A stretch of 64,000 nucleotides of DNA, taken from NCBI RefSeq assembly GCF_017874375.1, contig NZ_JAGGLK010000003.1:186001-250000 (forward strand). Reading direction: 5' to 3'. Every line of letters starts with the position of its first letter. Positions within the stretch are counted from its first letter, which is position 1. This DNA comes from Methanohalophilus levihalophilus (GTDB lineage: Archaea > Halobacteriota > Methanosarcinia > Methanosarcinales > Methanosarcinaceae). The position numbers and the translations under genes were made by a program. The notes beneath the pieces were generated by a model that was not told the origin of the DNA, ran no database searches, and saw only the letters and a list, made by a program, of their open reading frames with translations. Below, one piece after another: positions 1 through 64,000 of this stretch.

Positions 1-29
1 TTTGTCTGGTACTTGTTCTCAATTTTCAT
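1..29 (-). CDS. 5' end of a gene running off the left edge
   Basis: An ATG at 27-29 on the minus strand opens a frame that stays open to the window edge (MKIENKYQT). It is preceded by a strong GGAGGG ribosome binding site at 37-42 with a 7-nt spacer, and by a TATA box near 73-86. Only nine codons are visible, so no function can be given. The start is well supported by the promoter and ribosome site together. Confidence 0.6.
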
Positions 30-72
30 AGTTTTGCCCTCCACATGGCAGGCAGTAACCCTTTACCGACTT

Positions 73-88
73 AATATTATATAAAGAT
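73..88 (-). promoter_or_regulatory. TATA box, probably for the leftward gene at the window edge
   Basis: On the minus strand the sequence reads CTTTATATAATATT, a good archaeal TATA element, about 45-55 bases ahead of the leftward ATG at 29. The core is nearly symmetrical, so it could also serve rightward transcription toward the small gene at 238, but that would leave a leader of about 130 bases. Confidence 0.5.
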
Positions 89-237
89 TTGCATTATTTG
101 CTTCTGTTAAGCTAAGGAGTACGGAGAAAAGATAACTTTTCAACTAAATTTTGAAGTTTCAAGATTTGAAAAGAAAGTTATTTCTTGGTTTAACCAGATA
201 GAAAAATAAGTTACATCGTGAAATGTGAGGTAATAAA

Positions 238-411
238 ATGAATGAAGGGCTATCGAGTTCACTGCTAAAGTGCCACCACTCTCAAAACGGATGGTGTACT
301 TTTGATAGAATGACAGAAAGAGGTCATGTTTGCTTAACCGGAATGCAATGCGATGGCTATGACGATTCTTGCCCATTTAAAGAGACGCCAGAAGACATTA
401 AGATGAACTAA
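238..411 (+). CDS. small Cys-rich protein (57 aa)
   Basis: This is a 57-residue ORF opening with ATG at 238 behind GTGAGGT. It has five cysteines plus two histidines: KCHHSQNGWC near residues 11-20, GHVC at about 31 and MQCDGYDDSC at about 35-44. The spacing suggests a small zinc- or Fe-S-binding knuckle. I do not recognise the family. It ends in TAA 40 bases before the next gene and could be co-transcribed with it. The cysteine pattern and ribosome site argue that it is real. Confidence 0.55.
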   Translation: MNEGLSSSLLKCHHSQNGWCTFDRMTERGHVCLTGMQCDGYDDSCPFKETPEDIKMN

Positions 412-451
412 ACTCAATCTTCCAGATCTTCAAATTTGGCTAGGGTTAAAT

Positions 452-898
452 ATGGGGGAATTACAAGAAATACATGACAGTATTTTATTTCATGTAGGGC
501 TGTTTATCTCAGGTATTGTTGCGGGAATAGCTGTTTTTGGAATTGAAATGGAATTTTTCGTTGGAAGCATGATTATAGAAGCACTTTCCAACTCTCTTCC
601 AGCATCCGATACAACAAATTTAGCTATTTCTAATTATTACTCCATGATCTTTTTACTTACAATTGGAGGGATTATTCAAGGTATTTTGATTGGATTTTTG
701 GATAAAATTTCCTTTTCGTTTGGATATATTTGTGGCGTTTTATTTATGGTTACAATACTAGGAGGTGTATTGTGGAGTGTGGCACCTTCGGTTGTTATTG
801 GGATGGTAGTTGCTTTCATCGCTGTCTTAATCGGAATTTACTTAAGGATATTAATGAAAAATAAAACTGAACATAATTATGGAGATCATTACTGGTAA
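452..898 (+). CDS. hypothetical membrane protein, about four TM segments
   Basis: This is a 148-residue hydrophobic protein with predicted membrane segments near residues 14-33, 65-82, 88-108 and 112-132, and a short charged C-terminus ending in HYGDHYW. The ATG at 452 is followed by a hydrophilic MGELQEIHDS start. The ribosome site is weak. No family is recognised. It ends just before the CPBP protease gene, and its last codons overlap an upstream in-frame extension of that ORF, which is one reason the downstream start at 933 is preferred for the protease. Confidence 0.6.
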   Translation: MGELQEIHDSILFHVGLFISGIVAGIAVFGIEMEFFVGSMIIEALSNSLPASDTTNLAISNYYSMIFLLTIGGIIQGILIGFLDKISFSFGYICGVLFMVTILGGVLWSVAPSVVIGMVVAFIAVLIGIYLRILMKNKTEHNYGDHYW

Positions 899-932
899 TA
901 CGATTCCACTCAAAATCCAAAAGGAGAATACG

Positions 933-1733
933 ATGCAAACAGAACCAAACGCTGAAGGAATGACGGTAAAAACGCTCATTCCTTTCTTCTTGCTTTCCTT
1001 CGCCCTGACCTGGGGTCTCGCTGCTGTGCTGGTTTTCGTATCATTTAGCACTCCTGTATTTCTCCTTGCAGTGTATTCTCCCGGTATTGTCGGCATATTT
1101 CTGGTCTGGCGATATTACGGAACGCAAGGCTTGCGTAGCTTTTTCAGGCGACTAACCCTGTGGAGGATGCCCGGGGTTTGGTGGCTATTCTTAATCGTGG
1201 GCTTTCCGGCTATCATTTACCTTGGAGCCGCAATCAATGGTACCATCAGCGATCCGTTCCCCTTTTCCCCATGGTATCAGGTGCTTCCGGCGATAGCATT
1301 CTCCCTTTTCCTTCTGGGCACAAATGAGGAATTCGGATGGCGTGGAGTCGCCCTGCCCCTGTTGCAGCGCAAATACTCTCCCTTCTGGGCGGGCTTGATT
1401 CTGGGTGTCGTCTGGGCAGCCTGGCATATCCCTGCTTTCTTTATCAGCGGACTCCAATTTGAAAGCTGGTCAGTCTTGCCATACTTTGGCGGTGTGATTG
1501 TACTCTCCATAATCCTCACCCCCATTTTCAATAGCGCTAAAGGCAGCCTGTTAATAGCTTACCTGTTCCACTTTCAGGTAATGAATCCCATCTTTCCCGA
1601 TGCCCAACCCTGGGACAGCCTACTTCTCGCTCTCGCGGCAGTTGTCATCGTTGTCCTGAATCGGCGTACGATGTTCAAAAAAGGAACCGGAGTTACCGAT
1701 GTCCTGATGCCGGAACAAGAAAGCGGGGCTTAA
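933..1733 (+). CDS. CPBP-family (CAAX-like) intramembrane metalloprotease
   Basis: This is a polytopic membrane protein of 266 residues carrying the CPBP/Abi signature: motif 1 NEEFGWRG (EExxxR) near residue 130, motif 2 WAAWHIP near 160 (the His), and a third His-containing segment FHFQ near 210. In this family the Glu and His residues bind the catalytic metal. Substrates of archaeal members are unknown. The start at 933 is chosen for the AAGGAGA ribosome site at 921-927; an upstream in-frame ATG at 879 lies inside the previous gene. It ends with TAA. Confidence 0.85.
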   Translation: MQTEPNAEGMTVKTLIPFFLLSFALTWGLAAVLVFVSFSTPVFLLAVYSPGIVGIFLVWRYYGTQGLRSFFRRLTLWRMPGVWWLFLIVGFPAIIYLGAAINGTISDPFPFSPWYQVLPAIAFSLFLLGTNEEFGWRGVALPLLQRKYSPFWAGLILGVVWAAWHIPAFFISGLQFESWSVLPYFGGVIVLSIILTPIFNSAKGSLLIAYLFHFQVMNPIFPDAQPWDSLLLALAAVVIVVLNRRTMFKKGTGVTDVLMPEQESGA

Positions 1734-1792
1734 CCCTTCTTTCGAATCCTGCCATCATCAATTGTTAATACCAATAGATCCTCAGATCCATT

Positions 1793-2383
1793 ATGGAACA
1801 CGATCATCCCGAATCTGACGACTCCTTTGATGACACTTACAGGGAAAACACCGAGATGTTCGGTCACCCGTATCAGGAATTGCAGGATTACTTTTCTTCC
1901 AACCCTGTAAAAGGAACTCTCTTAGATCTGGGATGTGGTCAGGGTCGGGATTCCCTGTTCCTTGCATCACTGGGCTACGATGTCACAGCGGTTGATATTT
2001 CTCAGGTTGGCGTTGATCAAATGATGGATGCTGCTGAGAAAAAAGGACTCAAAATAAAGGGCATTGCAGGCGATGTCCTGAGTCTAGAGCTGGAGCAGAG
2101 ATTTGATGTTATCCTGTTTGATATGATTCTTCACTCCTTTGACAAACCTCAACAGCAGGAGTTACTCAGGAAATACGCTGGCTATTTGAAAGAAAACGGT
2201 GTAATGGTTATTGTTTTCCCTGATGATATGGAAGCAGGGTATTTTGAAAGTGTGCTAAACTCCATAGGTTACAAATGGAATTTGCTGGAAGAAATTACGA
2301 TTAACGATGTGCCTAAAATTGAAGGCGAAGAGGCCGATTTTACATTTGAGATGATTGTTTTCCAGCCAATTCCCTGCGATTGA
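1793..2383 (+). CDS. class I SAM-dependent methyltransferase
   Basis: A 196-residue Rossmann methyltransferase. Motif I is LLDLGCGQGRDS at about residues 42-53, which binds the SAM amino acid moiety; motif II is VTAVDIS near 62-68; an acidic post-motif RFDVILFDM lies near 103. The layout is like TehB/UbiE small-molecule methyltransferases, and the substrate cannot be told from sequence. It lies 60 bases downstream of the protease gene and 90 bases before hdrC, all on the same strand, so it may belong to a loose operon. Confidence 0.8.
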   Translation: MEHDHPESDDSFDDTYRENTEMFGHPYQELQDYFSSNPVKGTLLDLGCGQGRDSLFLASLGYDVTAVDISQVGVDQMMDAAEKKGLKIKGIAGDVLSLELEQRFDVILFDMILHSFDKPQQQELLRKYAGYLKENGVMVIVFPDDMEAGYFESVLNSIGYKWNLLEEITINDVPKIEGEEADFTFEMIVFQPIPCD

Positions 2384-2472
2384 TTACTCGAATCGGGGCT
2401 ATCGTGATATCCGAAAAAGCGGAAAACCCATGTTTTATTACCGATAAACCCGCTACTGTATGTGGTGAATAG

Positions 2473-2955
2473 ATGCCGGAAGGTACAGCTTCTCTTGAAT
2501 CTGCAATTGGGGATTTCGACATCCTGAAATGTATGCAATGTGGAACTTGCAGCGGTAGCTGTCCTTCGGGGCGACACACAGTGCTGAACATCAGGAGACT
2601 TGTACGCAGGGCTGCACGTGACCCAGAGGTCATGGGAGATGAAACTCTCTGGATGTGCACCACATGCTACAATTGTCAGGAGCGCTGCCCCCGTGCAATC
2701 AGGATTGTTGACGCAGTGCTCAGGATTCGGGAAATTGCTGTTCATCAGGGCATCATTCTTGATACTCATCGTAAAGTCGCAGGTCTTCTTCTTGAAACCG
2801 GTCATGCTGTCCCAATTGATGATGATAATATTGAAAAACGTAAACAACTGGGACTTTCAGAACTGCCTTCCACGGTACACAGCGAACCGGAATCTCTGGA
2901 TGAAGTCAAAGAATTGCTTAAAAGCTGTGATTTCGAGGAAATTGTGGGGGAATAA
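2473..2955 (+). CDS. hdrC: heterodisulfide reductase subunit C (HdrC)
   Basis: This 160-residue iron-sulfur protein has two [4Fe-4S] motifs: CMQCGTCSGSCP near residues 16-27 and CTTCYNCQERCP near 60-71. HdrC passes electrons between HdrA and HdrB in cytosolic heterodisulfide reductase, which reduces CoM-S-S-CoB. It is followed four bases later by hdrB, so the two are translationally linked. No hdrA is visible in the window. From memory, the hdrC2B2 pair of Methanosarcina acetivorans is also separate from hdrA2, so this could be that paralogue. Confidence 0.88.
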   Translation: MPEGTASLESAIGDFDILKCMQCGTCSGSCPSGRHTVLNIRRLVRRAARDPEVMGDETLWMCTTCYNCQERCPRAIRIVDAVLRIREIAVHQGIILDTHRKVAGLLLETGHAVPIDDDNIEKRKQLGLSELPSTVHSEPESLDEVKELLKSCDFEEIVGE

Positions 2956-2958
2956 AGA

Positions 2959-3852
2959 ATGTCCGATAAAGTTTCATTGTTCCTTGGTTGCCTGATTCCC
3001 AACCGCTATCCCGGGATTGAAAAGGCTACTCAACTTTGTTTTGAAAAGCTGGATATTGATTGCGCGGACCTTGTGGGCGCTTCCTGCTGTCCCGCACCGG
3101 GTGTTTTTCGTTCATTTGACGAACCCGCATGGCTTGCAATTACTTCCCGCAACATCGTCCTTTCCGAGGAAATGGAAAGGGATGTCTTGACTCTCTGCAA
3201 CGGCTGCTATGGTTCGCTGGCAGAGGCCAACAACAAACTCAAGGAAAGTTCAAAGCTCAAGGAAATGACAAATGAGCACCTTTCAAAAATCGGAAAGGAA
3301 TACAAAGGCAGCATTGATGTTAGGCACATAACCGAATTCCTGTTCAGGGAAATCGGCGTTGAAACAATCAAGCTCAATGTAACAAATCCCCTTGGTTTGA
3401 AAGTCGCTGTTCACTATGGATGTCATCTTCTCAAACCATCCAGGGGTCGGGAATTTGAGAGCATAGAAAGGCCAACTTTCTTTGATGCAATCGTTGAGGC
3501 AACAGGCTGTGAAAGTGTTGATTATCCCGACAAGATGGAATGCTGTGGAGCTGGTGGAGGTGTTCGATCAGGTTTGTCCGAAAGTGCACTTTCCATTACA
3601 AATCACAAGCTTTCCCGGATAAAAGAAGCAGATGTGGATTGCATCATAAACGCCTGCCCGTTCTGTCATTTGCAGTTTGATGACGGGCAGAGGGAGATCA
3701 AAGAGAAAGGCGGAAACGATTACGGAATCCCTGTGCTTCATTTCACGCAATTGCTGGCTCTTGCTTTCGGGCACTCTCCTGAGGATGTTGGTCTGCAATT
3801 CAATGCAACTGATTGCAGTTCACTTCAGAAAAAGCTCCCTAGCGAAGACTAA
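2959..3852 (+). CDS. hdrB: heterodisulfide reductase subunit B (HdrB)
   Basis: This 297-residue protein has the two cysteine-rich CCG domains typical of HdrB: the first around ASCCPAPG (about residue 50) with LCNGC (about 80), the second around HYGCH (about 155), MECCGAGGG (about 195) and NACPFCH (about 220). In the family these hold the noncubane [4Fe-4S] clusters where CoM-S-S-CoB is cleaved. The ATG lies four bases after hdrC stops, with GGGGGAA as the ribosome site. The length matches the family. Confidence 0.9.
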   Translation: MSDKVSLFLGCLIPNRYPGIEKATQLCFEKLDIDCADLVGASCCPAPGVFRSFDEPAWLAITSRNIVLSEEMERDVLTLCNGCYGSLAEANNKLKESSKLKEMTNEHLSKIGKEYKGSIDVRHITEFLFREIGVETIKLNVTNPLGLKVAVHYGCHLLKPSRGREFESIERPTFFDAIVEATGCESVDYPDKMECCGAGGGVRSGLSESALSITNHKLSRIKEADVDCIINACPFCHLQFDDGQREIKEKGGNDYGIPVLHFTQLLALAFGHSPEDVGLQFNATDCSSLQKKLPSED

Positions 3853-3909
3853 TTTTGCAACCTGCAAGATTGCGCACAATATTTCTGTCAGTAACTAGTA
3901 TTCTTCTGT

Positions 3910-4536
3910 ATGGAAGCACCTACTATTTTTGCAAAACTCAAGCAAAACTACACTCCGCAATTCTTTCTGGACAGGCATGATCCATTTTATGTCCTGATTT
4001 CCACGGTGCTTTCACAGCGCACCCGTGATGAAGTCACTCAAGTAGCTACTCGCCGTCTCTTTAAACACTATGATACGCCGGAAGACTTCGCTGCAGCAGA
4101 TGCAGAAGCCATCGAGAATCTAATCAAGGATGTTGGTTTTTACAGGATGAAAGCACCCCGGGTTATACAGATAGCTTCAATTTTGCTGGAAAAGTATGGT
4201 GGTGAAGTTCCCGAAGATATGGATTTACTTCTTGAGCTTCCGGGAGTTGGGAGAAAAACGGCAAACTGTGTTCTGGCTTACGCTTTTTCCAAAGATGTTA
4301 TTGCGGTGGATACGCATGTGCACCGGATATCCAATCGTCTTGGTATTGTTGATACTTCCAATCCTGATCAGACTGAAATTGCACTTCAGGCTGTTCTTCC
4401 CGAGGATATGTGGAGGGACGTCAACGAGTTGCTTGTGAGTTTCGGGAAAGAAATTTGCAGACCTATTTCCCCGAAATGCGGTGTATGTCCCATTGAGGAT
4501 ATGTGCGCAAAGCTCTACCTGAAGAAATCAGATTGA
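3910..4536 (+). CDS. nth: endonuclease III (DNA glycosylase/AP lyase)
   Basis: This 208-residue base-excision repair enzyme removes oxidised pyrimidines. It has the helix-hairpin-helix LPGVGRKTANCVL near residues 110-122 with the catalytic Lys, the GPD-type aspartate in AVDTHVHRI near 137-145, and a C-terminal [4Fe-4S] loop with spacing C-x6-C-x2-C-x5-C (residues about 185-202). The gene converges with the mtr operon, whose T-rich end fills the 43-base gap. Confidence 0.92.
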   Translation: MEAPTIFAKLKQNYTPQFFLDRHDPFYVLISTVLSQRTRDEVTQVATRRLFKHYDTPEDFAAADAEAIENLIKDVGFYRMKAPRVIQIASILLEKYGGEVPEDMDLLLELPGVGRKTANCVLAYAFSKDVIAVDTHVHRISNRLGIVDTSNPDQTEIALQAVLPEDMWRDVNELLVSFGKEICRPISPKCGVCPIEDMCAKLYLKKSD

Positions 4537-4538
4537 GT

Positions 4539-4566
4539 TAAAAAAAGAAAAAAAGAAAGAAAAAGT
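4539..4566 (-). terminator. T-rich terminator of the mtr operon
   Basis: Directly after the mtrH stop codon (4580-4582) the minus strand carries several runs of T broken by single C residues. This is the oligo-T style of archaeal intrinsic termination. On the plus strand it is A-rich, so it does not serve nth. Confidence 0.6.
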
Positions 4567-4579
4567 GAACGTAGCCGGA

Positions 4580-5536
4580 TTATACCAGCTGGTTCACAGG
4601 GTGGTTCTCGTCCATGATTTCCAGACCGAGTTCTTTTGCAGTTTCGGCGAGGATAATGTCTACCATTGCGGTAGCAGGATAGACGAGAGGTGTGTTCTCA
4701 ATAGGACCAAAGAGCTGGAAGTTGGAACCGAGTGTCTGTGGGACAAGGTTTGTTCCAATGTCAGCAGGCATGTAAACTGCCTTACGCTGCTCTTTTGTCT
4801 CGAACTGTTTCTTGTAATCTTTCATCCAGTCCCATGCAGATGCAAGGTTGTGGTATCCACCGCCTACTGGAAGACCAAGGTGACCTTTGACAGCGATAAC
4901 TGCTCTCATTGATGCACCGGATCCTGCTCCGAGTGGTGTTGCCGCAACATCGATAAGTGGTTTTGTGATTCCACATTCCTTTGCGATGTCAAGCATACCT
5001 TTGCTGTGTCCTGCTCCACCAACTTCGAGAATCTCGAGTTTACCGTTGACGGTTGGATCGACAGCGTTGAAAGCGAGTACGATTGAAGCGTTGATGTCGC
5101 TTCTCTTTACTGCTTCAATTTCATCATCGTGGATACTTGCGTTGATAGAGTTGTAGATGGCACGTTCTGCCACACCAATCTCTGTAACGTAGTCTGCTGC
5201 TGCAGCACGTACTTCTCCAGCGGATGAGTCAATGAGGAAAGGAGTCTTGTCATCATATTCAATGAACCAATCGATGTAGTTCTTGATGGCTTCCGGTGTT
5301 TCACCCACAATCTGGTTGACACATGGGTTTCCGGTGATATCCCTCATCTCGATCATGCTGTCCCAGAGTTTCTCTGCAGCTTCTTTGTCAAATGTTCCTT
5401 TGTCTTCATCAGTCACAATATTGTGCCTGTTGTAGAACATGGAACCGACAAGTATAGTGGGGTACTGGCCAGGCTGGCCGCCGAACTTAATCCCACCAAT
5501 GTCGAAAACTTCCTGTTTCTTATCAAATTTGAACAT
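4580..5536 (-). CDS. mtrH: tetrahydromethanopterin S-methyltransferase subunit H
   Basis: MtrH, 318 residues and soluble, is the subunit of the Mtr complex that transfers the methyl group from methyl-tetrahydrosarcinapterin to the corrinoid on MtrA. It has a TIM-barrel-like fold with no membrane segments; the start MFKFDKKQEVFDIGGIKFGG and the length fit the family. It is the last gene of the operon, 12 bases after mtrG, and is followed by the T-rich terminator. It ends in TAA. Confidence 0.95.
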   Translation of the reverse strand: MFKFDKKQEVFDIGGIKFGGQPGQYPTILVGSMFYNRHNIVTDEDKGTFDKEAAEKLWDSMIEMRDITGNPCVNQIVGETPEAIKNYIDWFIEYDDKTPFLIDSSAGEVRAAAADYVTEIGVAERAIYNSINASIHDDEIEAVKRSDINASIVLAFNAVDPTVNGKLEILEVGGAGHSKGMLDIAKECGITKPLIDVAATPLGAGSGASMRAVIAVKGHLGLPVGGGYHNLASAWDWMKDYKKQFETKEQRKAVYMPADIGTNLVPQTLGSNFQLFGPIENTPLVYPATAMVDIILAETAKELGLEIMDENHPVNQLV

Positions 5537-5548
5537 ATTATTTCCCTC

Positions 5549-5776
5549 TCAGAAGAGTACTGGTGATATTGAAATGTAGAGCAAGAACATGATGATACCT
5601 GCTACGGCTCCGTAGAGGATACCAATGTCTCTTCCTACTTTCTTTCCCATTCTTTGTGCGATTTCACTGTTTACAAATTCGACTTTCTCGTCGATTTCGT
5701 TCAGTCGTTTGAGGACCTCATTAAAGTCATCAGTGTCCACTACAACTGCCGGGATATTTTCTTGTGCACTACTCAT
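5549..5776 (-). CDS. mtrG: tetrahydromethanopterin S-methyltransferase subunit G
   Basis: MtrG, 75 residues. A soluble N-terminal helix of heptad character (near residues 12-45, FNEVLKRLNEIDEKVEFVN) is followed by one C-terminal membrane segment (about 52-72). It is a small structural subunit of the membrane Mtr complex. It starts one base after mtrF ends and so is tightly coupled. Confidence 0.9.
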   Translation of the reverse strand: MSSAQENIPAVVVDTDDFNEVLKRLNEIDEKVEFVNSEIAQRMGKKVGRDIGILYGAVAGIIMFLLYISISPVLF

Positions 5777-5777
5777 A

Positions 5778-6005
5778 TCACATCACCCCCCATACAAGGA
5801 GAGGGAGTACCAGTACCATTAATATGGCAAAGATAAAACCAGCAGCAAATCCGATAACTCCTGTTGCGGAGACACCGGAATCAAGTTTCTGGTTCCTTGC
5901 GATAAGCTGTGCCCTGTAGCGAATGCTGTCAATTTTGGCATCAATGGCTCCCATTGAAGGTTCAATAACCATTGGCACGCCTTGTCCGGATTCTTCTTCT
6001 GCCAT
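5778..6005 (-). CDS. mtrF: tetrahydromethanopterin S-methyltransferase subunit F
   Basis: MtrF, 75 residues, with a cytoplasmic N-terminal part ([20 protein letters not shown] at about 21-40) and a single C-terminal membrane helix (about 48-72). The N-terminal part resembles the matching part of MtrA, as is usual for MtrF. It lies five bases after mtrA. Confidence 0.9.
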
Positions 6006-6010
6006 TTTAC

Positions 6011-6733
6011 TTACCTCCCGAACAATATAAGTCCCAGAAGTGAAAGGGTAATCACAAGTCCTACCATCACTCCTTCGATCTTACCCGCGTGGATACCTGC
6101 GTGGAATTTGTTCAGGTTTCCAATATTGACCATTTCCCTCTCGATGTCAAGAATCCTGTTCCTGATAGTTGCGAGTTCGGATGCCATTGGTTTGAGACCG
6201 CCAGCTTCTACTTCTTCCTCGCCTTCTTCACCTACTTCAAGAACCATGGCATCGGCGTCAAAAGCACCGGGATCTTTGGCAGCTGCTTCTTTAATCTTAG
6301 CAGTAATCTGCCCCATGTCTTCAGTACCGATGAGGTCAATGCACTCGATCTGTTCCTGGTATCGCTTTACAGCATCATCTGTAAGGTTTTCCACATAAGG
6401 AATAGCACCACTTGCGCCTACAATACGGTTTTCACTGATACCGTTCTTGTGAAGCATAAGGAATGCTTCTCCGGTAATGTGGCCCTTTACTTCTGAACCT
6501 GTTACTAACAGGAATCTGATATTCGGGTTTGAAATGATGTGGGCTACTACCTTCTCGAGACCGAGGTTTTCTGTTTTACAGGGACCTGTAATACATGCTC
6601 CGGCATCAAGCTGGGGTGTTCCGTCAAGGTGTGATCCAAGTGTAATAACTGCAACACAGTTTTCTGGATTTCCTACTTCATATTCACCTTTCAGGATTGG
6701 CCATCCTTCTGCAGGCTCTCTTTTGTCAACCAT
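6011..6733 (-). CDS. mtrA: tetrahydromethanopterin S-methyltransferase subunit A, corrinoid protein
   Basis: MtrA, 240 residues, binds the 5-hydroxybenzimidazolyl-cobamide that carries the methyl group. The corrinoid domain occupies about residues 1-170, with ITLGSHLD near 30, [13 protein letters not shown] near 46-58 and the His-containing GHITGEAF near 83-90, which fits the His ligand region known in this family. A single C-terminal membrane helix (about 215-237) anchors it. Methyl transfer from MtrA to coenzyme M drives Na+ export. Confidence 0.94.
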
Positions 6734-6737
6734 AATA

Positions 6738-7064
6738 TCACAATCCTATTGAAATCAGGCTCATCATGTAGAGAACCAATGCCATTATTCCGGCAACCAC
6801 AAGCCCGGCAATTATTCCGTAGAATGAATTTCCGTAGATACCTGCTTTGTATGAAGAGCTCTCCCTTCCATCGAAAGAGTTAAGCAGTACCCTGTCAGGG
6901 GCAAGTGAGTTTACCAAATCATCGGCAATTTTGTCTAATTCATCGATTCTTTCCATCACCGGGTCCATGGAATAGCTGATAACATCTTCGCGCTCTTCAG
7001 CTACAAGTCCGCCAATAGGATCCATGACCAGATGTGTTTCAGGGGCAACATGTACCATACTCAT
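6738..7064 (-). CDS. mtrB: tetrahydromethanopterin S-methyltransferase subunit B
   Basis: MtrB, 108 residues, has a hydrophilic N-terminal region and one C-terminal membrane segment (about 78-103). The start codon overlaps the mtrC stop (ATGA), indicating coupled translation. The ATG two codons downstream (residue 3) is an alternative start. It is a small subunit of the Mtr complex. Confidence 0.9.
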
Positions 7065-7876
7065 TCTGATCCCTCCTCATCGGCAGGCAAGAGGCCGACT
7101 CCAGTGACTTCGTATGCGTCCCTGTCGACATATTTCCTGTACTGCTCGAATGCAATGTACCAGATGAACAGTCCAATCAGGATGGTAGGTGTTGCTGCTG
7201 CACCATCAGTTGTGGTAGCTACAATACCTGCTATTATCATTGCGATAGCTCCCTTTTCAACTCCTGTCATAAGGGTCCTGTCCTGTTTTTCATCAGGTCC
7301 GAGGTTTGCGTTGAATGGGTGCAGGATAGCAAGACCGCCAGCAATGAAAATCACTGCTATGTATCCGGTTGCAACAACATTGTTAAGGACTGCGTCAAAC
7401 AGGAAAGTCCCTGTCATGGCTGCGCTGAGTCCGAGAATTGCAAGACATCCTGCGCTGGCAATCTCTGTCATGGACTGTTCCATGATTGGGATTCCCATTC
7501 CGATCACACGGTTTGCGAGTGCTCCGATTACAAGGCCGATGATTGCTGCACTTAACAGGGCTATTACAGGGCCGGCAATGCCGCCGACTGCAAGGCCAAA
7601 CATGCTGGCTACGACACCCATACCAAGTGCTAGCATACCAATGGATGGTACTCCGGTACCAAGACCGTAACTGGCTACACGTCTTACTGCTGCTCCACCC
7701 CATACGATTGCGCAGATTGCAGCAAGTCCTCCTACGAAGGAGAATGCAGTGCTGACATATGCTACAAGATAATGGGATAGGTAAACACCCACTAATCCGG
7801 CGATTACGCCGAATGCAATAAGTTTATTCTGGGGAATTGCCTCTGCGGCTCCTCCTCCACTTCCGCCTGCAGACAT
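7061..7876 (-). CDS. mtrC: tetrahydromethanopterin S-methyltransferase subunit C
   Basis: MtrC, 271 residues, is a polytopic membrane protein with about seven or eight hydrophobic segments rich in Gly and Ala (for example [19 protein letters not shown] near 140). With MtrD and MtrE it forms the membrane part linked to Na+ translocation. It begins one base after mtrD stops. The long antisense ORF at 7032-7670 is a shadow of its Gly/Ala-rich codons. Confidence 0.94.
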
Positions 7877-7877
7877 C

Positions 7878-8597
7878 TTATAGTCCTCCTATGGCGAGTA
7901 CACCAACAATTGAGCACATGAATGTGACAATAAGTGATGCGATTACGGCCTTTGGCCATCTCTTGAATTTAGGATCGTGGAAACCTTCAATGGTACCACC
8001 AATGTTATAGGATGGAATTACCGCGTTCACGAAGAAGATACCTACTGCAAAGATACTTGCCAGGCCAATCAGGTTAGTTGCTGAAAGGCCGGTGGTGACG
8101 TTAACAAGAGAATAGTAAATCATTGCACCGCCAAGACCTCCGAGGCCTCCACCGATCACACCGCTTACGAAAGAAACGGTTGGTATTCCATGTCCTTCTG
8201 TTCCTTGTGATACGTAAATGTCCTGCCTGTACTTGGTTATTGGGTCATAGTCGACTTTTGCAGAGGCAGGGGGTACTCCTACGCCATAAACGTATACCCA
8301 GGCACCTACAATCATTGTAACAGAAATCATGATCATTGCTCCCACTGCACCAGATGCAAGGATGAGTGGAAGGCTGTCAGTTGCATTGAGCATTGCACCG
8401 GCTGTAACCAATCCGGTCAAACCTGCTCCGGCAGCGAGCTGCACGGTTCCGGTTCCGATACCAGTTGCCTGTGCCATAGCTGCAGGTGCACCGCCTACAG
8501 GCACGAAGTGAACACTCCATGAAATCAGTACGCCACCAAGAGTAATCAAGGCGACAAACATGATGTTGTCAATAAGAATTCCGGCTATGTCGATCAT
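7878..8597 (-). CDS. mtrD: tetrahydromethanopterin S-methyltransferase subunit D
   Basis: MtrD, 239 residues, is an integral membrane subunit with about six hydrophobic segments and the family start MIDIAGILIDNIMFVALITLGGVL (first 20 residues diagnostic). Its ATG overlaps the mtrE stop codon (ATGA). It is part of the presumed Na+ pathway. Confidence 0.94.
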   Translation of the reverse strand: MIDIAGILIDNIMFVALITLGGVLISWSVHFVPVGGAPAAMAQATGIGTGTVQLAAGAGLTGLVTAGAMLNATDSLPLILASGAVGAMIMISVTMIVGAWVYVYGVGVPPASAKVDYDPITKYRQDIYVSQGTEGHGIPTVSFVSGVIGGGLGGLGGAMIYYSLVNVTTGLSATNLIGLASIFAVGIFFVNAVIPSYNIGGTIEGFHDPKFKRWPKAVIASLIVTFMCSIVGVLAIGGL

Positions 8598-9499
8598 GCT
8601 TCCACCTCATCTTCCTTGTATGGTCCGTAGGCGTTGCGTGCTGATACTTCAATTCTCCAGTTCCAGATAACAAGAGCAAGTACAATTACGGCGCCTGCAA
8701 TAACAGAAAGCCATCCTGCAGTTATTCCTTTTGAAGGATCGAAAACAGTTGTAATCCAGCCGCTCAGGAATACTGTCATACCAAAGGCGATACCTGTTAC
8801 AGGTCCACCGAATTTGGCACAGAACCATGAGTTGTCAATACCATTCCTTAAACCGGATTCTGCCTTACGGACAATGTTACCGGAGTTTGCGGCATTGAGA
8901 CCTGATCCGAATTCTACGTTTTGGAATTCACGCTCGGCACCGTAGTGGACGTCACCGGTTGAAGAACCGATTGCACCAACAGTGATTCCCCAGATAAATG
9001 CCAGAAGTGGCAGAGAGAAGGGGTGACCGAGTACTGTGGTCATAAGATAGGATACGACAAGAATACAGAATGTAGTAATATATGCAAATCCCATCATTAC
9101 CGGGACATGGGAGCGTATTATGTCCAGGTATATTGGTTGTCTGAAACGTTTCTGACTTGCACTTCTTCCCATATACGCAGATGTACAGTATGTTCCGTGA
9201 ATGAGTGCGGCAACTAGTGCTCCTATAGCAATTGCAAATACTACAGAAAGACTGAATGCGCTCATAAGCACGGCGGCAATTGTACCACCAACAGCGCCTA
9301 ACATTGCGTTAGAGGGAGGCTCACCAGAAATAGCTTTGTTGAAAATCCTATGAGGGTAATTCATTTGGGGTGCTAGCTGGACCTGTGAGTTAGGGTTACT
9401 TTGGGACCCTACGTCAGACTCAAGATCTTCAGATGCGCCAGCGATAGTTGCTGCAGCTCCTATGATTGCAAGCACACCCATACCCATGAGTGGTTCCAT
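8594..9499 (-). CDS. mtrE: tetrahydromethanopterin S-methyltransferase subunit E
   Basis: MtrE, 301 residues, is the first gene of the operon. It has about six membrane segments plus a soluble loop with GSSTGDVHYGAEREFQNVEF near residues 175-194, a conserved stretch of this subunit that includes an acidic membrane-proximal region linked to Na+ transport in the family. The start is supported by a strong GGAGGAG ribosome site at about 9508-9515. Order E-D-C-B-A-F-G-H is the Methanosarcina order. Confidence 0.95.
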   Translation of the reverse strand: MEPLMGMGVLAIIGAAATIAGASEDLESDVGSQSNPNSQVQLAPQMNYPHRIFNKAISGEPPSNAMLGAVGGTIAAVLMSAFSLSVVFAIAIGALVAALIHGTYCTSAYMGRSASQKRFRQPIYLDIIRSHVPVMMGFAYITTFCILVVSYLMTTVLGHPFSLPLLAFIWGITVGAIGSSTGDVHYGAEREFQNVEFGSGLNAANSGNIVRKAESGLRNGIDNSWFCAKFGGPVTGIAFGMTVFLSGWITTVFDPSKGITAGWLSVIAGAVIVLALVIWNWRIEVSARNAYGPYKEDEVEA

Positions 9500-9560
9500 T
9501 CGCTTTTCTCCTCCTTTGTTTAGTTCACTTAGCTCCTTGTATTATAATAAAGAGCAATTC

Positions 9561-9581
9561 CTGGAGAGTCATGTTCTCCAG
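9561..9581 (-). promoter_or_regulatory. hairpin in the mtr leader
   Basis: A perfect inverted repeat CTGGAGA / TCTCCAG with a 7-base loop sits about 62 bases ahead of mtrE. With the promoter placed at about 9626-9640 it would lie in the 5' untranslated leader as an RNA hairpin. It could also be a protein binding site. There is no T-tract after it, so it is not an ordinary terminator. Confidence 0.5.
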
Positions 9582-9620
9582 TTTATGAATATAAGATTAC
9601 CTAATACAGGGATGCATGGG

Positions 9621-9650
9621 ATTATATTATATAATTCATAAAGCTTTCGG
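9621..9650 (-). promoter_or_regulatory. promoter of the mtr operon
   Basis: The minus strand reads CGAAAG followed by TTATGAATTATATAATATAA, a BRE/TATA-like element. Transcription would start near 9605 and leave a leader of about 105 bases before mtrE. A second, weaker TATA-like string (TTTATTATAATA, about 9540-9552) lies closer to the gene and could give a shorter leader. Confidence 0.55.
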
Positions 9651-9675
9651 AAATTCATTACAAAAGAGCATGTCC

Positions 9676-10053
9676 TCAGGCTGCCCTGAGGATGTAAATA
9701 TCAGGTCTGGGTTGCTTCCCTTCGCTACGGCCAAACTCCTGATAGCAGCGATCACAAAGCATTCGTATGTTCAGGGATGCAATTTCTGCGGTTCCGGGGA
9801 TTAATCGGGCAAAAACAAAAGATGGGTCCATTTCCATTTTTTCCGCGGCTTCATCAATGAATTTCAGGACGTATTCCTCAAACACTTCCACATCGTCAGT
9901 ACGGAGGCCACGTATATTAATGGTGGCACCGCTGCACCCACAGGGCAGGGCAAAAGCATCAAGTTCTGTAAGAAACACGGGAATTCCAAGCATTTCCCTT
10001 AGTTTTTTTTCCAGATCATTCCTGACAGTTAGGAGAGATTCGGCAATTGTCAT
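9676..10053 (-). CDS. conserved methanogen protein of unknown function (125 aa)
   Basis: This 125-residue protein has four or more cysteines in two places: PCGCSGATINIRG near residues 37-49 and MLCDRCYQEFGR near 99-110, the second a CxxC knuckle that suggests metal binding. I remember a protein of this kind (possibly DUF5402) beside mtr genes in Methanosarcinales but cannot confirm it. It is in the same direction as mtr and lies upstream of the mtr promoter, so it is a separate unit, probably with the U32 gene 23 bases upstream. Confidence 0.65.
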   Translation of the reverse strand: MTIAESLLTVRNDLEKKLREMLGIPVFLTELDAFALPCGCSGATINIRGLRTDDVEVFEEYVLKFIDEAAEKMEMDPSFVFARLIPGTAEIASLNIRMLCDRCYQEFGRSEGKQPRPDIYILRAA

Positions 10054-10076
10054 TGTATTTCCTCAAAATTTGTCAC

Positions 10077-11060
10077 TTAGCTTTGTATGGCCCGAACTAC
10101 TTTCTCTGACAGCTTTTTGCAGTAGCCACATTTCTTACAGTTCTTACTGCAGTTTTTCCATTGGTCGATTGCACCTTCAAGTTCAGAATTCGGTATTTCA
10201 AAAGCTTCCCGCAGGTCACGAATGCTGTCAAGCAAATCCATCAGGTTTCCGTCGTATTTCTGATTTGAATATGCGTTTACATTGTTCAAAATCCAGTCCA
10301 CAAAGTGTGTTCTTCCACCGATTTTGAATGTGTCTGTTATAGGTAGGTAGTGAGGTATATCTTCCGGACGAATCCAGGGGGATTTGATAATCTGTTCCGG
10401 GTTCCTCAATCTGATTGAAAGACACTTGTAGTAATAATAGTCATCCAGCACGTTTGGTTTTGGGCCGGGTCCATTGGCGTGGGAGAAGAAATTGAAGTGA
10501 GCATATCTGAAGGGGCACTGGTAGAGGCAGGCCTCATTAACCAGCAATTTCAGGCCACAGGACACAGATTCCTTGATGGCTTCAAGTTTCTGGAAGTCCC
10601 TGTTTACCACCGGGTCTATTACAATAGTGTCCGCTCCCAACTCTTCATAGAACATGGCTTTTTGTGGCGAATCCACGAATGACAGTACGGAAACCACGAC
10701 TTCCATGTCATAATCCTTACTCAACATTTCCACAAGATATGGATCCGCTACTGTAACTGAATCAACTTCCATGTCACTGAGTCGATCAAAATACCAGGCA
10801 ATTGCGTTGTATCCTTCGGGAGTTAGTTGCTGTCCTCCCATACAGGAGCTGTTGAGAACAATCTCAAGTTTAACGTTTTTACTGTGGGCATAGTCGACCT
10901 GCTCTGCTATGTCTTCCAGGGATGGTGCACTTAAATTTGTACGTCCCGTTCCAATATAATCAGGGGAACCGGCCATGTACACTGCATAAATGTTATCGGA
11001 TCCTTCAAGCAAATCCTGTAAACCTTCCATATGGCCCACGTGTGGAACATAAAGTTTCAT
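10077..11060 (-). CDS. peptidase U32-family protein
   Basis: A 327-residue TIM-barrel-like U32 protein. Features: MKLYVPHVGHMEGLQDL at the start, the family segment NEACLYQCPFRYAHFNFF near residues 185-202 with two Cys, and a C-terminal cluster C-x3-C-x2-C-x2-C near 305-316, which suggests an Fe-S or zinc site. U32 relatives include tRNA/rRNA hydroxylases and ubiquinone hydroxylation factors (UbiU/V), so 'peptidase' is probably a misnomer. The start at 11060 is preferred over 11105 because conserved sequence begins there and the upstream codons would overlap the divergent promoter. Confidence 0.8.
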   Translation of the reverse strand: MKLYVPHVGHMEGLQDLLEGSDNIYAVYMAGSPDYIGTGRTNLSAPSLEDIAEQVDYAHSKNVKLEIVLNSSCMGGQQLTPEGYNAIAWYFDRLSDMEVDSVTVADPYLVEMLSKDYDMEVVVSVLSFVDSPQKAMFYEELGADTIVIDPVVNRDFQKLEAIKESVSCGLKLLVNEACLYQCPFRYAHFNFFSHANGPGPKPNVLDDYYYYKCLSIRLRNPEQIIKSPWIRPEDIPHYLPITDTFKIGGRTHFVDWILNNVNAYSNQKYDGNLMDLLDSIRDLREAFEIPNSELEGAIDQWKNCSKNCKKCGYCKKLSEKVVRAIQS

Positions 11061-11149
11061 CTTTGTGGCATAACAGGTTTTTTTAGATAAGGATTTTGGT
11101 CTCAATTTCCACCAAAACTATTATTAAACAATACCGGAACGTACTCTGT

Positions 11150-11950
11150 ATGATTGGAGCATCGTCATTTGCTGCCTCCCTGTCTGTACTGGATGAACAC
11201 GTTGACTCTGTGGAATTGTATATTCCCAAGTTGAATGTCTATAATATTGATGAGTTGATCAGGGAAGCAATTGAGTCTATAATTGATGAGCTTTCCACAT
11301 GCAATCTTGAAACTTCAATCCATGCTCCGTATTTTGCCGATACTCCGAACTATCCTTCAGAAATCGTAGTCGATCTTTCCGCAATGAAAAAACTCCATTT
11401 CAGACTCATGGAAGAATCTATTGAGCTCGCATCTGAACTTGGGTCAAGGGCAGTTGTGATTCATCCGGGCAGGATTCATACTGATCGTGAGCATTCTTTC
11501 AGAAAAATGATTGAGAATCTCAAACATCTTGCTGATTTTGCTCAGGACAGGAATGTTGTTCTTGGTCTTGAGAACAAGGAAGGAACAGATGCAGAGAACC
11601 TGTGTTGTGACTATTCCGAACTTCTAAGGGCGGTAAATGCAGTTGATTCTCCGGCTCTTGGAGTTACTTTTGATGTTGGTCACGCAAACCTTACATGCAG
11701 GGGTGATCAGGGATTGCTGAATCACTTTGCCAGGCAATTGTCGGAACACGTGGTCCACGTTCACCTTCATGATAATCATGGGTGTTGGACTGACGAATAC
11801 TGTGGTGATATACACATGGCGCCGGGTGGCGGCTGCATCGATTACAGTGTTTTGAAAGAGCTTCGTGGCTTTAAAGGAATATATAATCTGGAAGTGTTTT
11901 CCCTTGAGGATGTGCTTGAGGGAAAGAAAGCTTTGAAGCGAATTCTTTGA
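11150..11950 (+). CDS. sugar phosphate isomerase/epimerase-like TIM-barrel protein (AP endonuclease family 2)
   Basis: This 266-residue protein has the xylose-isomerase-like barrel strands and metal ligands: SIHAPYF near 59, VVIHPGR near 103, GLENKEGT near 142, VTFDVGHANLT near 172, HVHLHDNHG near 204 and a final LEVFS near 249. The His/Glu/Asp set fits a divalent metal site. Substrate unknown; it could be a sugar isomerase or an endonuclease IV relative. The start at 11150 is chosen because homology-like sequence begins at MIGASSF. It is divergent from the U32 gene with 89 bases between. Confidence 0.78.
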   Translation: MIGASSFAASLSVLDEHVDSVELYIPKLNVYNIDELIREAIESIIDELSTCNLETSIHAPYFADTPNYPSEIVVDLSAMKKLHFRLMEESIELASELGSRAVVIHPGRIHTDREHSFRKMIENLKHLADFAQDRNVVLGLENKEGTDAENLCCDYSELLRAVNAVDSPALGVTFDVGHANLTCRGDQGLLNHFARQLSEHVVHVHLHDNHGCWTDEYCGDIHMAPGGGCIDYSVLKELRGFKGIYNLEVFSLEDVLEGKKALKRIL

Positions 11951-12042
11951 GCTGACTTTATGATCTTGTTTTTGCGGGAATAACCTTAAATCAGTTGTAA
12001 CAATGTATATTACTGGTTGCAATACGTTGTAAAGGTGTCCGA

Positions 12043-12540
12043 ATGAACCAGTATGAAAAGTTCAAGAAAATGGAACGGAAGTCCTATTCTGATGTTACCC
12101 GCTACCTGAAATCACGCACTCATCTAACGGCAAGGGAATGGGTTATTGCCCGTCTCTGCGCTGATTTCAGGAACACTTCCAACCGGGCTGAAATGACCTG
12201 GATTGGTGAGAACCTGCCTGAACTGGCTCCTTTTGTGGAGCGGCCGTATTCAAGGCAGGAAGTCTCAAACGCACATTCAGCATTCCAGAAGAAGGTCCGC
12301 CGTAGTGGAGCCACTTTTTTTTACGCGTATTATGCAGGTCTTCTCGATACGGAACAGATGATTTCAGTAATCCACAATGTTATTTCGGACATCAGGGAAT
12401 TGGTGGAAGTGGAAGGAGTTGAGGTTCCCGAGGAACACTCGGAAGAGGTGCAGATGCTCATTGCCGAGGTTCTCAAGCGTATTAATGAATCCCTTGAAGA
12501 GGAAGAAGAATACGATGAATATGAAGAGTATGTTACCTGA
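12043..12540 (+). CDS. DUF5806-like archaeal protein
   Basis: A 165-residue, mostly helical protein with the conserved start MNQYEKFKKMERKSYSDVTR and the segment LTAREWVIARLCADFR near residues 28-43, seen in an uncharacterised family shared by haloarchaea and methanogens (I recall DUF5806). The C-terminus is strongly acidic (EEEEEYDEYEEYVT). Function is unknown. It stands alone between two gaps; a TATA-like AATAACCTTAAATC lies at about 11979-11992. Confidence 0.7.
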   Translation: MNQYEKFKKMERKSYSDVTRYLKSRTHLTAREWVIARLCADFRNTSNRAEMTWIGENLPELAPFVERPYSRQEVSNAHSAFQKKVRRSGATFFYAYYAGLLDTEQMISVIHNVISDIRELVEVEGVEVPEEHSEEVQMLIAEVLKRINESLEEEEEYDEYEEYVT

Positions 12541-12618
12541 AAGGATAATACCTGTAAATCAAACAAAATTGTTTTTATACAAGTTATACTTACTTAGTAC
12601 TATTGCAACAGACGGAAA

Positions 12619-12678
12619 GTCCCTCAAAACCTCCTTTCCTTCCCATTTCATCTAAATGAGGGACTGACCTCCTTTCCT
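12619..12678. repeat. inverted and direct repeats in the leader ahead of the isoprenoid operon
   Basis: GTCCCTCA (12619-12626) and TGAGGGAC (12657-12664) form an 8-bp inverted repeat with a 30-base loop. ACCTCCTTTCCT occurs twice (12629-12640 and 12667-12678). A TATA-like TTTTTATACAAG at about 12571-12582 lies upstream. If that promoter is used, these repeats would be in a long leader. Confidence 0.5.
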
Positions 12679-12679
12679 G

Positions 12680-12709
12680 GAATAACATATTTAAGAATAA
12701 CATATTTAA
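12680..12709 (+). promoter_or_regulatory. tandemly duplicated TATA box of the isoprenoid operon
   Basis: GAATAACATATTTAA is repeated perfectly head to tail (12680-12694 and 12695-12709). Each copy contains a TATA-like CATATTTAA. The second copy would place the transcription start within a few bases of the ATG at 12733, giving an almost leaderless message; the first would start about 15 bases earlier. Confidence 0.6.
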
Positions 12710-12732
12710 TGTTTCTCTGATTAGTATCTGTA

Positions 12733-14001
12733 ATGAGTTTCAGAGAGTTCATCACACAACTTCGCTCTTCCGGCAGGCTGACCGAAGTTAAAGATCCTGT
12801 ATCAGCCAAATACAAAGCGCCTTCAATTGCACATAGCACCGAGGGTCCTGTTTTTTTCCATGATGTGGATGGCTCAAAAGCTATCATGAATGTTCTTGGA
12901 AGCCGCGAAGAACTGGCATCAATGCTGGGAGTTGATCGCACTTCCATCATCCGGAGACTCTCCGAAGTGCAGCCTGACGGTGAAGTGCAGATTGTAAAAG
13001 AATCGCCCACGATGGAAGTCATCGAAGACGAAGTCGATCTGTCTTCATTGCCGATTATGACTCATTTCGAGAAGGACGGTGGGCCCTACATCACAGCTGG
13101 TATAGTTGTCTCTGAGTTTGAAGGGGTCATGAATGCGGCTATCCACCGGCTTCAGGTAGTGGGAAAGGACAAATTAGCCGCCCGCCTTGTGCCACCGAGG
13201 CATACCTATGTACTTCACAAAAAGGCTTCCGAAAAAAACATGCCTCTGCCTGTAGCTATTGTAATCGCCCCTCATCCTGCTATTACATTCGCATCAACAA
13301 CCCGGGTTCCCGAAGGCAGGGAATTCCATTATGCTTCCGCTCTTCTGGGCAGGCCGGTTGAGCTTTTTGAATGCAGCAACGGTGTAAAGGTTCCGCATGC
13401 TGAAATTGTACTTGAAGGCTATATTGACCCTGAGGAAAGGGTTGATGAGGGGCCGTTTGTGGACATCACCGGCACATACGATCTGGTTCGCAAGGAGCCT
13501 GTAATCCACATTACACGTATTCTGCACCGCAAGGACCCTATTTATCACGGGATCCTGCCTGCGGGTTCGGAACACCTGCTTATGATGGGCGTTCCCTACG
13601 AACCGCGCATATTCCGTGCGGTATCTGAAGTCACAACTGTTAAAAATGTTGTACTCACAGAAGGCGGATGCTGTTATCTGCATGCCATTGTCCAGATTGA
13701 GAAACAGACCGAAGGTGACGCGAAGAACGCAATTATGGCGACATTTGCAGCTCACACAAGCCTTAAACATGTGATTGTTGTGGATGAGGATATTGACATC
13801 TTTGACATGAAAGATGTGGAATTTGCATTTGCAACCCGTGTTAAAGGTGATTCCGATATTATGATAATACCCAACGTAAGGGGCAGCTCCCTTGATCCTC
13901 GTGGTGCTGAGGATGGAACTACCACAAAAGTGGGTATTGATGCTACCAAGGTCCTTGCTGAATCCGAGAAATTCGAAAGGGCAAAGATGCCCCTCGATTG
14001 A
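12733..14001 (+). CDS. UbiD-family decarboxylase, probably anhydromevalonate phosphate decarboxylase
   Basis: A 422-residue UbiD-family protein. The catalytic acidic motif is seen in DPEERVDEGPFVDITGTY near residues 234-251, equivalent to the E..E pair that acts with prenylated FMN. It is followed by both subunits of an AcnX-type phosphomevalonate dehydratase. This pairing is the archaeal mevalonate branch in which trans-anhydromevalonate 5-phosphate is decarboxylated to isopentenyl phosphate. The context therefore points to this decarboxylase rather than a ubiquinone-type enzyme. A UbiX flavin prenyltransferase is needed but not in the window. Confidence 0.88.
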   Translation: MSFREFITQLRSSGRLTEVKDPVSAKYKAPSIAHSTEGPVFFHDVDGSKAIMNVLGSREELASMLGVDRTSIIRRLSEVQPDGEVQIVKESPTMEVIEDEVDLSSLPIMTHFEKDGGPYITAGIVVSEFEGVMNAAIHRLQVVGKDKLAARLVPPRHTYVLHKKASEKNMPLPVAIVIAPHPAITFASTTRVPEGREFHYASALLGRPVELFECSNGVKVPHAEIVLEGYIDPEERVDEGPFVDITGTYDLVRKEPVIHITRILHRKDPIYHGILPAGSEHLLMMGVPYEPRIFRAVSEVTTVKNVVLTEGGCCYLHAIVQIEKQTEGDAKNAIMATFAAHTSLKHVIVVDEDIDIFDMKDVEFAFATRVKGDSDIMIIPNVRGSSLDPRGAEDGTTTKVGIDATKVLAESEKFERAKMPLD

Positions 14002-14010
14002 GGCTGTTTC

Positions 14011-15201
14011 ATGTATCTTACCGCTGAAGAAGAATGCATTCTTGAGGGTGAAGAAGGTGAAACCCTCCGAAAAGCAATGGAAATACTGGTTGCACTCGGG
14101 GATATTTACGGTGCCGATGGGCTTATCCCGATAAAGAGCGCCCAGATTGCAGGCGTATCTTATAAGACCATTGGAGATGCGGGTCTGGAATGGATTTCCG
14201 ATCTCAAAGGTCAGGTGAAGGTTCCTTCAGTGCTAAATCCCGCAGGCATGGATATGGTGCGTTGGGATGAGATGGGTATTTCCGAGGAATTTGCCAAAAA
14301 ACAGAAGCAGATTGTAGAAGCATACGGCAGCCTTGGTATTAACACAATGTGTACCTGCACTCCATATTATCTTGAGGGGTTTTCCGTAGGCTATGGTGAT
14401 CATCTGGCATGGAGCGAATCCTCTGCGGTTTCCTACGCAAATTCGGTAATAGGTGCCCGAACTAACCGTGAGGGTGGTCCTTCAGCCCTGTCAGCTGCCC
14501 TTGTGGGTAAAACTGCAAATTACGGTTATCATCTTGATGAGAACCGGATTCCTAATGTAGGGATTCGTGTGGAATGCGAGCTCCATGGCGCAGATTACGG
14601 AGCACTGGGGTATGTTGCCGGTAAAATAAGCGGGAATCGGGTTCCAATATTTTCACTAACTTCAGTTCCCACAAAGGATGAACTCAAATCCCTTGGTGCT
14701 GCTATGGCAGCATCGGGTGCGGTTGCATTGTATCATATTGAAAACGTGACTCTTGAAGCCCAGAAAATGAATTATGAGTTCCCTGAGGAAGTTTCCGTTG
14801 TCGAAAGATCCGATATTGAGGAAGTCTACGCAACCGTTGGAGGAAGTGACAGCAATTCAGAATGCGATATTGCTGCTGTTGGATGTCCACACTGTTCTCC
14901 TGAAGAACTTCAATCAATTGCAGATATGGTTGCGGGGAAAACATTAGAAAAGGAATTCTGGGTGTTCACATCCCGGGAAATAGCTGAAAAATACCCTGAT
15001 CTTGTCGAAACGATTGAGAAAAGCGGTGCAAAAGTCCTTTGTGATACATGCATGGTTGTCTCCCCTGCTGCGAATAATTTCCAGCATATGGCTGTGAATT
15101 CCGGGAAAGCCTATAACTATGTGCCGGGAATGTGCAGGATAAATTCAACTCTTTGCTCTGTGGAAAACTGCATCAAAAAGGTGGTTTCTGATGATAATTA
15201 A
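14011..15201 (+). CDS. phosphomevalonate dehydratase large subunit (AcnX type)
   Basis: A 396-residue aconitase-X large subunit. Conserved elements are NTMCTCTPYYL near residues 111-121, LAWSESSAVSYANSVIGART near 131-150, and Cys residues near CPHCSPEEL (about 293) and LCDTCMV (about 344) that fit the Fe-S cluster ligands. It dehydrates mevalonate 5-phosphate. It lies nine bases after the decarboxylase gene and overlaps the small-subunit gene by 11 bases. Confidence 0.88.
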   Translation: MYLTAEEECILEGEEGETLRKAMEILVALGDIYGADGLIPIKSAQIAGVSYKTIGDAGLEWISDLKGQVKVPSVLNPAGMDMVRWDEMGISEEFAKKQKQIVEAYGSLGINTMCTCTPYYLEGFSVGYGDHLAWSESSAVSYANSVIGARTNREGGPSALSAALVGKTANYGYHLDENRIPNVGIRVECELHGADYGALGYVAGKISGNRVPIFSLTSVPTKDELKSLGAAMAASGAVALYHIENVTLEAQKMNYEFPEEVSVVERSDIEEVYATVGGSDSNSECDIAAVGCPHCSPEELQSIADMVAGKTLEKEFWVFTSREIAEKYPDLVETIEKSGAKVLCDTCMVVSPAANNFQHMAVNSGKAYNYVPGMCRINSTLCSVENCIKKVVSDDN

Positions 15202-15595
15202 GGGCAGGAAAATATCACGGGGAGTTGGGAAAGGAGAAGTCCTCCTTTCAAAAGATCCGATTTCTTTCCTCGGAAATGTTGATCCTGAATCCGGGGAAAT
15301 AGTAGACCCTGATCACATGCTTTACGGTAAATCCATTTCCGGGAAGGTTCTGGTTTTTCCTTACGGTAAAGGTTCCACTGTGGGTTCTTATGTCATCTAC
15401 CAGTTGCATAAAAATGATGTTGCTCCCCGAGCCATGATAAATCTCGATTCGGAGCCTATCGTTGCAGTGGGTGCAATCATCTCCGAAATTCCCCTTGTTG
15501 ACAGGTTGGAGAAAGACCCTTATATGATATTGAAGGATGGGGATATTGTCAAAGTGGACGGCAACTCAGGTTCAATTGAAATTGAAGATAAGTAA
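15191..15595 (+). CDS. phosphomevalonate dehydratase small subunit (AcnX type)
   Basis: A 134-residue aconitase swivel-domain-like protein: ISRGVGKGEVLLS near the start, SISGKVLVFPYGKGSTVGSY near residues 50-69 and a GAIISEIPLVD turn near 98. It completes the dehydratase. The ATG is inside the end of the large subunit gene, as expected for coupled production of a heterodimer. Confidence 0.88.
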   Translation: MIIKGRKISRGVGKGEVLLSKDPISFLGNVDPESGEIVDPDHMLYGKSISGKVLVFPYGKGSTVGSYVIYQLHKNDVAPRAMINLDSEPIVAVGAIISEIPLVDRLEKDPYMILKDGDIVKVDGNSGSIEIEDK

Positions 15596-15597
15596 AC

Positions 15598-16707
15598 ATG
15601 TCAGGAAAAAGCTCAAAAAGTGATCTGGAAAATCCGCAGGAGTTGCAGCTATTATATTCACAGGTCCATCCTTTTTTCAAGGTTTATGAAGTAGCTTACT
15701 ATGAGGGTGCTGTTTATTTCTACGGGACTCCGCGTGTGGAAATACCTGTACTCCAGAAATCCCTGTGGCCTGTATTTGCATCAAAAGGTTACCAGATGCA
15801 ATTGACCTCGAACCTTGGTGAGGACATCCTTGTAGCAACACCCTTTGCGCAGGATAACGATAAATTCCCGCTGACCAACATCATACTTGCAATAATCACA
15901 ATTTTCACCACTATGCTTGCAGGTGCCAGCATGTTCGGTGCAGATGTATTTTCATCACCTTCTGCAATTCTTGAGGGTCTGCCTTTTACAATAGCAATAA
16001 TGGCAGTTCTGGGTTCCCATGAGATGGGTCACTACCTCATGGCAAAACGCAGGGGCATGAAAACCACTCTTCCCTACTTCATTCCTTTTCCCACAATTAT
16101 CGGGACTATGGGTGCAGTAATCAAGCACAAGGGGCCGATTCCTGACAGGAAGTCGCTATTTGATGTAGCTGTCGCAGGTCCGCTGGTGGGTCTGGCGGTG
16201 TCAATTATCGTTACCATTATAGGACTAATGCTACCTCCCATTGAGTTTTCACCGGAACCTGGTTCACTTGTTATCGATCTCCAGCTTCCGCTGTTGTTTG
16301 AATTGTTGGGATGGATGGTTGGCTATGATGGGGAAATATTGCACCCGGTTGCCTTTGCTGGCTGGGTGGGAATGTTCGTCACGCTGCTGAACCTGCTTCC
16401 AACGGGACAGCTTGATGGGGGTCATGCAATGCGGGCAATGCTGGGTGAAAAAGCAAAGCATATCTCTTCATCCATGCCAATTATACTGGCTCTGGTAGCT
16501 CTTTATGTAGCATATATCATGGATGCGAATGCTTCAGTTTGGATATTCTGGTCATTCTTCTTGCTATTCTTCGCTGCAGCAGGCCACCCTACGCCACTTG
16601 ACGACTCAAGCAAGCTGGATAGCAGGCGCATGGCTGTTGGAGTAATTACATTCATTCTGGGAGCACTTTGCTTTACCCTGGTTCCTTTTTCACTGGTTAC
16701 GATTTGA
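15598..16707 (+). CDS. site-2 protease family zinc metalloprotease (M50)
   Basis: A 369-residue membrane protease. The HExxH site is HEMGH at residues 141-145, in a membrane helix; the third ligand motif is LLPTGQLDGGH with Asp at about 273. About six membrane segments are visible. The first 80 residues form a soluble domain. The family cleaves substrates within membranes. It starts two bases after the AcnX small subunit, so it is probably co-transcribed, though a link to isoprenoid synthesis is not evident. Confidence 0.88.
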   Translation: MSGKSSKSDLENPQELQLLYSQVHPFFKVYEVAYYEGAVYFYGTPRVEIPVLQKSLWPVFASKGYQMQLTSNLGEDILVATPFAQDNDKFPLTNIILAIITIFTTMLAGASMFGADVFSSPSAILEGLPFTIAIMAVLGSHEMGHYLMAKRRGMKTTLPYFIPFPTIIGTMGAVIKHKGPIPDRKSLFDVAVAGPLVGLAVSIIVTIIGLMLPPIEFSPEPGSLVIDLQLPLLFELLGWMVGYDGEILHPVAFAGWVGMFVTLLNLLPTGQLDGGHAMRAMLGEKAKHISSSMPIILALVALYVAYIMDANASVWIFWSFFLLFFAAAGHPTPLDDSSKLDSRRMAVGVITFILGALCFTLVPFSLVTI

Positions 16708-16716
16708 GGTTGCAAT

Positions 16717-17820
16717 ATGGATGTTCATTTTCGATGGAACAAGAAAAACACCTATAGTCTTGCCGTACTTGCTCCTCTAATTTCACAATCAGACTTTGTG
16801 CGGGAACCGATGGGTGGAATTATGATGTACAGTTTCAGCACTTCCCAGAGAGATGAGATTTATTCTGAAGTTGACAGTTCCGAAACCGATTCAATCTACA
16901 TTGCCGGTGGTCCGCATCCGTCGGGAGCAGTGGAAGATGCTTTGAAGCACTTTGATTACGTAGTCATTGGGGAAGGGGAGGAAACACTTCCGGAATTGGT
17001 AAGTACAATACAATCAGGTGGTGATGTCAGTGCTGTTCGAGGAATAGCTTATGTGGAAAACGGGGAAGTGGTGCGAACTCCTGCAAGACCGCATGCCAAT
17101 CTTGACAAATTTCCCTGCTTTAATCCCGATGGTTTGAGGGGTCCGATTGAAATAAGCCGCGGATGCCCTTGGAGGTGCAAGTATTGCCAGACTCCACGGC
17201 TTTTTGGAAGCAAGGTTAGGCATCGAAGCATTGATGCTATTGTTAAGTTTGCAAAGCAATACGATGATCTGAGATTCACTTCTTCCAATGCATTTGCATA
17301 CGGGGGCAATGGAATAAAACCTGAGTTTGACAAAGTTGAAAAACTCCTGTCTACGCTCGCAGCTCTTGGAGATAAAAAAATCTATTTCGGGACTTTCCCT
17401 TCGGAAGTGCGCCCTGAATTTATTACGGACAAGTCCCTCGAACTAATCAACCAATATTGCACCAACAAAACCCTCAGTCTCGGTGCCCAGTCGGGTAGCG
17501 AGAGAATATTAAAAACAATTATGAGAGGACACACTACTTCTGATGTAATCGATTCAGTTGAACGATGTTTCTCCCACGGGATCGTTCCGGCAGTTGATTT
17601 CATAATTGGTTTTCCTGAAGAATCAGAAGAGGATCAGATGCTCACGGTGGATATGATCAAGTGGATTAGCCAGAAGGGTGGGAAAGTGCGTGCCCATTAC
17701 TTGACTCCCCTGCCATCAACTCCTTATGAAAACACGCACCCTTCGCCGGTTTCAAAAGAAGTTAATCGTGTTCTTGGAAGGCTTGCCCAGAAAGGAAAAG
17801 TAACCGGAAGCTGGGAATAA
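16717..17820 (+). CDS. B12-binding-domain radical SAM protein (MJ_1487-like)
   Basis: A 367-residue protein with an N-terminal cobalamin-binding-like Rossmann part (residues about 1-110, with YIAGGPHPSG near 61) and a radical SAM core whose cluster motif is RGCPWRCKYCQTP, Cys at 150, 154 and 157. It resembles the archaeal family described by TIGR04013. Substrate unknown. It begins nine bases after the protease gene, so it is the last gene of this operon and converges with the next. Confidence 0.8.
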   Translation: MDVHFRWNKKNTYSLAVLAPLISQSDFVREPMGGIMMYSFSTSQRDEIYSEVDSSETDSIYIAGGPHPSGAVEDALKHFDYVVIGEGEETLPELVSTIQSGGDVSAVRGIAYVENGEVVRTPARPHANLDKFPCFNPDGLRGPIEISRGCPWRCKYCQTPRLFGSKVRHRSIDAIVKFAKQYDDLRFTSSNAFAYGGNGIKPEFDKVEKLLSTLAALGDKKIYFGTFPSEVRPEFITDKSLELINQYCTNKTLSLGAQSGSERILKTIMRGHTTSDVIDSVERCFSHGIVPAVDFIIGFPEESEEDQMLTVDMIKWISQKGGKVRAHYLTPLPSTPYENTHPSPVSKEVNRVLGRLAQKGKVTGSWE

Positions 17821-17827
17821 TGCTTTT

Positions 17828-18532
17828 TCAGATTTTGTGTTTATGCGGCTGCAGTTTACCTTTGTGGTAAACAAGCACACCAACGTCTTCCCCTTTATCA
17901 AAATTCCTCATTAGCAAATCATATTGCCTTTGTACATGACGCAATTTGTTTTGTTCAAAGTGTTTCAGTACGGTTTTGAAAAAGTTAATTCTCTGTTTCA
18001 GGTACAAAGCCTCATATTCCTTGACCTGCCGCGCAATATCAAGGCTTGTTTCATCATCCATTTCTACATGGTAGTACCCATGCTCGTTAAGTCCTGAAAC
18101 CTGCCTCCAGTCAAGATTACCCTCCTCGTCCATTTCCCTGTGGAGCATGTAAGGGTAAATCCTGCAGATGGATGGTCTTTCATTGTAAATGCTGCAGAGG
18201 CCGTTTTTCAGGAATTTACATGTACCATCATCTTTGTATCGGAGTGCATATCCTTCAACATAAAATGTTCCGTTTTTGTCACAAAAATCAAAGTAGGGGG
18301 CAGGAGCGGTGCAATCAGGATCAATGGAGAGAACCCTTTCCACATCTTTTTCCAGCAGGAACACATGGTCGTTGTACTCTCTGGTGCAACAACGCGTGCA
18401 TCTTTCGCATTCAAATCCTACATCTTTAACGATTTCTGCCAGCTTTTCAAGTGGATATGCTTCCAGTTCTTGAAGCTCATTAATGGCAAAATCCAGTTCC
18501 CGCATTATCTCTTTGTGAGGGGAGTTTTTCAT
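17828..18532 (-). CDS. YkgJ-family cysteine cluster protein
   Basis: A 234-residue protein with the Cys-rich Zn/Fe chelating motif of the YkgJ (DUF3109/UPF0153) family: CERCTRCCTR near residues 36-45, then CKFLKNGLCSIYNERPSICR near 104-123, followed by IYPYM. The C-terminus is His/Lys-rich. Function in the family is poorly known. It is on the minus strand downstream of the universal stress gene, 35 bases from it. Confidence 0.82.
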   Translation of the reverse strand: MKNSPHKEIMRELDFAINELQELEAYPLEKLAEIVKDVGFECERCTRCCTREYNDHVFLLEKDVERVLSIDPDCTAPAPYFDFCDKNGTFYVEGYALRYKDDGTCKFLKNGLCSIYNERPSICRIYPYMLHREMDEEGNLDWRQVSGLNEHGYYHVEMDDETSLDIARQVKEYEALYLKQRINFFKTVLKHFEQNKLRHVQRQYDLLMRNFDKGEDVGVLVYHKGKLQPHKHKI

Positions 18533-18567
18533 CGTTGGGCGTGGGAATGCATTATATTTAAAACCTG

Positions 18568-18990
18568 TTAGTGGACAACAAGAACAGGTTTTCCTGCGTT
18601 GCGGACTATTTTTCCGGCAATTCCTCCAACACGGACAATGGAAGATCCGCCCTCGCCCACAGCTCCGATTACGATAAGATCCATGTCTCTTTTCTGCGCA
18701 AAGGACATTATTTCCTCAGCAGCATTGCCTTCTGCGATTGTTGTTTTTATGGAAACGCCCTTTTCATCTGCAATATTCCGGGCTTTGTTGAACACATCTT
18801 TCCCCACTTCCTCAAGTATCCTTCGTGGAGGCGTCCATGAAGACTGCCCGGAGAGCAGCGAAGGAGGCTGAATGACATAAATTATCTGTGCATCTGCACC
18901 AAGAACTGCTGCAGTCGAAAGGCCTTGTTTAAGCACTTCTTTAGAATGCTCTGAACCAGCCACAGCTATCAGTATTTTGCTGCATTTCAT
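18568..18990 (-). CDS. universal stress protein (UspA family)
   Basis: A 140-residue Usp-fold protein with KILIAVAGSEHSKEVLK at the start and the ATP-type binding motif VIGAVGEGGSSIVRVGGIAG (G-x2-G-x9-G style) near residues 111-130, ending in KPVLVVH. ATP-binding Usp proteins act in stress signalling. It shares strand and probably transcript with the YkgJ gene. Confidence 0.88.
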   Translation of the reverse strand: MKCSKILIAVAGSEHSKEVLKQGLSTAAVLGADAQIIYVIQPPSLLSGQSSWTPPRRILEEVGKDVFNKARNIADEKGVSIKTTIAEGNAAEEIMSFAQKRDMDLIVIGAVGEGGSSIVRVGGIAGKIVRNAGKPVLVVH

Positions 18991-19065
18991 CTAAATCCCC
19001 CAGGGTAAATCCCTAATAGGAAATCTGGTGATATGCGTTAAATACCTGTCGTGTTTTTAGCTGTT

Positions 19066-20856
19066 TTAGCCCTTAAGATGGGATATGATTTTGGAAGCCA
19101 GTTTCTTTCCAATTCCCGGGACTTCCATTATCTCTTTTTCCGATGCCCGCCTTATTTTTTCAACAGATCCAAAATGCTGGATCAATGCTTTTTTCTTTTC
19201 TTTCCCCAGGCCTTCCACCGCATCAAGCTCAGAATGTGAAAGACGTGAGCTTCTTTTTCTGCGGTGTGATGTAACAGCGAACCTATGTGACTCATCCCTT
19301 ACCTGCATCAACAGCTTAAGTGCCGGGGATGTGTGTGGCAGGATGAGTACTTTTTTCTCTGCATTTCTGGGAAATACAATGTGCTCGAATCTCTTTGCAA
19401 GGCCTACAAGAGGAATGTTTGCACCAAGATCGTCAAGTGCCTGCTGTGCCGCATTGACCTGCCCTTCCCCTCCGTCTATGAGAATCAGATCCGGTCTGTT
19501 TTTCTTATCCTCATTTGCGTGCCGATACCTGCGTCCCACAACTTCAGCCATCATTGAGAAATCATCGATTCCTTCGACGGTTTTTATGTTAAAAAGCCTG
19601 TAATCTGCCTTTGCAGGCATTCCTTTACGGAAAACTACCATGGAACCGACAGCATCGGTTCCGGAGATGTTGGATATGTCAAATCCCTCAATGTGTTCGG
19701 GAATTGTGTCCAGTCCGATTTTTTCCTTGAGTATAAGCAGCGCTTTGTCCGGAGATGCGCCTGTGGTCTTCAATGAATGCTCTCTTTCCATTGCCATAGA
19801 GGCATTCATTTTGGCCATTTCAATAAGCTTTTTCTTTTCTCCCCTTACAGGTGTCTTAATGGAAACTCCTTTTCCTGCACGGGCTGTGAGCCATTTTTCA
19901 AGGATTTCTTTCTCATTAGGGTCTTCCTGGACAATTATTGTTGGAGGTACAGGTGAATCCCTGTAATACTGTTCCACAAATCCTGAAATAATTTCTCCAA
20001 TCTCCGCTTTTCCACGGTTCAGTATGAAATCCGCCCGTCCAACCATGGTTCCGTTGCGGACGAAGAACAGTTGAACAAATGCATTTTTCTCGTCACATTC
20101 AACCCCGATTACATCCTGATCGTCAATTCCGGCAGTGCTTCTCTGTTGTTTTTCAAAATCATGCAATGCTTCTATATGATCTCTTGTGGTTGCAGCCGCC
20201 TCATATTGCTGTTTGTCGGCATATTCTTCCATTTGTCGGGTGAGCATCCCAAGCAGTTCTCTCGTATCACCTTTCAGGAACCTTACGGCAGTATCCACAT
20301 TTTTCCTGTATTCTTCCCTGTCCACTTTCCCGGTGCATGGCCCCATGCATCTGTCAATATGCATATTCAGGCAGGCTCGCTGCGGTTTTTCATTGAGACG
20401 TTTTCTGCATTTTCGGATGCGAAAAAGCTGGTTAATCATGTCAAGCGTTTTCCGGACAGGTTTTACGCTTGTGTAAGGTCCAAAATAAACAGCATCGTCC
20501 ATTAAGCGCCGGCGGGTCAGGAAAATCCGGGGGTATCTTTCTTTCACTGTAATTTTGATGTAGGGGTAGCGTTTGTCATCCTTTAGGTCTACATTATAAT
20601 GCGGCCGGTTTTTCTTGATTAGGTTTGCTTCAAGAATCAAAGCTTCGATTTCAGAAGAGGTGATGATGTAATCGATGCTTGATATTTTTTCCACCATTCG
20701 GTGGGTCTTTGTTGTAAGATTTGAAGGAGAATGGAAATACTGGCTGACTCGCTTTTTAAGGGCTTTTGCTTTCCCAATGTAAATTATATTCCCGTCAACG
20801 TCCTTCATCAGGTAAACGCCGGGGAGATCAGGGAATTTTGAAATATCAGGTTTCAT
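19066..20856 (-). CDS. uvrC: excinuclease ABC subunit C
   Basis: UvrC, 596 residues, full length. The GIY-YIG nuclease domain is at residues about 10-95 (GVYLMKDVDGNIIYIGKAKA), a Cys-rich segment CLNMHIDRCMGPC lies near 160, the UVR helix-turn-helix near 205-235, the RNase H-like second nuclease near 385-530 (FDISNISGTDAVGSMVVF, LILIDGGEGQVN) and helix-hairpin-helix motifs at the C-terminus (VPGIGKKLASKI). It makes both cuts in nucleotide excision repair. UvrA and UvrB are not in the window. Confidence 0.95.
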   Translation of the reverse strand: MKPDISKFPDLPGVYLMKDVDGNIIYIGKAKALKKRVSQYFHSPSNLTTKTHRMVEKISSIDYIITSSEIEALILEANLIKKNRPHYNVDLKDDKRYPYIKITVKERYPRIFLTRRRLMDDAVYFGPYTSVKPVRKTLDMINQLFRIRKCRKRLNEKPQRACLNMHIDRCMGPCTGKVDREEYRKNVDTAVRFLKGDTRELLGMLTRQMEEYADKQQYEAAATTRDHIEALHDFEKQQRSTAGIDDQDVIGVECDEKNAFVQLFFVRNGTMVGRADFILNRGKAEIGEIISGFVEQYYRDSPVPPTIIVQEDPNEKEILEKWLTARAGKGVSIKTPVRGEKKKLIEMAKMNASMAMEREHSLKTTGASPDKALLILKEKIGLDTIPEHIEGFDISNISGTDAVGSMVVFRKGMPAKADYRLFNIKTVEGIDDFSMMAEVVGRRYRHANEDKKNRPDLILIDGGEGQVNAAQQALDDLGANIPLVGLAKRFEHIVFPRNAEKKVLILPHTSPALKLLMQVRDESHRFAVTSHRRKRSSRLSHSELDAVEGLGKEKKKALIQHFGSVEKIRRASEKEIMEVPGIGKKLASKIISHLKG

Positions 20857-20874
20857 TTTTGTCCTTATCTGAAT

Positions 20875-21627
20875 TTACCGGCTTCCAAAAGTGTGTTCCA
20901 TGAGGTCTTCATATGTGAGTTCAAGGATCTTTTCCAGATTCACGATATCTTCCCGGTTGTACTCAAGAAGAAGGTCAAGAGCATCCTCATTTCCTCTTTC
21001 ATAGCGATTCCAGAGTCTCACCGCTTCAAAACCATCGATTCCGGTTGTATCCTCGCTTCTTGAAATTCCCAGATTGACTTCTATCTTCTTGAGACCGCCG
21101 GAATATCCGATTCTTCTCAGAGAGTACATGATATCCGCATGCATCTGGTTAAACTCGATTTGAGGATATTCTTTTTTTATGAAAGGCAGATCAAATCTGG
21201 CCCCGTTGAAGGTTACCAGATACTTGTATTTCGCGAGTTCTTCAACGACTTCATCGAGGTTTATTCCGTGAACGAAACTCTTCACTTCTTTTCCATTGTA
21301 TATTCCAATAACAGTGATCTTCGAACTTGATGGTGATAGTCCGGTGGTCTCAATATCCACATATGCCACGGAATCGGAAAAAGATCGAAATCCCCTCCAG
21401 TGTTCTGAAGAAGGCATCAGGGAGGCGAAGTATTCCGAATCATTTGCATCAAGTTTTTCCATTGATTCCTCTACTCCCTGGCATATCTTTTTGGATTTTG
21501 AAGCCGCAATCGGGATTATATCTTTTTTCTCGAGGAAATCCTCCCACGAGTGGGTGCCAGTTGACCATATTTTCTTTTCAACTGACTTACCGATGCCCGG
21601 AATGTGAATATAGGTACTTGTTAGCAT
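20875..21627 (-). CDS. RNase H-like 3'-5' exonuclease domain protein
   Basis: A 250-residue protein with an N-terminal helix-hairpin-helix-like segment (YIHIPGIGKSVEKKIW) and a DEDD-type exonuclease core: VAYVDIETTGLSPSSSKI near residues 86-103, TFNGARFDLPFI near 137-148 and EYNREDIVNLEKIL near 222. This resembles the YprB ribonuclease H-like family. It is 18 bases upstream of uvrC in the same direction, suggesting a shared DNA repair transcript. Confidence 0.82.
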   Translation of the reverse strand: MLTSTYIHIPGIGKSVEKKIWSTGTHSWEDFLEKKDIIPIAASKSKKICQGVEESMEKLDANDSEYFASLMPSSEHWRGFRSFSDSVAYVDIETTGLSPSSSKITVIGIYNGKEVKSFVHGINLDEVVEELAKYKYLVTFNGARFDLPFIKKEYPQIEFNQMHADIMYSLRRIGYSGGLKKIEVNLGISRSEDTTGIDGFEAVRLWNRYERGNEDALDLLLEYNREDIVNLEKILELTYEDLMEHTFGSR

Positions 21628-21659
21628 GAGAAATCACTGTGAAAGGGAGGCTGTGATGA

Positions 21660-21757
21660 AAATAATATATACTTGTTGGTAGCAAATGATCTAAAAAACC
21701 AATGTTAAGTAAGCTTTTACCTAAACTATTTATTGTTTAAGAAAATGTATTTATAGG
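21660..21757. promoter_or_regulatory. divergent promoter region
   Basis: The 177-base gap between the exonuclease gene (leftward) and the PRC-barrel gene (rightward) holds one TATA-like element for each side: AAGTATATATTATTTTC on the minus strand at about 21658-21675 and AATGTATTTATAGG on the plus strand at about 21743-21756. Confidence 0.5.
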
Positions 21758-21804
21758 TAGAATTTACGTTTTACTTCTAAATAACAAAGCTGACAGGGAA
21801 TAAC

Positions 21805-22071
21805 ATGCGCGCAGATATCACATCATTATTCGGTCTTAATGTTTACACCACTTCCGGTACCCATGTGGGAAAAGTAAATGACGTTGTACTCAATGTTGAG
21901 GGTGGGGAAGTAAGCGGCCTTGCTGTTACTGATATAAACAGGAAGATGTTCGATGTTCCTACCCGTGGTGTCATTTTACCCTATCGCTGGGTAGTTACCA
22001 GCGGCGACATTGTCCTTATCAGGGATGTTGTTAACCGGTTCCAGAAAAAAGAGCCAGAAGAAGAGGAATGA
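21805..22071 (+). CDS. PRC-barrel domain protein
   Basis: An 88-residue PRC-barrel beta protein: FGLNVYTTSGTHVGKVNDVV at residues 7-26, VEGGEVSGLAVTD near 32-44 and LPYRWVVTSGDIVLI near 57-71, with an acidic tail. Archaeal small PRC-barrel proteins are abundant and have been linked to RNA metabolism and cell division. It is nine bases ahead of thg1. Confidence 0.85.
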   Translation: MRADITSLFGLNVYTTSGTHVGKVNDVVLNVEGGEVSGLAVTDINRKMFDVPTRGVILPYRWVVTSGDIVLIRDVVNRFQKKEPEEEE

Positions 22072-22080
22072 TCTTCCATT

Positions 22081-22812
22081 ATGAAAGACCGGGAGATCTA
22101 TTCTGATTTGCGTTGCGCGCCTCCCATTATCATTCGCATTGACGGAAGGAACTTTAAGAATACTCTTAATGAACTCGGATGCGAGAAACCTTACGATAAG
22201 AGACTTGCTTCTTCAATGGCACATTCATTGGAGCTTCTTTTCACAAAGAGCGGGCTTAATCCCTCATTTGCGTACACTTTTTCAGACGAAGCGAGCATTG
22301 TTTTTGCCGATCTTCCGTTTAACGGCCGGGTTGAGAAACTGGATTCCATTATCCCCAGTTTTTTAAGCAGTGCTTTTACTCTTTTAATGGAACTTGACAT
22401 TCCGATATCCTTTGATTCAAGGATCGTATCTATACAACCGGATCAAATTTCATCCTATATGGAATGGAGGCAGGCTGAAGCCTGGCGGAATTGTGTTTTT
22501 TCATATGGTTTCTACACACTTGTTTCGGAAGGGATCACCGAAAAACAGGCCTTCCATGAATTATATGGGAAAAAGTCCAGCGACATTCACGAACTGCTAT
22601 TCCAGAGGGGAATTAATATTGCCAAGGTTTCCGCATGGCAAAGGCGTGGAATTGCTGTCCATCGGGAAGAATATCCTATAGAAGGCTTTGATCCTTCCAG
22701 GCAGGAACCTACTGTCTCTACACGTAGCCGCATTACGCAACAGTGGGAGCTCCCTCTCTTTAGTACTGAGGAAGGAGCGGATTATCTCAAAAGGTATATA
22801 ACGTTAGATTGA
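22081..22812 (+). CDS. thg1: tRNA(His) guanylyltransferase family protein (Thg1)
   Basis: A 243-residue Thg1-family 3'-5' polymerase that adds G-1 to tRNA-His or repairs tRNA 5' ends. The palm motif PIIIRIDGRNF at residues 16-26 and the second metal motif TFSDEASIVF near 66-75 are present, as is the RQAEAWRNCVFSY segment near 132-144. Length fits. In Methanosarcina acetivorans this gene is known to contain an in-frame amber codon read as pyrrolysine; here the frame has no internal TAG. Confidence 0.88.
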   Translation: MKDREIYSDLRCAPPIIIRIDGRNFKNTLNELGCEKPYDKRLASSMAHSLELLFTKSGLNPSFAYTFSDEASIVFADLPFNGRVEKLDSIIPSFLSSAFTLLMELDIPISFDSRIVSIQPDQISSYMEWRQAEAWRNCVFSYGFYTLVSEGITEKQAFHELYGKKSSDIHELLFQRGINIAKVSAWQRRGIAVHREEYPIEGFDPSRQEPTVSTRSRITQQWELPLFSTEEGADYLKRYITLD

Positions 22813-22821
22813 ATAAGGGTG

Positions 22822-22840
22822 TTCATATCTTTATATCTGT
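22822..22840 (+). promoter_or_regulatory. TATA box of tyrS
   Basis: TTCATATCTTTATATCTG lies about 30-45 bases ahead of the tyrS start at 22868; a start site near 22857 would give a short leader that still holds the GGTGA ribosome site. Confidence 0.5.
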
Positions 22841-22867
22841 TTCACATTATCGATGTGCGGTGAATCT

Positions 22868-23821
22868 ATGGAGAGAATTGATCTTATCAAAAGAAATGTA
22901 CAGGAAATCGTAACCGAGAAGGAATTGTCAGAGCTGCTGGAATCCAAAGAAGCACCATCTGTCTATACCGGTTATGAGCCAAGCGGTAAAATCCATCTTG
23001 GGCACGTACTTACTGTCAACAAACTCCTGGATTTACAAAATGCAGGGTTTGAGGTAACTGTTTTGCTTGCTGACGTGCATGCTTACCTCAACCAGAAAGG
23101 CACTCTCGAAGAAGTGCGCAAGATTGCAGATTACAATAAGAGATGTTTCCTTGCTCTTGGTCTTGATCCTGAAAAGACCAACTTTGTTTACGGATCGGAT
23201 TTTCAGCTGAGTCCCGATTACATGCTGAATGTCCTGAAACTTACTTGCTCTTCTTCCCTGAACCGTGCCCGCAGGAGCATGGATGAAGTGGGAAGGAAAA
23301 TGGATGATCCAAAAGTATCCCAGATGGTTTACCCTATTATGCAGGCAGTTGATATTGCTATGCTGGGTGTGGATGTTGCTGTTGGTGGAATTGACCAGCG
23401 TAAGATCCATATGCTGGCAAGGGAAGGACTTCCTGGTCTTGGTTATAAAGCTCCTATCTGCATACACACGCCGATATTGCTGGGGCTTGACGGGAAAAAG
23501 ATGTCTTCCTCCAGTGAAAATTACATTTCTGTTGACGATGATGAAGCTGCAATCAAGAAGAAACTGAAAAAAGCATTCTGTCCTGCAGGTGAAGTGCAGG
23601 ATAATCCGGTTCTTGCATTATTCCGCTATCATATCATCCCACGCTACGAAACGGTTGTTTTTGAAAGGCCGGAAAAATTTGGCGGGGATCTTGAATGCAA
23701 AAACTATGCAGATCTTGAATCCGTATTTGCAGATGGTACACTTCACCCGATGGATCTTAAAAACGGTGCTGCAAAGTACATGAATATGATTCTTGAACCG
23801 GTTAGAGAGGTTCTTCTCTAA
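22868..23821 (+). CDS. tyrS: tyrosyl-tRNA synthetase
   Basis: A 317-residue archaeal TyrRS that charges tRNA-Tyr. The class I HIGH motif is HLGH in GYEPSGKIHLGHVLTVNK near residues 38-55, and the KMSKS motif is GKKMSSSSEN near 204-213. The start at 22868 is chosen for its GGTGA ribosome site and because the alternative ATG at 22853 adds only MCGES, which is not family sequence. Confidence 0.94.
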   Translation: MERIDLIKRNVQEIVTEKELSELLESKEAPSVYTGYEPSGKIHLGHVLTVNKLLDLQNAGFEVTVLLADVHAYLNQKGTLEEVRKIADYNKRCFLALGLDPEKTNFVYGSDFQLSPDYMLNVLKLTCSSSLNRARRSMDEVGRKMDDPKVSQMVYPIMQAVDIAMLGVDVAVGGIDQRKIHMLAREGLPGLGYKAPICIHTPILLGLDGKKMSSSSENYISVDDDEAAIKKKLKKAFCPAGEVQDNPVLALFRYHIIPRYETVVFERPEKFGGDLECKNYADLESVFADGTLHPMDLKNGAAKYMNMILEPVREVLL

Positions 23822-23901
23822 TCTTTTCATCTCCTGTTGTAGCAATTTATTTATTGGTTGCAATACAGATTCACATAAGCGAATGCTATAGGCGGGGTTT
23901 T

Positions 23902-25035
23902 ATGAAATACACTTTTCAGGATTCAACGGAGTTACCGGTGCAACGTGATTTTATTCGAGATATGCGTGATTTCATGGAAACTTGCAAGCAGGTTCTCCCG
24001 GTAGAAAGTGGTGCAATTGAGAAAACCGAACAGATTAGGGAAATGACTGCGAGTTTGGAATCGCAGCTAAAAGAACTCGATGTGGCCCATGAAAAGATGC
24101 TTGAATGTATAGATTCGGTTATCGGGGATACTGAAAATACTGAAGTCCTGAAGTACCGGGAAGCAGTTACCAAAACATGTGAAGTTTCTGCAGAAAGTGG
24201 GAGGACAGATTTAACCTCCCAATTGGATTCCGCATCAAAAGAACTCGATGACGAAATGACTTCTGTTACGAGAAAAATACTTTCAATGCTAAACCCAATG
24301 TTTGAAGGCGGGGTTTATGGTGCTGAAAAACGTTATTCTGCTTCACAATCCATTGATAATATGAAAGGCGTCCTGATAGCAGATCTTGGTCTCATGGAAT
24401 ACCAGTGTGATCTCACATTCGATCGTTCCTTTGTAACAGTAAAATACCTTATGGGTTCCCTTTTCTTACCCAGGTGGGCGAAAACAGGTTTTATTTCCAA
24501 AGAAGCAAAAGTAAAAATGGAAGAGGTCTCTGATTATTTGCTTTCAACTTTTGATTATGATGGTTCAGCCCGTACCGAAGTGATTTTCAAAAGCAAGAAG
24601 GGAGATAAGACAATGAAAATCCTCTCTGAGGATGAAAATCTCAACATTTTCCTGGATGATGTTGATGTTACTGCTGACGGTATGCTTGTCCGTTCAGTCA
24701 AATTTGAAGAAATTAATTCCCTTCTTACATCTACAATTGACTATGTACGGTCTCATATTAAGAGTCAGAGACTTACTTCACTTCTTCTTGGTGGGGAAGA
24801 TGCTATTCGCAATACGGAAGTCTTTGATTGCCTGAAGCTGGTAGCTGAACAGTATTCGGATATCATCAGGGAATGTCTCCATCGTGGCTATGTTGATGGG
24901 GAAATTACCATAAAAATCGAGCAACAGGATGGTACTCGCACTGAAAAATATCTATCAAAAACAGAGGTTTTCGACGAACTTTCCGAACTTGGCAGTGAAG
25001 GGCTTGAAATTGCAGGTGTGCTGGGTTTGAAATAA
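23902..25035 (+). CDS. hypothetical protein with helical N-terminal half (377 aa)
   Basis: I do not recognise this 377-residue protein. Residues about 25-150 are strongly helical and heptad-like (IREMTASLESQLKELDVAHE), the middle has a mixed segment with FDRSFVTVKYLMGSLFLPRW near residue 174, and the C-terminal part repeats an FDCLKLVAEQYSDI type helix. No membrane segment or signal peptide. The start at 23902 follows GGCGGGG; the upstream ATG at 23854 lies in the promoter area, where CAATTTATTTATTGG (about 23845) looks like a TATA box. Confidence 0.6.
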   Translation: MKYTFQDSTELPVQRDFIRDMRDFMETCKQVLPVESGAIEKTEQIREMTASLESQLKELDVAHEKMLECIDSVIGDTENTEVLKYREAVTKTCEVSAESGRTDLTSQLDSASKELDDEMTSVTRKILSMLNPMFEGGVYGAEKRYSASQSIDNMKGVLIADLGLMEYQCDLTFDRSFVTVKYLMGSLFLPRWAKTGFISKEAKVKMEEVSDYLLSTFDYDGSARTEVIFKSKKGDKTMKILSEDENLNIFLDDVDVTADGMLVRSVKFEEINSLLTSTIDYVRSHIKSQRLTSLLLGGEDAIRNTEVFDCLKLVAEQYSDIIRECLHRGYVDGEITIKIEQQDGTRTEKYLSKTEVFDELSELGSEGLEIAGVLGLK

Positions 25036-25102
25036 AAATAAAAATCAACATCTAAAGCAGACTTATCTGGACTTTGTTCTGAAGCTTGCCGGAGATTAAT
25101 TT

Positions 25103-27112
25103 ATGGAAGCCATTCTTCTAAATGATTTAATAATAATTTTCGGATTGTCTATTGCAATCCTGTATATATCCCACAAGCTCAAGCTTTCAATAATTGTGGG
25201 CTTCCTGTTCACAGGTATCCTTGTAGGTCCCTACGGGATGGGTCTGATTGCCGCAGTAGAGGAAGTTGAACTTCTTGCGGAGATCGGTATTATCCTGCTT
25301 CTTTTCAGCATTGGTGTAGAGCTTTCCATCAAGGATTTATGGAAGCTCAAAAGAATGGTTTTCGTTGGAGGTTTTCTTCAGGTTTTCATTACCTGCGCAG
25401 TTACGTTTATTGCATCAGTATATCTGGGTTATTCGTACAACGAGGCCATTTTCCTCGGTTTCCTTATATCCCTTAGCAGTACTGCAATAGTACTGAAAAT
25501 AATGCAAAACCGTGCCGAATTGCATTCTCTCCACGGGAAAAACATCCTTTCAATTTTGCTCTTCCAGGACGTTATCGTGGTTGCGATGATTGTGGCCACC
25601 CCTATCCTTGCGGGCACCGGTGAATCAGGAATAGGTGCCATTCTTGAGATTGTAGCTATGGCACTTGGTATCATCGTGTTTGTTCTGGTTGCTGCCAGAT
25701 GGGTTGTCCCATACCTTCTTTTCCAGATCACCAAGACACGAAATCCTGAATTATTCCTGCTAAGTATCATTGTAATCTGTCTGGCTGTCGCATTGCTCAC
25801 TGCAAGTATCGGCTTATCCCTTGCTCTGGGTGCTTTCCTTGCGGGTCTGATTATTTCCGAATCTGAGTACAGTCACCAGGCTTTGGGGAACATCCTTCCG
25901 TTTCGTGATATTTTCCTGAGCTTTTTCTTTGTATCAGTGGGAATGCTGCTTGACATAAGCTTCTTCCTTGAGAGGCCACTTATGATGATCTCTCTGGCAG
26001 CACTTGTGATGCTGGGTAAATCGTTCATCTCCGGTTTTGTGTCATCAATGATGGGTTACCCGATGAGAACATCAGTTCTTACAGGTATTGCTCTTTCACA
26101 GGTAGGTGAATTCTCATTCGTCCTGTCAAAATTCGGTCTGGACGCCGGGATTCTTGATAGCCATACCTACCAGATTTTCCTTGATATATCCATTCTTACA
26201 ATGGCAGCAACATCAGTTGCAATTGCGATTTCCCCGCAGGTTGCGGACAATGTCGTAAAGTTGCCCATTCCAAAACGTCTTAAAAAGGGCATGCTATCGA
26301 ACAAATTGTCTTTCCTGCCGGACAGGAATGTCCAGCTAAACGGACACCTGATTATCGTGGGATTTGGGTTTAACGGACATACGGTTGCAAAGGCCGCAAA
26401 AGCTGCCGGAATTCCCTATGTTGTTATTGAAAGCAATCCGCAGAGTGTCAGGGATGGGCTCGAAGAAGGCCATCTTATATTCTATGGTGACGCTTCACAG
26501 GAATCAGTGCTTGAGCATGCCTCTATAAACACCGCAAAGGCTATGGTAATAGGTATTTCAGATGCGCCTGGTACAAGGAGAACAACCTGGATGGCACGCT
26601 CCATGAATCCGAATATCCATATTATTGCAAGAACCCGTTACCTGCAGGAAGTTGAGCCGCTTTACGAACTCGGTGCAAATGAGGTTATTCCGGAAGAGTT
26701 TGAAACATCCGTGGAAATATTCGTTAGACTCCTTCGTCGGTATCTTGTTCCGGAAGATCAGATTAAGCAATTCATAGCGGATGTCAGATCGGATAGTTAT
26801 GAAATGTTGCGCAGCATATCACCTGAGCATTTCTCACTGGCAGATATGCAATTTGATATCCCGGATGTGGACATCATTTCCCTGCGTGTTCCGCTGGAAT
26901 CGGAAGTTGTCGGTAAGACTTTGAAAGAACTGGACTTACGTCGCAATCTTGGAATTACCGTACTTGCCATAAGGCGGGGACTTAATGTTATGACAAGCCC
27001 TGATGGTGATGTAAAACTGCTGGAAGGGGATATCCTTGTACTTATGGGTAAACATGAAGAAATGGAACAATTAGGGGATCTTTTTGTAAATATAAACATA
27101 AATGATGGCTAA
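25103..27112 (+). CDS. CPA2-type cation/proton antiporter with TrkA domains (KefB-like)
   Basis: A 669-residue protein. Residues about 1-385 form a Na+/H+-exchanger domain with about twelve membrane segments (LLFSIGVELSIKDLWKLKR near 70, LALGAFLAGLIISESEY near 240). A TrkA/RCK N domain follows (HLIIVGFGFNGHTVAKAAK near 412-430, the NAD-binding GxGxxG site) and a TrkA-C domain at about 585-665. Such proteins export K+ or Na+ under nucleotide control. Its end overlaps the upstream-most possible start of the next gene. Confidence 0.9.
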   Translation: MEAILLNDLIIIFGLSIAILYISHKLKLSIIVGFLFTGILVGPYGMGLIAAVEEVELLAEIGIILLLFSIGVELSIKDLWKLKRMVFVGGFLQVFITCAVTFIASVYLGYSYNEAIFLGFLISLSSTAIVLKIMQNRAELHSLHGKNILSILLFQDVIVVAMIVATPILAGTGESGIGAILEIVAMALGIIVFVLVAARWVVPYLLFQITKTRNPELFLLSIIVICLAVALLTASIGLSLALGAFLAGLIISESEYSHQALGNILPFRDIFLSFFFVSVGMLLDISFFLERPLMMISLAALVMLGKSFISGFVSSMMGYPMRTSVLTGIALSQVGEFSFVLSKFGLDAGILDSHTYQIFLDISILTMAATSVAIAISPQVADNVVKLPIPKRLKKGMLSNKLSFLPDRNVQLNGHLIIVGFGFNGHTVAKAAKAAGIPYVVIESNPQSVRDGLEEGHLIFYGDASQESVLEHASINTAKAMVIGISDAPGTRRTTWMARSMNPNIHIIARTRYLQEVEPLYELGANEVIPEEFETSVEIFVRLLRRYLVPEDQIKQFIADVRSDSYEMLRSISPEHFSLADMQFDIPDVDIISLRVPLESEVVGKTLKELDLRRNLGITVLAIRRGLNVMTSPDGDVKLLEGDILVLMGKHEEMEQLGDLFVNININDG

Positions 27113-27125
27113 AGGGGTTTGGTCA

Positions 27126-28409
27126 ATGGAATCTTCGCTAAACGAAATAATCGAAAAACTGGATAGAAAAGAAGCCAAAGTATTAACATCGCAGCAGGTA
27201 TGCGAACTTGTTAAAAAGGGGAAAGAAATTGGTTTTGAAGATGTTGATGTGGTAACCACTGCAACCCGCGGTGTCATGAGTGGAACGTATGCGGTTCTTT
27301 CTTTTCCTGTGAAAGCCCCTGAAGAGTTTACAAGGGCTGTCGATGTTCATCTTAACGGGGTTCCCGCACATGTCGGTCCATGTCCAAACGAACGTCTCGG
27401 AATCCTTGATTTAATGGTTTTCGGCACATCCCACAGCCATGAAATTGAGAATTACGGCGGAGGTCATCTTTTCCGGGACATAGTAGCGGGAAAGGAGATC
27501 AAAGTCCATGTTCGTACTGATGAAGGGCATGAGTTCAGATCCACAGTTTCAATAAACGACATGCCTTTTGCACGCCTGTTTTCAACAAGGAACACATTCA
27601 AGAATTACAGTGCATTTACAAATCTGGCATCATATCCAGTATCAACTATTTTCCATGCCACTGAGTTCGGGCCGGATGCAACCGAAGCTACATTGTCTGG
27701 ATGCGGGGAAATAAGTCCGGTCAAAAACGATCCTCTACTTCATGGAATTGGTATTGGTACACGCATATTATTCAATGGTGCAGAAGGTTTTGTTCTTGGC
27801 AGCGGTACCCGCAGCAGTCCGCAGAAACCAAATCTCATTGCCATGGCGGATATGCATTCCATGGTTCCGGAATATATGGGCGGATTCATAACCTCAGCTG
27901 GTCCGGAATGTATTGCTTCATGGGCAGTTGCAATTCCCGTAGTTGATGATTCCGTTTTTGAAGCGATTACGCAAACCGATTCTAATACTCCAATGCCTGT
28001 GATGGATGCCGACAGACGAGTTCAGGTTGCCACTACAAGCTATGCAGATGCCTGGTCAGGCGTTGATCTGGAAGTTTCTTTCCATCCATCAAGATGTGTG
28101 GAATGTGAATCATGCAGGTCAAAAGAAGATTGTCCCACAGAAGCCATTTTCTTTGCCAAAAAAGGAGTCGGTCTGGACAGGAACCTGTGCTTTAACTGCG
28201 GGTTATGCTCTACAAACTGTCCGGAGAAAGTGTTTGAAGCAAATCTCGGCTCTGTTAAGTTTGAGTACGAGGACAAGTCAATGGACATTCCGATTGTGGT
28301 CCGGCAATCTGATAGAAAACGCGCCCTGAAAATGGCCGATGATCTAAAGAAGCAGATAGAAGAAGGCAATTTCAAGGTTAACGGGATGATTGAGCGGATA
28401 TATTCATAA
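27126..28409 (+). CDS. DUF39 metalloprotein with C-terminal 2x[4Fe-4S] domain, likely methanogenesis marker 16
   Basis: A 427-residue protein. Residues about 10-330 match the DUF39 fold of homocysteine-forming sulfurtransferases (GVMSGTYAVLSFPVKAPEEF near 44, LFNGAEGFVLGSGTRSSPQK near 220). The C-terminus carries a ferredoxin-like double cluster: CVECESCRSKEDCP near 328-341 and CFNCGLCSTNCP near 358-369. This arrangement fits the methanogen-specific marker 16 family; a related role in L-aspartate-semialdehyde sulfurtransfer is the alternative. The start at 27126 follows AAAGGGG; 27102 is an alternative that overlaps the antiporter. Confidence 0.72.
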   Translation: MESSLNEIIEKLDRKEAKVLTSQQVCELVKKGKEIGFEDVDVVTTATRGVMSGTYAVLSFPVKAPEEFTRAVDVHLNGVPAHVGPCPNERLGILDLMVFGTSHSHEIENYGGGHLFRDIVAGKEIKVHVRTDEGHEFRSTVSINDMPFARLFSTRNTFKNYSAFTNLASYPVSTIFHATEFGPDATEATLSGCGEISPVKNDPLLHGIGIGTRILFNGAEGFVLGSGTRSSPQKPNLIAMADMHSMVPEYMGGFITSAGPECIASWAVAIPVVDDSVFEAITQTDSNTPMPVMDADRRVQVATTSYADAWSGVDLEVSFHPSRCVECESCRSKEDCPTEAIFFAKKGVGLDRNLCFNCGLCSTNCPEKVFEANLGSVKFEYEDKSMDIPIVVRQSDRKRALKMADDLKKQIEEGNFKVNGMIERIYS

Positions 28410-28433
28410 CCAAATTTTTGCTACCGATTGGCA

Positions 28434-28446
28434 TCAATTTTTTTAT
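28434..28446 (+). terminator. T-rich terminator after the marker 16-like gene
   Basis: Two T runs (ATTTTTG at about 28413-28419 and ATTTTTTTA at 28438-28446) follow the stop codon on the plus strand and fill the gap before the converging lipoprotein gene. Confidence 0.5.
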
Positions 28447-28476
28447 GCCAGTTGGATTTTATTCTCCCTCAACAGG

Positions 28477-28926
28477 TCATCCGTGTACAACATTAATACG
28501 GTATTTTTGGACAACAGTACCTGATGATTGGAGGAAGCTTTTCTCAAACATGAAATCTTCCGTTTTACCGGGTTTTAATTTCTCTTTAATCCAGGGTTCC
28601 ACAGTGTTGTCTATAGCCAGGGGGTTTTCTCCGGTGCTGGTATGGAATGTAGTGTTTATTTCACAGTATACGGAGCCGGTATCACCTATATTTGAAACAT
28701 TCCCCTCGATTACGTATTTTGTATAAAATGTGCTGGGTTCACTTTTGACGCTGTAATAAAGAACCAGATTCGATTCATCGATAGTCAGTTTGTAAATATC
28801 AACGTTATTCAGGTCGTGAAGCCGGGATGAAGTTGTGCTTTTTTCAGCTGGTTCAGCACAACCTGCCATAAGTGGCAATGTCATAACCAGCAAAAATGCG
28901 AGAAACAAAGCACTGCTTTTCATCAT
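28477..28926 (-). CDS. lipoprotein, FxLYD-like
   Basis: A 149-residue secreted lipoprotein. The signal peptide runs to the lipobox LMAGC near residues 18-22. The mature part has an immunoglobulin-like beta pattern with KYVIEGNVSNIGDTGSVYCE near 69-88 and KLKPGKTEDFMFEKSF near 116-131, typical of FxLYD/DUF3426 small surface domains. Function unknown. An inverted repeat lies just upstream of the start. Confidence 0.72.
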   Translation of the reverse strand: MMKSSALFLAFLLVMTLPLMAGCAEPAEKSTTSSRLHDLNNVDIYKLTIDESNLVLYYSVKSEPSTFYTKYVIEGNVSNIGDTGSVYCEINTTFHTSTGENPLAIDNTVEPWIKEKLKPGKTEDFMFEKSFLQSSGTVVQKYRINVVHG

Positions 28927-28931
28927 TTAGA

Positions 28932-28948
28932 ATGTGTATATGACACAT
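28932..28948. promoter_or_regulatory. operator-like inverted repeat before the lipoprotein gene
   Basis: ATGTGT-ATATG-ACACAT is a perfect 6-bp inverted repeat with a 5-base centre. It lies 5-22 bases upstream of the lipoprotein start, between it and a TATA-like AGTTTATTATG on the minus strand, a position suited to a repressor. Confidence 0.4.
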
Positions 28949-28970
28949 AATAAACTTTTAGCCGGGAAAT

Positions 28971-29525
28971 TTAATCGCTGGAGATCTCCATGAATCTCTC
29001 AATGATTTCTTCAGGTGAAAGGGGTATTATTGGAACTTTTTCATTTCCCGGAGGCACTCTTACAAGAATTACTCCTGAATCGACTTTACTGAGAGTTTCT
29101 TTAAGTTCATCAGGATTTGAGATGTCGTAGACGCTTTCAATCCCTGCACCCTTTGCAACAGATGCGAGGTTTGTTTTGCCGGATGTGGCTGTCGGCTGGC
29201 TTCCGGTGGACCCGTAACTGCTGTTGTCAATTATTACAAGAATGTAATTTTCAGGGTGCTGGTTGGCAATCGTTGCGAGACTGCCCATGTTCATAAGGAC
29301 GGAACCATCTCCGTCAATTGCAATGACTCTTTTATCAGGTCTTGCAAGAGCAAGTCCCAGCCCGATGGATGATGCAAGTCCCATGGAACCAAGCATGTAG
29401 AAATTTTCTTTCCTGTCAAATATGAAATAGAGCTCCCTTGATGGAAAACCGATGTTTGCAACAAGAAGGGCATTCACATCTTCGGCCCGCTTTGCAATGA
29501 TTTCGATCGCTTCAATGCGTTTCAT
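28971..29525 (-). CDS. comE: sulfopyruvate decarboxylase beta subunit
   Basis: A 184-residue thiamine-diphosphate-binding subunit. The TPP motif is [18 protein letters not shown] at about residues 74-91, followed by [17 protein letters not shown]. With ComD it decarboxylates 3-sulfopyruvate to sulfoacetaldehyde in coenzyme M synthesis. Its ATG overlaps the comD stop (ATGA). Confidence 0.9.
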
Positions 29526-30019
29526 TGTTCGCTCCAGAAGCAGATTTCAAGCAGCACTGCTACAGGTGTCTTGTCTTCGTAAGCTGTTTTCATGGCGTTT
29601 GCAATCGTTTCCCTTGTTCCCTCAAGGCAGGGGTTAAAATACGGGATATCCATTGTCTCAAGCAGTGGAGGGGTTTTTATTCCCATAGGGACCTGTGCAC
29701 AGATTGGTTCTCCTTCAACTCCTCTGTGACTGATTATCATCAGAATTGGGATTTTGAAAAGACTGTTGAGTGATGCAAGTGCGTTAATTGAATTACCAAG
29801 GCCGGAATTTTGCATTAGCAGGGCAGGTTTTTTCCCTCCCATGTACGCTCCTGCGCAAATACCGATTCCTTCCTCTTCCCTTGTGACAGGAACATGGATT
29901 ATATCAGGATCAGCATCCACCATGGGAATAAGTTCCTGAAGGTTGATGCATGGTACACTGACCACAAAATCAATTCCCTCTTCCTTCATGGAGTTGAAAA
30001 CTTCAATGGTAGGATCCAT
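29522..30019 (-). CDS. comD: sulfopyruvate decarboxylase alpha subunit
   Basis: A 165-residue subunit with the pyrimidine-binding part of the TPP fold: [20 protein letters not shown] near residues 18-37, [20 protein letters not shown] near 48-67 with the catalytic-type Glu, and [15 protein letters not shown] near 70-84. It is 26 bases downstream of the cysteate synthase gene and forms one operon with it and comE. Confidence 0.9.
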
Positions 30020-30045
30020 TTTTCCCCGCGCGGTTAAGCTGGTAT

Positions 30046-31287
30046 TTACAGGATTTTTTCACTTGTAACATCAAGGATCTTTTGCACACTGTCATTCTTG
30101 TCTGGAGAGACAGTGATGTCAATATCAAGGGAAGTTATAGGCAATTCTTCCATTGCCCGCTTGACACCTCCCCCTGTGATATTTAGCATAACAAGTTCAT
30201 CTGGGTTGATTTTTCCTACATGCACAGCTTTAATCAAAGCAGCAACGGCAACTGATGATGCGTTAAGGACATCAATGCCTTCAAGTTCCTCAAACAGCTT
30301 TTTTGCTTCTTCAGCTTCTGCATTGCTGATACCGTATAGTTCACCATTTGTGTCGTCAAGTGCATCTTTTACGCCCCCTCCGACGGTGTATGGTGGTTTA
30401 CGGTTGAAAAGTACATCGTCCCACATCTGATCAGGACATGTTATGTCTATTGGTGTTCCGTCATGCAAGTTCAAAAGGGGTGCACAAGGAATATTCTGGG
30501 CAAGGTGAAGTTTTGGTAGGCGGTCACCGAAGCGTCCGTCTCCGATAAGTCTCATGGCAGCTTCCCACACTGCAATTCCACCGGTTCCGCTTCCCACTGC
30601 CTGGAAATAATGATCAGGAAGATGTTTCATTGTGAGGGTTGCGTCCAGCAGAACAGTTCCCATGCCATCCCTGCGAGCTACGTTTTTTGCACCGCCTTCA
30701 GCTACAAATCCGTCTTTTTCGGTAATCTGTGATGAAATCTCAATTGCATCGTAGTAATCCCCGTCTACAGCTGCAACAGATATGGATTCAGTAGATTCTG
30801 CAGGTATCCATAGTCTTTCTTTTGCGCTTTCCGGCACAACCAACAATAGCGGTGTATCTGTAAGGGAAGCCACGTGCGCAAATGCACGTGCAGTATTGCC
30901 TGCCGATGCCACTACCATTGTAGCATCGCTGTGTTGCTCTTTCAGGCGCTGCATTGTAGGATAGGACTCAAGATCTTTGAAACTGCAAGTCCTTATGAAA
31001 GCCTCTTTCTCGGGCCAGTAACCATTAAAACTGATGTAGAGCTTTTCAAGGCCAAGCTCCCGTGCAAGTTCTTCGCTGCGGTATGTAACTGTCCTGCCGC
31101 TTCCTTCCAAAATAGTACCATTTACCGGAAGCCAGTTGTAATATTTCCAGATTCCGGGAAGGTCGAGGGTTTTTAGCTGGCGGTCAGAATATTCAGTCCT
31201 TAGAAGTGCCCCGTCCGCAGGGCATGTCATATTGTATTTTCCGTAGACTTTTCCGCAAATAGGACATCTTAGGCTATACTTGTCCAT
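30046..31287 (-). CDS. cysteate synthase (threonine synthase paralogue)
   Basis: A 413-residue PLP fold-type II enzyme with an N-terminal zinc-ribbon-like start ([16 protein letters not shown] at residues 8-23). The PLP lysine is likely in [11 protein letters not shown] near 93-103 and the substrate/cofactor loop in [17 protein letters not shown] near 121-137. In Methanosarcina the equivalent enzyme converts phosphoserine and sulfite to cysteate. Location directly before comD and comE supports this over threonine synthase. A TATA box about 26 bases upstream suggests a leaderless message. Confidence 0.88.
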
Positions 31288-31306
31288 GGTCTGGAATCAA
31301 CAGGCT

Positions 31307-31320
31307 CATTTATATATTTG
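31307..31320 (-). promoter_or_regulatory. TATA box of the coenzyme M operon
   Basis: The minus strand reads CAAATATATAAATG, a strong TATA box centred about 26 bases before the cysteate synthase ATG at 31287. Transcription should begin at or within a few bases of the start codon, so translation is probably leaderless. Confidence 0.6.
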
Positions 31321-31351
31321 TTGCATAAGCCAATTGGAATACCCATTAAGG

Positions 31352-31397
31352 CAAAAAAAGGATAATTTTGAGGCTATATGTGGGTTGTAATAGCCTC
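31352..31397 (-). terminator. hairpin terminator after the cytochrome b5-like gene
   Basis: On the minus strand GAGGCTAT and ATAGCCTC form a perfect 8-bp stem with a 12-base loop (31370-31397), followed after 11 bases by a run of seven T (31352-31358). It closes the two-gene unit 31872-31412 and separates it from the coenzyme M operon. Confidence 0.65.
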
Positions 31398-31411
31398 TCT
31401 GTCATACAATT

Positions 31412-31642
31412 TTACTCTACGAGGGTACCCACTACTTCATAGTCATCAAAGACATCGTCTTCATGAGGGGAATCTTCCATTTCTTCAGTGAGATCCATTC
31501 CTGCTTCATGGAGTCCCTGATGCTCCCCATCCATCCAGAGATCGCTGTTGGTCACATCGTAGACCTTGCCGTTGTAGGCAATATAGATTTTTTCGTTGTC
31601 TACACCATTGTATTTTGCAAGCTATTCAATTGTAAATTCCAT
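31412..31642 (-). CDS. cytochrome b5-like heme-binding domain protein with in-frame TAG (candidate pyrrolysine)
   Basis: Read through one TAG, this frame encodes a 76-residue cytochrome b5-like domain: MEFTIE-TAG-LAKYNG at the start, YIAYNGKVYDVTNSDLW near residues 20-36, GEHQGLHEAGMDLTEE near 39-54 and YEVVGTLVE at the end. The two His in the middle fit the heme/ligand region of this small archaeal family. The TAG is codon 7 (plus-strand 31622-31624), where relatives usually have Glu or Ala ahead of L(A/S)KY. No in-frame start downstream would save the domain. An AGAGAGCAGGG ribosome region precedes the ATG, the gene ends with TAA and a hairpin terminator follows, so all else is intact. Nonsense mutation is the alternative. 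Confidence 0.75.
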
Positions 31643-31665
31643 AAAGTTCCCTGCTCTCTTGTATT

Positions 31666-31872
31666 TTAATCTTCAACTTCCATTGCATTAATTATGTCAT
31701 TAACTGTCAGTTCCCCTTTGACAGCTCTCTGTATCATGGGGTAGATATACGAAGAGTCATCAATGGCGCTCCAGCGTTCTTCTCCTACTCTCTTGATAAT
31801 CTCTTTCAGTATTTTGTCACATTCATCACAGTATTCGTTTTCATTTTCTTCTCCACAAACGGTACACTGCAT
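31666..31872 (-). CDS. small zinc-ribbon-like protein
   Basis: A 68-residue protein starting MQCTVCGEENENEYCDECDK: a C-x2-C ... C-x2-C knuckle at residues 3-18 followed by a helical region (ILKEIIKRVGEERW) and an acidic end. Likely a zinc-binding small protein. A strong GGAGGG ribosome site (31879-31884) supports the start. It lies 23 bases upstream of the cytochrome b5-like gene and shares its transcript. Confidence 0.7.
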   Translation of the reverse strand: MQCTVCGEENENEYCDECDKILKEIIKRVGEERWSAIDDSSYIYPMIQRAVKGELTVNDIINAMEVED

Positions 31873-32059
31873 ATTTTTCCCTCCGATATTGATATTGTAC
31901 TAAGGGTTTATGAGGTTTTGGTAATGGTTGTGGATGAAACAGTCCATTTATGCTTGGAAGTTTACTAAAAGGAGGATCTGAATCTTAACTTTTTGAAAGC
32001 TGGAAGTTTCATTGCCTCAGTGCCTGACTTTAGAAATACAAGTTATTGAAAAACGTTAA

Positions 32060-32092
32060 ACTAAAGAAGAAAAATACCGGCTTTTCTGCCGG
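32060..32092 (-). terminator. hairpin plus T-tract downstream of the 148-aa gene
   Basis: On the minus strand GCCCGGC-AGAAAA-GCCGGT forms a short GC-rich hairpin (32077-32092) followed by TATTTTTCTTCTTT. It lies about 75 bases beyond the stop of the gene ending at 32166 and fits as its terminator. Confidence 0.55.
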
Positions 32093-32165
32093 GCATACTA
32101 TCTGAAGCACTTGTGGTGTTCTATTCTTTCAAGTCCTATGTTAGCTAAAGAAATACAGGTTTTTT

Positions 32166-32612
32166 TTATTCATTATTAGCCCGCTTGTCAGAGATTGCTT
32201 TTGAAACCTTTTCCTTAAATTGGTCAATTTCAATCTCATCTTTCTTTTCCACAAAGGCGTATTTGTGTGGATCACACTTCACCCTTTCAAGATTTCTCTC
32301 TACAAAAGCATATTTCTGAGGGTCCCATCCTTCCTTTTCAGGTGGGATTGGCACAATAGTTTCGTCTTTCAATTGTTGTAAATGATCCGAATCCTTCCAG
32401 GAAAAGTCACGTCCTCTTTTCATAAGCCATCTCCCCTTAAAATTTATTATCTGATGACAGTGTAAACATTTCCACTCTACAAGTGAGTATTTTCTATCAA
32501 CCAATTTAAAGTTAGGATTTCTTTTTGATATGGCTTTTGAACGATTAATTCTGAAAACAGTTACGAAAAACAGTGTCGTAATGACTGTAATGAGCTGAAA
32601 GCAGGCAAACAT
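32166..32612 (-). CDS. hypothetical membrane-anchored protein with a Cys/His knuckle and short internal repeats
   Basis: A 148-residue protein with one N-terminal membrane segment (residues 4-22), then WKCLHCHQIINFKG near 47-60 (a CxxCH knuckle that could bind zinc or, less likely here, heme c because it would lie on the cytoplasmic side if N-in). A short repeat follows: WDPQKYAFVERN near 95 and CDPHKYAFVEKK near 112. The C-terminus is charged. I do not recognise the family. A hairpin terminator follows. Confidence 0.55.
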   Translation of the reverse strand: MFACFQLITVITTLFFVTVFRINRSKAISKRNPNFKLVDRKYSLVEWKCLHCHQIINFKGRWLMKRGRDFSWKDSDHLQQLKDETIVPIPPEKEGWDPQKYAFVERNLERVKCDPHKYAFVEKKDEIEIDQFKEKVSKAISDKRANNE

Positions 32613-33011
32613 TCCATGTCAAACAACTTTAATCTCATGTTTTCCAGAAATTACTGTCTAATGCTTCAAGAAATATCATTTTAATATATTTAATAAAATT
32701 ATATTTCCCTCATAAAAAGGGTAGTAAGAGCGGCACAAATTAGATTATTTAGTGCAATCCTATAAATTCTATAACTCCATATTATCATATAAAAAATAAG
32801 TTGTCAGTAATTTTAACATATTTGATATGAAACGAGGGAGATGATGCGTTTTAATAAAGTAGCCCCAACATCTGATTAATTTTGAAAAATATTTCAATTT
32901 ATGTCAGTGTCTCAAACACAATTACTTTTCATCCTCTAATTTCCGATATCAGGAAATTGGAGTTTCATTAAACTCATTGAGTCAATAATAGTAGCAAAAG
33001 AAGGAAATTTT
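32613..33011. other. AT-rich intergenic region
   Basis: About 400 bases without a gene between two divergent genes. TATA-like strings occur at about 32678-32700 (TTTAATATATTTAATAAAATT), suited to the leftward gene. AAGAAGGAAA at 32998-33007 is the ribosome site of the surface protein. I saw no conserved ORF or RNA structure. Confidence 0.5.
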
Positions 33012-35909
33012 ATGGCTAAATCAACATTTTTGTTTATATTCTTATTAATAACCGGTATTGTTTGCATATCCACTGCGCAGGCAGCAACAACAGTAACAGC
33101 TTCGAACAGTTCTGTGAATTATACTGAAAATGATGACATGTACATTGATCCCGGACTGACTATCAGTAGTACTGAAACATACACGTCGGCCAAAGTTCAG
33201 ATCGGAGATGGCTATGTCAGCGGACAGGACTATCTAAGATATTCAACTACAGGCAGTATTACAGGAAGTTTCAGTACAGCTACCGGAATTCTTACACTTT
33301 CAGGAAGCGGAAATGCAGCCGCATATCAGGCAGCTTTCAGGAATGTGAGATATGAGAATACCAATGAAAATCCAAATACTGCAGACAGGAATATCACTTT
33401 TGTACTGGGTGGAAATACACTGTATTTTGAAGATACTGGACATTATTACGAGTATGTATCATACACTTCAGATTGGACAGCAGCTAAAGCAAATGCAGAT
33501 ACAAAAACGATGGAAGGACTACAGGGGTATCTGGCAACTATCACATCAGAAGCCGAAAATAATTTTCTCATGGAAAAGATACAAGCTGATGCATGGATAG
33601 GAGCAAGTGACAATGCCGTTGAAGGAGAATGGCGTTGGGTTACCGGTCCAGAGGGGACAGAAGATGGCGGGAATGGAAGACAGTTCTATCAGGGAGATGG
33701 CTATACGGGCTCGGCAATACCGGGCGAGTACAATAAGTGGAACGGGCCTGCCTTGAGCTATGGCGGTCATGAACCAAATGATTCTGGAGCAAATGAAGAT
33801 GCAGGCCAGATGTATTCAAGTAATTATGGTACCTGGAACGACCTTCCTCATACCGGTACGAGTCTAAGTGGATATCTACTTGAATATGGAGGGATGTCAG
33901 GTGATGCTACCCCACAACTCAGTACTACTGTCACATTGCATGTAAATGCTGTAAATGACGCACCAACAACACCAGGTGCATTCACAAATCCAACAACTTC
34001 ACAGATCAAACAGGGTGGCCAGTCCCTAACTGTTGGCTGGGGGGCCTCAACGGATCCTGCTGAAGGAGATGCAGTGAAATACGATCTCTGGTTCTTCAAC
34101 GGCACATGGGCACAGATAGGAAACCTTCTGGGTACCAACAGCATGTCATATACCCTTCCTGAGGACAATACGGAAAATGCCATGTTCCGTGTTTATGCAA
34201 ATGATACAATGGATAACTCTTCTGCAAGGGATGTAACCTTCACAATTGATTCCATTGCACCTGATTATAGCTGGATTGAGAAAGTCCTGAATGCCAGCAC
34301 AGGAGAAACTATCACCGTAGAGATCAATGTTACTGATGTTGTAGGAGTTGACTGGTGCAACATAACGGTAGATGGGCAGGAATATGAAATGAATAGCAAT
34401 TCAGGAAACTATTCATATAATATATCCATCCCGGCAAGTGATTCCGGCACTCTTGTAAGTTCAATGACGTATAACTGCAGTTTTGGTGATCTCTTCGGGC
34501 ATGTCAACAGTACAGAAAATGTACTTCTGAATGTATCCATCCTTCCAATTGCAAACTTCAGTGTAAACCAGAGCAGAGGCATAAGTCCACTGAATGTTAA
34601 CTTTACTGACAATTCATCAGGGCTTGTGGAGAACTGGCTCTGGGACTTCGGGGATGGGAGCAATTCAACAGATCAAAATATCACGCATACGTTCACATCT
34701 GGAAATTACACAGTAAACCTCACTGTAATTAATGCCAACGGGACATCCAGCACTTTATACAACATCAGATGTGCTGATGAACCGGAATACACCAGATCAC
34801 CTTCCAGCTCGGAAGTAACTTCAGCATACGGGGAAGAGCAGAATTTCACCATCCAGAGTACACTTTATTCAAGCTTTGAATGGTTTATTGACGGAAGCGC
34901 TGCTAATGGCACAGGAGTGACGTTGTTCAACAATACGAATGATTCAGAACAGCTTTCATATTGCATGATTAACAGCAGCCAGTACATAAACCAGAATGAT
35001 TTCTTCTTAGGTACTTACAATGTGTCAGTACAGGCAAGCAACGAAAGCATTGGAAGAACTGATACACACTACTGGCTTTGGACCGTGACAAATTCATCTT
35101 CCGATGGTGGAGATATTGAGATCCTTGTAAATGTCACTCCAAATATCACCATAAACGGCAGTGAAAAATATCTGGTGTTCAATACAACCAACAACAATGA
35201 TACGGATGATAACGGCCTTCTCTGCAGTATCACCGGAGCTTCATTCAATACTTCCAACAATACTGATGGCATAGAGATCAAGGTGGAAGTCCTGAATGTT
35301 TCTTCCATAAACCAATCAAGCATTGATTTCTCAGCATCTTCGATCTACCAGTACCTTGACATTAGTTTCAACAACGAAACACTTGTCAACAATGACAGCC
35401 ACAGCCGCAATATCGAATTCAGGGTTATGAATGAAAAGGACGGGGGAACACTGATAGTCAGCACCGTGTACCTGAGACACTGGGCAAACCCGTCGTGGCA
35501 GGCATATACTCCTGAACTTACAGGAAATGACGGTATATATTCCTACTTCATTGTCAGAAATGTTTCAGGATTTTCACCATATGCTGTGACCTGTGACTAC
35601 CAGTATAGTTCTTCATCCAGCTCAGGAAGTGACGGCCTTCCCTACTATCTCAAGAAGCTGTTGTTCTGGAGTGATGAAGAAGTAGTAGAAGCGCAATCCG
35701 GGATTGAAATCATTGAAGATGCGGATTCTACTCCTGTCAGTGAGGAAGTAGTCGATCCACTTTCAGATCAGGATTCAGAAAATCTGGATACCTCATACGT
35801 GAGTACCAGTGATAAGGGAAACAATTTGCTGCAGATTACAGGAATTATACTTTTGGCAGGATTGTTGCTCTTTGTCTTCTGGAAAAAGAGAAAATCTGAA
35901 GATGAGTGA
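33012..35909 (+). CDS. large cell-surface protein with C-type-lectin-like and PKD domains
   Basis: A 965-residue secreted protein anchored at its C-terminus. Residues 1-24 are a signal peptide (ending ISTAQA). About 28-135 resembles the cadherin-like modules of bacterial adhesins (YVSGQDYLRYSTTGSITGSF). About 140-295 is a C-type-lectin-like domain (QGYLATITSEAENNFLMEKI, DAWIGASDNAVEGEWRWVTG, NEDAGQMYSSNYGTWNDLP). Two Ig/fibronectin-like stretches follow, then a PKD domain at about 512-595 (VENWLWDFGDGSNSTDQNIT). The C-terminal region has many N-x-S/T sequons, an acidic linker, one membrane helix and WKKRKSEDE. Probably an S-layer-associated adhesin. Confidence 0.8.
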   Translation: MAKSTFLFIFLLITGIVCISTAQAATTVTASNSSVNYTENDDMYIDPGLTISSTETYTSAKVQIGDGYVSGQDYLRYSTTGSITGSFSTATGILTLSGSGNAAAYQAAFRNVRYENTNENPNTADRNITFVLGGNTLYFEDTGHYYEYVSYTSDWTAAKANADTKTMEGLQGYLATITSEAENNFLMEKIQADAWIGASDNAVEGEWRWVTGPEGTEDGGNGRQFYQGDGYTGSAIPGEYNKWNGPALSYGGHEPNDSGANEDAGQMYSSNYGTWNDLPHTGTSLSGYLLEYGGMSGDATPQLSTTVTLHVNAVNDAPTTPGAFTNPTTSQIKQGGQSLTVGWGASTDPAEGDAVKYDLWFFNGTWAQIGNLLGTNSMSYTLPEDNTENAMFRVYANDTMDNSSARDVTFTIDSIAPDYSWIEKVLNASTGETITVEINVTDVVGVDWCNITVDGQEYEMNSNSGNYSYNISIPASDSGTLVSSMTYNCSFGDLFGHVNSTENVLLNVSILPIANFSVNQSRGISPLNVNFTDNSSGLVENWLWDFGDGSNSTDQNITHTFTSGNYTVNLTVINANGTSSTLYNIRCADEPEYTRSPSSSEVTSAYGEEQNFTIQSTLYSSFEWFIDGSAANGTGVTLFNNTNDSEQLSYCMINSSQYINQNDFFLGTYNVSVQASNESIGRTDTHYWLWTVTNSSSDGGDIEILVNVTPNITINGSEKYLVFNTTNNNDTDDNGLLCSITGASFNTSNNTDGIEIKVEVLNVSSINQSSIDFSASSIYQYLDISFNNETLVNNDSHSRNIEFRVMNEKDGGTLIVSTVYLRHWANPSWQAYTPELTGNDGIYSYFIVRNVSGFSPYAVTCDYQYSSSSSSGSDGLPYYLKKLLFWSDEEVVEAQSGIEIIEDADSTPVSEEVVDPLSDQDSENLDTSYVSTSDKGNNLLQITGIILLAGLLLFVFWKKRKSEDE

Positions 35910-36133
35910 CCTGAAATCCCGTATCTTAAAAGGTTTAAATTAAGATCTGGGATTCAAATGCTTTAATGGGGAAGCGGTAAAACTTGTTTTCACCTTTTTC
36001 CCCTTCTTTGTTTTTTTAAAATATATTTTACCTATCAGATCCCATTGTATCTGCCTGATTTCAAAATCTTAAATCTCTGTTTTTTTCTCTCCTCTAAGCT
36101 GATGAGAGCTTTTCTATTAATCTGTTATTTTTA
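35910..36133. other. intergenic region with T-rich terminator
   Basis: No gene is visible. GTTTTTTTAAAATATATTTT at about 36010-36029 is a likely terminator for the surface protein gene, preceded by a pyrimidine-rich stretch. The right end leads into the operator of the transporter operon. Confidence 0.5.
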
Positions 36134-36191
36134 GTGTTACTAAAATACAAATAATAACTTAAAGTATTACTAATTAGAAAATTATTAATAC
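36134..36191. promoter_or_regulatory. NikR-like inverted-repeat operator and promoter of the transporter operon
   Basis: GTATTAC (36164-36170), 14 bases, then TTAATAC (36185-36191) form an inverted repeat matching 6 of 7 positions. A further half site GTGTTAC lies exactly 30 bases upstream (36134-36140), with a weak partner ATAACTT at 36154-36160. The GTRTTAC-N14-GTAAYAC pattern resembles what I remember of archaeal NikR boxes. The site overlaps AT-rich TATA-like sequence about 30-50 bases before the ATG at 36218, where a bound repressor would block transcription. Confidence 0.55.
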
Positions 36192-36217
36192 TAAATAACT
36201 CATTTGACATCCAAGAT

Positions 36218-36976
36218 ATGACTGGAAATGATATTAAAACAGAAATTGCAGGTAGATGGGACATATCTGCGGTTACGTATGATGACCACCATGGGCACGG
36301 CATCAAGAGCGCTGTTGAACGTGATTCATGGAAACAGGCCTTCAGTAAAGTGCTTCCTCGGGAAGGTATCCTGAAAGTGCTTGATGTTGGGTGCGGAACA
36401 GGTGAATTAAGCATCCTTTTTGCAGAAATGGGTCACGAAGTCACCGGTATCGACCTTTCACAAAACATGCTATCACGGGCTATTTCAAAAGCGGAATCGA
36501 GAGGTTTTGATATGCGTTTTGAAACAGGAGATGCCGAAAATCCCCCGTTTGATGACGGTTCTTTTGATCTTGTTATCAATCGCCATCTCCTGTGGACATT
36601 ACCTCATCCACAGACGGCGCTTGACAACTGGAAACGGGTTCTTAATGATGGAGGAAGAGCCGTTGTAATTGACGGTGTCTGGGATGATGGTTCCTTTGAT
36701 ACAAAAGCGCGGCATTTTGTAAGCAACGTCTGCTCTTTGATTGCGGACAGGCAGAATCCGTGGAAGGAATACTATTCTGATACACTCAAATCCCAGCTTC
36801 CGAATGTGGGTGGCACATCCCTTGAAAACGCGCGAAAATACATGCATTCTGCCGGATTGTCGGACATTGGTCATCTTGATCTGACTCACATCAGGGAAGT
36901 GCAGAAAAAGTTCATGCCATTCAGGAGGCGCATTTGCTACAATTACAACTACTACATGATTCACGGAACAAAATGA
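36218..36976 (+). CDS. class I SAM-dependent methyltransferase at the head of the transporter operon
   Basis: A 252-residue methyltransferase of the UbiE/Methyltransf_11 type. Motif I is VLDVGCGTGELSILFAEMG near residues 49-67, motif II VTGIDLSQNML near 69-79, and FDLVINRHLLWTLPHPQTAL near 110-129 is the post-motif region. It is the first gene behind the NikR-like operator and lies 14 bases before the binding-protein gene. Its substrate is unknown; it may modify a metal chelator or may serve an unrelated role under metal control. Confidence 0.82.
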   Translation: MTGNDIKTEIAGRWDISAVTYDDHHGHGIKSAVERDSWKQAFSKVLPREGILKVLDVGCGTGELSILFAEMGHEVTGIDLSQNMLSRAISKAESRGFDMRFETGDAENPPFDDGSFDLVINRHLLWTLPHPQTALDNWKRVLNDGGRAVVIDGVWDDGSFDTKARHFVSNVCSLIADRQNPWKEYYSDTLKSQLPNVGGTSLENARKYMHSAGLSDIGHLDLTHIREVQKKFMPFRRRICYNYNYYMIHGTK

Positions 36977-36990
36977 AAGGAGAAACTGAT

Positions 36991-38553
36991 ATGAAAAACC
37001 AATATCTGTCAATATTGTTTGTCATTCTGGTGCTCGCCGGCTCGGTCTTCATGTCCGGGTGTACGAGCAGCGGTGAAGAGTCTGTCGCAAGCGGACAAAC
37101 ACTTGTACTCGGAGAAATGTGGGATATCGATGGAATAGACCCGGCGGTTGAAGGTACCGTAATCGGTGAAAAAGCAGCGGTAACCGAAACACTTGTGGGA
37201 GCAAATTCGGATTTTTCACTCAAACCTGAACTTGCAGAGTCATGGGAGCAAACCGATGATTATACCTGGGTATTTACTCTCAGACAAGGTGTAAAATTCC
37301 ATGACGGAAGCACGATGACAGCGGAGGATGTGAAGTTCTCACTTGAAAGAACCATCGCAGAAAATACCCGTGTCGAATCCATGCTGAAAATTGATTCGAT
37401 TAATGTTATCGGTGATCACACCCTTGAAATTACAACAACTGATCTAAATCCGATTCTTGCCGGTATCCTGCATTACCCCGATCTTGGTATCATAAGTGCA
37501 AGTTCCTTTAATGAGAACGGGGAATTCGTCAAACCGATAGGTACCGGTCCTTATGTGTTTGAATCCTACGATGAACAGACCCGCGTGCTGACTGTCGTGA
37601 AGAATGATGAGTGGTGGGGAGGAGAAGTAGGTCTTGAGAAAATGATCCTTAAAGGCATGCCTGACCCCAACACAAGAGCTATGGCAATTGAGAACGGGGA
37701 ACTTGATTTCACCGTTGATGTGCCTTACAGTGAAACAGACCACATCGATTCCATTGAAGGCATTATTGTGGAAAAATACTCCACGCCACGTGTTTACAAG
37801 ATGGACACCAACCTTCAAAACGAAGCTCTTGCTGATGTCAGGGTGAGGCAGGCGATTTCCTATGCCATAAACAGGGATGACATTGTGGAACACGTTTTGT
37901 ATAATGTAGGTGAACCGGCGGCTGGTCCCTTCCTGCCGGTGATGGCATGGACAAATAAGGATCTAAAACCATACGATCAGGATCTTGAAAAAGCCAAAGA
38001 ACTGCTTACCGAAGCTGGTTGGGTGGATACGGACGGTGATGGCATTCGTGACAAGGACGGCGAGGCACTTGAGTTCGAGTTGCTGACATATTCGGCACGT
38101 CCGGGTCTTCCTCCCATGGCAGAAGCAATCGCAGCACAGCTTAAGGATGTTGGAATTTCTGTCTCCCCTCAAGTGCTGGAATGGGGTGCAATTTCCGACA
38201 AACAAAAAAACGGAGACTGGGAACTCCTTCTGGCAGCCTATAACATTGCGATGGTTCCTGATCCGGAATATGTCCTGAGCAACTGGTATACTACCACAGG
38301 GCCGGATAACGGTCCCGGATACTCCAATCCGGAAGTTGATGCACTTGTTGAAGAAGCCAGGACTATTAAGGACCTGGATCTCAGGTACCAGAAATTCAAC
38401 GAAGTTGAGGCAATTGTCTACGAAGAACAGCCAATGATCCTTGTTGCCTACTACGGGTGCGCTATCGTCAAGAAAGATTCAGTGAAGGGTTATGTTTTCG
38501 ACCCTACTGCACATGACTACAGGATCAATGCGGCAATGTATATGGAAGAGTGA
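36991..38553 (+). CDS. ABC transporter substrate-binding lipoprotein, nickel/oligopeptide family
   Basis: A 520-residue family 5 extracellular solute-binding protein. A signal peptide ends in the lipobox MSGC near residues 22-25. Family features include FTLRQGVKFHDGSTMTAEDV near 94-113, VRQAISYAINRDDIV near 286-300 and a C-terminal DYRINAAMYMEE. The start at 36991 is set by AAAGGAG at 36976-36982; the longer reading would overlap the methyltransferase. The NikR-like operator suggests nickel or a nickel chelate, but peptide import is possible. Confidence 0.85.
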   Translation: MKNQYLSILFVILVLAGSVFMSGCTSSGEESVASGQTLVLGEMWDIDGIDPAVEGTVIGEKAAVTETLVGANSDFSLKPELAESWEQTDDYTWVFTLRQGVKFHDGSTMTAEDVKFSLERTIAENTRVESMLKIDSINVIGDHTLEITTTDLNPILAGILHYPDLGIISASSFNENGEFVKPIGTGPYVFESYDEQTRVLTVVKNDEWWGGEVGLEKMILKGMPDPNTRAMAIENGELDFTVDVPYSETDHIDSIEGIIVEKYSTPRVYKMDTNLQNEALADVRVRQAISYAINRDDIVEHVLYNVGEPAAGPFLPVMAWTNKDLKPYDQDLEKAKELLTEAGWVDTDGDGIRDKDGEALEFELLTYSARPGLPPMAEAIAAQLKDVGISVSPQVLEWGAISDKQKNGDWELLLAAYNIAMVPDPEYVLSNWYTTTGPDNGPGYSNPEVDALVEEARTIKDLDLRYQKFNEVEAIVYEEQPMILVAYYGCAIVKKDSVKGYVFDPTAHDYRINAAMYMEE

Positions 38554-38624
38554 TTTTCCTCCTGGGAGGGGTGAGCAAGTTGTTTGCCTCTCTCTTTTCC
38601 TGATTTTTCCAAGGATGTGCTCCC

Positions 38625-39569
38625 ATGTACAGGTACATTTTTAAAAGAATTGTTTTCATGGTCATCACCGTTTTTGCGGTTTTTGCGCTGACATTTTTCC
38701 TTATGAACGTGATACCAGGTGGCACTTCTGAAATGATCCTCAAACACACGTTTATAGGTCTGGAGGAATCTGCGACTGATGAGCAGCTTGCACAGGTTTC
38801 GGAACGGTATAACCTCAATGATCCCCTTTACCTGCAGTTCTTTGAATGGATAAGAGGAGGGCTTTTGGAAGGTGATCTGGGGACATCATTTGTATATCAC
38901 AAACCTGTTTTGCATCTGCTGATGCTTCGGCTTCCGGCGACAATAGTGCTTGCGTTTTCCAGCATGCTGATAGCTTCGATTGCAGGGGTCTCACTTGGGG
39001 TATACGCTGCACTCCGGGAGAACAGGTTTGCGGATCATCTCCTGCGGATCCTGACACTTTTCGGTGTATCAATGCCCGGTTTCTGGGTGGGTCTGCTGCT
39101 GATCCTTATTTTTTCAGTATACCTGAAATTGGTTCCGGTAGCCGGATACGGAAGCATATGGAATCTCATTTTACCTGCCATTGCTCTTTCGATACACTCC
39201 CTTGCATCTATCATGCGGGTAACAAGAACAAGCATGCTTGAGACTCTTGGAGAGGATTATATCAAGTTTGCAACTGCAAAAGGGCTGCCTGTAAGCAAGA
39301 TCATAAGTCGGCACGCCCTGAAAAATTCCTTGCTTCCGGTAGTCACGGTTCTGGGTTTCCAGATGGGAGCTATGCTGGGAGGATCCGTGGTAATAGAAAA
39401 AGTCTTTGCATGGCCGGGGATTGGGAGCTTGCTTGTGGATTCCATATTTGCCCGGGATTTGCCGGTGGTGCAGGCGTGTATCATCGTAATTGTCCTGCTG
39501 TTTCTGGTTGTAAATTTCATTGTTGATCTTGTGTATATCTATCTTGATCCACGGATACGGTACGGGTGA
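38625..39569 (+). CDS. nikB: ABC transporter permease (NikB/DppB family)
   Basis: A 314-residue inner membrane permease with six membrane segments and the NikB/DppB start MYRYIFKRIVFMVITVFAVF. The ATPase-coupling EAA-like loop is TSMLETLGEDYIKFATAKGL near residues 203-222. It lies 71 bases after the binding-protein gene, where no terminator is seen. The symbol rests on the operon order and the operator, not on substrate data. Confidence 0.82.
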   Translation: MYRYIFKRIVFMVITVFAVFALTFFLMNVIPGGTSEMILKHTFIGLEESATDEQLAQVSERYNLNDPLYLQFFEWIRGGLLEGDLGTSFVYHKPVLHLLMLRLPATIVLAFSSMLIASIAGVSLGVYAALRENRFADHLLRILTLFGVSMPGFWVGLLLILIFSVYLKLVPVAGYGSIWNLILPAIALSIHSLASIMRVTRTSMLETLGEDYIKFATAKGLPVSKIISRHALKNSLLPVVTVLGFQMGAMLGGSVVIEKVFAWPGIGSLLVDSIFARDLPVVQACIIVIVLLFLVVNFIVDLVYIYLDPRIRYG

Positions 39570-39575
39570 TTTGGA

Positions 39576-40463
39576 ATGGGTTTTTCATTTTCACAGAAAA
39601 GTCTCAGGGAGACATTTTCCAGCAAAGGTGGAATGGGGAATAAAATCCTGAAGAGAAAAGACATGACAGTGGCATTTATTCTTCTGTCATTAATCGTGGC
39701 AGTTGCACTTATAACTCCACTGTTGTCTTCCTCAGACCCCAATGCCATCGAACTTAAGAGTAAAAATCTCTCTCCATCAATGGAGCATCCCCTTGGCACC
39801 GATTATCTGGGGAGAGATATCCTCATCAGGTTGATTGCAGGCACATCCACGTCCTTTTCAATTGCTGCAGGTGTTACCCTGATCTCACTTGTATTTGGTG
39901 TGGGAATCGGTTGTATTTCCGGCTACTATGGCGGATCAGTTGATGAGTTCCTGTCACGGCTTATCGATATATTTCTGTCATTTCCGGGAATAATTTTCGC
40001 ACTGACAATAATGGGTTTTTTGGGAAGCGGCGTGTTTAACCTGATGCTTGCATTGTCCATCGTCCATTGGGCAAAATATGCCCGCCTGATGCGGGGTCAG
40101 GTTTTGTCAATCAAGGAAAACGAATACGTCCTTTCGGCAAGGACTATCGGTGCGAGTGATGTTCATATTATGAGGAAACACCTGATTCCCAATTCCATAG
40201 CCACTGTAATTGTTCTTGCAACAATAGATATCGGGCATGTAATCCTTTCCATTGCGGCCCTTAATTTCCTTGGTATAGGTTTGCCAGCCGATATTCCGGA
40301 ATGGGGTGCAATGTTGAGTGCCGGAAAGGAATTTATGCGGACTTCCCCTTACCAGACGATTTTCCCCGGGCTTGCAATAACCCTTGTTGTCATAATTTTC
40401 AGCATAATAGGTGAAGGGTTGCGGGATCTCTTTGATCCCAGGGATACAGGAGGTGAATTCTGA
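39576..40463 (+). CDS. nikC: ABC transporter permease (NikC/DppC family)
   Basis: A 295-residue permease. The NikC/DppC signatures are EHPLGTDYLGRDILIRLIAG near residues 70-89 and the coupling loop RGQVLSIKENEYVLSARTIG near 172-191. Six membrane segments are visible. Its stop overlaps the start of the next ATPase gene (TGATG). It could start at the internal Met-20 instead. Confidence 0.82.
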   Translation: MGFSFSQKSLRETFSSKGGMGNKILKRKDMTVAFILLSLIVAVALITPLLSSSDPNAIELKSKNLSPSMEHPLGTDYLGRDILIRLIAGTSTSFSIAAGVTLISLVFGVGIGCISGYYGGSVDEFLSRLIDIFLSFPGIIFALTIMGFLGSGVFNLMLALSIVHWAKYARLMRGQVLSIKENEYVLSARTIGASDVHIMRKHLIPNSIATVIVLATIDIGHVILSIAALNFLGIGLPADIPEWGAMLSAGKEFMRTSPYQTIFPGLAITLVVIIFSIIGEGLRDLFDPRDTGGEF

Positions 40464-41395
40464 TGAATGTTCTTGAAGTAAGGAACCTTAGTGTAGGATT
40501 TATTACTGACCACGGAGACGTAAAGGCTGTTAATGACGCCTCTTTTAGTATAAAGGAGGGGGAAACATTCGGGATTATCGGGGAAAGCGGTTCAGGCAAG
40601 TCGGTGATAGGGCAATCAATTATGCGGCTTCTGCCTTCCAATGCTTCTGTTTCAGGAGAACTCACTTTTGAGGAGAAGGATCTTTTTTCCCATGATGCCG
40701 GTCAAATGAGGCAAATCCGCGGTAAACAAATATCCCTGATCCCGCAAAACCCGGCAGGTTCCCTGAATCCTTTGCTTAAAAACGGGATTCAGATCAGTGA
40801 GGTTTTTGAGATAATCGGTGTTGGGAAAAGGGAAGGAATGAAATTAGTGACGGACATGATGGGAAAACTGCTCCTTAAAAATCCTGAAAAATTGCTAAGA
40901 CTTTACCCTCATGAGTTATCAGGTGGCATGAAACAAAGGCTTCTTGCTACAATGTGCCTTTCGTACAAACCGAAACTTGTCATTGCCGATGAGCCTACAA
41001 AAGGATTGGATTCCGGTGCAAGGGCCGGTTCACTTGATCTTTTCAGGCATATGAAGGACGATCATGGATATTCGATGCTGTTGATCACACATGATCTTGA
41101 TTTTGCCCTGGAAATATGTGACAGGGTGGCTGTTATGTATGCCGGTGAAATTGTAGAAATAGGTTCGGCTTCAAAGGTGTTGCACAATCCATCTCATCCG
41201 TACACGAAAGGGCTTTTGAAAGCCCTGCCACGCAATGGGCTTATTCCTCTTGAAGGCCAAACCCCAAGCAGGATTGATCTGCCACCAGGTTGTCTTTTCT
41301 CCAGAAGATGCGGCCATAGTTCGGACAGATGCCACGCGGAACGGCCCGATATCAGGGATTTTAACGGAGGTACTGTAAGATGTCACCTTTATTGA
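40463..41395 (+). CDS. nikD: ABC transporter ATP-binding protein (NikD/DppD family)
   Basis: A 310-residue ATPase. Walker A is GESGSGKSV near residues 38-46, the signature LSGGMKQR lies near 153, and Walker B is LVIADEPT near 172-179. The C-terminal oligopeptide-transporter domain is present, with Cys at PPGCLFSRRCGHSSDRCHAE near 275-294, which in some family members binds an Fe-S cluster. Overlaps nikC upstream and nikE downstream. Confidence 0.85.
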   Translation: MNVLEVRNLSVGFITDHGDVKAVNDASFSIKEGETFGIIGESGSGKSVIGQSIMRLLPSNASVSGELTFEEKDLFSHDAGQMRQIRGKQISLIPQNPAGSLNPLLKNGIQISEVFEIIGVGKREGMKLVTDMMGKLLLKNPEKLLRLYPHELSGGMKQRLLATMCLSYKPKLVIADEPTKGLDSGARAGSLDLFRHMKDDHGYSMLLITHDLDFALEICDRVAVMYAGEIVEIGSASKVLHNPSHPYTKGLLKALPRNGLIPLEGQTPSRIDLPPGCLFSRRCGHSSDRCHAERPDIRDFNGGTVRCHLY

Positions 41396-42066
41396 GAGTG
41401 AATAACCTGTCCAAAAATTTTGATGGTCATCAGGTTTTACATGATATAAATTTCACGGTTGAAAAAGGGGAGACATTTGGCCTTTTCGGGGACAGTGGTT
41501 CCGGGAAAACAACTATTGGAAGGAGTATCGTAGGTCTGGAAAAGCCAGACGGGGGTGAAATCCTATTCAGGGACGACAACCTTCTCACGATGAATAGGGG
41601 GCAAATGCGTCGCATAAGGCCAAAAATACAGATGATTTTCCAACATCCAGAAATGTCCCTGAATCCGAAAATGAAGGCTTTTGATAGTCTGGTCGAGCCG
41701 ATGATGATCCACGAACGTCCGGTTTCGTCTTCCATCCCTGAAAGAGTAGATGAGCTTCTTGAACTTGTGGGACTTCGGGGGGAACATCTAGACAGATATC
41801 CGGCTCACCTTAGTGGTGGTGAAATACAGAGAATTGTACTTGCCCGTATTCTTTCCATCAGGCCGGAATTCATCGTTGCCGATGAGCCCACTTCAATGCT
41901 TGACGTATCCGTGCAGGCGCAGGTATTGAGAATTATGGAAAAAATACAGGATGAAACAGGCATTTCCTATCTCCTGATTTCCCATGATATCGATGTCTTA
42001 CAAACCGTATGTGACAGAATTGGTTATCTTGAAGACGGGCAAATTTCCTATATTGAGGATGTCTGA
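41380..42066 (+). CDS. nikE: ABC transporter ATP-binding protein (NikE/DppF family), short form
   Basis: A 228-residue ATPase overlapping the nikD end by 16 bases. Walker A is GDSGSGKTTIG near residues 38-48, the signature LSGGEIQR near 143, and Walker B is FIVADEPTSMLD near 163-174. It ends just after the H-loop region (LISHDIDVLQTVCDRIGYLE) and lacks the C-terminal oligopeptide-transporter extension, so it is shorter than many NikE/DppF proteins but has a complete nucleotide-binding domain. Confidence 0.84.
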   Translation: MSPLLRVNNLSKNFDGHQVLHDINFTVEKGETFGLFGDSGSGKTTIGRSIVGLEKPDGGEILFRDDNLLTMNRGQMRRIRPKIQMIFQHPEMSLNPKMKAFDSLVEPMMIHERPVSSSIPERVDELLELVGLRGEHLDRYPAHLSGGEIQRIVLARILSIRPEFIVADEPTSMLDVSVQAQVLRIMEKIQDETGISYLLISHDIDVLQTVCDRIGYLEDGQISYIEDV

Positions 42067-42207
42067 TTTCGGATGCCTGCTAATGCTGTGTGGATATTCG
42101 AACCCGTCACTTATTGCTGCTTGTGTGCGCCAGATGCATTTGTCGTCTGTGCCTCTTTTCAAAGATTACTTTAAGCCAAATTCTCCCAGTTTCTTTTCCC
42201 CCTCATG

Positions 42208-42221
42208 GGTGGTGTACCACC
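42208..42221. repeat. short inverted repeat downstream of the transporter operon
   Basis: GGTGGT-GT-ACCACC is a perfect 6-bp inverted repeat with a 2-base centre, followed about 26 bases later by ATCTTTTTTTATGG (42247-42260). The T-tract may terminate the transporter operon. The 215-base stretch from the nikE stop to 42281 holds no recognisable gene. Confidence 0.4.
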
Positions 42222-42281
42222 GCTTATTTCTTCCACTAAAAAATTTATCTTTTTTTATGGCCAAGCTTTTTTTTCAGAAAA

Positions 42282-42386
42282 ATGCTGAAGGAGATCAAGA
42301 GGGAGTTATATAAGTTGGATTATGATATAGAAACTGCTTCCAGAGAAAGCAGCAATATACTCAATCTTGCCAGGAACATCTTGTAA
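42282..42386 (+). CDS. 34-aa ORF coupled to the metallopeptidase gene
   Basis: ATG at 42282 to TAA at 42384-42386 encodes 34 residues (MLKEIKRELYKLDYDIETAS at the start, ending LARNIL). Its stop overlaps the next ATG (TAATG). It is helical and charged. It may be a small real gene or the surviving tail of a larger upstream gene; the frame is closed upstream by a stop at 42237. I do not recognise it. Confidence 0.3.
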   Translation: MLKEIKRELYKLDYDIETASRESSNILNLARNIL

Positions 42387-43111
42387 TGAGATCCATACAA
42401 ATCGGAAACACGGCTGTTGAATACGATTTAATCTTTTCTAACAGGAAGAAGACCATTGGTCTATCCATTGATCACAACAAGAAACTGACGGTAAGAGCAC
42501 CAAAGAAATTGTCAGAGGATGATGTCAAAACAAACCTGTTCCTAAAGGCAAAATGGATCATTACTCATCTTGAAAGGATGGAAGAGATTCAGGAAGAAGA
42601 ATCTAAGGAGTTTGTGAGTGGTGAGAAGTTCCTGCTACGGGGCCGCAGATACCGGTTGAAGGTGCTCAAATCGGAAGAGGCTACTGAAGCATCTTTGACA
42701 ATGAAAAGCGGAAGGTTCATTGCAACTATTCCGGCATACATTCCTGAATCTGATTACAGAAAGCACCTGAGGCCTCTGTTCATGGATTACTACCAGCAGA
42801 AAGCCGAGCAGGTTATCAATGAAAGAATTGACAGATACCTGAAGTATTTTGATGAGCATCCTTCTGGTGTATTGGTGAAGGAATACAAAAGTAAATGGGG
42901 AAGCTGTTCCAAGGACAATCAGTTGCGTTTTAACTGGAAGATTGTGATGGCTAAGACCTCTATCATTGATTACCTGGTTGTTCACGAACTATGTCACATG
43001 GAGCACAAGAACCATTCAAAAGATTACTGGAAGGCTGTGCAAGTTATACTTCCAGACTATGGGGAGAAGAGAAAGTGGTTGCGTGTTCATGGAAATCTGT
43101 TGAATATATAA
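42386..43111 (+). CDS. YgjP-like (DUF45) zinc metallopeptidase
   Basis: A 241-residue protein with the DUF45/M48-like site VVHELCHMEHKNHSKDYW near residues 196-213 (HExxH plus a third His) and the KWGSCSKDNQLRFNWK segment near 171-186. Such proteins often neighbour type I restriction genes, which are absent here. The ATG overlaps the preceding 34-aa ORF. It is the last gene before the tRNA-Gly fragment and the mobile-element region. Confidence 0.85.
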   Translation: MRSIQIGNTAVEYDLIFSNRKKTIGLSIDHNKKLTVRAPKKLSEDDVKTNLFLKAKWIITHLERMEEIQEEESKEFVSGEKFLLRGRRYRLKVLKSEEATEASLTMKSGRFIATIPAYIPESDYRKHLRPLFMDYYQQKAEQVINERIDRYLKYFDEHPSGVLVKEYKSKWGSCSKDNQLRFNWKIVMAKTSIIDYLVVHELCHMEHKNHSKDYWKAVQVILPDYGEKRKWLRVHGNLLNI

Positions 43112-43200
43112 GATCACACTTTGTTTTCAATTTTAGTAGAAGTGCTAAGCAGCATTGAAAAAAGACTCACAAATCTCGAAAAATCTCTGTCATAAGTCAA

Positions 43201-43246
43201 TGCGGCTGCCGGGATTCGAACCCGGGTTCTAAGCTTGGGAAGCTCA
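43201..43246 (-). pseudogene. 3' half of a tRNA-Gly (CCC) gene
   Basis: From the discriminator A back to the anticodon stem the minus strand folds like a tRNA: anticodon stem TGAGC/GCTTA around TTCCCAA (anticodon CCC), T-stem CCGGG/CCCGG around TTCGAAT, and the acceptor 3' strand CAGCCGC then A. The 5' acceptor strand and D-arm are missing, and no CCA is encoded. The acceptor 3' strand is identical to that of the complete tRNA-Gly about 100 bases away. This is typical of an att remnant left by integration into a tRNA gene. Confidence 0.75.
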
Positions 43247-43342
43247 GGTCAAAGCTTCTTTAAAATTTATGGTGCTATCAACTTTAGGGAGTTAAAGTAT
43301 TTAAATTTGGTGTAATTTCACAAAAAAGAATAATTTTAAAAG

Positions 43343-43417
43343 TGGTGCGGCTGCGGGGATTCGAACTCCGGTAATAGGCTTGGGAAGCCCATATCATGAC
43401 CACTAGATCACAGCCGC
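43343..43417 (-). tRNA. tRNA-Gly (anticodon CCC)
   Basis: A full cloverleaf: acceptor GCGGCTG/CAGCCGC, D-stem ATC/GAT, anticodon stem TGGGC/GCCTA with loop TTCCCAA (anticodon CCC), variable loop TTAC, T-stem CGGAG/CCCCG with one A-C mismatch, loop TTCGAAT, discriminator A and an encoded CCA. A TATA-like GTTTAAATATC (43441-43451) sits about 25-30 bases upstream on the minus strand, so it is likely expressed. The T-stem mismatch suggests a diverged copy. Confidence 0.82.
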
Positions 43418-43440
43418 ACTAATACAATTTTGGTATTGAT

Positions 43441-43451
43441 GATATTTAAAC
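43441..43451 (-). promoter_or_regulatory. TATA box of tRNA-Gly
   Basis: GTTTAAATATC on the minus strand, centred about 29 bases before the first base of the tRNA (43417), the spacing expected for an archaeal promoter. Confidence 0.5.
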
Positions 43452-43574
43452 ACAATTCCTGAATGTGATGAACTATAGCATTCCTGCAACAAAGATATGA
43501 AGAAATTCAAAAGAGTTTAAGGGACCAAAATTGGATTATGCCACCAAATAAGCATCTTTGACATCATCCAACTT

Positions 43575-43599
43575 TGTTAAATATATTTATATACAAATA
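43575..43599 (+). promoter_or_regulatory. TATA box of the coiled-coil gene
   Basis: GTTAAATATATTTATATAC lies about 25-40 bases before the ATG at 43616, so the message is probably leaderless or nearly so; no ribosome site is seen before the start. Confidence 0.5.
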
Positions 43600-43615
43600 A
43601 ATAAAATATAATAGT

Positions 43616-44617
43616 ATGAAAGAGAAGCAAATGATTATGGATTGTTTCCATACCAAAAAGTTAGAACTCGAAATAAAGAAAACTGTCAACGATGCCCGAT
43701 ATTTCTATGTGAAAAAAGCAAATGCACATGTAAATGAATGTAAAGAGGTTGCCAAATTATACAATGACAATGTCTCAAAATTGAAAATTAAGGAATATGA
43801 CATAATAAAACAACTGGAAAGTGCAAAAGAGAATCTTGATCATGTAATTAGAATTGCAGAACTAAAAGATGAAAATATTGAACCAATTGAAGTAGATGAA
43901 AATGTTTCAATTGAGGATGTTGAAGTCGGAATAATTGAATTAGCTAAGCAAATTAAAACAATAGAGCATAATATACGAAAATTGGAAAATAAATCAGTAT
44001 CCTTTAATCCAGAAATCAGATCCGAGATTGGAAGATATAAAAAAGTCATTGAACTAAAGAGCAAAGAGTTAGATCTTCTTCATAGGCAGAAAGCAATCTT
44101 GAATCCTGAATCATCATCAATTCAGAAGCGCATTAAGGAACTAACAAATGAAGTTGGTTCACTTGAACGGAAACTTAAGCGGATTCAGGGAAAGATAAGA
44201 AAGCAAATTCGAATAATTAAGGAAGAAAATGATTCTACAGATATTGATCATTTATTATCTCAAATACCATTCACAATAGTTACAATGAAAAGGTGTAATT
44301 TGCCGGAACAATTAGAGGATGAAGAAATATATCAATTGATGAAAGGTGCACGGGACAATTTAGTCAATATTTTGATGAAGCAGAATCCGAATATAAGACT
44401 CTTCAACATTCCGATCAATTATAACAAAGATTATTCTTACATGCACATTATCGCATTCCAACAATTTACACCTGAAGAATGGCAAGCAATTAGTGAAATG
44501 TGGGAAAAGCCAAAAGAATGCAGTTTTGATATCAGATGTTACAATCCTGGGAAGGGTGCAGAATTAAATATTCTTGATTCATTTGAGTTTGCTGCAATAA
44601 CAAATGTTCGAATATAA
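43616..44617 (+). CDS. hypothetical coiled-coil protein of the mobile element (333 aa)
   Basis: A 333-residue protein that I do not recognise. Residues about 15-210 are almost all charged helix with heptads (LKIKEYDIIKQLESAKENLD near 53, ELTNEVGSLERKLKRIQGKI near 175), broken by an acidic stretch near 95. Residues 215-333 form a compact domain (SQIPFTIVTMKRCNLPEQLE, MHIIAFQQFTPEEWQAISEM). No membrane segment. The gene is AT-rich with A-ending codons, unlike the flanking chromosome, and belongs with the element that holds the primase. Confidence 0.6.
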   Translation: MKEKQMIMDCFHTKKLELEIKKTVNDARYFYVKKANAHVNECKEVAKLYNDNVSKLKIKEYDIIKQLESAKENLDHVIRIAELKDENIEPIEVDENVSIEDVEVGIIELAKQIKTIEHNIRKLENKSVSFNPEIRSEIGRYKKVIELKSKELDLLHRQKAILNPESSSIQKRIKELTNEVGSLERKLKRIQGKIRKQIRIIKEENDSTDIDHLLSQIPFTIVTMKRCNLPEQLEDEEIYQLMKGARDNLVNILMKQNPNIRLFNIPINYNKDYSYMHIIAFQQFTPEEWQAISEMWEKPKECSFDIRCYNPGKGAELNILDSFEFAAITNVRI

Positions 44618-44680
44618 TGATAAGCAAGAAAGCTACACAAACAGTAAAAATATTTATATACTTTCTAAATATATGATAAA
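44618..44680 (+). promoter_or_regulatory. promoter of the predicted hairpin RNA
   Basis: AAATATTTATATACTTTC (about 44648-44665) is a strong TATA box. A start about 25 bases downstream falls near 44682, immediately before the hairpin at 44689, and no start codon with a ribosome site follows. Confidence 0.5.
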
Positions 44681-44681
44681 G

Positions 44682-44790
44682 TAAGTAATAGATGTGTAGG
44701 TTTGCAATGTCACTTTGGTCTGGTACACCACTTTCTCTGTAAGCCTACAAATCTATCATTATCAATAGACATTTTCAAATACAATTTTTG
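44682..44790 (+). ncRNA. predicted hairpin RNA of the mobile element
   Basis: TAGATGTGTAGGTTT (44689-44703) pairs with AAGCCTACAAATCTA (44741-44755) as a 15-bp stem with one G-A-type mismatch and one G-U pair, around a 37-base loop that can form a further TGGT/ACCA mini-stem. A TATA box lies at the right distance upstream, and AATTTTTG at about 44782-44789 could end it. In a plasmid- or virus-like element upstream of a replication gene, an antisense regulator of copy number is one possible role; this is inference. Confidence 0.5.
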
Positions 44791-45222
44791 AACGGATAAA
44801 TGGAAATTGAAAAACTAAATATTGTTCCTTTTCATTCAGCTTTTCTTATTCGAGTCGTTTCATCCACACATTACAATAGAAATGTTTATATAAAAGTCAA
44901 TGTTATTATTAATTACATTCAGAAATAATTTGTACCAGAATTTAAAAGTGACGAAATGATAAAATTAATAAAAATTGTATGCTGCAATGATAATAGAAAA
45001 CCATTCTGTCAAACTTTAAGTAAGGGGTACAGGATGATACTATAAGAGAAATTGCAAATAACAAATTCAATGAAATAAACTTTCTTCCTGAATCCATTCT
45101 ATCTACAGTTATTTTTGATGGGACGAATCTGAATAATCTATTCCTTATCTTTCTATTATCCAAAGGTTTAGGGTTTTTCAGATTTAATTATATCTGGGTA
45201 TAAATATAAAAATAAGAGGTAT
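44791..45222. other. intergenic region with possible decayed gene
   Basis: A good TATA box, GTTTATATAAAAG, lies at about 44884-44896. Downstream an ATG at 44956 opens a 29-codon frame (MIKLIKIVCCNDNRKPFCQT...) that stops at 45045, and the next frame stays open from 45024 to about 45201 (DDTIREIANNKFNEINFLPE...). Together they look like one small gene broken by a frameshift, but I recognise neither part. Confidence 0.3.
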
Positions 45223-45231
45223 TTGAAAAAA

Positions 45232-45501
45232 ATGAATGATGAAAAGATAATGAACGTAAAAAAACTAACAAGTGGCATACTTGAACTTAATGCAGATCTT
45301 AAGGTCCTAAATCACCAAATGAACTCTCTTCAAGGTGATGAATATGAGGAAGCACGAAGGAAAATTGCAAGGAAATTAACAACGGTTGCATGTTTATCTG
45401 CATTAATTGACTCACAATGTAATGACATCCTTTATGATGAAAAAGCAAGCATCCTCACTCGAATTTATTCAAGTGTAAGAAGGGTACATCCACGCAACTA
45501 A
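45232..45501 (+). CDS. small hypothetical helical protein of the element (89 aa)
   Basis: An 89-residue helical protein (KLTSGILELNADLKVLNHQM near the start, RKLTTVACLSALIDSQCNDI in the middle) with a basic end. The ATG at 45232 is chosen over a TTG at 45223 because AGAGGT lies 11 bases before it. A TATA-like TATAAATATAAAAA at about 45199-45212 suggests its own promoter. Function unknown; it may be a small DNA-binding or regulatory protein of the element. Confidence 0.55.
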   Translation: MNDEKIMNVKKLTSGILELNADLKVLNHQMNSLQGDEYEEARRKIARKLTTVACLSALIDSQCNDILYDEKASILTRIYSSVRRVHPRN

Positions 45502-45519
45502 TTTTCAGGAGATACAACA

Positions 45520-45609
45520 ATGACTGAAGATAAATTGCAAACAATGGGACTTCAAAAAAACAAGCATGTCTATCAAGAGAGAAGGTCGCACATATCGATT
45601 ATCAAATAA
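45520..45609 (+). CDS. 29-aa ORF of the element
   Basis: ATG at 45520 behind CAGGAGA (45506-45512), ending TAA at 45607-45609. The product is basic and polar (MTEDKLQTMGLQKNKHVYQE...). The ribosome site is good, but the protein is too short to place in a family. Confidence 0.35.
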   Translation: MTEDKLQTMGLQKNKHVYQERRSHISIIK

Positions 45610-45635
45610 TGATGTAGACTTTTGGAGGTGAAAAT

Positions 45636-45707
45636 ATGACAAAAACAGAGGCGAGAGCAATCAGAAAAATCAAAAATGTAATGAATAAAAACAAAGTTAA
45701 GAGGTAA
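45636..45707 (+). CDS. 23-aa basic ORF coupled to the primase gene
   Basis: ATG at 45636 behind a strong TGGAGGTG ribosome site (45623-45630) encodes 23 residues, ten of them Lys or Arg (MTKTEARAIRKIKNVMNKNK...). Its last codons AAG AGG TAA form the ribosome site of the primase gene at 45714, so translating it should control primase translation. Confidence 0.4.
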   Translation: MTKTEARAIRKIKNVMNKNKVKR

Positions 45708-45713
45708 TAAAAA

Positions 45714-47807
45714 ATGAAAAAAATAAGTGAAAATAAAAATGTGTCTGCGCCAAGTCACATTAATGTAAATAATAATATGTATACTAAAATATATAATAAT
45801 ATCGATGAAAAAAATAATACAGTAAATGAACCTGAAATCAATTCAATGGTTGTGAATACCGGATTTAAAAACTTCAGGATAGAGATTGAATATAATGATT
45901 CAAATTATTTAATTTTCGCAATCTACAATGAACATGTATCAGAGCCTTTCATACTTTCTGAAGATGAATTAATTGGATACAATGATGAAAGGAATTCAAG
46001 ATTCACCAGGTACTTAAAACAAATAGCTGAAGGGAAAATTAAACCAAAAGAGCTGAAAGAAATCACTAATAAATTCTTCAAAGGCTTAGGTACTGAAGAA
46101 AATAAAAAAATACTTGAAGGTTTAAAGCAGATACATATTAAAAAACAAAAGCAAGAGCTGACGCAACTAGAACACGCTTTATTCATTGATTTCTGCAAAA
46201 GGTATGAATTATCAAAGGTTGATGGAGAGAAAATACAACAATATTCAACTGATCTTGCAAGAATGGGAAATTCCCAGGTATACATTAGTCAATTCCTATA
46301 CGGTAATTTTGACATCACATATGATGCTGCAAAGGAAATAGCTGAAGAAGCATTATTTTTTAAACATGCTGAAATGGTCAGTTGTGAACCTGAAATGTTT
46401 TTTACACGACATGGACTTGATCCTAAATCGCTAGCTAATCACATCATGAGCTTCTATAAATTCCTGTCAATTGGTACACTTGGAAAGAAGGACATTTATG
46501 TTTATCAGGATGGAATTTATGTTAATCAGGGTAGAAAAGTAATCAGAAATGCAATTATTGACATTCTTGATAGACGTACATCTGAAAAAGCAAAACGTGA
46601 AGTAATACACCACATTGAAGATGTCACCGCTATTGAAAGAGAGCAGTTAAACAACAACAAGTATGTGATAAATCTTAACAATGGATTATATGATACTGTA
46701 TCTGGTCAATTCATGGAGCATGATCCAGATGTTTATTCAACAATCCGCATTCCTGTAAACTATAATCCTAAAGCTAAATGTCCACAAATTGAAAAATTCC
46801 TGTCAGAAGTTGTATCACCTGAAGATGCACAAAACATAATTGAATTCGCTGGATATTGTTTAATTCCTGATACAGATGCACTTCATAAAGCACTTTTCTT
46901 ATTCGGGAAGGGTAAAAATGGAAAGTCTGTTGCAACATTCCTTATTGAAAGGATGATTGGAGAAGAAAATATAAGTGCAGTTCCACTTCAGAAATTTGAC
47001 CGTGAAAAGTTTGCTGTTGCCGGATTATTCGGGAAATTAGTCAATATTTGTGCAGATCTTCCATCTAAGAAATTAGCAGATGATTCAGTATTTAAGATGT
47101 TAATTTCAGGTGATACAATTTGTGCTGAAGAAAAGTTCAAAGAGCAATTCAAATTCAAAAATACTGCAAGATTAGTATTCAATGCTAACAAAATGCCTAG
47201 ACCAGCAGGTGATGTTGAAGACGTTTATGCATTTTACAGAAGATTAGAGCTTATTGAATTCCCAAACAATTTTGAAGGCAGGGAAGATCCCGATTTAATC
47301 AAGAAATTAACAACGGATGATGAATTATCAGGTTTCCTTAATTTATGTCTTGAAGGATTGCTTAATGTACTGAAAAATAAAAGGTTGACACATCAGAAGA
47401 CAACAGAAGAAGTTGAAAGAATGTACAAAGCTAATATGGATTCTGTAAATGCATTCTTTGATGATTGTATTAACTATGGATCAGATGTTGAAGGTGCAAT
47501 TCCAAAACAAACATTTTACCAATTCTACTGTAAATGGTGTAAGAAGAATTCTACAATTCCAGTGACAGAAAAAGCACTTTCTTTAAAGATGAAGAAAACA
47601 AAATATATTAGAGATACACAACAAACACTTGCAGGTAAAAGGGTCAGGGTTTGGAAAAATATAAAATTCGTATCATATGATGAAGATAGTAAAGAACCTT
47701 CACACAAATTAAATATTCATTTTGAGAATGAAGTTAAAAAACCTAAAGCACATTCAAATTCCGATAAAGGTTATTGTCACGCATTCATGAACGGTACTGA
47801 AGGATAA
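45714..47807 (+). CDS. D5/P4-type primase-helicase (SF3 helicase)
   Basis: A 697-residue replication protein of the phage/plasmid P4-D5 family. A D5_N-like region spans about residues 220-390 (NNKYVINLNNGLYDTVSGQF near 316). The SF3 helicase follows: Walker A FGKGKNGKSVA near 399-409, Walker B-type LVNICADL near 446-453, and KNTARLVFNANKMP (sensor) near 481-494. I see no primase catalytic motif in the N-terminal 200 residues, so it may be a helicase-only or highly diverged form. AT-rich codon use unlike the chromosome. It is followed directly by the repeat field. Confidence 0.85.
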   Translation: MKKISENKNVSAPSHINVNNNMYTKIYNNIDEKNNTVNEPEINSMVVNTGFKNFRIEIEYNDSNYLIFAIYNEHVSEPFILSEDELIGYNDERNSRFTRYLKQIAEGKIKPKELKEITNKFFKGLGTEENKKILEGLKQIHIKKQKQELTQLEHALFIDFCKRYELSKVDGEKIQQYSTDLARMGNSQVYISQFLYGNFDITYDAAKEIAEEALFFKHAEMVSCEPEMFFTRHGLDPKSLANHIMSFYKFLSIGTLGKKDIYVYQDGIYVNQGRKVIRNAIIDILDRRTSEKAKREVIHHIEDVTAIEREQLNNNKYVINLNNGLYDTVSGQFMEHDPDVYSTIRIPVNYNPKAKCPQIEKFLSEVVSPEDAQNIIEFAGYCLIPDTDALHKALFLFGKGKNGKSVATFLIERMIGEENISAVPLQKFDREKFAVAGLFGKLVNICADLPSKKLADDSVFKMLISGDTICAEEKFKEQFKFKNTARLVFNANKMPRPAGDVEDVYAFYRRLELIEFPNNFEGREDPDLIKKLTTDDELSGFLNLCLEGLLNVLKNKRLTHQKTTEEVERMYKANMDSVNAFFDDCINYGSDVEGAIPKQTFYQFYCKWCKKNSTIPVTEKALSLKMKKTKYIRDTQQTLAGKRVRVWKNIKFVSYDEDSKEPSHKLNIHFENEVKKPKAHSNSDKGYCHAFMNGTEG

Positions 47808-48620
47808 TAAATCTCTATTATTCTTCATTTTCAAAAACAGATTTTTTACCCTTTATATTTCAAACACCTTTAAATAAACTCCAAACTGCACTGGGTTTGT
47901 TTTTACACTATAAATCAAATAAGGATGAAATAAATTTGAAGTTGATAATAAACCCTGTGCAATTAAAAAAATTAAATGCTACTAATACTTTCATGAAGCT
48001 GCTGCACAGGGTTGATCAAAATCACCTATATTGCCTATATAAAAATAAATTTTTTTCTGAAGACTTGAATACTACTAATCTGCAATTGTCTGTTATTCAA
48101 TATTTTAAATTGTATACCTCTTACACATAGCACCTATAGTTGTCTGTTTTTCAATATATCAATTAATTAAACACCAGATAACCATATAAAAAGAAGTTAA
48201 TGGTATTCAAATAAAATAATCAAATACCAGACACCTATTACGCAACAATATTAACAGTATTCAAATTAAATAATCAAATAACAGACAACTACAGATTAAC
48301 AGTATATAAGTTTCTGAAAAAAATTATTTTTGGTTATATAGCTTTTAATAGGAAAAAATAGTCAACCCTGTGCAATTGGTAAATAGTATTCAATTTTTAA
48401 CTGCACAGGGTTTTTTAACCGTGTGCAGCAAGATTAATAGTATTTAATTTTAGATTGCACAGGGTCTAAAATGGTATAATAACCCTGTGCAGTATCCGCA
48501 GTAATCAATTTAATTATTTTAGATAATTTCGATGTGAAAATTTCATAGTGACAGTAATTGATTTTTAAACTGCACAGGGTTTTGATTGAAATTGCTGCTG
48601 AAGAAATCGGATAGATCATT
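47808..48620. repeat. iteron-rich, origin-like repeat field after the primase gene
   Basis: Two repeat families fill this stretch. (a) AACCCTGTGCA or its complement TGCACAGGGTT at 47951, 48003, 48364, 48402, 48456 (TGCACAGGGT), 48481 and 48571, plus variants near 47886 and 48417. (b) A 40-bp direct repeat at 48197-48236 and 48251-48290 (35 of 40 identical) whose AACAGACAA end recurs in the opposite direction as TTGTCTGTTATTCAA at 48086 and TTGTCTGTTTTTCAA at 48140. AT-rich, no convincing gene. The arrangement fits a replication origin bound by element proteins. Confidence 0.65.
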
Positions 48621-49077
48621 TCTATATAGTGCCTGGAATTAATGTTTCAAATCAATAATTCAATCCTTGCTTGAAATTATCCCTTAATCCATTCAAATTA
48701 CAAATTATTTGCAGTCAAATTTGCGTTTTAAGCGGTTTTCTATCTTGACAGGATAAATGATATGGGTTACAAGCGGAAAATAGCAGTGAAATATCAGGCG
48801 TTGTACCTGATGGCATCCACACCGATAACGATCAGAGAAAAGAAAGTTAATGTCAATTTTGATATTTCAGCAGCGAACTTCCTTTCAAGGATTTCAAATC
48901 TTACCATCAAATAGACCACTACATAACTTCTCTCGATTTTAGGTATTAAGCACCAGAGTACTGTTCTCATTGGGATTATTAATCCGTACTTGGTATGCTT
49001 TTTATATGTGTAACCCAAACAATGAATATGTAGCATATCTGATACATATGAAAAAATACTATGTTGGAGTTGTTAAA
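48621..49077. other. intergenic region at the right edge of the element
   Basis: No convincing gene. A minus-strand open frame (48794-48970 part) encodes a hydrophobic stretch ending SLIVIGVDAIRYNA that might be a fragment of a membrane protein, but lacks a ribosome site. A TATA box CTTTTTATATG at about 48998-49008 serves the secreted PepSY-like gene. Confidence 0.4.
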
Positions 49078-49524
49078 ATGATGAAAAAACTTAGCGTGGT
49101 TACAATTGCTGTAGCAATTGTGGGCATTGTATTTGTGGGTCTTGCTTCTGCTGGTTGGAATGTACCCGGTATGATGGGGTACAGTTCTGGCTATTGTGGA
49201 AATTATGGTACAAATTCCGCATACTATGACAATTATGCAAGTGGGAATGAAACCCTTTCTATGGACGATGCACTTGAAATTTTTGAAACTGAAGTTGGGA
49301 TTGATATCCAGCCTGAAAACATCTACCAGATGGGTAAATGGTGGGTAGTATATTACGCAAACGATGACGGTGTTGTGATACAGAGCTACATTGATGCTTT
49401 TACAGGAGATGTTCTGGATGGCACAAGCCAGACCTATAATTATGCACCTGCAAGACGTGGGTATGGAATGGTGCATGGCTTCGGCTATGGACCTGGAATG
49501 GGTTATGGAGGCATGTATCGCTAA
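49078..49524 (+). CDS. secreted PepSY-like protein
   Basis: A 148-residue exported protein. Residues 1-27 are a signal peptide (VVTIAVAIVGIVFVGLASA). The mature part has a Gly/Tyr/Asn-rich start, a PepSY-type domain at about 60-118 (LSMDDALEIFETEVGIDIQP, WWVVYYANDDGVVIQSYIDA, FTGDVL) and a Gly/Tyr/Met-rich C-terminus. The start at 49078 follows TTGGAG; the longer reading from 48970 crosses the promoter. It heads a run of small surface and membrane genes. Confidence 0.68.
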   Translation: MMKKLSVVTIAVAIVGIVFVGLASAGWNVPGMMGYSSGYCGNYGTNSAYYDNYASGNETLSMDDALEIFETEVGIDIQPENIYQMGKWWVVYYANDDGVVIQSYIDAFTGDVLDGTSQTYNYAPARRGYGMVHGFGYGPGMGYGGMYR

Positions 49525-49645
49525 CGATGAAAATTGTGAGAAGTCCCTGTCATTTATCAAAAACATCCACTACCACCACCAATGGATGGTAGGGACTTCC
49601 ACAAGCTTACTCTTTCTCTAATTCTTTGATACCGAGGATGATAAC

Positions 49646-49864
49646 ATGATGGGATACAGTTTTTATGGAGGATACGGAAGTTTTCGAGTTTTTAGCATGA
49701 TATTCAATTTGATAATATTGGTTATCCTGATCTGGGCAGTGTCATCATATTTCGATAAGAGATCAGGCAGCAGCAACAATTCGGATGAGCGGCTCACAAG
49801 TATTGAAAGGCAGATCGAAAATAATCGAGAATCTTTGGACAAGCTACTTAAAAAACTGGAATGA
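49646..49864 (+). CDS. small membrane protein with coiled-coil tail (72 aa)
   Basis: An N-terminal Gly/Tyr-rich start (MMGYSFYGGYGS), one membrane helix at about residues 17-36 and a charged heptad tail (RLTSIERQIENNRESLDKLL). It resembles the next gene product in design and is probably a paralogue or partner. Function unknown. Confidence 0.6.
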   Translation: MMGYSFYGGYGSFRVFSMIFNLIILVILIWAVSSYFDKRSGSSNNSDERLTSIERQIENNRESLDKLLKKLE

Positions 49865-49936
49865 AAATTTTGTATCTTTCTCAGGATAAACACTTGTAAA
49901 GCTTAATATGAAAATAAAAACATATTAGAAAGAACC

Positions 49937-50146
49937 ATGATGCACTATTACAACACCATTGGAATTCTGGATTTTGTCGTACAAATCCTTCTAATATTGT
50001 TGATTTTGGGAGTAGCTATTGCACTCCTCAGTCGATCCGGCCTTATGAATACCGGAAATAATGAAAAACTTGTTGCAATGGAAAAAGACATTTCTGAAAT
50101 CAAGAAGACTGTAGACGAAATCAAGGAAAAACTGGAAGAAATCTAA
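49937..50146 (+). CDS. small membrane protein with coiled-coil tail (69 aa)
   Basis: One membrane helix at about residues 10-31 (FVVQILLILLILGVAIALLS) followed by a coiled coil (KLVAMEKDISEIKKTVDEIK). Same layout as the preceding gene. It lies 29 bases before a winged-helix regulator in the same direction. Confidence 0.6.
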   Translation: MMHYYNTIGILDFVVQILLILLILGVAIALLSRSGLMNTGNNEKLVAMEKDISEIKKTVDEIKEKLEEI

Positions 50147-50175
50147 ACACGATTCAAACTCGCTTTTGTACCACT

Positions 50176-50466
50176 ATGCCAAAAACAATGCAGCAAATAG
50201 TATCGATAGGGGAGGCCATTTCGCATCCCCTGAGGCTTAGGCTTCTATGCATGCTTTCAGAAAGGGAATGGTATGTATACGAGCTTGCCAAAGAGCTAAA
50301 TGTCTCACGCCAGGTGCTCTACCTCCACTTAAAGCGTCTTGAAAAGGCAGGCTTTGTGGAAAGTGATCTTCGCCTTGAAGATGACGATATGCGAGCCAAG
50401 AAGTTCTTTCGGCTCAAAGGCTTCGACGTTTCTATTAATATTGATGATTTGAAAGAGCTGTTCTAA
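50176..50466 (+). CDS. ArsR-type winged-helix transcription regulator
   Basis: A 96-residue HTH regulator: SIGEAISHPLRLRLLCMLSE near residues 8-27, the recognition part VYELAKELNVSRQVLYLHLK near 35-54, then EKAGFVESDLRLED (wing). No ArsR-type Cys metal site is visible, so the signal is unknown. It follows the two small membrane genes and may control this group. Confidence 0.82.
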   Translation: MPKTMQQIVSIGEAISHPLRLRLLCMLSEREWYVYELAKELNVSRQVLYLHLKRLEKAGFVESDLRLEDDDMRAKKFFRLKGFDVSINIDDLKELF

Positions 50467-50492
50467 TCTTTAAAAACCTGAAACCTGCTTGC

Positions 50493-51050
50493 TTATAACA
50501 GTTTCAGGTACTCAATCAAATCATCCAGATCCTCATCAGACATATCCCATTCAGGCATTGTATAATCCAGATCTTCTCCTGCCGGATTTACGCCATCTCT
50601 TATTGCTTTCTTAATTGTTTCATCAGTATACGGAGGATGTTCGTCATGTTCATCTTCATGCTCGTCTTCAGCAGTCAATGTTTCATACCTGATATCTGAA
50701 GGAATGCTAGTTCCCATCATAATAGGAACTCCACCTTTACCATCAACTCCGTGACAACTAACGCAGCTGCCCCCGTGAACATATAGCCAGTGAGGACCTC
50801 CAGTAACCGGTATTTTTTGACCATTTTCATTAAATCCCGTGTAGTAAATCAACTCGCCATTGGAATTAAAATCGGGGACAATATTTGCATCTGTAGACGG
50901 ATCATAATCATCAGGATACATATATCCGGGTTCCTGCCATCCATATTGGTGGTATGGGGGAACGTTCGAAGTTTGTAACTGACTCATAAGCCCAACCATA
51001 ACCAATGCAACTCCAATTAATACCAGAATAATAATCTCAGTTCTTGCCAT
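50493..51050 (-). CDS. membrane-anchored monoheme cytochrome c
   Basis: A 185-residue class I cytochrome c. The N-terminal helix (residues 5-24) anchors it outside the cell. The heme site is GGSCVSCHGVDGKGG near residues 93-107 and the likely axial Met is in YTMPEWDMSDEDLDDLIEYL near 163-182. An acidic/His insert (DEHEDEHDEHPP) lies between. Single-heme class I cytochromes c are unusual in methanogens, whose known c-type cytochromes are multiheme. Confidence 0.85.
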   Translation of the reverse strand: MARTEIIILVLIGVALVMVGLMSQLQTSNVPPYHQYGWQEPGYMYPDDYDPSTDANIVPDFNSNGELIYYTGFNENGQKIPVTGGPHWLYVHGGSCVSCHGVDGKGGVPIMMGTSIPSDIRYETLTAEDEHEDEHDEHPPYTDETIKKAIRDGVNPAGEDLDYTMPEWDMSDEDLDDLIEYLKLL

Positions 51051-51166
51051 TTATTGTCACCCAATTGAATCACTAATTAATTAACTGAATCTTCATTGAA
51101 ACAGAGGAAACAGTACTTGCCTTTCTATTCCGTGTTTAATCTTGGCGTACTCACAAGTAGATCCAT

Positions 51167-51409
51167 TTAGGTCATCTTGTTATATAATACGGCAAAGATA
51201 TATCCAAAGATAAATGATATAATTCCAGCCTCTACCATTCCTGCAATTATCCCAGGTATAGTTAGTGAATAAAACATATGCCACTGCATCATCATCTCTG
51301 CAGCACCAGTGTAAATTCCAACCCGGGCCAAGATACCTAGGACAAGCATTATTAATGCTGAAACTATTGCCAAAGCAATTGCCAATGCCGCTGATTTAAG
51401 TTCCCCCAT
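51167..51409 (-). CDS. DUF5676-like small membrane protein
   Basis: An 80-residue protein with two membrane helices (about 6-30 and 50-75) around MMMQWHMFYSLTIPGIIAGM. It is a close paralogue of the gene at 60381-60626. It starts two bases after the SHOCT gene ends, so the two are one unit. Function unknown; I recall DUF5676 for this type. Confidence 0.68.
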   Translation of the reverse strand: MGELKSAALAIALAIVSALIMLVLGILARVGIYTGAAEMMMQWHMFYSLTIPGIIAGMVEAGIISFIFGYIFAVLYNKMT

Positions 51410-51411
51410 AG

Positions 51412-51651
51412 TTACTCCTCCTCTTTTTTACTAAACAGACTAGTTTTTATCCTTTCAAATTCCTCTTCAGTGATCTCGCCTTTAGCATACCGAATTTTAG
51501 CAATTTCAAATGCAGAAAGTTGATCTTCCCCATTGTTTTGACTTTGGTTGTTAGACCACCTAAAGAGCAAAGCTATCGCTATTATAACTAAAACCCAAAA
51601 TAGCATTCCGAAGAACATATGACTTCCGTCGTAATATCCAATACTGTTCAT
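51412..51651 (-). CDS. SHOCT-domain membrane protein
   Basis: A 79-residue protein: GYYDGSHMFFGMLFWVLVII gives one membrane helix at residues 10-30, followed by a SHOCT motif (FEIAKIRYAKGEITEEEFER at about 48-67). A paralogue begins at the right end of the window (63823 onward). Confidence 0.75.
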   Translation of the reverse strand: MNSIGYYDGSHMFFGMLFWVLVIIAIALLFRWSNNQSQNNGEDQLSAFEIAKIRYAKGEITEEEFERIKTSLFSKKEEE

Positions 51652-51808
51652 GAGGGTTCACCTCACTCTCCAAAGCCCTTATTAAGTTTTAGCACGGAAC
51701 CATATATAGTTTGTGAATGCGCAAAAATACGTATATTGAAACACAATATTGCCATTTTTTTGAAATGCAACATCCAAGAAATACTCTACACTCGCTAAAG
51801 GTCTTCAA

Positions 51809-53443
51809 ATGCTTGAAAAAACAAAAAGATATTTTGTAATCTCAAAAGTGTTTTTCAAATACAATTTGTTTTCACTTTTGTATAAAGACATACATAGAGA
51901 TTATATTTCAAACAAACAATGCACCTGTGCTCTCGATTTAGAAGACCGAAGTCATGCTGTAAAATTGAAACTTGCTTTTGAAGAACTCGGGCCCAGCTTC
52001 ATAAAACTCGGCCAGATGCTAAGTAAACGTTCTGATTTGCTTCCACCGACTTACATAATGGAACTGGAAAATTTGCAGGATAAAGTCAATCCCATTAATT
52101 TTGACAAGATGCGTGAATCATTTGAAACCGACTGTATTTGTAGCATATCGGAAAATCGCCACGCTCACCACCCCACCTGTTATCATTGCAATGATATCTT
52201 AGAAATGTTTGAAGAATTTGATACGACACCTATTGCAAGTGCATCAATTGGACAAGTGTACCAAGGAGTACTAAACGGCAAAAAGGTAGCTGTCAAGATT
52301 GCACGCCCAAATTTGCTTGATACAATAAATCTGGATCTTGAAATTATTAACGACATAAAACCCATCCTGATCAAAGTTCTGGGAGTGGGCAAAAATTTCA
52401 ATGTTGACTCGTTTTTGCATGAATACAAACAAATGCTGCACAAAGAACTTGATTACAGATTTGAAGCCATTAACATGCAAAGGCTGAAAGAAAATTTCCA
52501 AGGGTTTGAAGGTGTAGAGATTCCAGGCGCATACATGGATTACTGCCGTGAAAATGTATTGGTAATGGACTTTGTAGAAGGTACCCAGATCAAAGACCTT
52601 GTGGACATAGAACAGAAATTAAAGTCTAGATATGCCCATCTTATAGGTTCAAGCTATCTGAAGCAGGTGTACTTAGATGGTTTCTATCATGCAGATCCTC
52701 ATAGTGGAAATATTATAGCTCTGGACGATTCCATAGCATTCATTGATTTCGGTGCAGTTGGGATAATTAATAAAGAGCTAAAATGGAGTATGTTGAGCTT
52801 TTTTTATGCTACATATAAAAAGAACACCGAGATGGCAACAGATGTTCTCTTAAAAATGAGTGGCTTGTCTGAAGAAGATGTTGACATTCATAATTTAAGG
52901 CAAGATATTGATGATTTAATAGCAGATCAGTACTATGGGCCGGAAGGAAGAAAGAGTGATAAATACGCCATGCTTGCTTTGAAATATGACATGTCATTGC
53001 CACCTGAGTTTTCTACACTTGAGCGTGCCATTTTGATTATTGAAGCAGTTTGCCTCAAGCTGGATCCCAACTATAATATCATTTCTGAAGCAAAACCAAT
53101 AATAAGTGAAGCAATGAAAGATCATTATTCTCCTAAAAAATTGGCGGAAGGCGCCCAGTTTGAAGCAGATGAGTATATGGACATATTCAAAAACCTTCCT
53201 GCAGGAATAGATGACGTTATCAGAACTATTCGTGGATATCGGATAGAAAAATTACAAGGAAAAGATGGCATTGCAAAAAAATATCATCTTCTCGATGAAA
53301 TGTCAAGAAATATCTTTTTTGGGATAATACTCATCACCTCAGCTTATCTAATAATTAATGGGGGTGAACATTTCACTTTACTTGGCATTGCTGGGTTTGC
53401 CAGTGGGCTTTTGATGGGAATGTATTCCCTTATGCGGCATTGA
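51809..53443 (+). CDS. AarF/UbiB (ABC1) family atypical kinase
   Basis: A 544-residue UbiB-family protein. The KxGQ-type motif is FIKLGQMLSKRSDLLP near residues 65-80, the ATP-site Lys lies in GKKVAVKIARPN near 154-165, and the catalytic/metal segment is YHADPHSGNIIALDDSIAFI near 291-310 with DFGAVG following. Two C-terminal membrane helices (about 500-540). The family supports isoprenoid-lipid quinone synthesis; here the related lipid would be methanophenazine, by inference. Confidence 0.88.
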   Translation: MLEKTKRYFVISKVFFKYNLFSLLYKDIHRDYISNKQCTCALDLEDRSHAVKLKLAFEELGPSFIKLGQMLSKRSDLLPPTYIMELENLQDKVNPINFDKMRESFETDCICSISENRHAHHPTCYHCNDILEMFEEFDTTPIASASIGQVYQGVLNGKKVAVKIARPNLLDTINLDLEIINDIKPILIKVLGVGKNFNVDSFLHEYKQMLHKELDYRFEAINMQRLKENFQGFEGVEIPGAYMDYCRENVLVMDFVEGTQIKDLVDIEQKLKSRYAHLIGSSYLKQVYLDGFYHADPHSGNIIALDDSIAFIDFGAVGIINKELKWSMLSFFYATYKKNTEMATDVLLKMSGLSEEDVDIHNLRQDIDDLIADQYYGPEGRKSDKYAMLALKYDMSLPPEFSTLERAILIIEAVCLKLDPNYNIISEAKPIISEAMKDHYSPKKLAEGAQFEADEYMDIFKNLPAGIDDVIRTIRGYRIEKLQGKDGIAKKYHLLDEMSRNIFFGIILITSAYLIINGGEHFTLLGIAGFASGLLMGMYSLMRH

Positions 53444-53574
53444 ATTATTGTTCACTATTTTTGCCTATTTTTGCTTAAAACGATGATACGTAAAATGATG
53501 GTTTTGTTTAAAAATGCTCTTTATCCGACAAAATCAAAAACCTTAGAAAAAAGGGAAAAACAAGACTCTTTGTC

Positions 53575-54861
53575 TTATTTTTTCCGAAATACATATCCCA
53601 CTAAAATCGCTGCAATTGCAATAAGCACAGTGTATCCAGGCGTTTCTTCTTGAGGCGGCACGGGAGTCTCTGGCTCCTTTACATTGTGGCGTACTACAAG
53701 CGGTGTAGTTCGTGCAGCCCACTCCTTGTCTTTGTCTACATGACAGGAAAGACAGGCATATTCTAGGGTAATGTATGGATTAGCGTATTCATTCCCATCT
53801 TTTTGATCAAGATAAGTAAATTCGGCATTTTCACTACTATTGATCCTGAATAAGTGTGAACTTACATCTGCTAAATAGGGTGATGTGTTTACTGCAGATT
53901 TTACGTTCTTAGGCATATGGCAGTCTCCACATTCAACACCTGCAATTCCCATAATTGATTCTTCTTGTATTTCTGCAGCTGAGGGATGACAGTCGTCACA
54001 ATGAACAATTATTCCAAATTCTTCTATCTGGTTAGTGGCACCTTCATGTACGGGTCTATGAGGATCATGACATGTAGTACAATTTAGATCAGACATATTT
54101 CCCGATGCCAGTAATTCCTGATACTGCTCATGGTGCTTTACAAAACCTCCACTTGCAGGAATCTTGTCATCGTCGGGTCCACGCCTGTGGCATTGGCCAC
54201 AGAAAGCAGCACTTTCATCTACATTAATTGCAACACCCAGTATCCCCTTTTCTTCTACATGTTCACTACCGGGACCATGGCATGCTTCACATTGAATGCC
54301 TCTGAATTCCCATGAACCATTTATCCCTGGCAGGTTGTCCATCTTCCCATCATAGGATGCCCCTGTAGTATGGCAATTCTGGCAATCATATTCCAGTAGC
54401 TCTCCTGCATGATAATCCACCCATTCATCAGTCTCAAGGTTATATTGGTTTGAACCATTGATCTCTAGATTCTCTCCTGTCTTTGTTATGATGTATCCTT
54501 GGTCGTTCATGTATCTGGCTTTCCAGCCCCAACCACCAATAACATAAAGTATGTCACTTTCTGCGTAACCTTCCGGCATTGGAAGATCTGGCCTAATTCC
54601 AAGAGCTTCCTGGGGAGTCATAATCTTATATTTATGACCTGATGCGTTCCATTCTTCGTATATTTCCTGATGACATACTTTGCATTCATCAGCTCCGATA
54701 TACATGGCCCCCTCTACTGGCATCACAACTGGCGTCTTTTGATCACCAATTACATAGTTTTCTGCAATTACAGGCATGGAAAAAAGAATGATAGTGATTA
54801 AAGCGGCTGTCATTGCTATCTGAATCGTATTGTATTTTTTATTCATTGAAGTACCCCACAA
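53575..54861 (-). CDS. octaheme cytochrome c with PGF-CTERM-like anchor
   Basis: A 428-residue exported multiheme cytochrome. After a signal peptide (residues about 12-32), eight CxxCH sites are seen: CKVCH, CQNCH, CEACH, CGQCH, CTTCH, CDDCH, CGDCH and CLSCH. The order and spacing recall cytochrome c-554/NrfB-like proteins. The C-terminus TPGYTVLIAIAAILVGYVF then RKK looks like a PGF-CTERM sorting signal used by archaeosortase. It shares a strand with the DUF4405 gene 51 bases upstream. Residues encoded by 54276-54412 are duplicated at 62076-62212. Probable role: electron transfer at the cell surface. Confidence 0.85.
   Translation of the reverse strand: MWGTSMNKKYNTIQIAMTAALITIILFSMPVIAENYVIGDQKTPVVMPVEGAMYIGADECKVCHQEIYEEWNASGHKYKIMTPQEALGIRPDLPMPEGYAESDILYVIGGWGWKARYMNDQGYIITKTGENLEINGSNQYNLETDEWVDYHAGELLEYDCQNCHTTGASYDGKMDNLPGINGSWEFRGIQCEACHGPGSEHVEEKGILGVAINVDESAAFCGQCHRRGPDDDKIPASGGFVKHHEQYQELLASGNMSDLNCTTCHDPHRPVHEGATNQIEEFGIIVHCDDCHPSAAEIQEESIMGIAGVECGDCHMPKNVKSAVNTSPYLADVSSHLFRINSSENAEFTYLDQKDGNEYANPYITLEYACLSCHVDKDKEWAARTTPLVVRHNVKEPETPVPPQEETPGYTVLIAIAAILVGYVFRKK
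54276..54412 (-). repeat. 137-bp inverted duplication, copy 1 (inside the octaheme cytochrome gene)
   Basis: This segment, read on the minus strand, is identical over 137 bases to 62076-62212 on the plus strand. It covers the second and third CxxCH sites of the octaheme gene. Identity ends abruptly at both sides. Confidence 0.9.
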
Positions 54862-54912
54862 AATGCTTTTTGTTAACTAACTTTTGTTGAAACATATCAA
54901 AATATGACACCT

Positions 54913-55224
54913 TTAATTAAGAAAAATGATGTGGTGGAGTATCACCCCAAAGAATAGTAACAAGCAAGCTAGTACGTAGAGTACGCTAAACAATCTCCTC
55001 TGCTTGTGATCAGGCATTAAGGCTTCATAAATTTTCAGTATTGATTTCCAATGCAAATACATGTGGGCTAAAATTAAGAAAACCAACAGCAATCCAAGAT
55101 AGAGATGGAGATCTCCATAGAGGTGCATTTCGAGTAACAAGGAAAGTCCGATTCCGACTAAACCCATCAGATCCAAGAACATCAAGGCTTCTATCAGAAA
55201 ATTAAGTTTTATTTTTTTGATAAT
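54913..55224 (-). CDS. DUF4405-like b-type cytochrome membrane protein, start unclear
   Basis: The family-like frame reads IKLNFLIEALMFLDLMGLVG onward and is open from 55224 to the TAA at 54913, but has no ATG, GTG or TTG before the first TTG at 55185. Four helices carry many His (EMHLYGDLHLYLG, AHMYLHWK, LHHII), fitting a heme b protein of the DUF4405 type. An ATG at 55235 in another frame (MGDVLSKK) would join this frame if the A7 run at 55213-55219 were A8, which suggests a frameshift or sequence error. It probably partners the octaheme cytochrome. Confidence 0.6.
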   Translation of the reverse strand: MIKKIKLNFLIEALMFLDLMGLVGIGLSLLLEMHLYGDLHLYLGLLLVFLILAHMYLHWKSILKIYEALMPDHKQRRLFSVLYVLACLLLFFGVILHHIIFLN

Positions 55225-55312
55225 ACGTCCCCCATGTTAATTATAGATAAAGATACTATCTCTATTTTGTAATCGAAGTCCATAGTAATCAGATTCATAA
55301 TTTCTACAATTA

Positions 55313-56272
55313 TTACCGATCTACCGCTTCTGGATTAACAACATTTTGAGGATTGCCCTTCAAAAAGTTCTCCACATTTTCTACGCATGTGTATGTGCAC
55401 TCTTCAATGGACTCTTCCGACAGGAATGCAACATGTGGAGTTAGAACAACATTGTCAAACTGCATGAGTGGATTATCTGCTGAGAGAGGTTCTTCTTCAA
55501 AAACATCCAAACCTGCGCCCATAATTCCTTTTTCTTTAAGGACTTTAATCAATGCAGCTTCGTCAACAATCTTGCCTCTCGAAGCGTTGATTAATATTGA
55601 AGACGATTTCATTTTTGATAGTTCTTCTGCACCGATCATTTTTTCTGTATACTCCGTCAGTGGTACATGTAAAGTAACAATATCAGATTCTGAGAGGAGT
55701 GTATTTAGATCAACGAATTTTGTTCCCAATCGTGTTTCCCTTTCTGCATTTGGATGAGCAGTTGTAGAAAGGACATTCATATTGAAACCATGCGCTATCT
55801 GTATGACCCTTATACCAATGTTCCCAGTACCTATGACTCCTATTGTTTTGCCCATTAATTGGTTGCCGATATAATCCCTCCAATCGAATAAACCTTCTCG
55901 GATTTTGGCATCTGCCACGTGTAATTTTCTGAACATATTGAGTGCAACAGCAAAAACGAATTCTGCTACAGCATCAAAGGCATAAATAGGCACATTGGAG
56001 ATCAGGACTCCGTGTTCATTTGCTGATTTAACATCAATATGATCATATCCCGTTTGCCATACAGAGATCATCTTGAGGTTGGTAGCCTTCTCAAATGCCT
56101 CTTTTGAAAAACCATACCTACCACTCAAAACTATATCTGCATCATGAATCCTATCAATGAATTCACTCATGGATGGGGGCATCGTATCAAAGATACTAAG
56201 CTCTCCCAGCGCCTCTAATTTCCCCTTATATTCTTCAGGAAGGTATATTGGATCAGCAACTACAATTTTCAT
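55313..56272 (-). CDS. D-isomer-specific 2-hydroxyacid dehydrogenase
   Basis: A 319-residue NAD-dependent dehydrogenase. The nucleotide-binding GVIGTGNIGIRVIQIAHGF lies near residues 144-162; the catalytic Arg is in INASRGKIVDEAAL near 228, the Glu in LDVFEEEPLS near 255 and the His in LTPHVAFLSEESI near 277. It reduces 2-oxoacids or oxidises D-2-hydroxyacids; the substrate is unknown. Its ATG overlaps the stop of a YHS-domain gene. Confidence 0.9.
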   Translation of the reverse strand: MKIVVADPIYLPEEYKGKLEALGELSIFDTMPPSMSEFIDRIHDADIVLSGRYGFSKEAFEKATNLKMISVWQTGYDHIDVKSANEHGVLISNVPIYAFDAVAEFVFAVALNMFRKLHVADAKIREGLFDWRDYIGNQLMGKTIGVIGTGNIGIRVIQIAHGFNMNVLSTTAHPNAERETRLGTKFVDLNTLLSESDIVTLHVPLTEYTEKMIGAEELSKMKSSSILINASRGKIVDEAALIKVLKEKGIMGAGLDVFEEEPLSADNPLMQFDNVVLTPHVAFLSEESIEECTYTCVENVENFLKGNPQNVVNPEAVDR

Positions 56273-56460
56273 CAGTCCCCTCCTGAGAAAAACTCAATGT
56301 ATTTCTCCGGGTTTTCATCGAATTTTTTCTTGCATGAAAGTGAACAAAAATTGTAGGTTTTTCCTTTGTACTCACTTTTGAACTTCACAGCCTGCTCATC
56401 AAGTTTCATATGACACACAGGGTCCACAACAGCCATCAACCTCGGATCCAATACTCCCAT
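56272..56460 (-). CDS. YHS-domain protein 1
   Basis: A 62-residue YHS domain: VDPVCHMKLDEQAVKFKSEY near residues 11-30 and TYNFCSLSCKKKFDENPEKY near 34-53. YHS domains are small Cys-based metal-binding modules found near heavy-metal transporters. The start at 56460 follows GGAGATGGTGAT; an upstream ATG at 56484 is possible. It overlaps the dehydrogenase start (ATGA). Confidence 0.78.
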   Translation of the reverse strand: MGVLDPRLMAVVDPVCHMKLDEQAVKFKSEYKGKTYNFCSLSCKKKFDENPEKYIEFFSGGD

Positions 56461-56501
56461 AATATCACCATCTCCCAATATCAATGTAGATTTTCTGACA
56501 A

Positions 56502-56678
56502 TTAACTAACTAAATGCACTTTTTCTGGATTTTCATCGAATTTTTTCTTGCACGAAAGGGAACAGAAATAGTATGTTTTTCCTTCGTATTCACTTTTGAA
56601 TTTTGCAGTTCTTTTGTCAATTTTCATGCCACAAACAGGATCTTTAACTTCAATCACCTTTGTGTCTATATCCATCAT
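56502..56678 (-). CDS. YHS-domain protein 2
   Basis: A 58-residue YHS domain (VKDPVCGMKIDKRTAKFKSE, YYFCSLSCKKKFDENPEK), about as similar to the next protein as a recent duplicate. The start at 56678 follows GGGGAATGATGG; the longer reading from 56825 adds basic sequence that is not part of the family. It heads the YHS-YHS-dehydrogenase unit. Confidence 0.75.
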   Translation of the reverse strand: MMDIDTKVIEVKDPVCGMKIDKRTAKFKSEYEGKTYYFCSLSCKKKFDENPEKVHLVS

Positions 56679-56922
56679 TATACCATCATTCCCCAATATC
56701 AGTATATGATTATACCATTTGTTAAATATTCTGTTTTGTAGAAATCCAAATTTGAATTTAATGGCCGTAAAAATTCTCCTACGATGTATGCCAACACTAT
56801 AATTTTTAACTAGGTTTGTTAACAACTTAAAATAAAGAAAATTATTTTAAATCAGTTGGGATGTGCATGTTGAGATTACCAATAGTTAAATCACGCTGAA
56901 AATGCAAAAAAATAGGCTTATA

Positions 56923-58233
56923 TCAAGTTACTTTATGAGTACTTCCAATCGCATGTGTTTGTAAAAATAATTTCATTCCAATAAAAATAAGACCCATCAT
57001 GGTTAGTGCTACAACAACCAATAATATGTCAGTGGATGCTTTTATCAACAAGAATGCACCGAGAACAACTACATCAAGAACGATCGCTGTAATAACAACA
57101 TATGATCTGATCTTAATTTTATTTCGCATATTGCGCAAAAGACCCCAATGCATAATAATATCCATTACTAGATAAAAAATTGCTCCAAGGGATGCAATCC
57201 TGCTTAAATCAAAAAAGATTGTTAATAGGATGGCAACAACAATTGTGTATACAAGAGTATGCTTCTGGATGTCTCCTGGCATGCCAAAATGTCTGTGTGG
57301 TATTAAATTCATATCTGTTAGCATGGCAAGCATGCGAGACACTGCAAAGACACTAGCAATTACACCTGAAACAGTTGCAATAATTGCTAATGCTACGGTA
57401 AACCACAAACCATAGGTGCCAAAAACCGGTTTTGCTGCTTCCGCCAGTGCGAAGTCTTTTGCTTCAATGATTTCAGGAAGTGCAAGATTACCTGCCACTG
57501 CAAATGACACTAAAAGATAAATGGTTGCACAAATTGCTAGGGAAATAACTATTGCCCGGCTTACGTTATGATGAGGATCTACAATCTCTGAGCCACTGTT
57601 AGTGATCGTTGTAAACCCTTTGTAAGCAAGTACAGCCAATGCTACGGCTGCTAAATATCCCTCTGTAGTTGCTTCCATTGACCCTAGAGACGTGCTAGTA
57701 AAAGAAAAATCTGCAAGCCACAGCCCAATAATTCCAAAGATAGAGATTCCGGCTATTTTGGCTAAAGACATAAAGAATGAAATTTTTCCTATCAAGCGGT
57801 TACTAGAGATATTGATTGCGAATGCAAAGATAAGTAGTCCAACACCTAAAAGTGGCACAAGGAAGCTCCCTTGATCGATATTAAACAATTGAATTGTATA
57901 TGTCCCAAAAGTACGAGCAACAAGGCTTTCATTAATCACCATCGAAAAAGCCATCAATAAAGCACCAAAACCAGTTACTACACCTTTTCCATATGCTTTT
58001 TCCAAGTACATGGCAATTCCACCGGCTGATGGATAGGTATTGGAAAATTTGATATAAGAATATGCGCTGAAAGCAGCCACAATTGCGCCTATAAAAAATA
58101 TGATGGGAAATGATGTCCCAGCTAATTCTGCGACTTGTCCCAGTATTGCGAATATACCTGCACCAATCATTACACCAGTGCCTAAAGACACAGCACCAGT
58201 TAGCGTCAAACTATTTGGTTTATATCGATTCAT
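56923..58233 (-). CDS. APC-family amino acid permease
   Basis: A 436-residue transporter with about twelve membrane segments. The family segment GAVSLGTGVMIGAGIFAILG lies at residues 13-32 and GSEIVDPHHNVSRAIVISLA near 212-231 (EI..P loop). It probably moves an amino acid or polyamine; substrate unknown. It is preceded by the CopB-type gene but has its own gap of 94 bases. Confidence 0.85.
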   Translation of the reverse strand: MNRYKPNSLTLTGAVSLGTGVMIGAGIFAILGQVAELAGTSFPIIFFIGAIVAAFSAYSYIKFSNTYPSAGGIAMYLEKAYGKGVVTGFGALLMAFSMVINESLVARTFGTYTIQLFNIDQGSFLVPLLGVGLLIFAFAINISSNRLIGKISFFMSLAKIAGISIFGIIGLWLADFSFTSTSLGSMEATTEGYLAAVALAVLAYKGFTTITNSGSEIVDPHHNVSRAIVISLAICATIYLLVSFAVAGNLALPEIIEAKDFALAEAAKPVFGTYGLWFTVALAIIATVSGVIASVFAVSRMLAMLTDMNLIPHRHFGMPGDIQKHTLVYTIVVAILLTIFFDLSRIASLGAIFYLVMDIIMHWGLLRNMRNKIKIRSYVVITAIVLDVVVLGAFLLIKASTDILLVVVALTMMGLIFIGMKLFLQTHAIGSTHKVT

Positions 58234-58327
58234 TTTTGGTTCTTTAAAAATCTAAATATCCGTAAAATACTCGAAATTTTCCTAATTTTCGATTTCAGTA
58301 CTCACCAATCTATGATTGAAAACATTT

Positions 58328-60361
58328 TTAGTTCATTTTTAGAGATTTTGCATTTATGGCAACTATTACTGTACTAAGACTCATAAGAATAGCTCCAAAT
58401 GCAGGAGTTAGTAATATTCCATAGCTAAAGAGAACGCCAGCAGCCAAGGGAATAGCAAAAGCATTATATCCAGTTGCCCAGACAAGATTCTGAAACATCT
58501 TTGAGTAAGTTTTTCTTGAAAGGGTAATGATGTCTACCGCATCCCTAGGATCATTCCTGACCAAGATTATATCTGCACTTTCAATAGCTACATCAGTTCC
58601 GGCCCCAATGGCCATTCCTACATCTGCCTGGACAAGGGCAGGGGCATCATTTACCCCATCTCCCACCATTGCCACAGTATACTTTTCCTGAATTTCTTTT
58701 ATAGTCTGAGATTTTTCATGAGGCAAAACTTCAGCAAAATAATCATCAAGATCGATTTCTTCAGCTACCCACTGAGCAACGAACCGGTTGTCCCCAGTAA
58801 GCATCATACACTTTATATCCATAGATTTAAGCTTCTCAATCGCTTCTTTTGATTCTTTTCTTATGATGTCTGCAAGTCCCAACGCACCCAGTGGTCTATC
58901 ATCTTCAAGCAAAAAAACAACGGTTTTACCTTGTTGTTCAATCTTTTCTACTTGTTCATTTTTTATTTCAATTCCATTTTCTTTAAGATATCCTGGACTA
59001 ACGACTTTCAATTTTCTTCCTTGGACCGAACCTTCGACACCTTTTCCTGGAATTGAGTTAAAATCTTCAATTTTAACTAGTTCAAAGTTTTGTTCTTTTG
59101 CACTGTTTACTACCCCAAGGGCAATGGGATGCTCTGAATTGGATTCCATAGACGCAGACAATTTCAATATTTCATCTATATCTGTATCTGCAAGAGGCAC
59201 TATATCTGTGACTCCAAACTTACCTTCTGTAAGTGTTCCGGTTTTGTCAAAAACAATAGCTTGAAGATTCCTTGCTCTTTCAAAAGCTTGTCTTTCTCTG
59301 ATTAATAGTCCCGACCCTGCTGCCAACGATGTGGATACTGCAACAACAAGGGGAATTGCTAGACCCAAAGCATGTGGACATGCTATTACCATAACAGTAA
59401 CTGCCCTCTCAAGAGCAAAAACAAATTCCTGACCAAAAGACAACCATGCCAAAAGAGTTATTGTACCAACACTTATGGCTATGATTGTAAGCACCAGAGC
59501 AGCCTTGTTTGCTAAATCCTGTGTCTTGGATTTACTTTCCTGTGCAGTCCTAACAAGTTCAATAACTTGGTTCAGATATGTATCCGTCCCAGTTTTCTTG
59601 ACTTCTACCTGCATGGATCCCTCGCCATTAATTGCTCCCCCGATAACCTCGTCCCCGCCTTTCTTGGATACCGGTTTGGATTCCCCTGTCAGCATTGCTT
59701 CGTTAACACTGGTTTCTCCCTCAATCACAATCCCGTCTATGGGTATCTTCTCACCAGGCTTGACAAGTACTCTGTCTCCAATCTTCAGTTCATCCACACG
59801 AATATCGACTGTATCTCCATCTTTTATAAGGTGAGCTTCGGATGGCATTATCTTTACCAGTTCTTCCAGAGCCCTTGAAGCGCCCAAGACAGAACGCATT
59901 TCGGTCCAGTGACCTAGAAGCATGACATCTATTAATGTAACAAGTTCCCAGAAAAAGAACTTCCCTGGTAATCCAAAAACTACTGCAGAACTGTAGAAGT
60001 AGGCCACACTTATAGCAATTGCAATAAGCGCCATCATACCCGGCTGTCTAGTTTTTAGTTCGCTAATGATCCCTTTAAGGAAAGGATATCCTCCATAAAA
60101 ATAAATTACTGAAGCAAGTATAAAGAGAACAAAAATTGAGCCAAAGAACTTAAACTCAAATCCTAAAAATGTTTGAATTGCAGGTGATAGGATAAGAACT
60201 GGAAACGTGAGAATAAATGAAACAATAAATCTCTTTTTGAAGTCTTCCATCATCATTGCATGATGGTTTTTACCTTCATGTTCCATCTCGTGCATTTCGT
60301 GATCATGAGGCATGTTGTCATCTGAATCGTAATTTTCTGCTGCGCTCATTTCTGGTTTCAT
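58328..60361 (-). CDS. copB: copper-type P1B ATPase (CopB-like, CPH motif)
   Basis: A 677-residue heavy-metal ATPase. The N-terminus is His/Met-rich (PHDHEMHEMEHEGKNHHAMM). The transmembrane metal site is CPH (MVIACPHALGLAIPLV near residue 325), typical of the CopB/P1B-3 group, with the phosphorylation motif VFDKTGTLTEG near 372, SEHPIALG near 411 and MVGDGVNDAPAL near 566. It should export copper or silver. An AGGAGG ribosome site precedes the start. The neighbouring YHS proteins fit a metal-handling role. Confidence 0.9.
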   Translation of the reverse strand: MKPEMSAAENYDSDDNMPHDHEMHEMEHEGKNHHAMMMEDFKKRFIVSFILTFPVLILSPAIQTFLGFEFKFFGSIFVLFILASVIYFYGGYPFLKGIISELKTRQPGMMALIAIAISVAYFYSSAVVFGLPGKFFFWELVTLIDVMLLGHWTEMRSVLGASRALEELVKIMPSEAHLIKDGDTVDIRVDELKIGDRVLVKPGEKIPIDGIVIEGETSVNEAMLTGESKPVSKKGGDEVIGGAINGEGSMQVEVKKTGTDTYLNQVIELVRTAQESKSKTQDLANKAALVLTIIAISVGTITLLAWLSFGQEFVFALERAVTVMVIACPHALGLAIPLVVAVSTSLAAGSGLLIRERQAFERARNLQAIVFDKTGTLTEGKFGVTDIVPLADTDIDEILKLSASMESNSEHPIALGVVNSAKEQNFELVKIEDFNSIPGKGVEGSVQGRKLKVVSPGYLKENGIEIKNEQVEKIEQQGKTVVFLLEDDRPLGALGLADIIRKESKEAIEKLKSMDIKCMMLTGDNRFVAQWVAEEIDLDDYFAEVLPHEKSQTIKEIQEKYTVAMVGDGVNDAPALVQADVGMAIGAGTDVAIESADIILVRNDPRDAVDIITLSRKTYSKMFQNLVWATGYNAFAIPLAAGVLFSYGILLTPAFGAILMSLSTVIVAINAKSLKMN

Positions 60362-60380
60362 CCTTTGACGCCTCCTCTAA

Positions 60381-60626
60381 TTAAGCAAATTTATTATAAA
60401 GTACCCCGAACAAATATGCGAAAATAAATGAAATGATTGCAGCTTCGATCATCCCGGCAATTATGCCAGTTGGGGTTAATGAGAAGAACATATGCCATTG
60501 TTGCATCATCTCGAAAGCACCCGTGTAAATTCCAAAATTTCCAAGTATTCCGAGTAAAAGCATTACTATTGCAGCAACTATTGCTGCAGCCAAGCTGAAA
60601 GCTAATGATTTTAATTGTTGTGTCAT
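60381..60626 (-). CDS. DUF5676-like small membrane protein, second copy
   Basis: An 81-residue paralogue of the protein at 51167-51409, with two membrane helices (about 8-32 and 51-76) and MMQQWHMFFSLTPTGIIAGM between them. It lies 19 bases upstream of copB in the same direction and is probably co-transcribed with it, which hints at a role in metal stress. Confidence 0.68.
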   Translation of the reverse strand: MTQQLKSLAFSLAAAIVAAIVMLLLGILGNFGIYTGAFEMMQQWHMFFSLTPTGIIAGMIEAAIISFIFAYLFGVLYNKFA

Positions 60627-61073
60627 TTTTTCCCTCCCCCTTGATTAATAACATTCAAATTGCTGAATCATGGTGTTTCAGAGTTTTGTATTGCAAAAAA
60701 CATACTTTCCATGTTTGCAGACTGCTTTCCACAATCAAATCTTACTTTGATTTATAAAAAGTTATTCAGTGAAAGTTTGTAATTGAGTTCTACAAGGATC
60801 GTAAATAAAATTTCGCAAGATGTAGCTCAGATCCTTTTAAAAATAACTAAGTTGCTAAAATGCTTTGGATTCGATAAGACCCAACATTGGTGCTATCAAC
60901 ATGTACTCTTTGAGTATCTGAATGGAAAACCAATGTTATGGGTTTTTGTTAATATTCTGAACCTATAGCAATAAGATTAATTTGCTTACCATTAACTAAT
61001 TAGAATAACTTCAAGTTCGTATTTTTTCCTAAAAAACAAATCATTATATTGTTCATTACGATCATTAATTGCT
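60627..61073. other. intergenic region between the copB unit and the YnfA pair
   Basis: About 450 AT-rich bases. One open frame (60783-60968) starts only with TTG and ends in TAG; it has no ribosome site and matches nothing I know. No clear RNA structure. Confidence 0.4.
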
Positions 61074-61454
61074 ATGAAGATAAAAATTGAATTTAGATGC
61101 ATCTCCAAAAGCAGATGTGTTCTCTCTACTATTCCTTTGTTCATCCTTGCAGGTCTTTTTGAAATTGGGGGCGTGTATATGTTTTGGTTATGGTTACGTG
61201 AGAGTAAAGAGTTTATTTTTGTATTTTTTGGAGTTGTAGCCATGTGTTTATATGGCATAGTTCCGACTTTTCAGCCTTCTCGCTTCCATAGGGTACATGC
61301 AACTTATGGAGGGATATTTGCCGTTCTGGCGCTCTTATGGGGTTGGATATTTGATAAAACTCCTCCTGATATCTATGACACAATGGGAATCTTGGCAATT
61401 CTTATTGGTGCAGCGATAATATTCTACTGGCCAAGGAAAGATGATGTAGCATGA
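61074..61454 (+). CDS. YnfA-family membrane protein 1
   Basis: A 126-residue protein of the YnfA/UPF0060 family with four membrane helices: FILAGLFEIGGVYMFWLWLR near residues 23-42, GVVAMCLYGIVPTFQPSRFH near 53-72, VHATYGGIFAVLALLWGW and a last helix ending FYWPRK. YnfA proteins resemble small multidrug efflux subunits. The first 16 residues may be non-native. Its stop overlaps the next gene start (ATGA). Confidence 0.82.
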   Translation: MKIKIEFRCISKSRCVLSTIPLFILAGLFEIGGVYMFWLWLRESKEFIFVFFGVVAMCLYGIVPTFQPSRFHRVHATYGGIFAVLALLWGWIFDKTPPDIYDTMGILAILIGAAIIFYWPRKDDVA

Positions 61455-61780
61455 TTGACACAAAGGTTTCCATATCATTATTTTTTCTAGCATCGTTATT
61501 TGAAATTGGTGGTGGATATTTAATATGGTTGTGGCTGCGAGAAAATAAAAGATTAGTAGTGGGATTGTTAGGCGGATTACTATTGTCCATCTACGGAATC
61601 ATTTCAACTTTGCAACCGGCACATTTTGGAAGAGTGCATGCTGCACATGGTGGGATATTTATAGTCTTATCCATTCTTTGGGGAGCTTTTGTTGAAAAGG
61701 AAAATCCAGATAGGTATGAAATGATTGGAGCACTAATTGCACTCATTGGGGTTTTTGTAATATTTTACACTCCACGATAA
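61451..61780 (+). CDS. YnfA-family membrane protein 2
   Basis: A 109-residue tandem paralogue of the preceding gene (FFLASLFEIGGGYLIWLWLR at 11-30, VHAAHGGIFIVLSILWGAFV near 72-91). The pair overlap by four bases, so they probably form a heterodimeric transporter, as in paired SMR proteins. Confidence 0.85.
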   Translation: MIDTKVSISLFFLASLFEIGGGYLIWLWLRENKRLVVGLLGGLLLSIYGIISTLQPAHFGRVHAAHGGIFIVLSILWGAFVEKENPDRYEMIGALIALIGVFVIFYTPR

Positions 61781-62075
61781 CATTTTATTCCATTATTTGA
61801 TTTGTGTATGGATCCTGTATGATCTAGAAATCTTCATTAGCAAGTTGATTTTTGCAAATTTTGTAGTATTGTTTCTGCCTCAGAAATCAATACTCTCAAT
61901 GTCCATACGTGACAAAGATTGTTACTGTCGGGTAGAATCGGTTACCAAAAAAAGTCCACCCTTTTACTATTAAAAGCTGCTATCCTTCATTCATATTTTT
62001 TACACATTGTAGGTTTCAGAAGCATGAATGCAAATAAATTTTTCCTCATTTGCTTAATAAAACTATTATTTGTTT
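61781..62075. other. intergenic region before the cytochrome fragment
   Basis: AT-rich. No gene, RNA structure or clear promoter seen. Confidence 0.4.
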
Positions 62076-62212
62076 TCATGCAGGAGAGCTACTGGAATAT
62101 GATTGCCAGAATTGCCATACTACAGGGGCATCCTATGATGGGAAGATGGACAACCTGCCAGGGATAAATGGTTCATGGGAATTCAGAGGCATTCAATGTG
62201 AAGCATGCCATG
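62076..62212 (+). pseudogene. 137-bp inverted duplication, copy 2 (fragment of the octaheme cytochrome)
   Basis: Identical to the minus strand of 54276-54412. It encodes GELLEYDCQNCHTTGASYDG and onward to CEACH in frame, with no promoter, start or signal peptide, then runs into unrelated codons and stops at 62277. A gene fragment, not a functional cytochrome. Confidence 0.88.
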
Positions 62213-62355
62213 CTACAGACAGTAAAGATGGATTGGAAGATGATGGTTATAGAGTTGTTATTACCAAGGATCTTTAACATTTTCCTTCCTTCCTTTCATC
62301 TGGCTCAAGTCAATATGTTTAATTGTTTTTAATTAAATGTTATTTTTGAGGATTT

Positions 62356-63507
62356 ATGTACGATGTAATTGTGGTCGGTGCGGGGCCAGCAGGTGCAACG
62401 GCAGCACGGAAAACAGCAAAAGCAGGACTTAAGACACTGCTTCTTGAGAAGAGCAGACTTCCAAGGGTAAAAGTATGTGGCGGAGGGGTATCCATGCAAA
62501 CAGTTTCAAATCTTGGAATCTGTATACCCGAGTCATTGATTGAGAGGAAATGTTTTGGTGCCAGAGTGAGATACAAGAATATGTGTCTCGAGTCTGAGGC
62601 AAATGAGTGTCTTGCCCTGATGGTCTCAAGGGAAAAATTCGATAGTTATCTCACCATGTGTGCCGTAGAATAGGGTGCAGAACTCATGGAAAACGCCCAT
62701 GTCAGATCAGTGGACGTCCAAAAAGGTTATGCTGTGGTAGAGACTGCAGAAGGTTCATTCAAGTCCAACGTTGTGATAGGTGCAGACGGTGTGCATAGTT
62801 CATGTGCCAAAAATGTCAGGCAGAATTTTAGTAAGGAACAACTTGCGTTTTTGCTTGAGGCTGAGATCCATGCTTCAAATGAGTTTGTTGACGACTACAT
62901 CTCAAACAAGTGTGAATTCCATTTTGGTGATGTCAAGAATGGATATGGATGGGTATTTCCAAAAGAAGAACATCTTTCGGTCGGTATTGGTGGAATAAGT
63001 TCCAGTGTATCGGACCCGATGGGCATCTTTTACAATTTTGTCGACAAACTCGGTTTTGATCACGTGAAGCCCAGAGGACATTTCCTGCCAATAGGAGGTG
63101 CTAAGAGGAGAACGTGTGCCGACCGTATAATGCTTGCAGGTGACGCTGCCGGTTATGTTGATTCTTTCCTAGGTGAGGGTATAGCCTATGCCATAAAATC
63201 AGGAAACTTTGCGGCGGAGACTGCAATCGAGGCGCATCAGAATAAGGATTTCTCGCAAAAGTTCCTCTCATCCTATCAGGGGAAATGCGACGATGACTTT
63301 GGAAGCAACCTGAAATACTCATTGATATTCTCTAGGTTATTTCATCGATATGATAATTTTTCTGCCCGGATACTGACAACTAACGAGTCCGTGCTGAACA
63401 AGTTCCTATATATTTCCACCGGAAGATTTGGGTATTTGTCATTCATGATGTGGGTGGCTCCTCGCCTTCCATACTATGCCTTAAAAGCACTTTTTTGGAG
63501 ACCTTGA
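62356..63507 (+). CDS. geranylgeranyl-reductase-family flavoprotein with in-frame TAG (candidate pyrrolysine)
   Basis: One frame from ATG 62356 to TGA 63505-63507 encodes 383 residues if a TAG at 62671-62673 (codon 106) is read through. The FAD motif VVGAGPAGATAARKTAKAG is at residues 5-23, KVCGGGVS near 38, VVIGADGVHSSCAKNV near 137 and MLAGDAAGYVDSFLGEGIAY near 258, all of the GGR/FixC family. The TAG sits in a variable surface-like turn (MCAVE-TAG-GAELMEN). Without readthrough the product loses the second half of the fold. The next ATG at 62686 has no ribosome site. TGAGGA precedes the true start. The family saturates archaeal lipids or electron carriers. Confidence 0.8.
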
Positions 63508-63816
63508 TCCAAAAACAGTTTTCTTGCTCATTTATCTGAAGCAACTACTTTACATGAAAGCCGGCATAAAAACCAATAAAAAAGATATACTTTTTCCAAT
63601 ATTGATTACTTTTGACTAGATGGGGATCTATATGATTGCTAGAATTTGAATAGTTCAATATTTTTTACATAGGCTAAGATTCATTTTTATTATGCACAAA
63701 CAGAAGCTCTAATCGATTTCCATGTTGCATGTAAATTTAAAAAATATGTTGTGGTAAAAGCTATAACAAATAAAAAATGAACTACTTATGGTCACAATTT
63801 TTGGGGGGTAACTAGC
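63508..63816. other. intergenic region at the right end
   Basis: About 300 AT-rich bases with no recognisable gene. TTGGGGGG at 63801-63808 looks like a ribosome site for the gene that follows. Confidence 0.4.
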
Positions 63817-64000
63817 ATAGATGGGATTACAGGGTATTATGGTTCTGGCCATATGGTCTTTGGATCAATTCTCTGGATTTTAATAATAATAGGTATCGTT
63901 TTGCTAGCGAAATGGCTTTCTGAGCAAAATAAAAAATCAGATGAAGAAACACTATCTGCACTAGATGTTGCAAAAATGAGATATGCCAATGGTGAAATAA
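63817..64000 (+). CDS. SHOCT-domain membrane protein, partial, with unusual start
   Basis: The frame reads IDGITGYYGSGHMVFGSILW and on through a membrane helix to LDVAKMRYANGEI at the window edge, a paralogue of the SHOCT protein at 51412-51651. No ATG, GTG or TTG precedes the conserved part in frame: the codon 8 bases after GGGGGG is ATA (63817). The ATG at 63821 is in another frame, so either an AUA start, a frameshift or a late start at 63853 applies. Confidence 0.55.
   Translation, partial: MDGITGYYGSGHMVFGSILWILIIIGIVLLAKWLSEQNKKSDEETLSALDVAKMRYANGEI

Follow-up and report, generated by a model that had tools for sequence, protein, structure and literature searches.

Methanohalophilus levihalophilus carries a short cytochrome b5-like gene whose reading frame is interrupted, at its seventh codon, by a TAG, which raises the question of whether this is a gene on its way out or a live gene in which TAG is read as pyrrolysine (Pyl). 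We analysed the gene within a window of 64,000 nucleotides of the source genome (G000:C3:186001-250000), to which all unprefixed coordinates refer, together with the Pyl machinery and the use of TAG in the same genome.

The cytochrome b5-like gene and its relatives

The ORF lies on the reverse strand (31642-31412) and comprises 76 codons, one of which is the in-frame TAG; it reads MEFTIE-TAG-LAKYNGVDNEKIYIAYNGKVYDVTNSDLWMDGEHQGLHEAGMDLTEEMEDSPHEDDVFDDYEVVGTLVE-TAA, that is, six codons starting with ATG, the TAG, 69 further codons and the TAA stop (31412..31414). The TAG occupies 31624-31622, exactly as the preliminary description of this locus had it. A Pfam match to PF00173 (Cyt-b5) extends over residues 4-74 (E=1.7e-9) and includes the TAG. 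The earliest in-frame start-like codons past the TAG, a GTG at codon 30 and an ATG at codon 37, fall well within this domain, so that an internal start cannot rescue it and a restart past the TAG was ruled out.

The preliminary description also considered the expression signals intact, which agrees only in part with our results. Domain and TAA stop are as described, and a hairpin does exist 3' of the gene (31397-31370, reverse strand), with a perfect stem of 8 bp (GAGGCTAT/ATAGCCTC). It is best called terminator-like, with an unremarkable folding energy (z -0.8) and a run of seven T (31359-31353) that begins 10 nt past the stem. The ribosome-binding region on the same strand, GAGAGCAGGGAACTTT immediately before the ATG (31643..31658), is weak in comparison with the GGGGAGTGAG of congeners. 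The region 3' of the TAG holds no strong structure (z -1.7 versus shuffles), and the stable conserved hairpin directly after the TAG that defines a PYLIS element was not found there.

Among 120 related genomes, 52 contain the cytochrome b5-like gene, and a TAG within it occurs only in the source genome. Relatives have Glu (GAA) at codon 7, as had been anticipated and as seen in the Methanococcoides burtonii copy (L013), or else Gln (CAA, in the Methanococcoides-group L004 and L005) or Gly (GGC or GGT, in congeners); Ala, the other residue that had been proposed, is absent from this position among the 29 closest homologues. Coding sequence is conserved on both sides of the TAG, over the six codons before it and the 69 after it: the N-terminal MEFTIE fits the M-x-EFT-x-E of relatives, and the copy retains 24/24 columns with a conservation of 93% or more across the 29 homologues. 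We found no second lesion, and the claim that the TAG is the sole defect thus stands. In relative-rate pairings, 4-9 residues were unique to this copy versus 8-14 unique to congeners, and the count was lower for this copy in almost every pairing; in the tree, its branch is shorter than that of the congener clade (0.14 versus 0.34). Likewise, its identity with the orthologue in the congener G007 (67%) is in the range of the flanking genes (65-72%). Nothing in the sequence indicates decay, and if function was lost at all, the loss must be very recent.

Even so, the genus can dispense with the gene: another Methanohalophilus genome, G002, is without it. In a third one, G005, the copy is frameshifted (L063; G005:C2:1376662-1378237), but the neighbouring cysteate synthase is frameshifted too, so that assembly errors are likelier and we set aside a decay of the gene across the genus.

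The gene is embedded in a conserved neighbourhood, all of it on the reverse strand. Just upstream is a putative zinc-ribbon protein of 68 aa (31666..31872), syntenic with and 72% identical to its G007 counterpart (L103:9363-9569), and downstream follow genes for cysteate synthase (30046..31287; TIGR03844; coenzyme M biosynthesis) and for the sulfopyruvate decarboxylase subunits alpha, comD (29522..30019; TIGR03845), and beta, comE (28971..29525; TIGR03846). This order, from zinc ribbon to comE, is common to the source genome and G007. Over 27102-31872, the cytochrome b5 and zinc-ribbon genes adjoin cysteate synthase, comDE and methanogenesis marker 16.

The closest solved structures are 6VZ6, from M. 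burtonii (E=4e-31), and 6NZX, from Hadesarchaea. An AlphaFold model with Lys in place of Pyl reached a mean pLDDT of 94.4, placed residue 7 in the first helix (5-9), and superimposed on 6VZ6 with a TM of 0.96 and an rmsd of 0.7, and on 6NZX with a TM of 0.94; the match to classical b5 proteins (1cyo, 3mus and others) was clearly worse (TM 0.6-0.7, rmsd 3.1-3.8). The M. burtonii protein (WP_011499504.1) belongs to the same family with 67% identity and has Glu (GAA) where the source genome has TAG, whereas the Hadesarchaea protein, of the same fold, is 48% identical and comes from a distant host with no known Pyl. The invariant residues Y20, Y28, H41 and H60 are kept, as are the invariant Trp and Gly columns. 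Sequence and modelled fold thus place the predicted protein in the archaeal b5 group of 6VZ6 and 6NZX and probably not among the classical b5 proteins; this group is reported to be akin to the MAPR proteins of eukaryotes and to hold its heme in a rotated orientation. Because of this homology, the protein would be expected to bind heme.

Pyrrolysine machinery in the host

The preliminary description had made its proposal conditional on the presence of pyl genes, and all of them, pylT, pylS, pylB, pylC and pylD, were found in a single cluster (G000:C2:319369-323692), followed by mtbA. The product of pylT was identified with ARAGORN as a tRNA-Pyl with a CUA anticodon. The genome also contains two mtmB genes and one mttB gene, each with its canonical TAG, and a single aRF1 above the family cut-off. 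With the complete pyl set and methylamine methyltransferases carrying in-frame TAG, the organism has the features of a Pyl-encoding one, and the proposal that its host could decode UAG as Pyl is supported. In M. portucalensis, from the same genus, mass spectrometry has revealed Pyl in MttB (PMC4928046).

In Pyl-using archaea, UAG serves both as sense and as stop, and the PYLIS element is not essential for its read-through (PMC2933860). Neutral acquisition of Pyl outside methyltransferases has a precedent: the gene for Thg1, the tRNA-His guanylyltransferase, of Methanosarcina acetivorans gained a TAG that is translated as Pyl, which is dispensable for activity (Heinemann et al. 2009, described in PMC2933860). 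Like the cytochrome b5 gene, Thg1 encodes no methyltransferase and has an in-frame TAG confined to one lineage; in both, Pyl would be readable there without being required for activity. Thg1 differs in that Pyl was physically observed in it, whereas the heme protein is known from its sequence alone. The window contains its own Thg1 gene (at about 22072-22812), without in-frame TAG. The methyltransferases MtmB, MtbB and MttB share with the cytochrome b5 case the codon and the decoding machinery present in the genome, but in them Pyl is conserved and catalytic, whereas here the TAG is found in one genome and at a variable position.

As a separate observation, pylB stops with a TAG just before, or overlapping, the start of pylC in 12/15 pyl loci from several genera (L062:7244-8299, L110-L123), even though few genes otherwise stop at TAG. 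The terminal TAG of pylB is already known (PMC2933860); kept beside the pylC start, it might allow the level of Pyl to act on pylC translation.

TAG usage across the genome

We surveyed the use of TAG in a sample of 476 kb, 22% of the source genome. The 373 ORFs of at least 150 aa in this sample stop at TAA (183), TGA (181) or TAG (9), while base composition predicts a TAG share of ca. 31%. Of the nine ORFs that stop at TAG, most are either spurious or read-through genes; about three have TAG as a convincing terminator (pylB, L077:14675 and L080:6763), and TAG ends about 1% of genes.

The cytochrome b5 gene is not an isolated case. In the same sample, an in-frame TAG is crossed by Pfam domains or by close homologues in seven genes besides cytochrome b5, and the Pfam matches that cross a TAG, in seven ORFs, are Cyt-b5, FAD_binding_3, TSP3, FemAB/Acetyltransf_6, Methyltransf_25, TPD and MTTB. 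One of these genes is also in the window, on the forward strand (62356..63507), and encodes a flavoprotein resembling geranylgeranyl reductases, whose codon 106 (62671-62673), in the FAD domain, is TAG; homologues from other genera, 51-61% identical, are uninterrupted and show Ala, Ala, Met and Ser at this position. Another is an endonuclease III-like DNA glycosylase (L080:977-1639, G000:C3:60977-61639, minus strand) whose codon 24 is TAG, at a position occupied by Lys, Ile or Thr in congeners and other relatives (Lys in the G002 homologue); this protein has matches in 30/30 genomes searched. The remainder include a FemAB-like protein (L071:16632-17768), a SAM methyltransferase (L071:18903-19565), a protein with a TPD motif (L080:190-999) and one with TSP3 repeats (L067:777-1973), all of them spanned by Pfam matches. 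Three other candidates (2404 in the window, L072:15616 and L067:14236) were dropped, having either a normal start past the TAG or a non-coding upstream part.

Coding scores, scanned on their own, left read-through and ordinary gene junctions indistinguishable, and we therefore used the spanning of the junction by a Pfam match, with TAA and TGA junctions that are coding-like on both sides as a control (n=43, 40 of them scanned as read-through). None of the 40 scanned control junctions was spanned by a Pfam match, as against 5/9 TAG junctions under the same filter (hypergeometric probability ca. 7e-5), or 6/9 when including the endonuclease, which was judged by its homologues. That the codon found to interrupt domains is TAG, and neither TAA nor TGA, fits Pyl decoding, and would not be predicted by random nonsense mutation or by sequencing error. 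In tblastn comparisons of sampled stretches between the source genome and G007, only the cytochrome b5 case was retrieved, the rest being wrong-strand noise.

A transporter of the MFS type in G007 (L097:11155-12252) has an in-frame TAG at codon 274, inside its Pfam match. Because of this second genome with a TAG inside a domain, TAG is probably used as sense across Methanohalophilus. Kivenson and colleagues are reported to have described, in Science in 2025, an archaeal code in which all TAG codons are Pyl, with few TAG stops and many unreported Pyl proteins; the pattern in our source genome would match such a code.

Probable Pyl decoding at a permissive residue

The reading that we consider probable is that of a live archaeal b5-type gene, whose lineage-only TAG would be read as Pyl by ordinary, context-free decoding at a permissive residue. 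Codon 7 would have changed to TAG in the lineage of the source genome only; either GAG (Glu) or CAG (Gln) is one base change away. PylBCD would make Pyl and PylS would charge tRNA-Pyl(CUA) with it, and the charged tRNA would compete with the release factor at UAG with no dedicated signal, so that the full-length product would bear Pyl in its first helix and some abortive peptide of six residues would also arise. Because this helix is short and the site within it variable, Pyl would be tolerated and not needed, as expected of neutral drift under a code where TAG is mostly sense; nothing supports a function for Pyl in this protein. Expression may be low, because an introduced, context-free UAG in a reporter was read through to full length at only 20-30% in M. 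acetivorans (PMC2933860).

Besides this limited read-through and the lack of strong structure past the TAG, the points that count against Pyl decoding are the restriction of the TAG to one of 52 genomes, the weaker ribosome-binding site and the lack of the gene in G002, the probable closest relative as judged by one gene (the endonuclease III-like one, 79% identity). The last three points would also favour the view that a dispensable gene on its way out has very recently acquired a nonsense mutation, with incidental Pyl read-through of no benefit. We nonetheless regard this as unlikely, since a copy with no second lesion, every near-invariant column in place and a slower rate than its congeners does not look like a dying gene, random nonsense mutation would not predict domain interruptions that are TAG and not TAA or TGA, and the codon would be readable anyway with a working pyl system. 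It is very improbable that the TAG is a sequencing or assembly error of one base that hides a true GAG or CAG: it does lie one base from codons for Glu and Gln, the residues of many relatives, but TAGs also occur inside other conserved genes of this assembly where TAA and TGA do not, and errors would need a bias towards TAG. We also find it hard to believe that the TAG is regulatory, allowing full-length heme protein only when Pyl is plentiful, as in growth on methylamines, and so tying the protein to methylamine status. So close to the start, a TAG could act as a clean switch, and the neighbouring genes make coenzyme M, the methyl acceptor; however, a TAG at this site is conserved in no relative, and the other TAG genes, of which there are many, look unrelated and carry it at variable residues.

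Permissive, context-free Pyl decoding can be extended further. TAG would then be essentially a sense codon in this Methanohalophilus, with tens of Pyl proteins that are not methyltransferases, including a heme protein encoded next to coenzyme M genes; the amount of this protein would track the Pyl supply and so link heme or redox function to the use of methylamines. We consider this broader proposal decidedly improbable.

The cytochrome b5-like gene is a further candidate case of a known mechanism, and not a new one. The few candidate Pyl proteins other than methylamine methyltransferases are joined here by a heme protein, a flavoprotein, a DNA-repair glycosylase and further proteins, and such TAG-bearing genes are truncated or lost by standard gene calls. 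Being short, well folded and structurally known, the cytochrome b5-like protein could permit a direct measure of Pyl tolerance. More interesting than the cytochrome b5 case itself is that one genome holds several TAG genes with products other than methyltransferases, which is relevant to the question of whether these archaea recode TAG as a rare event or treat it as another sense codon.
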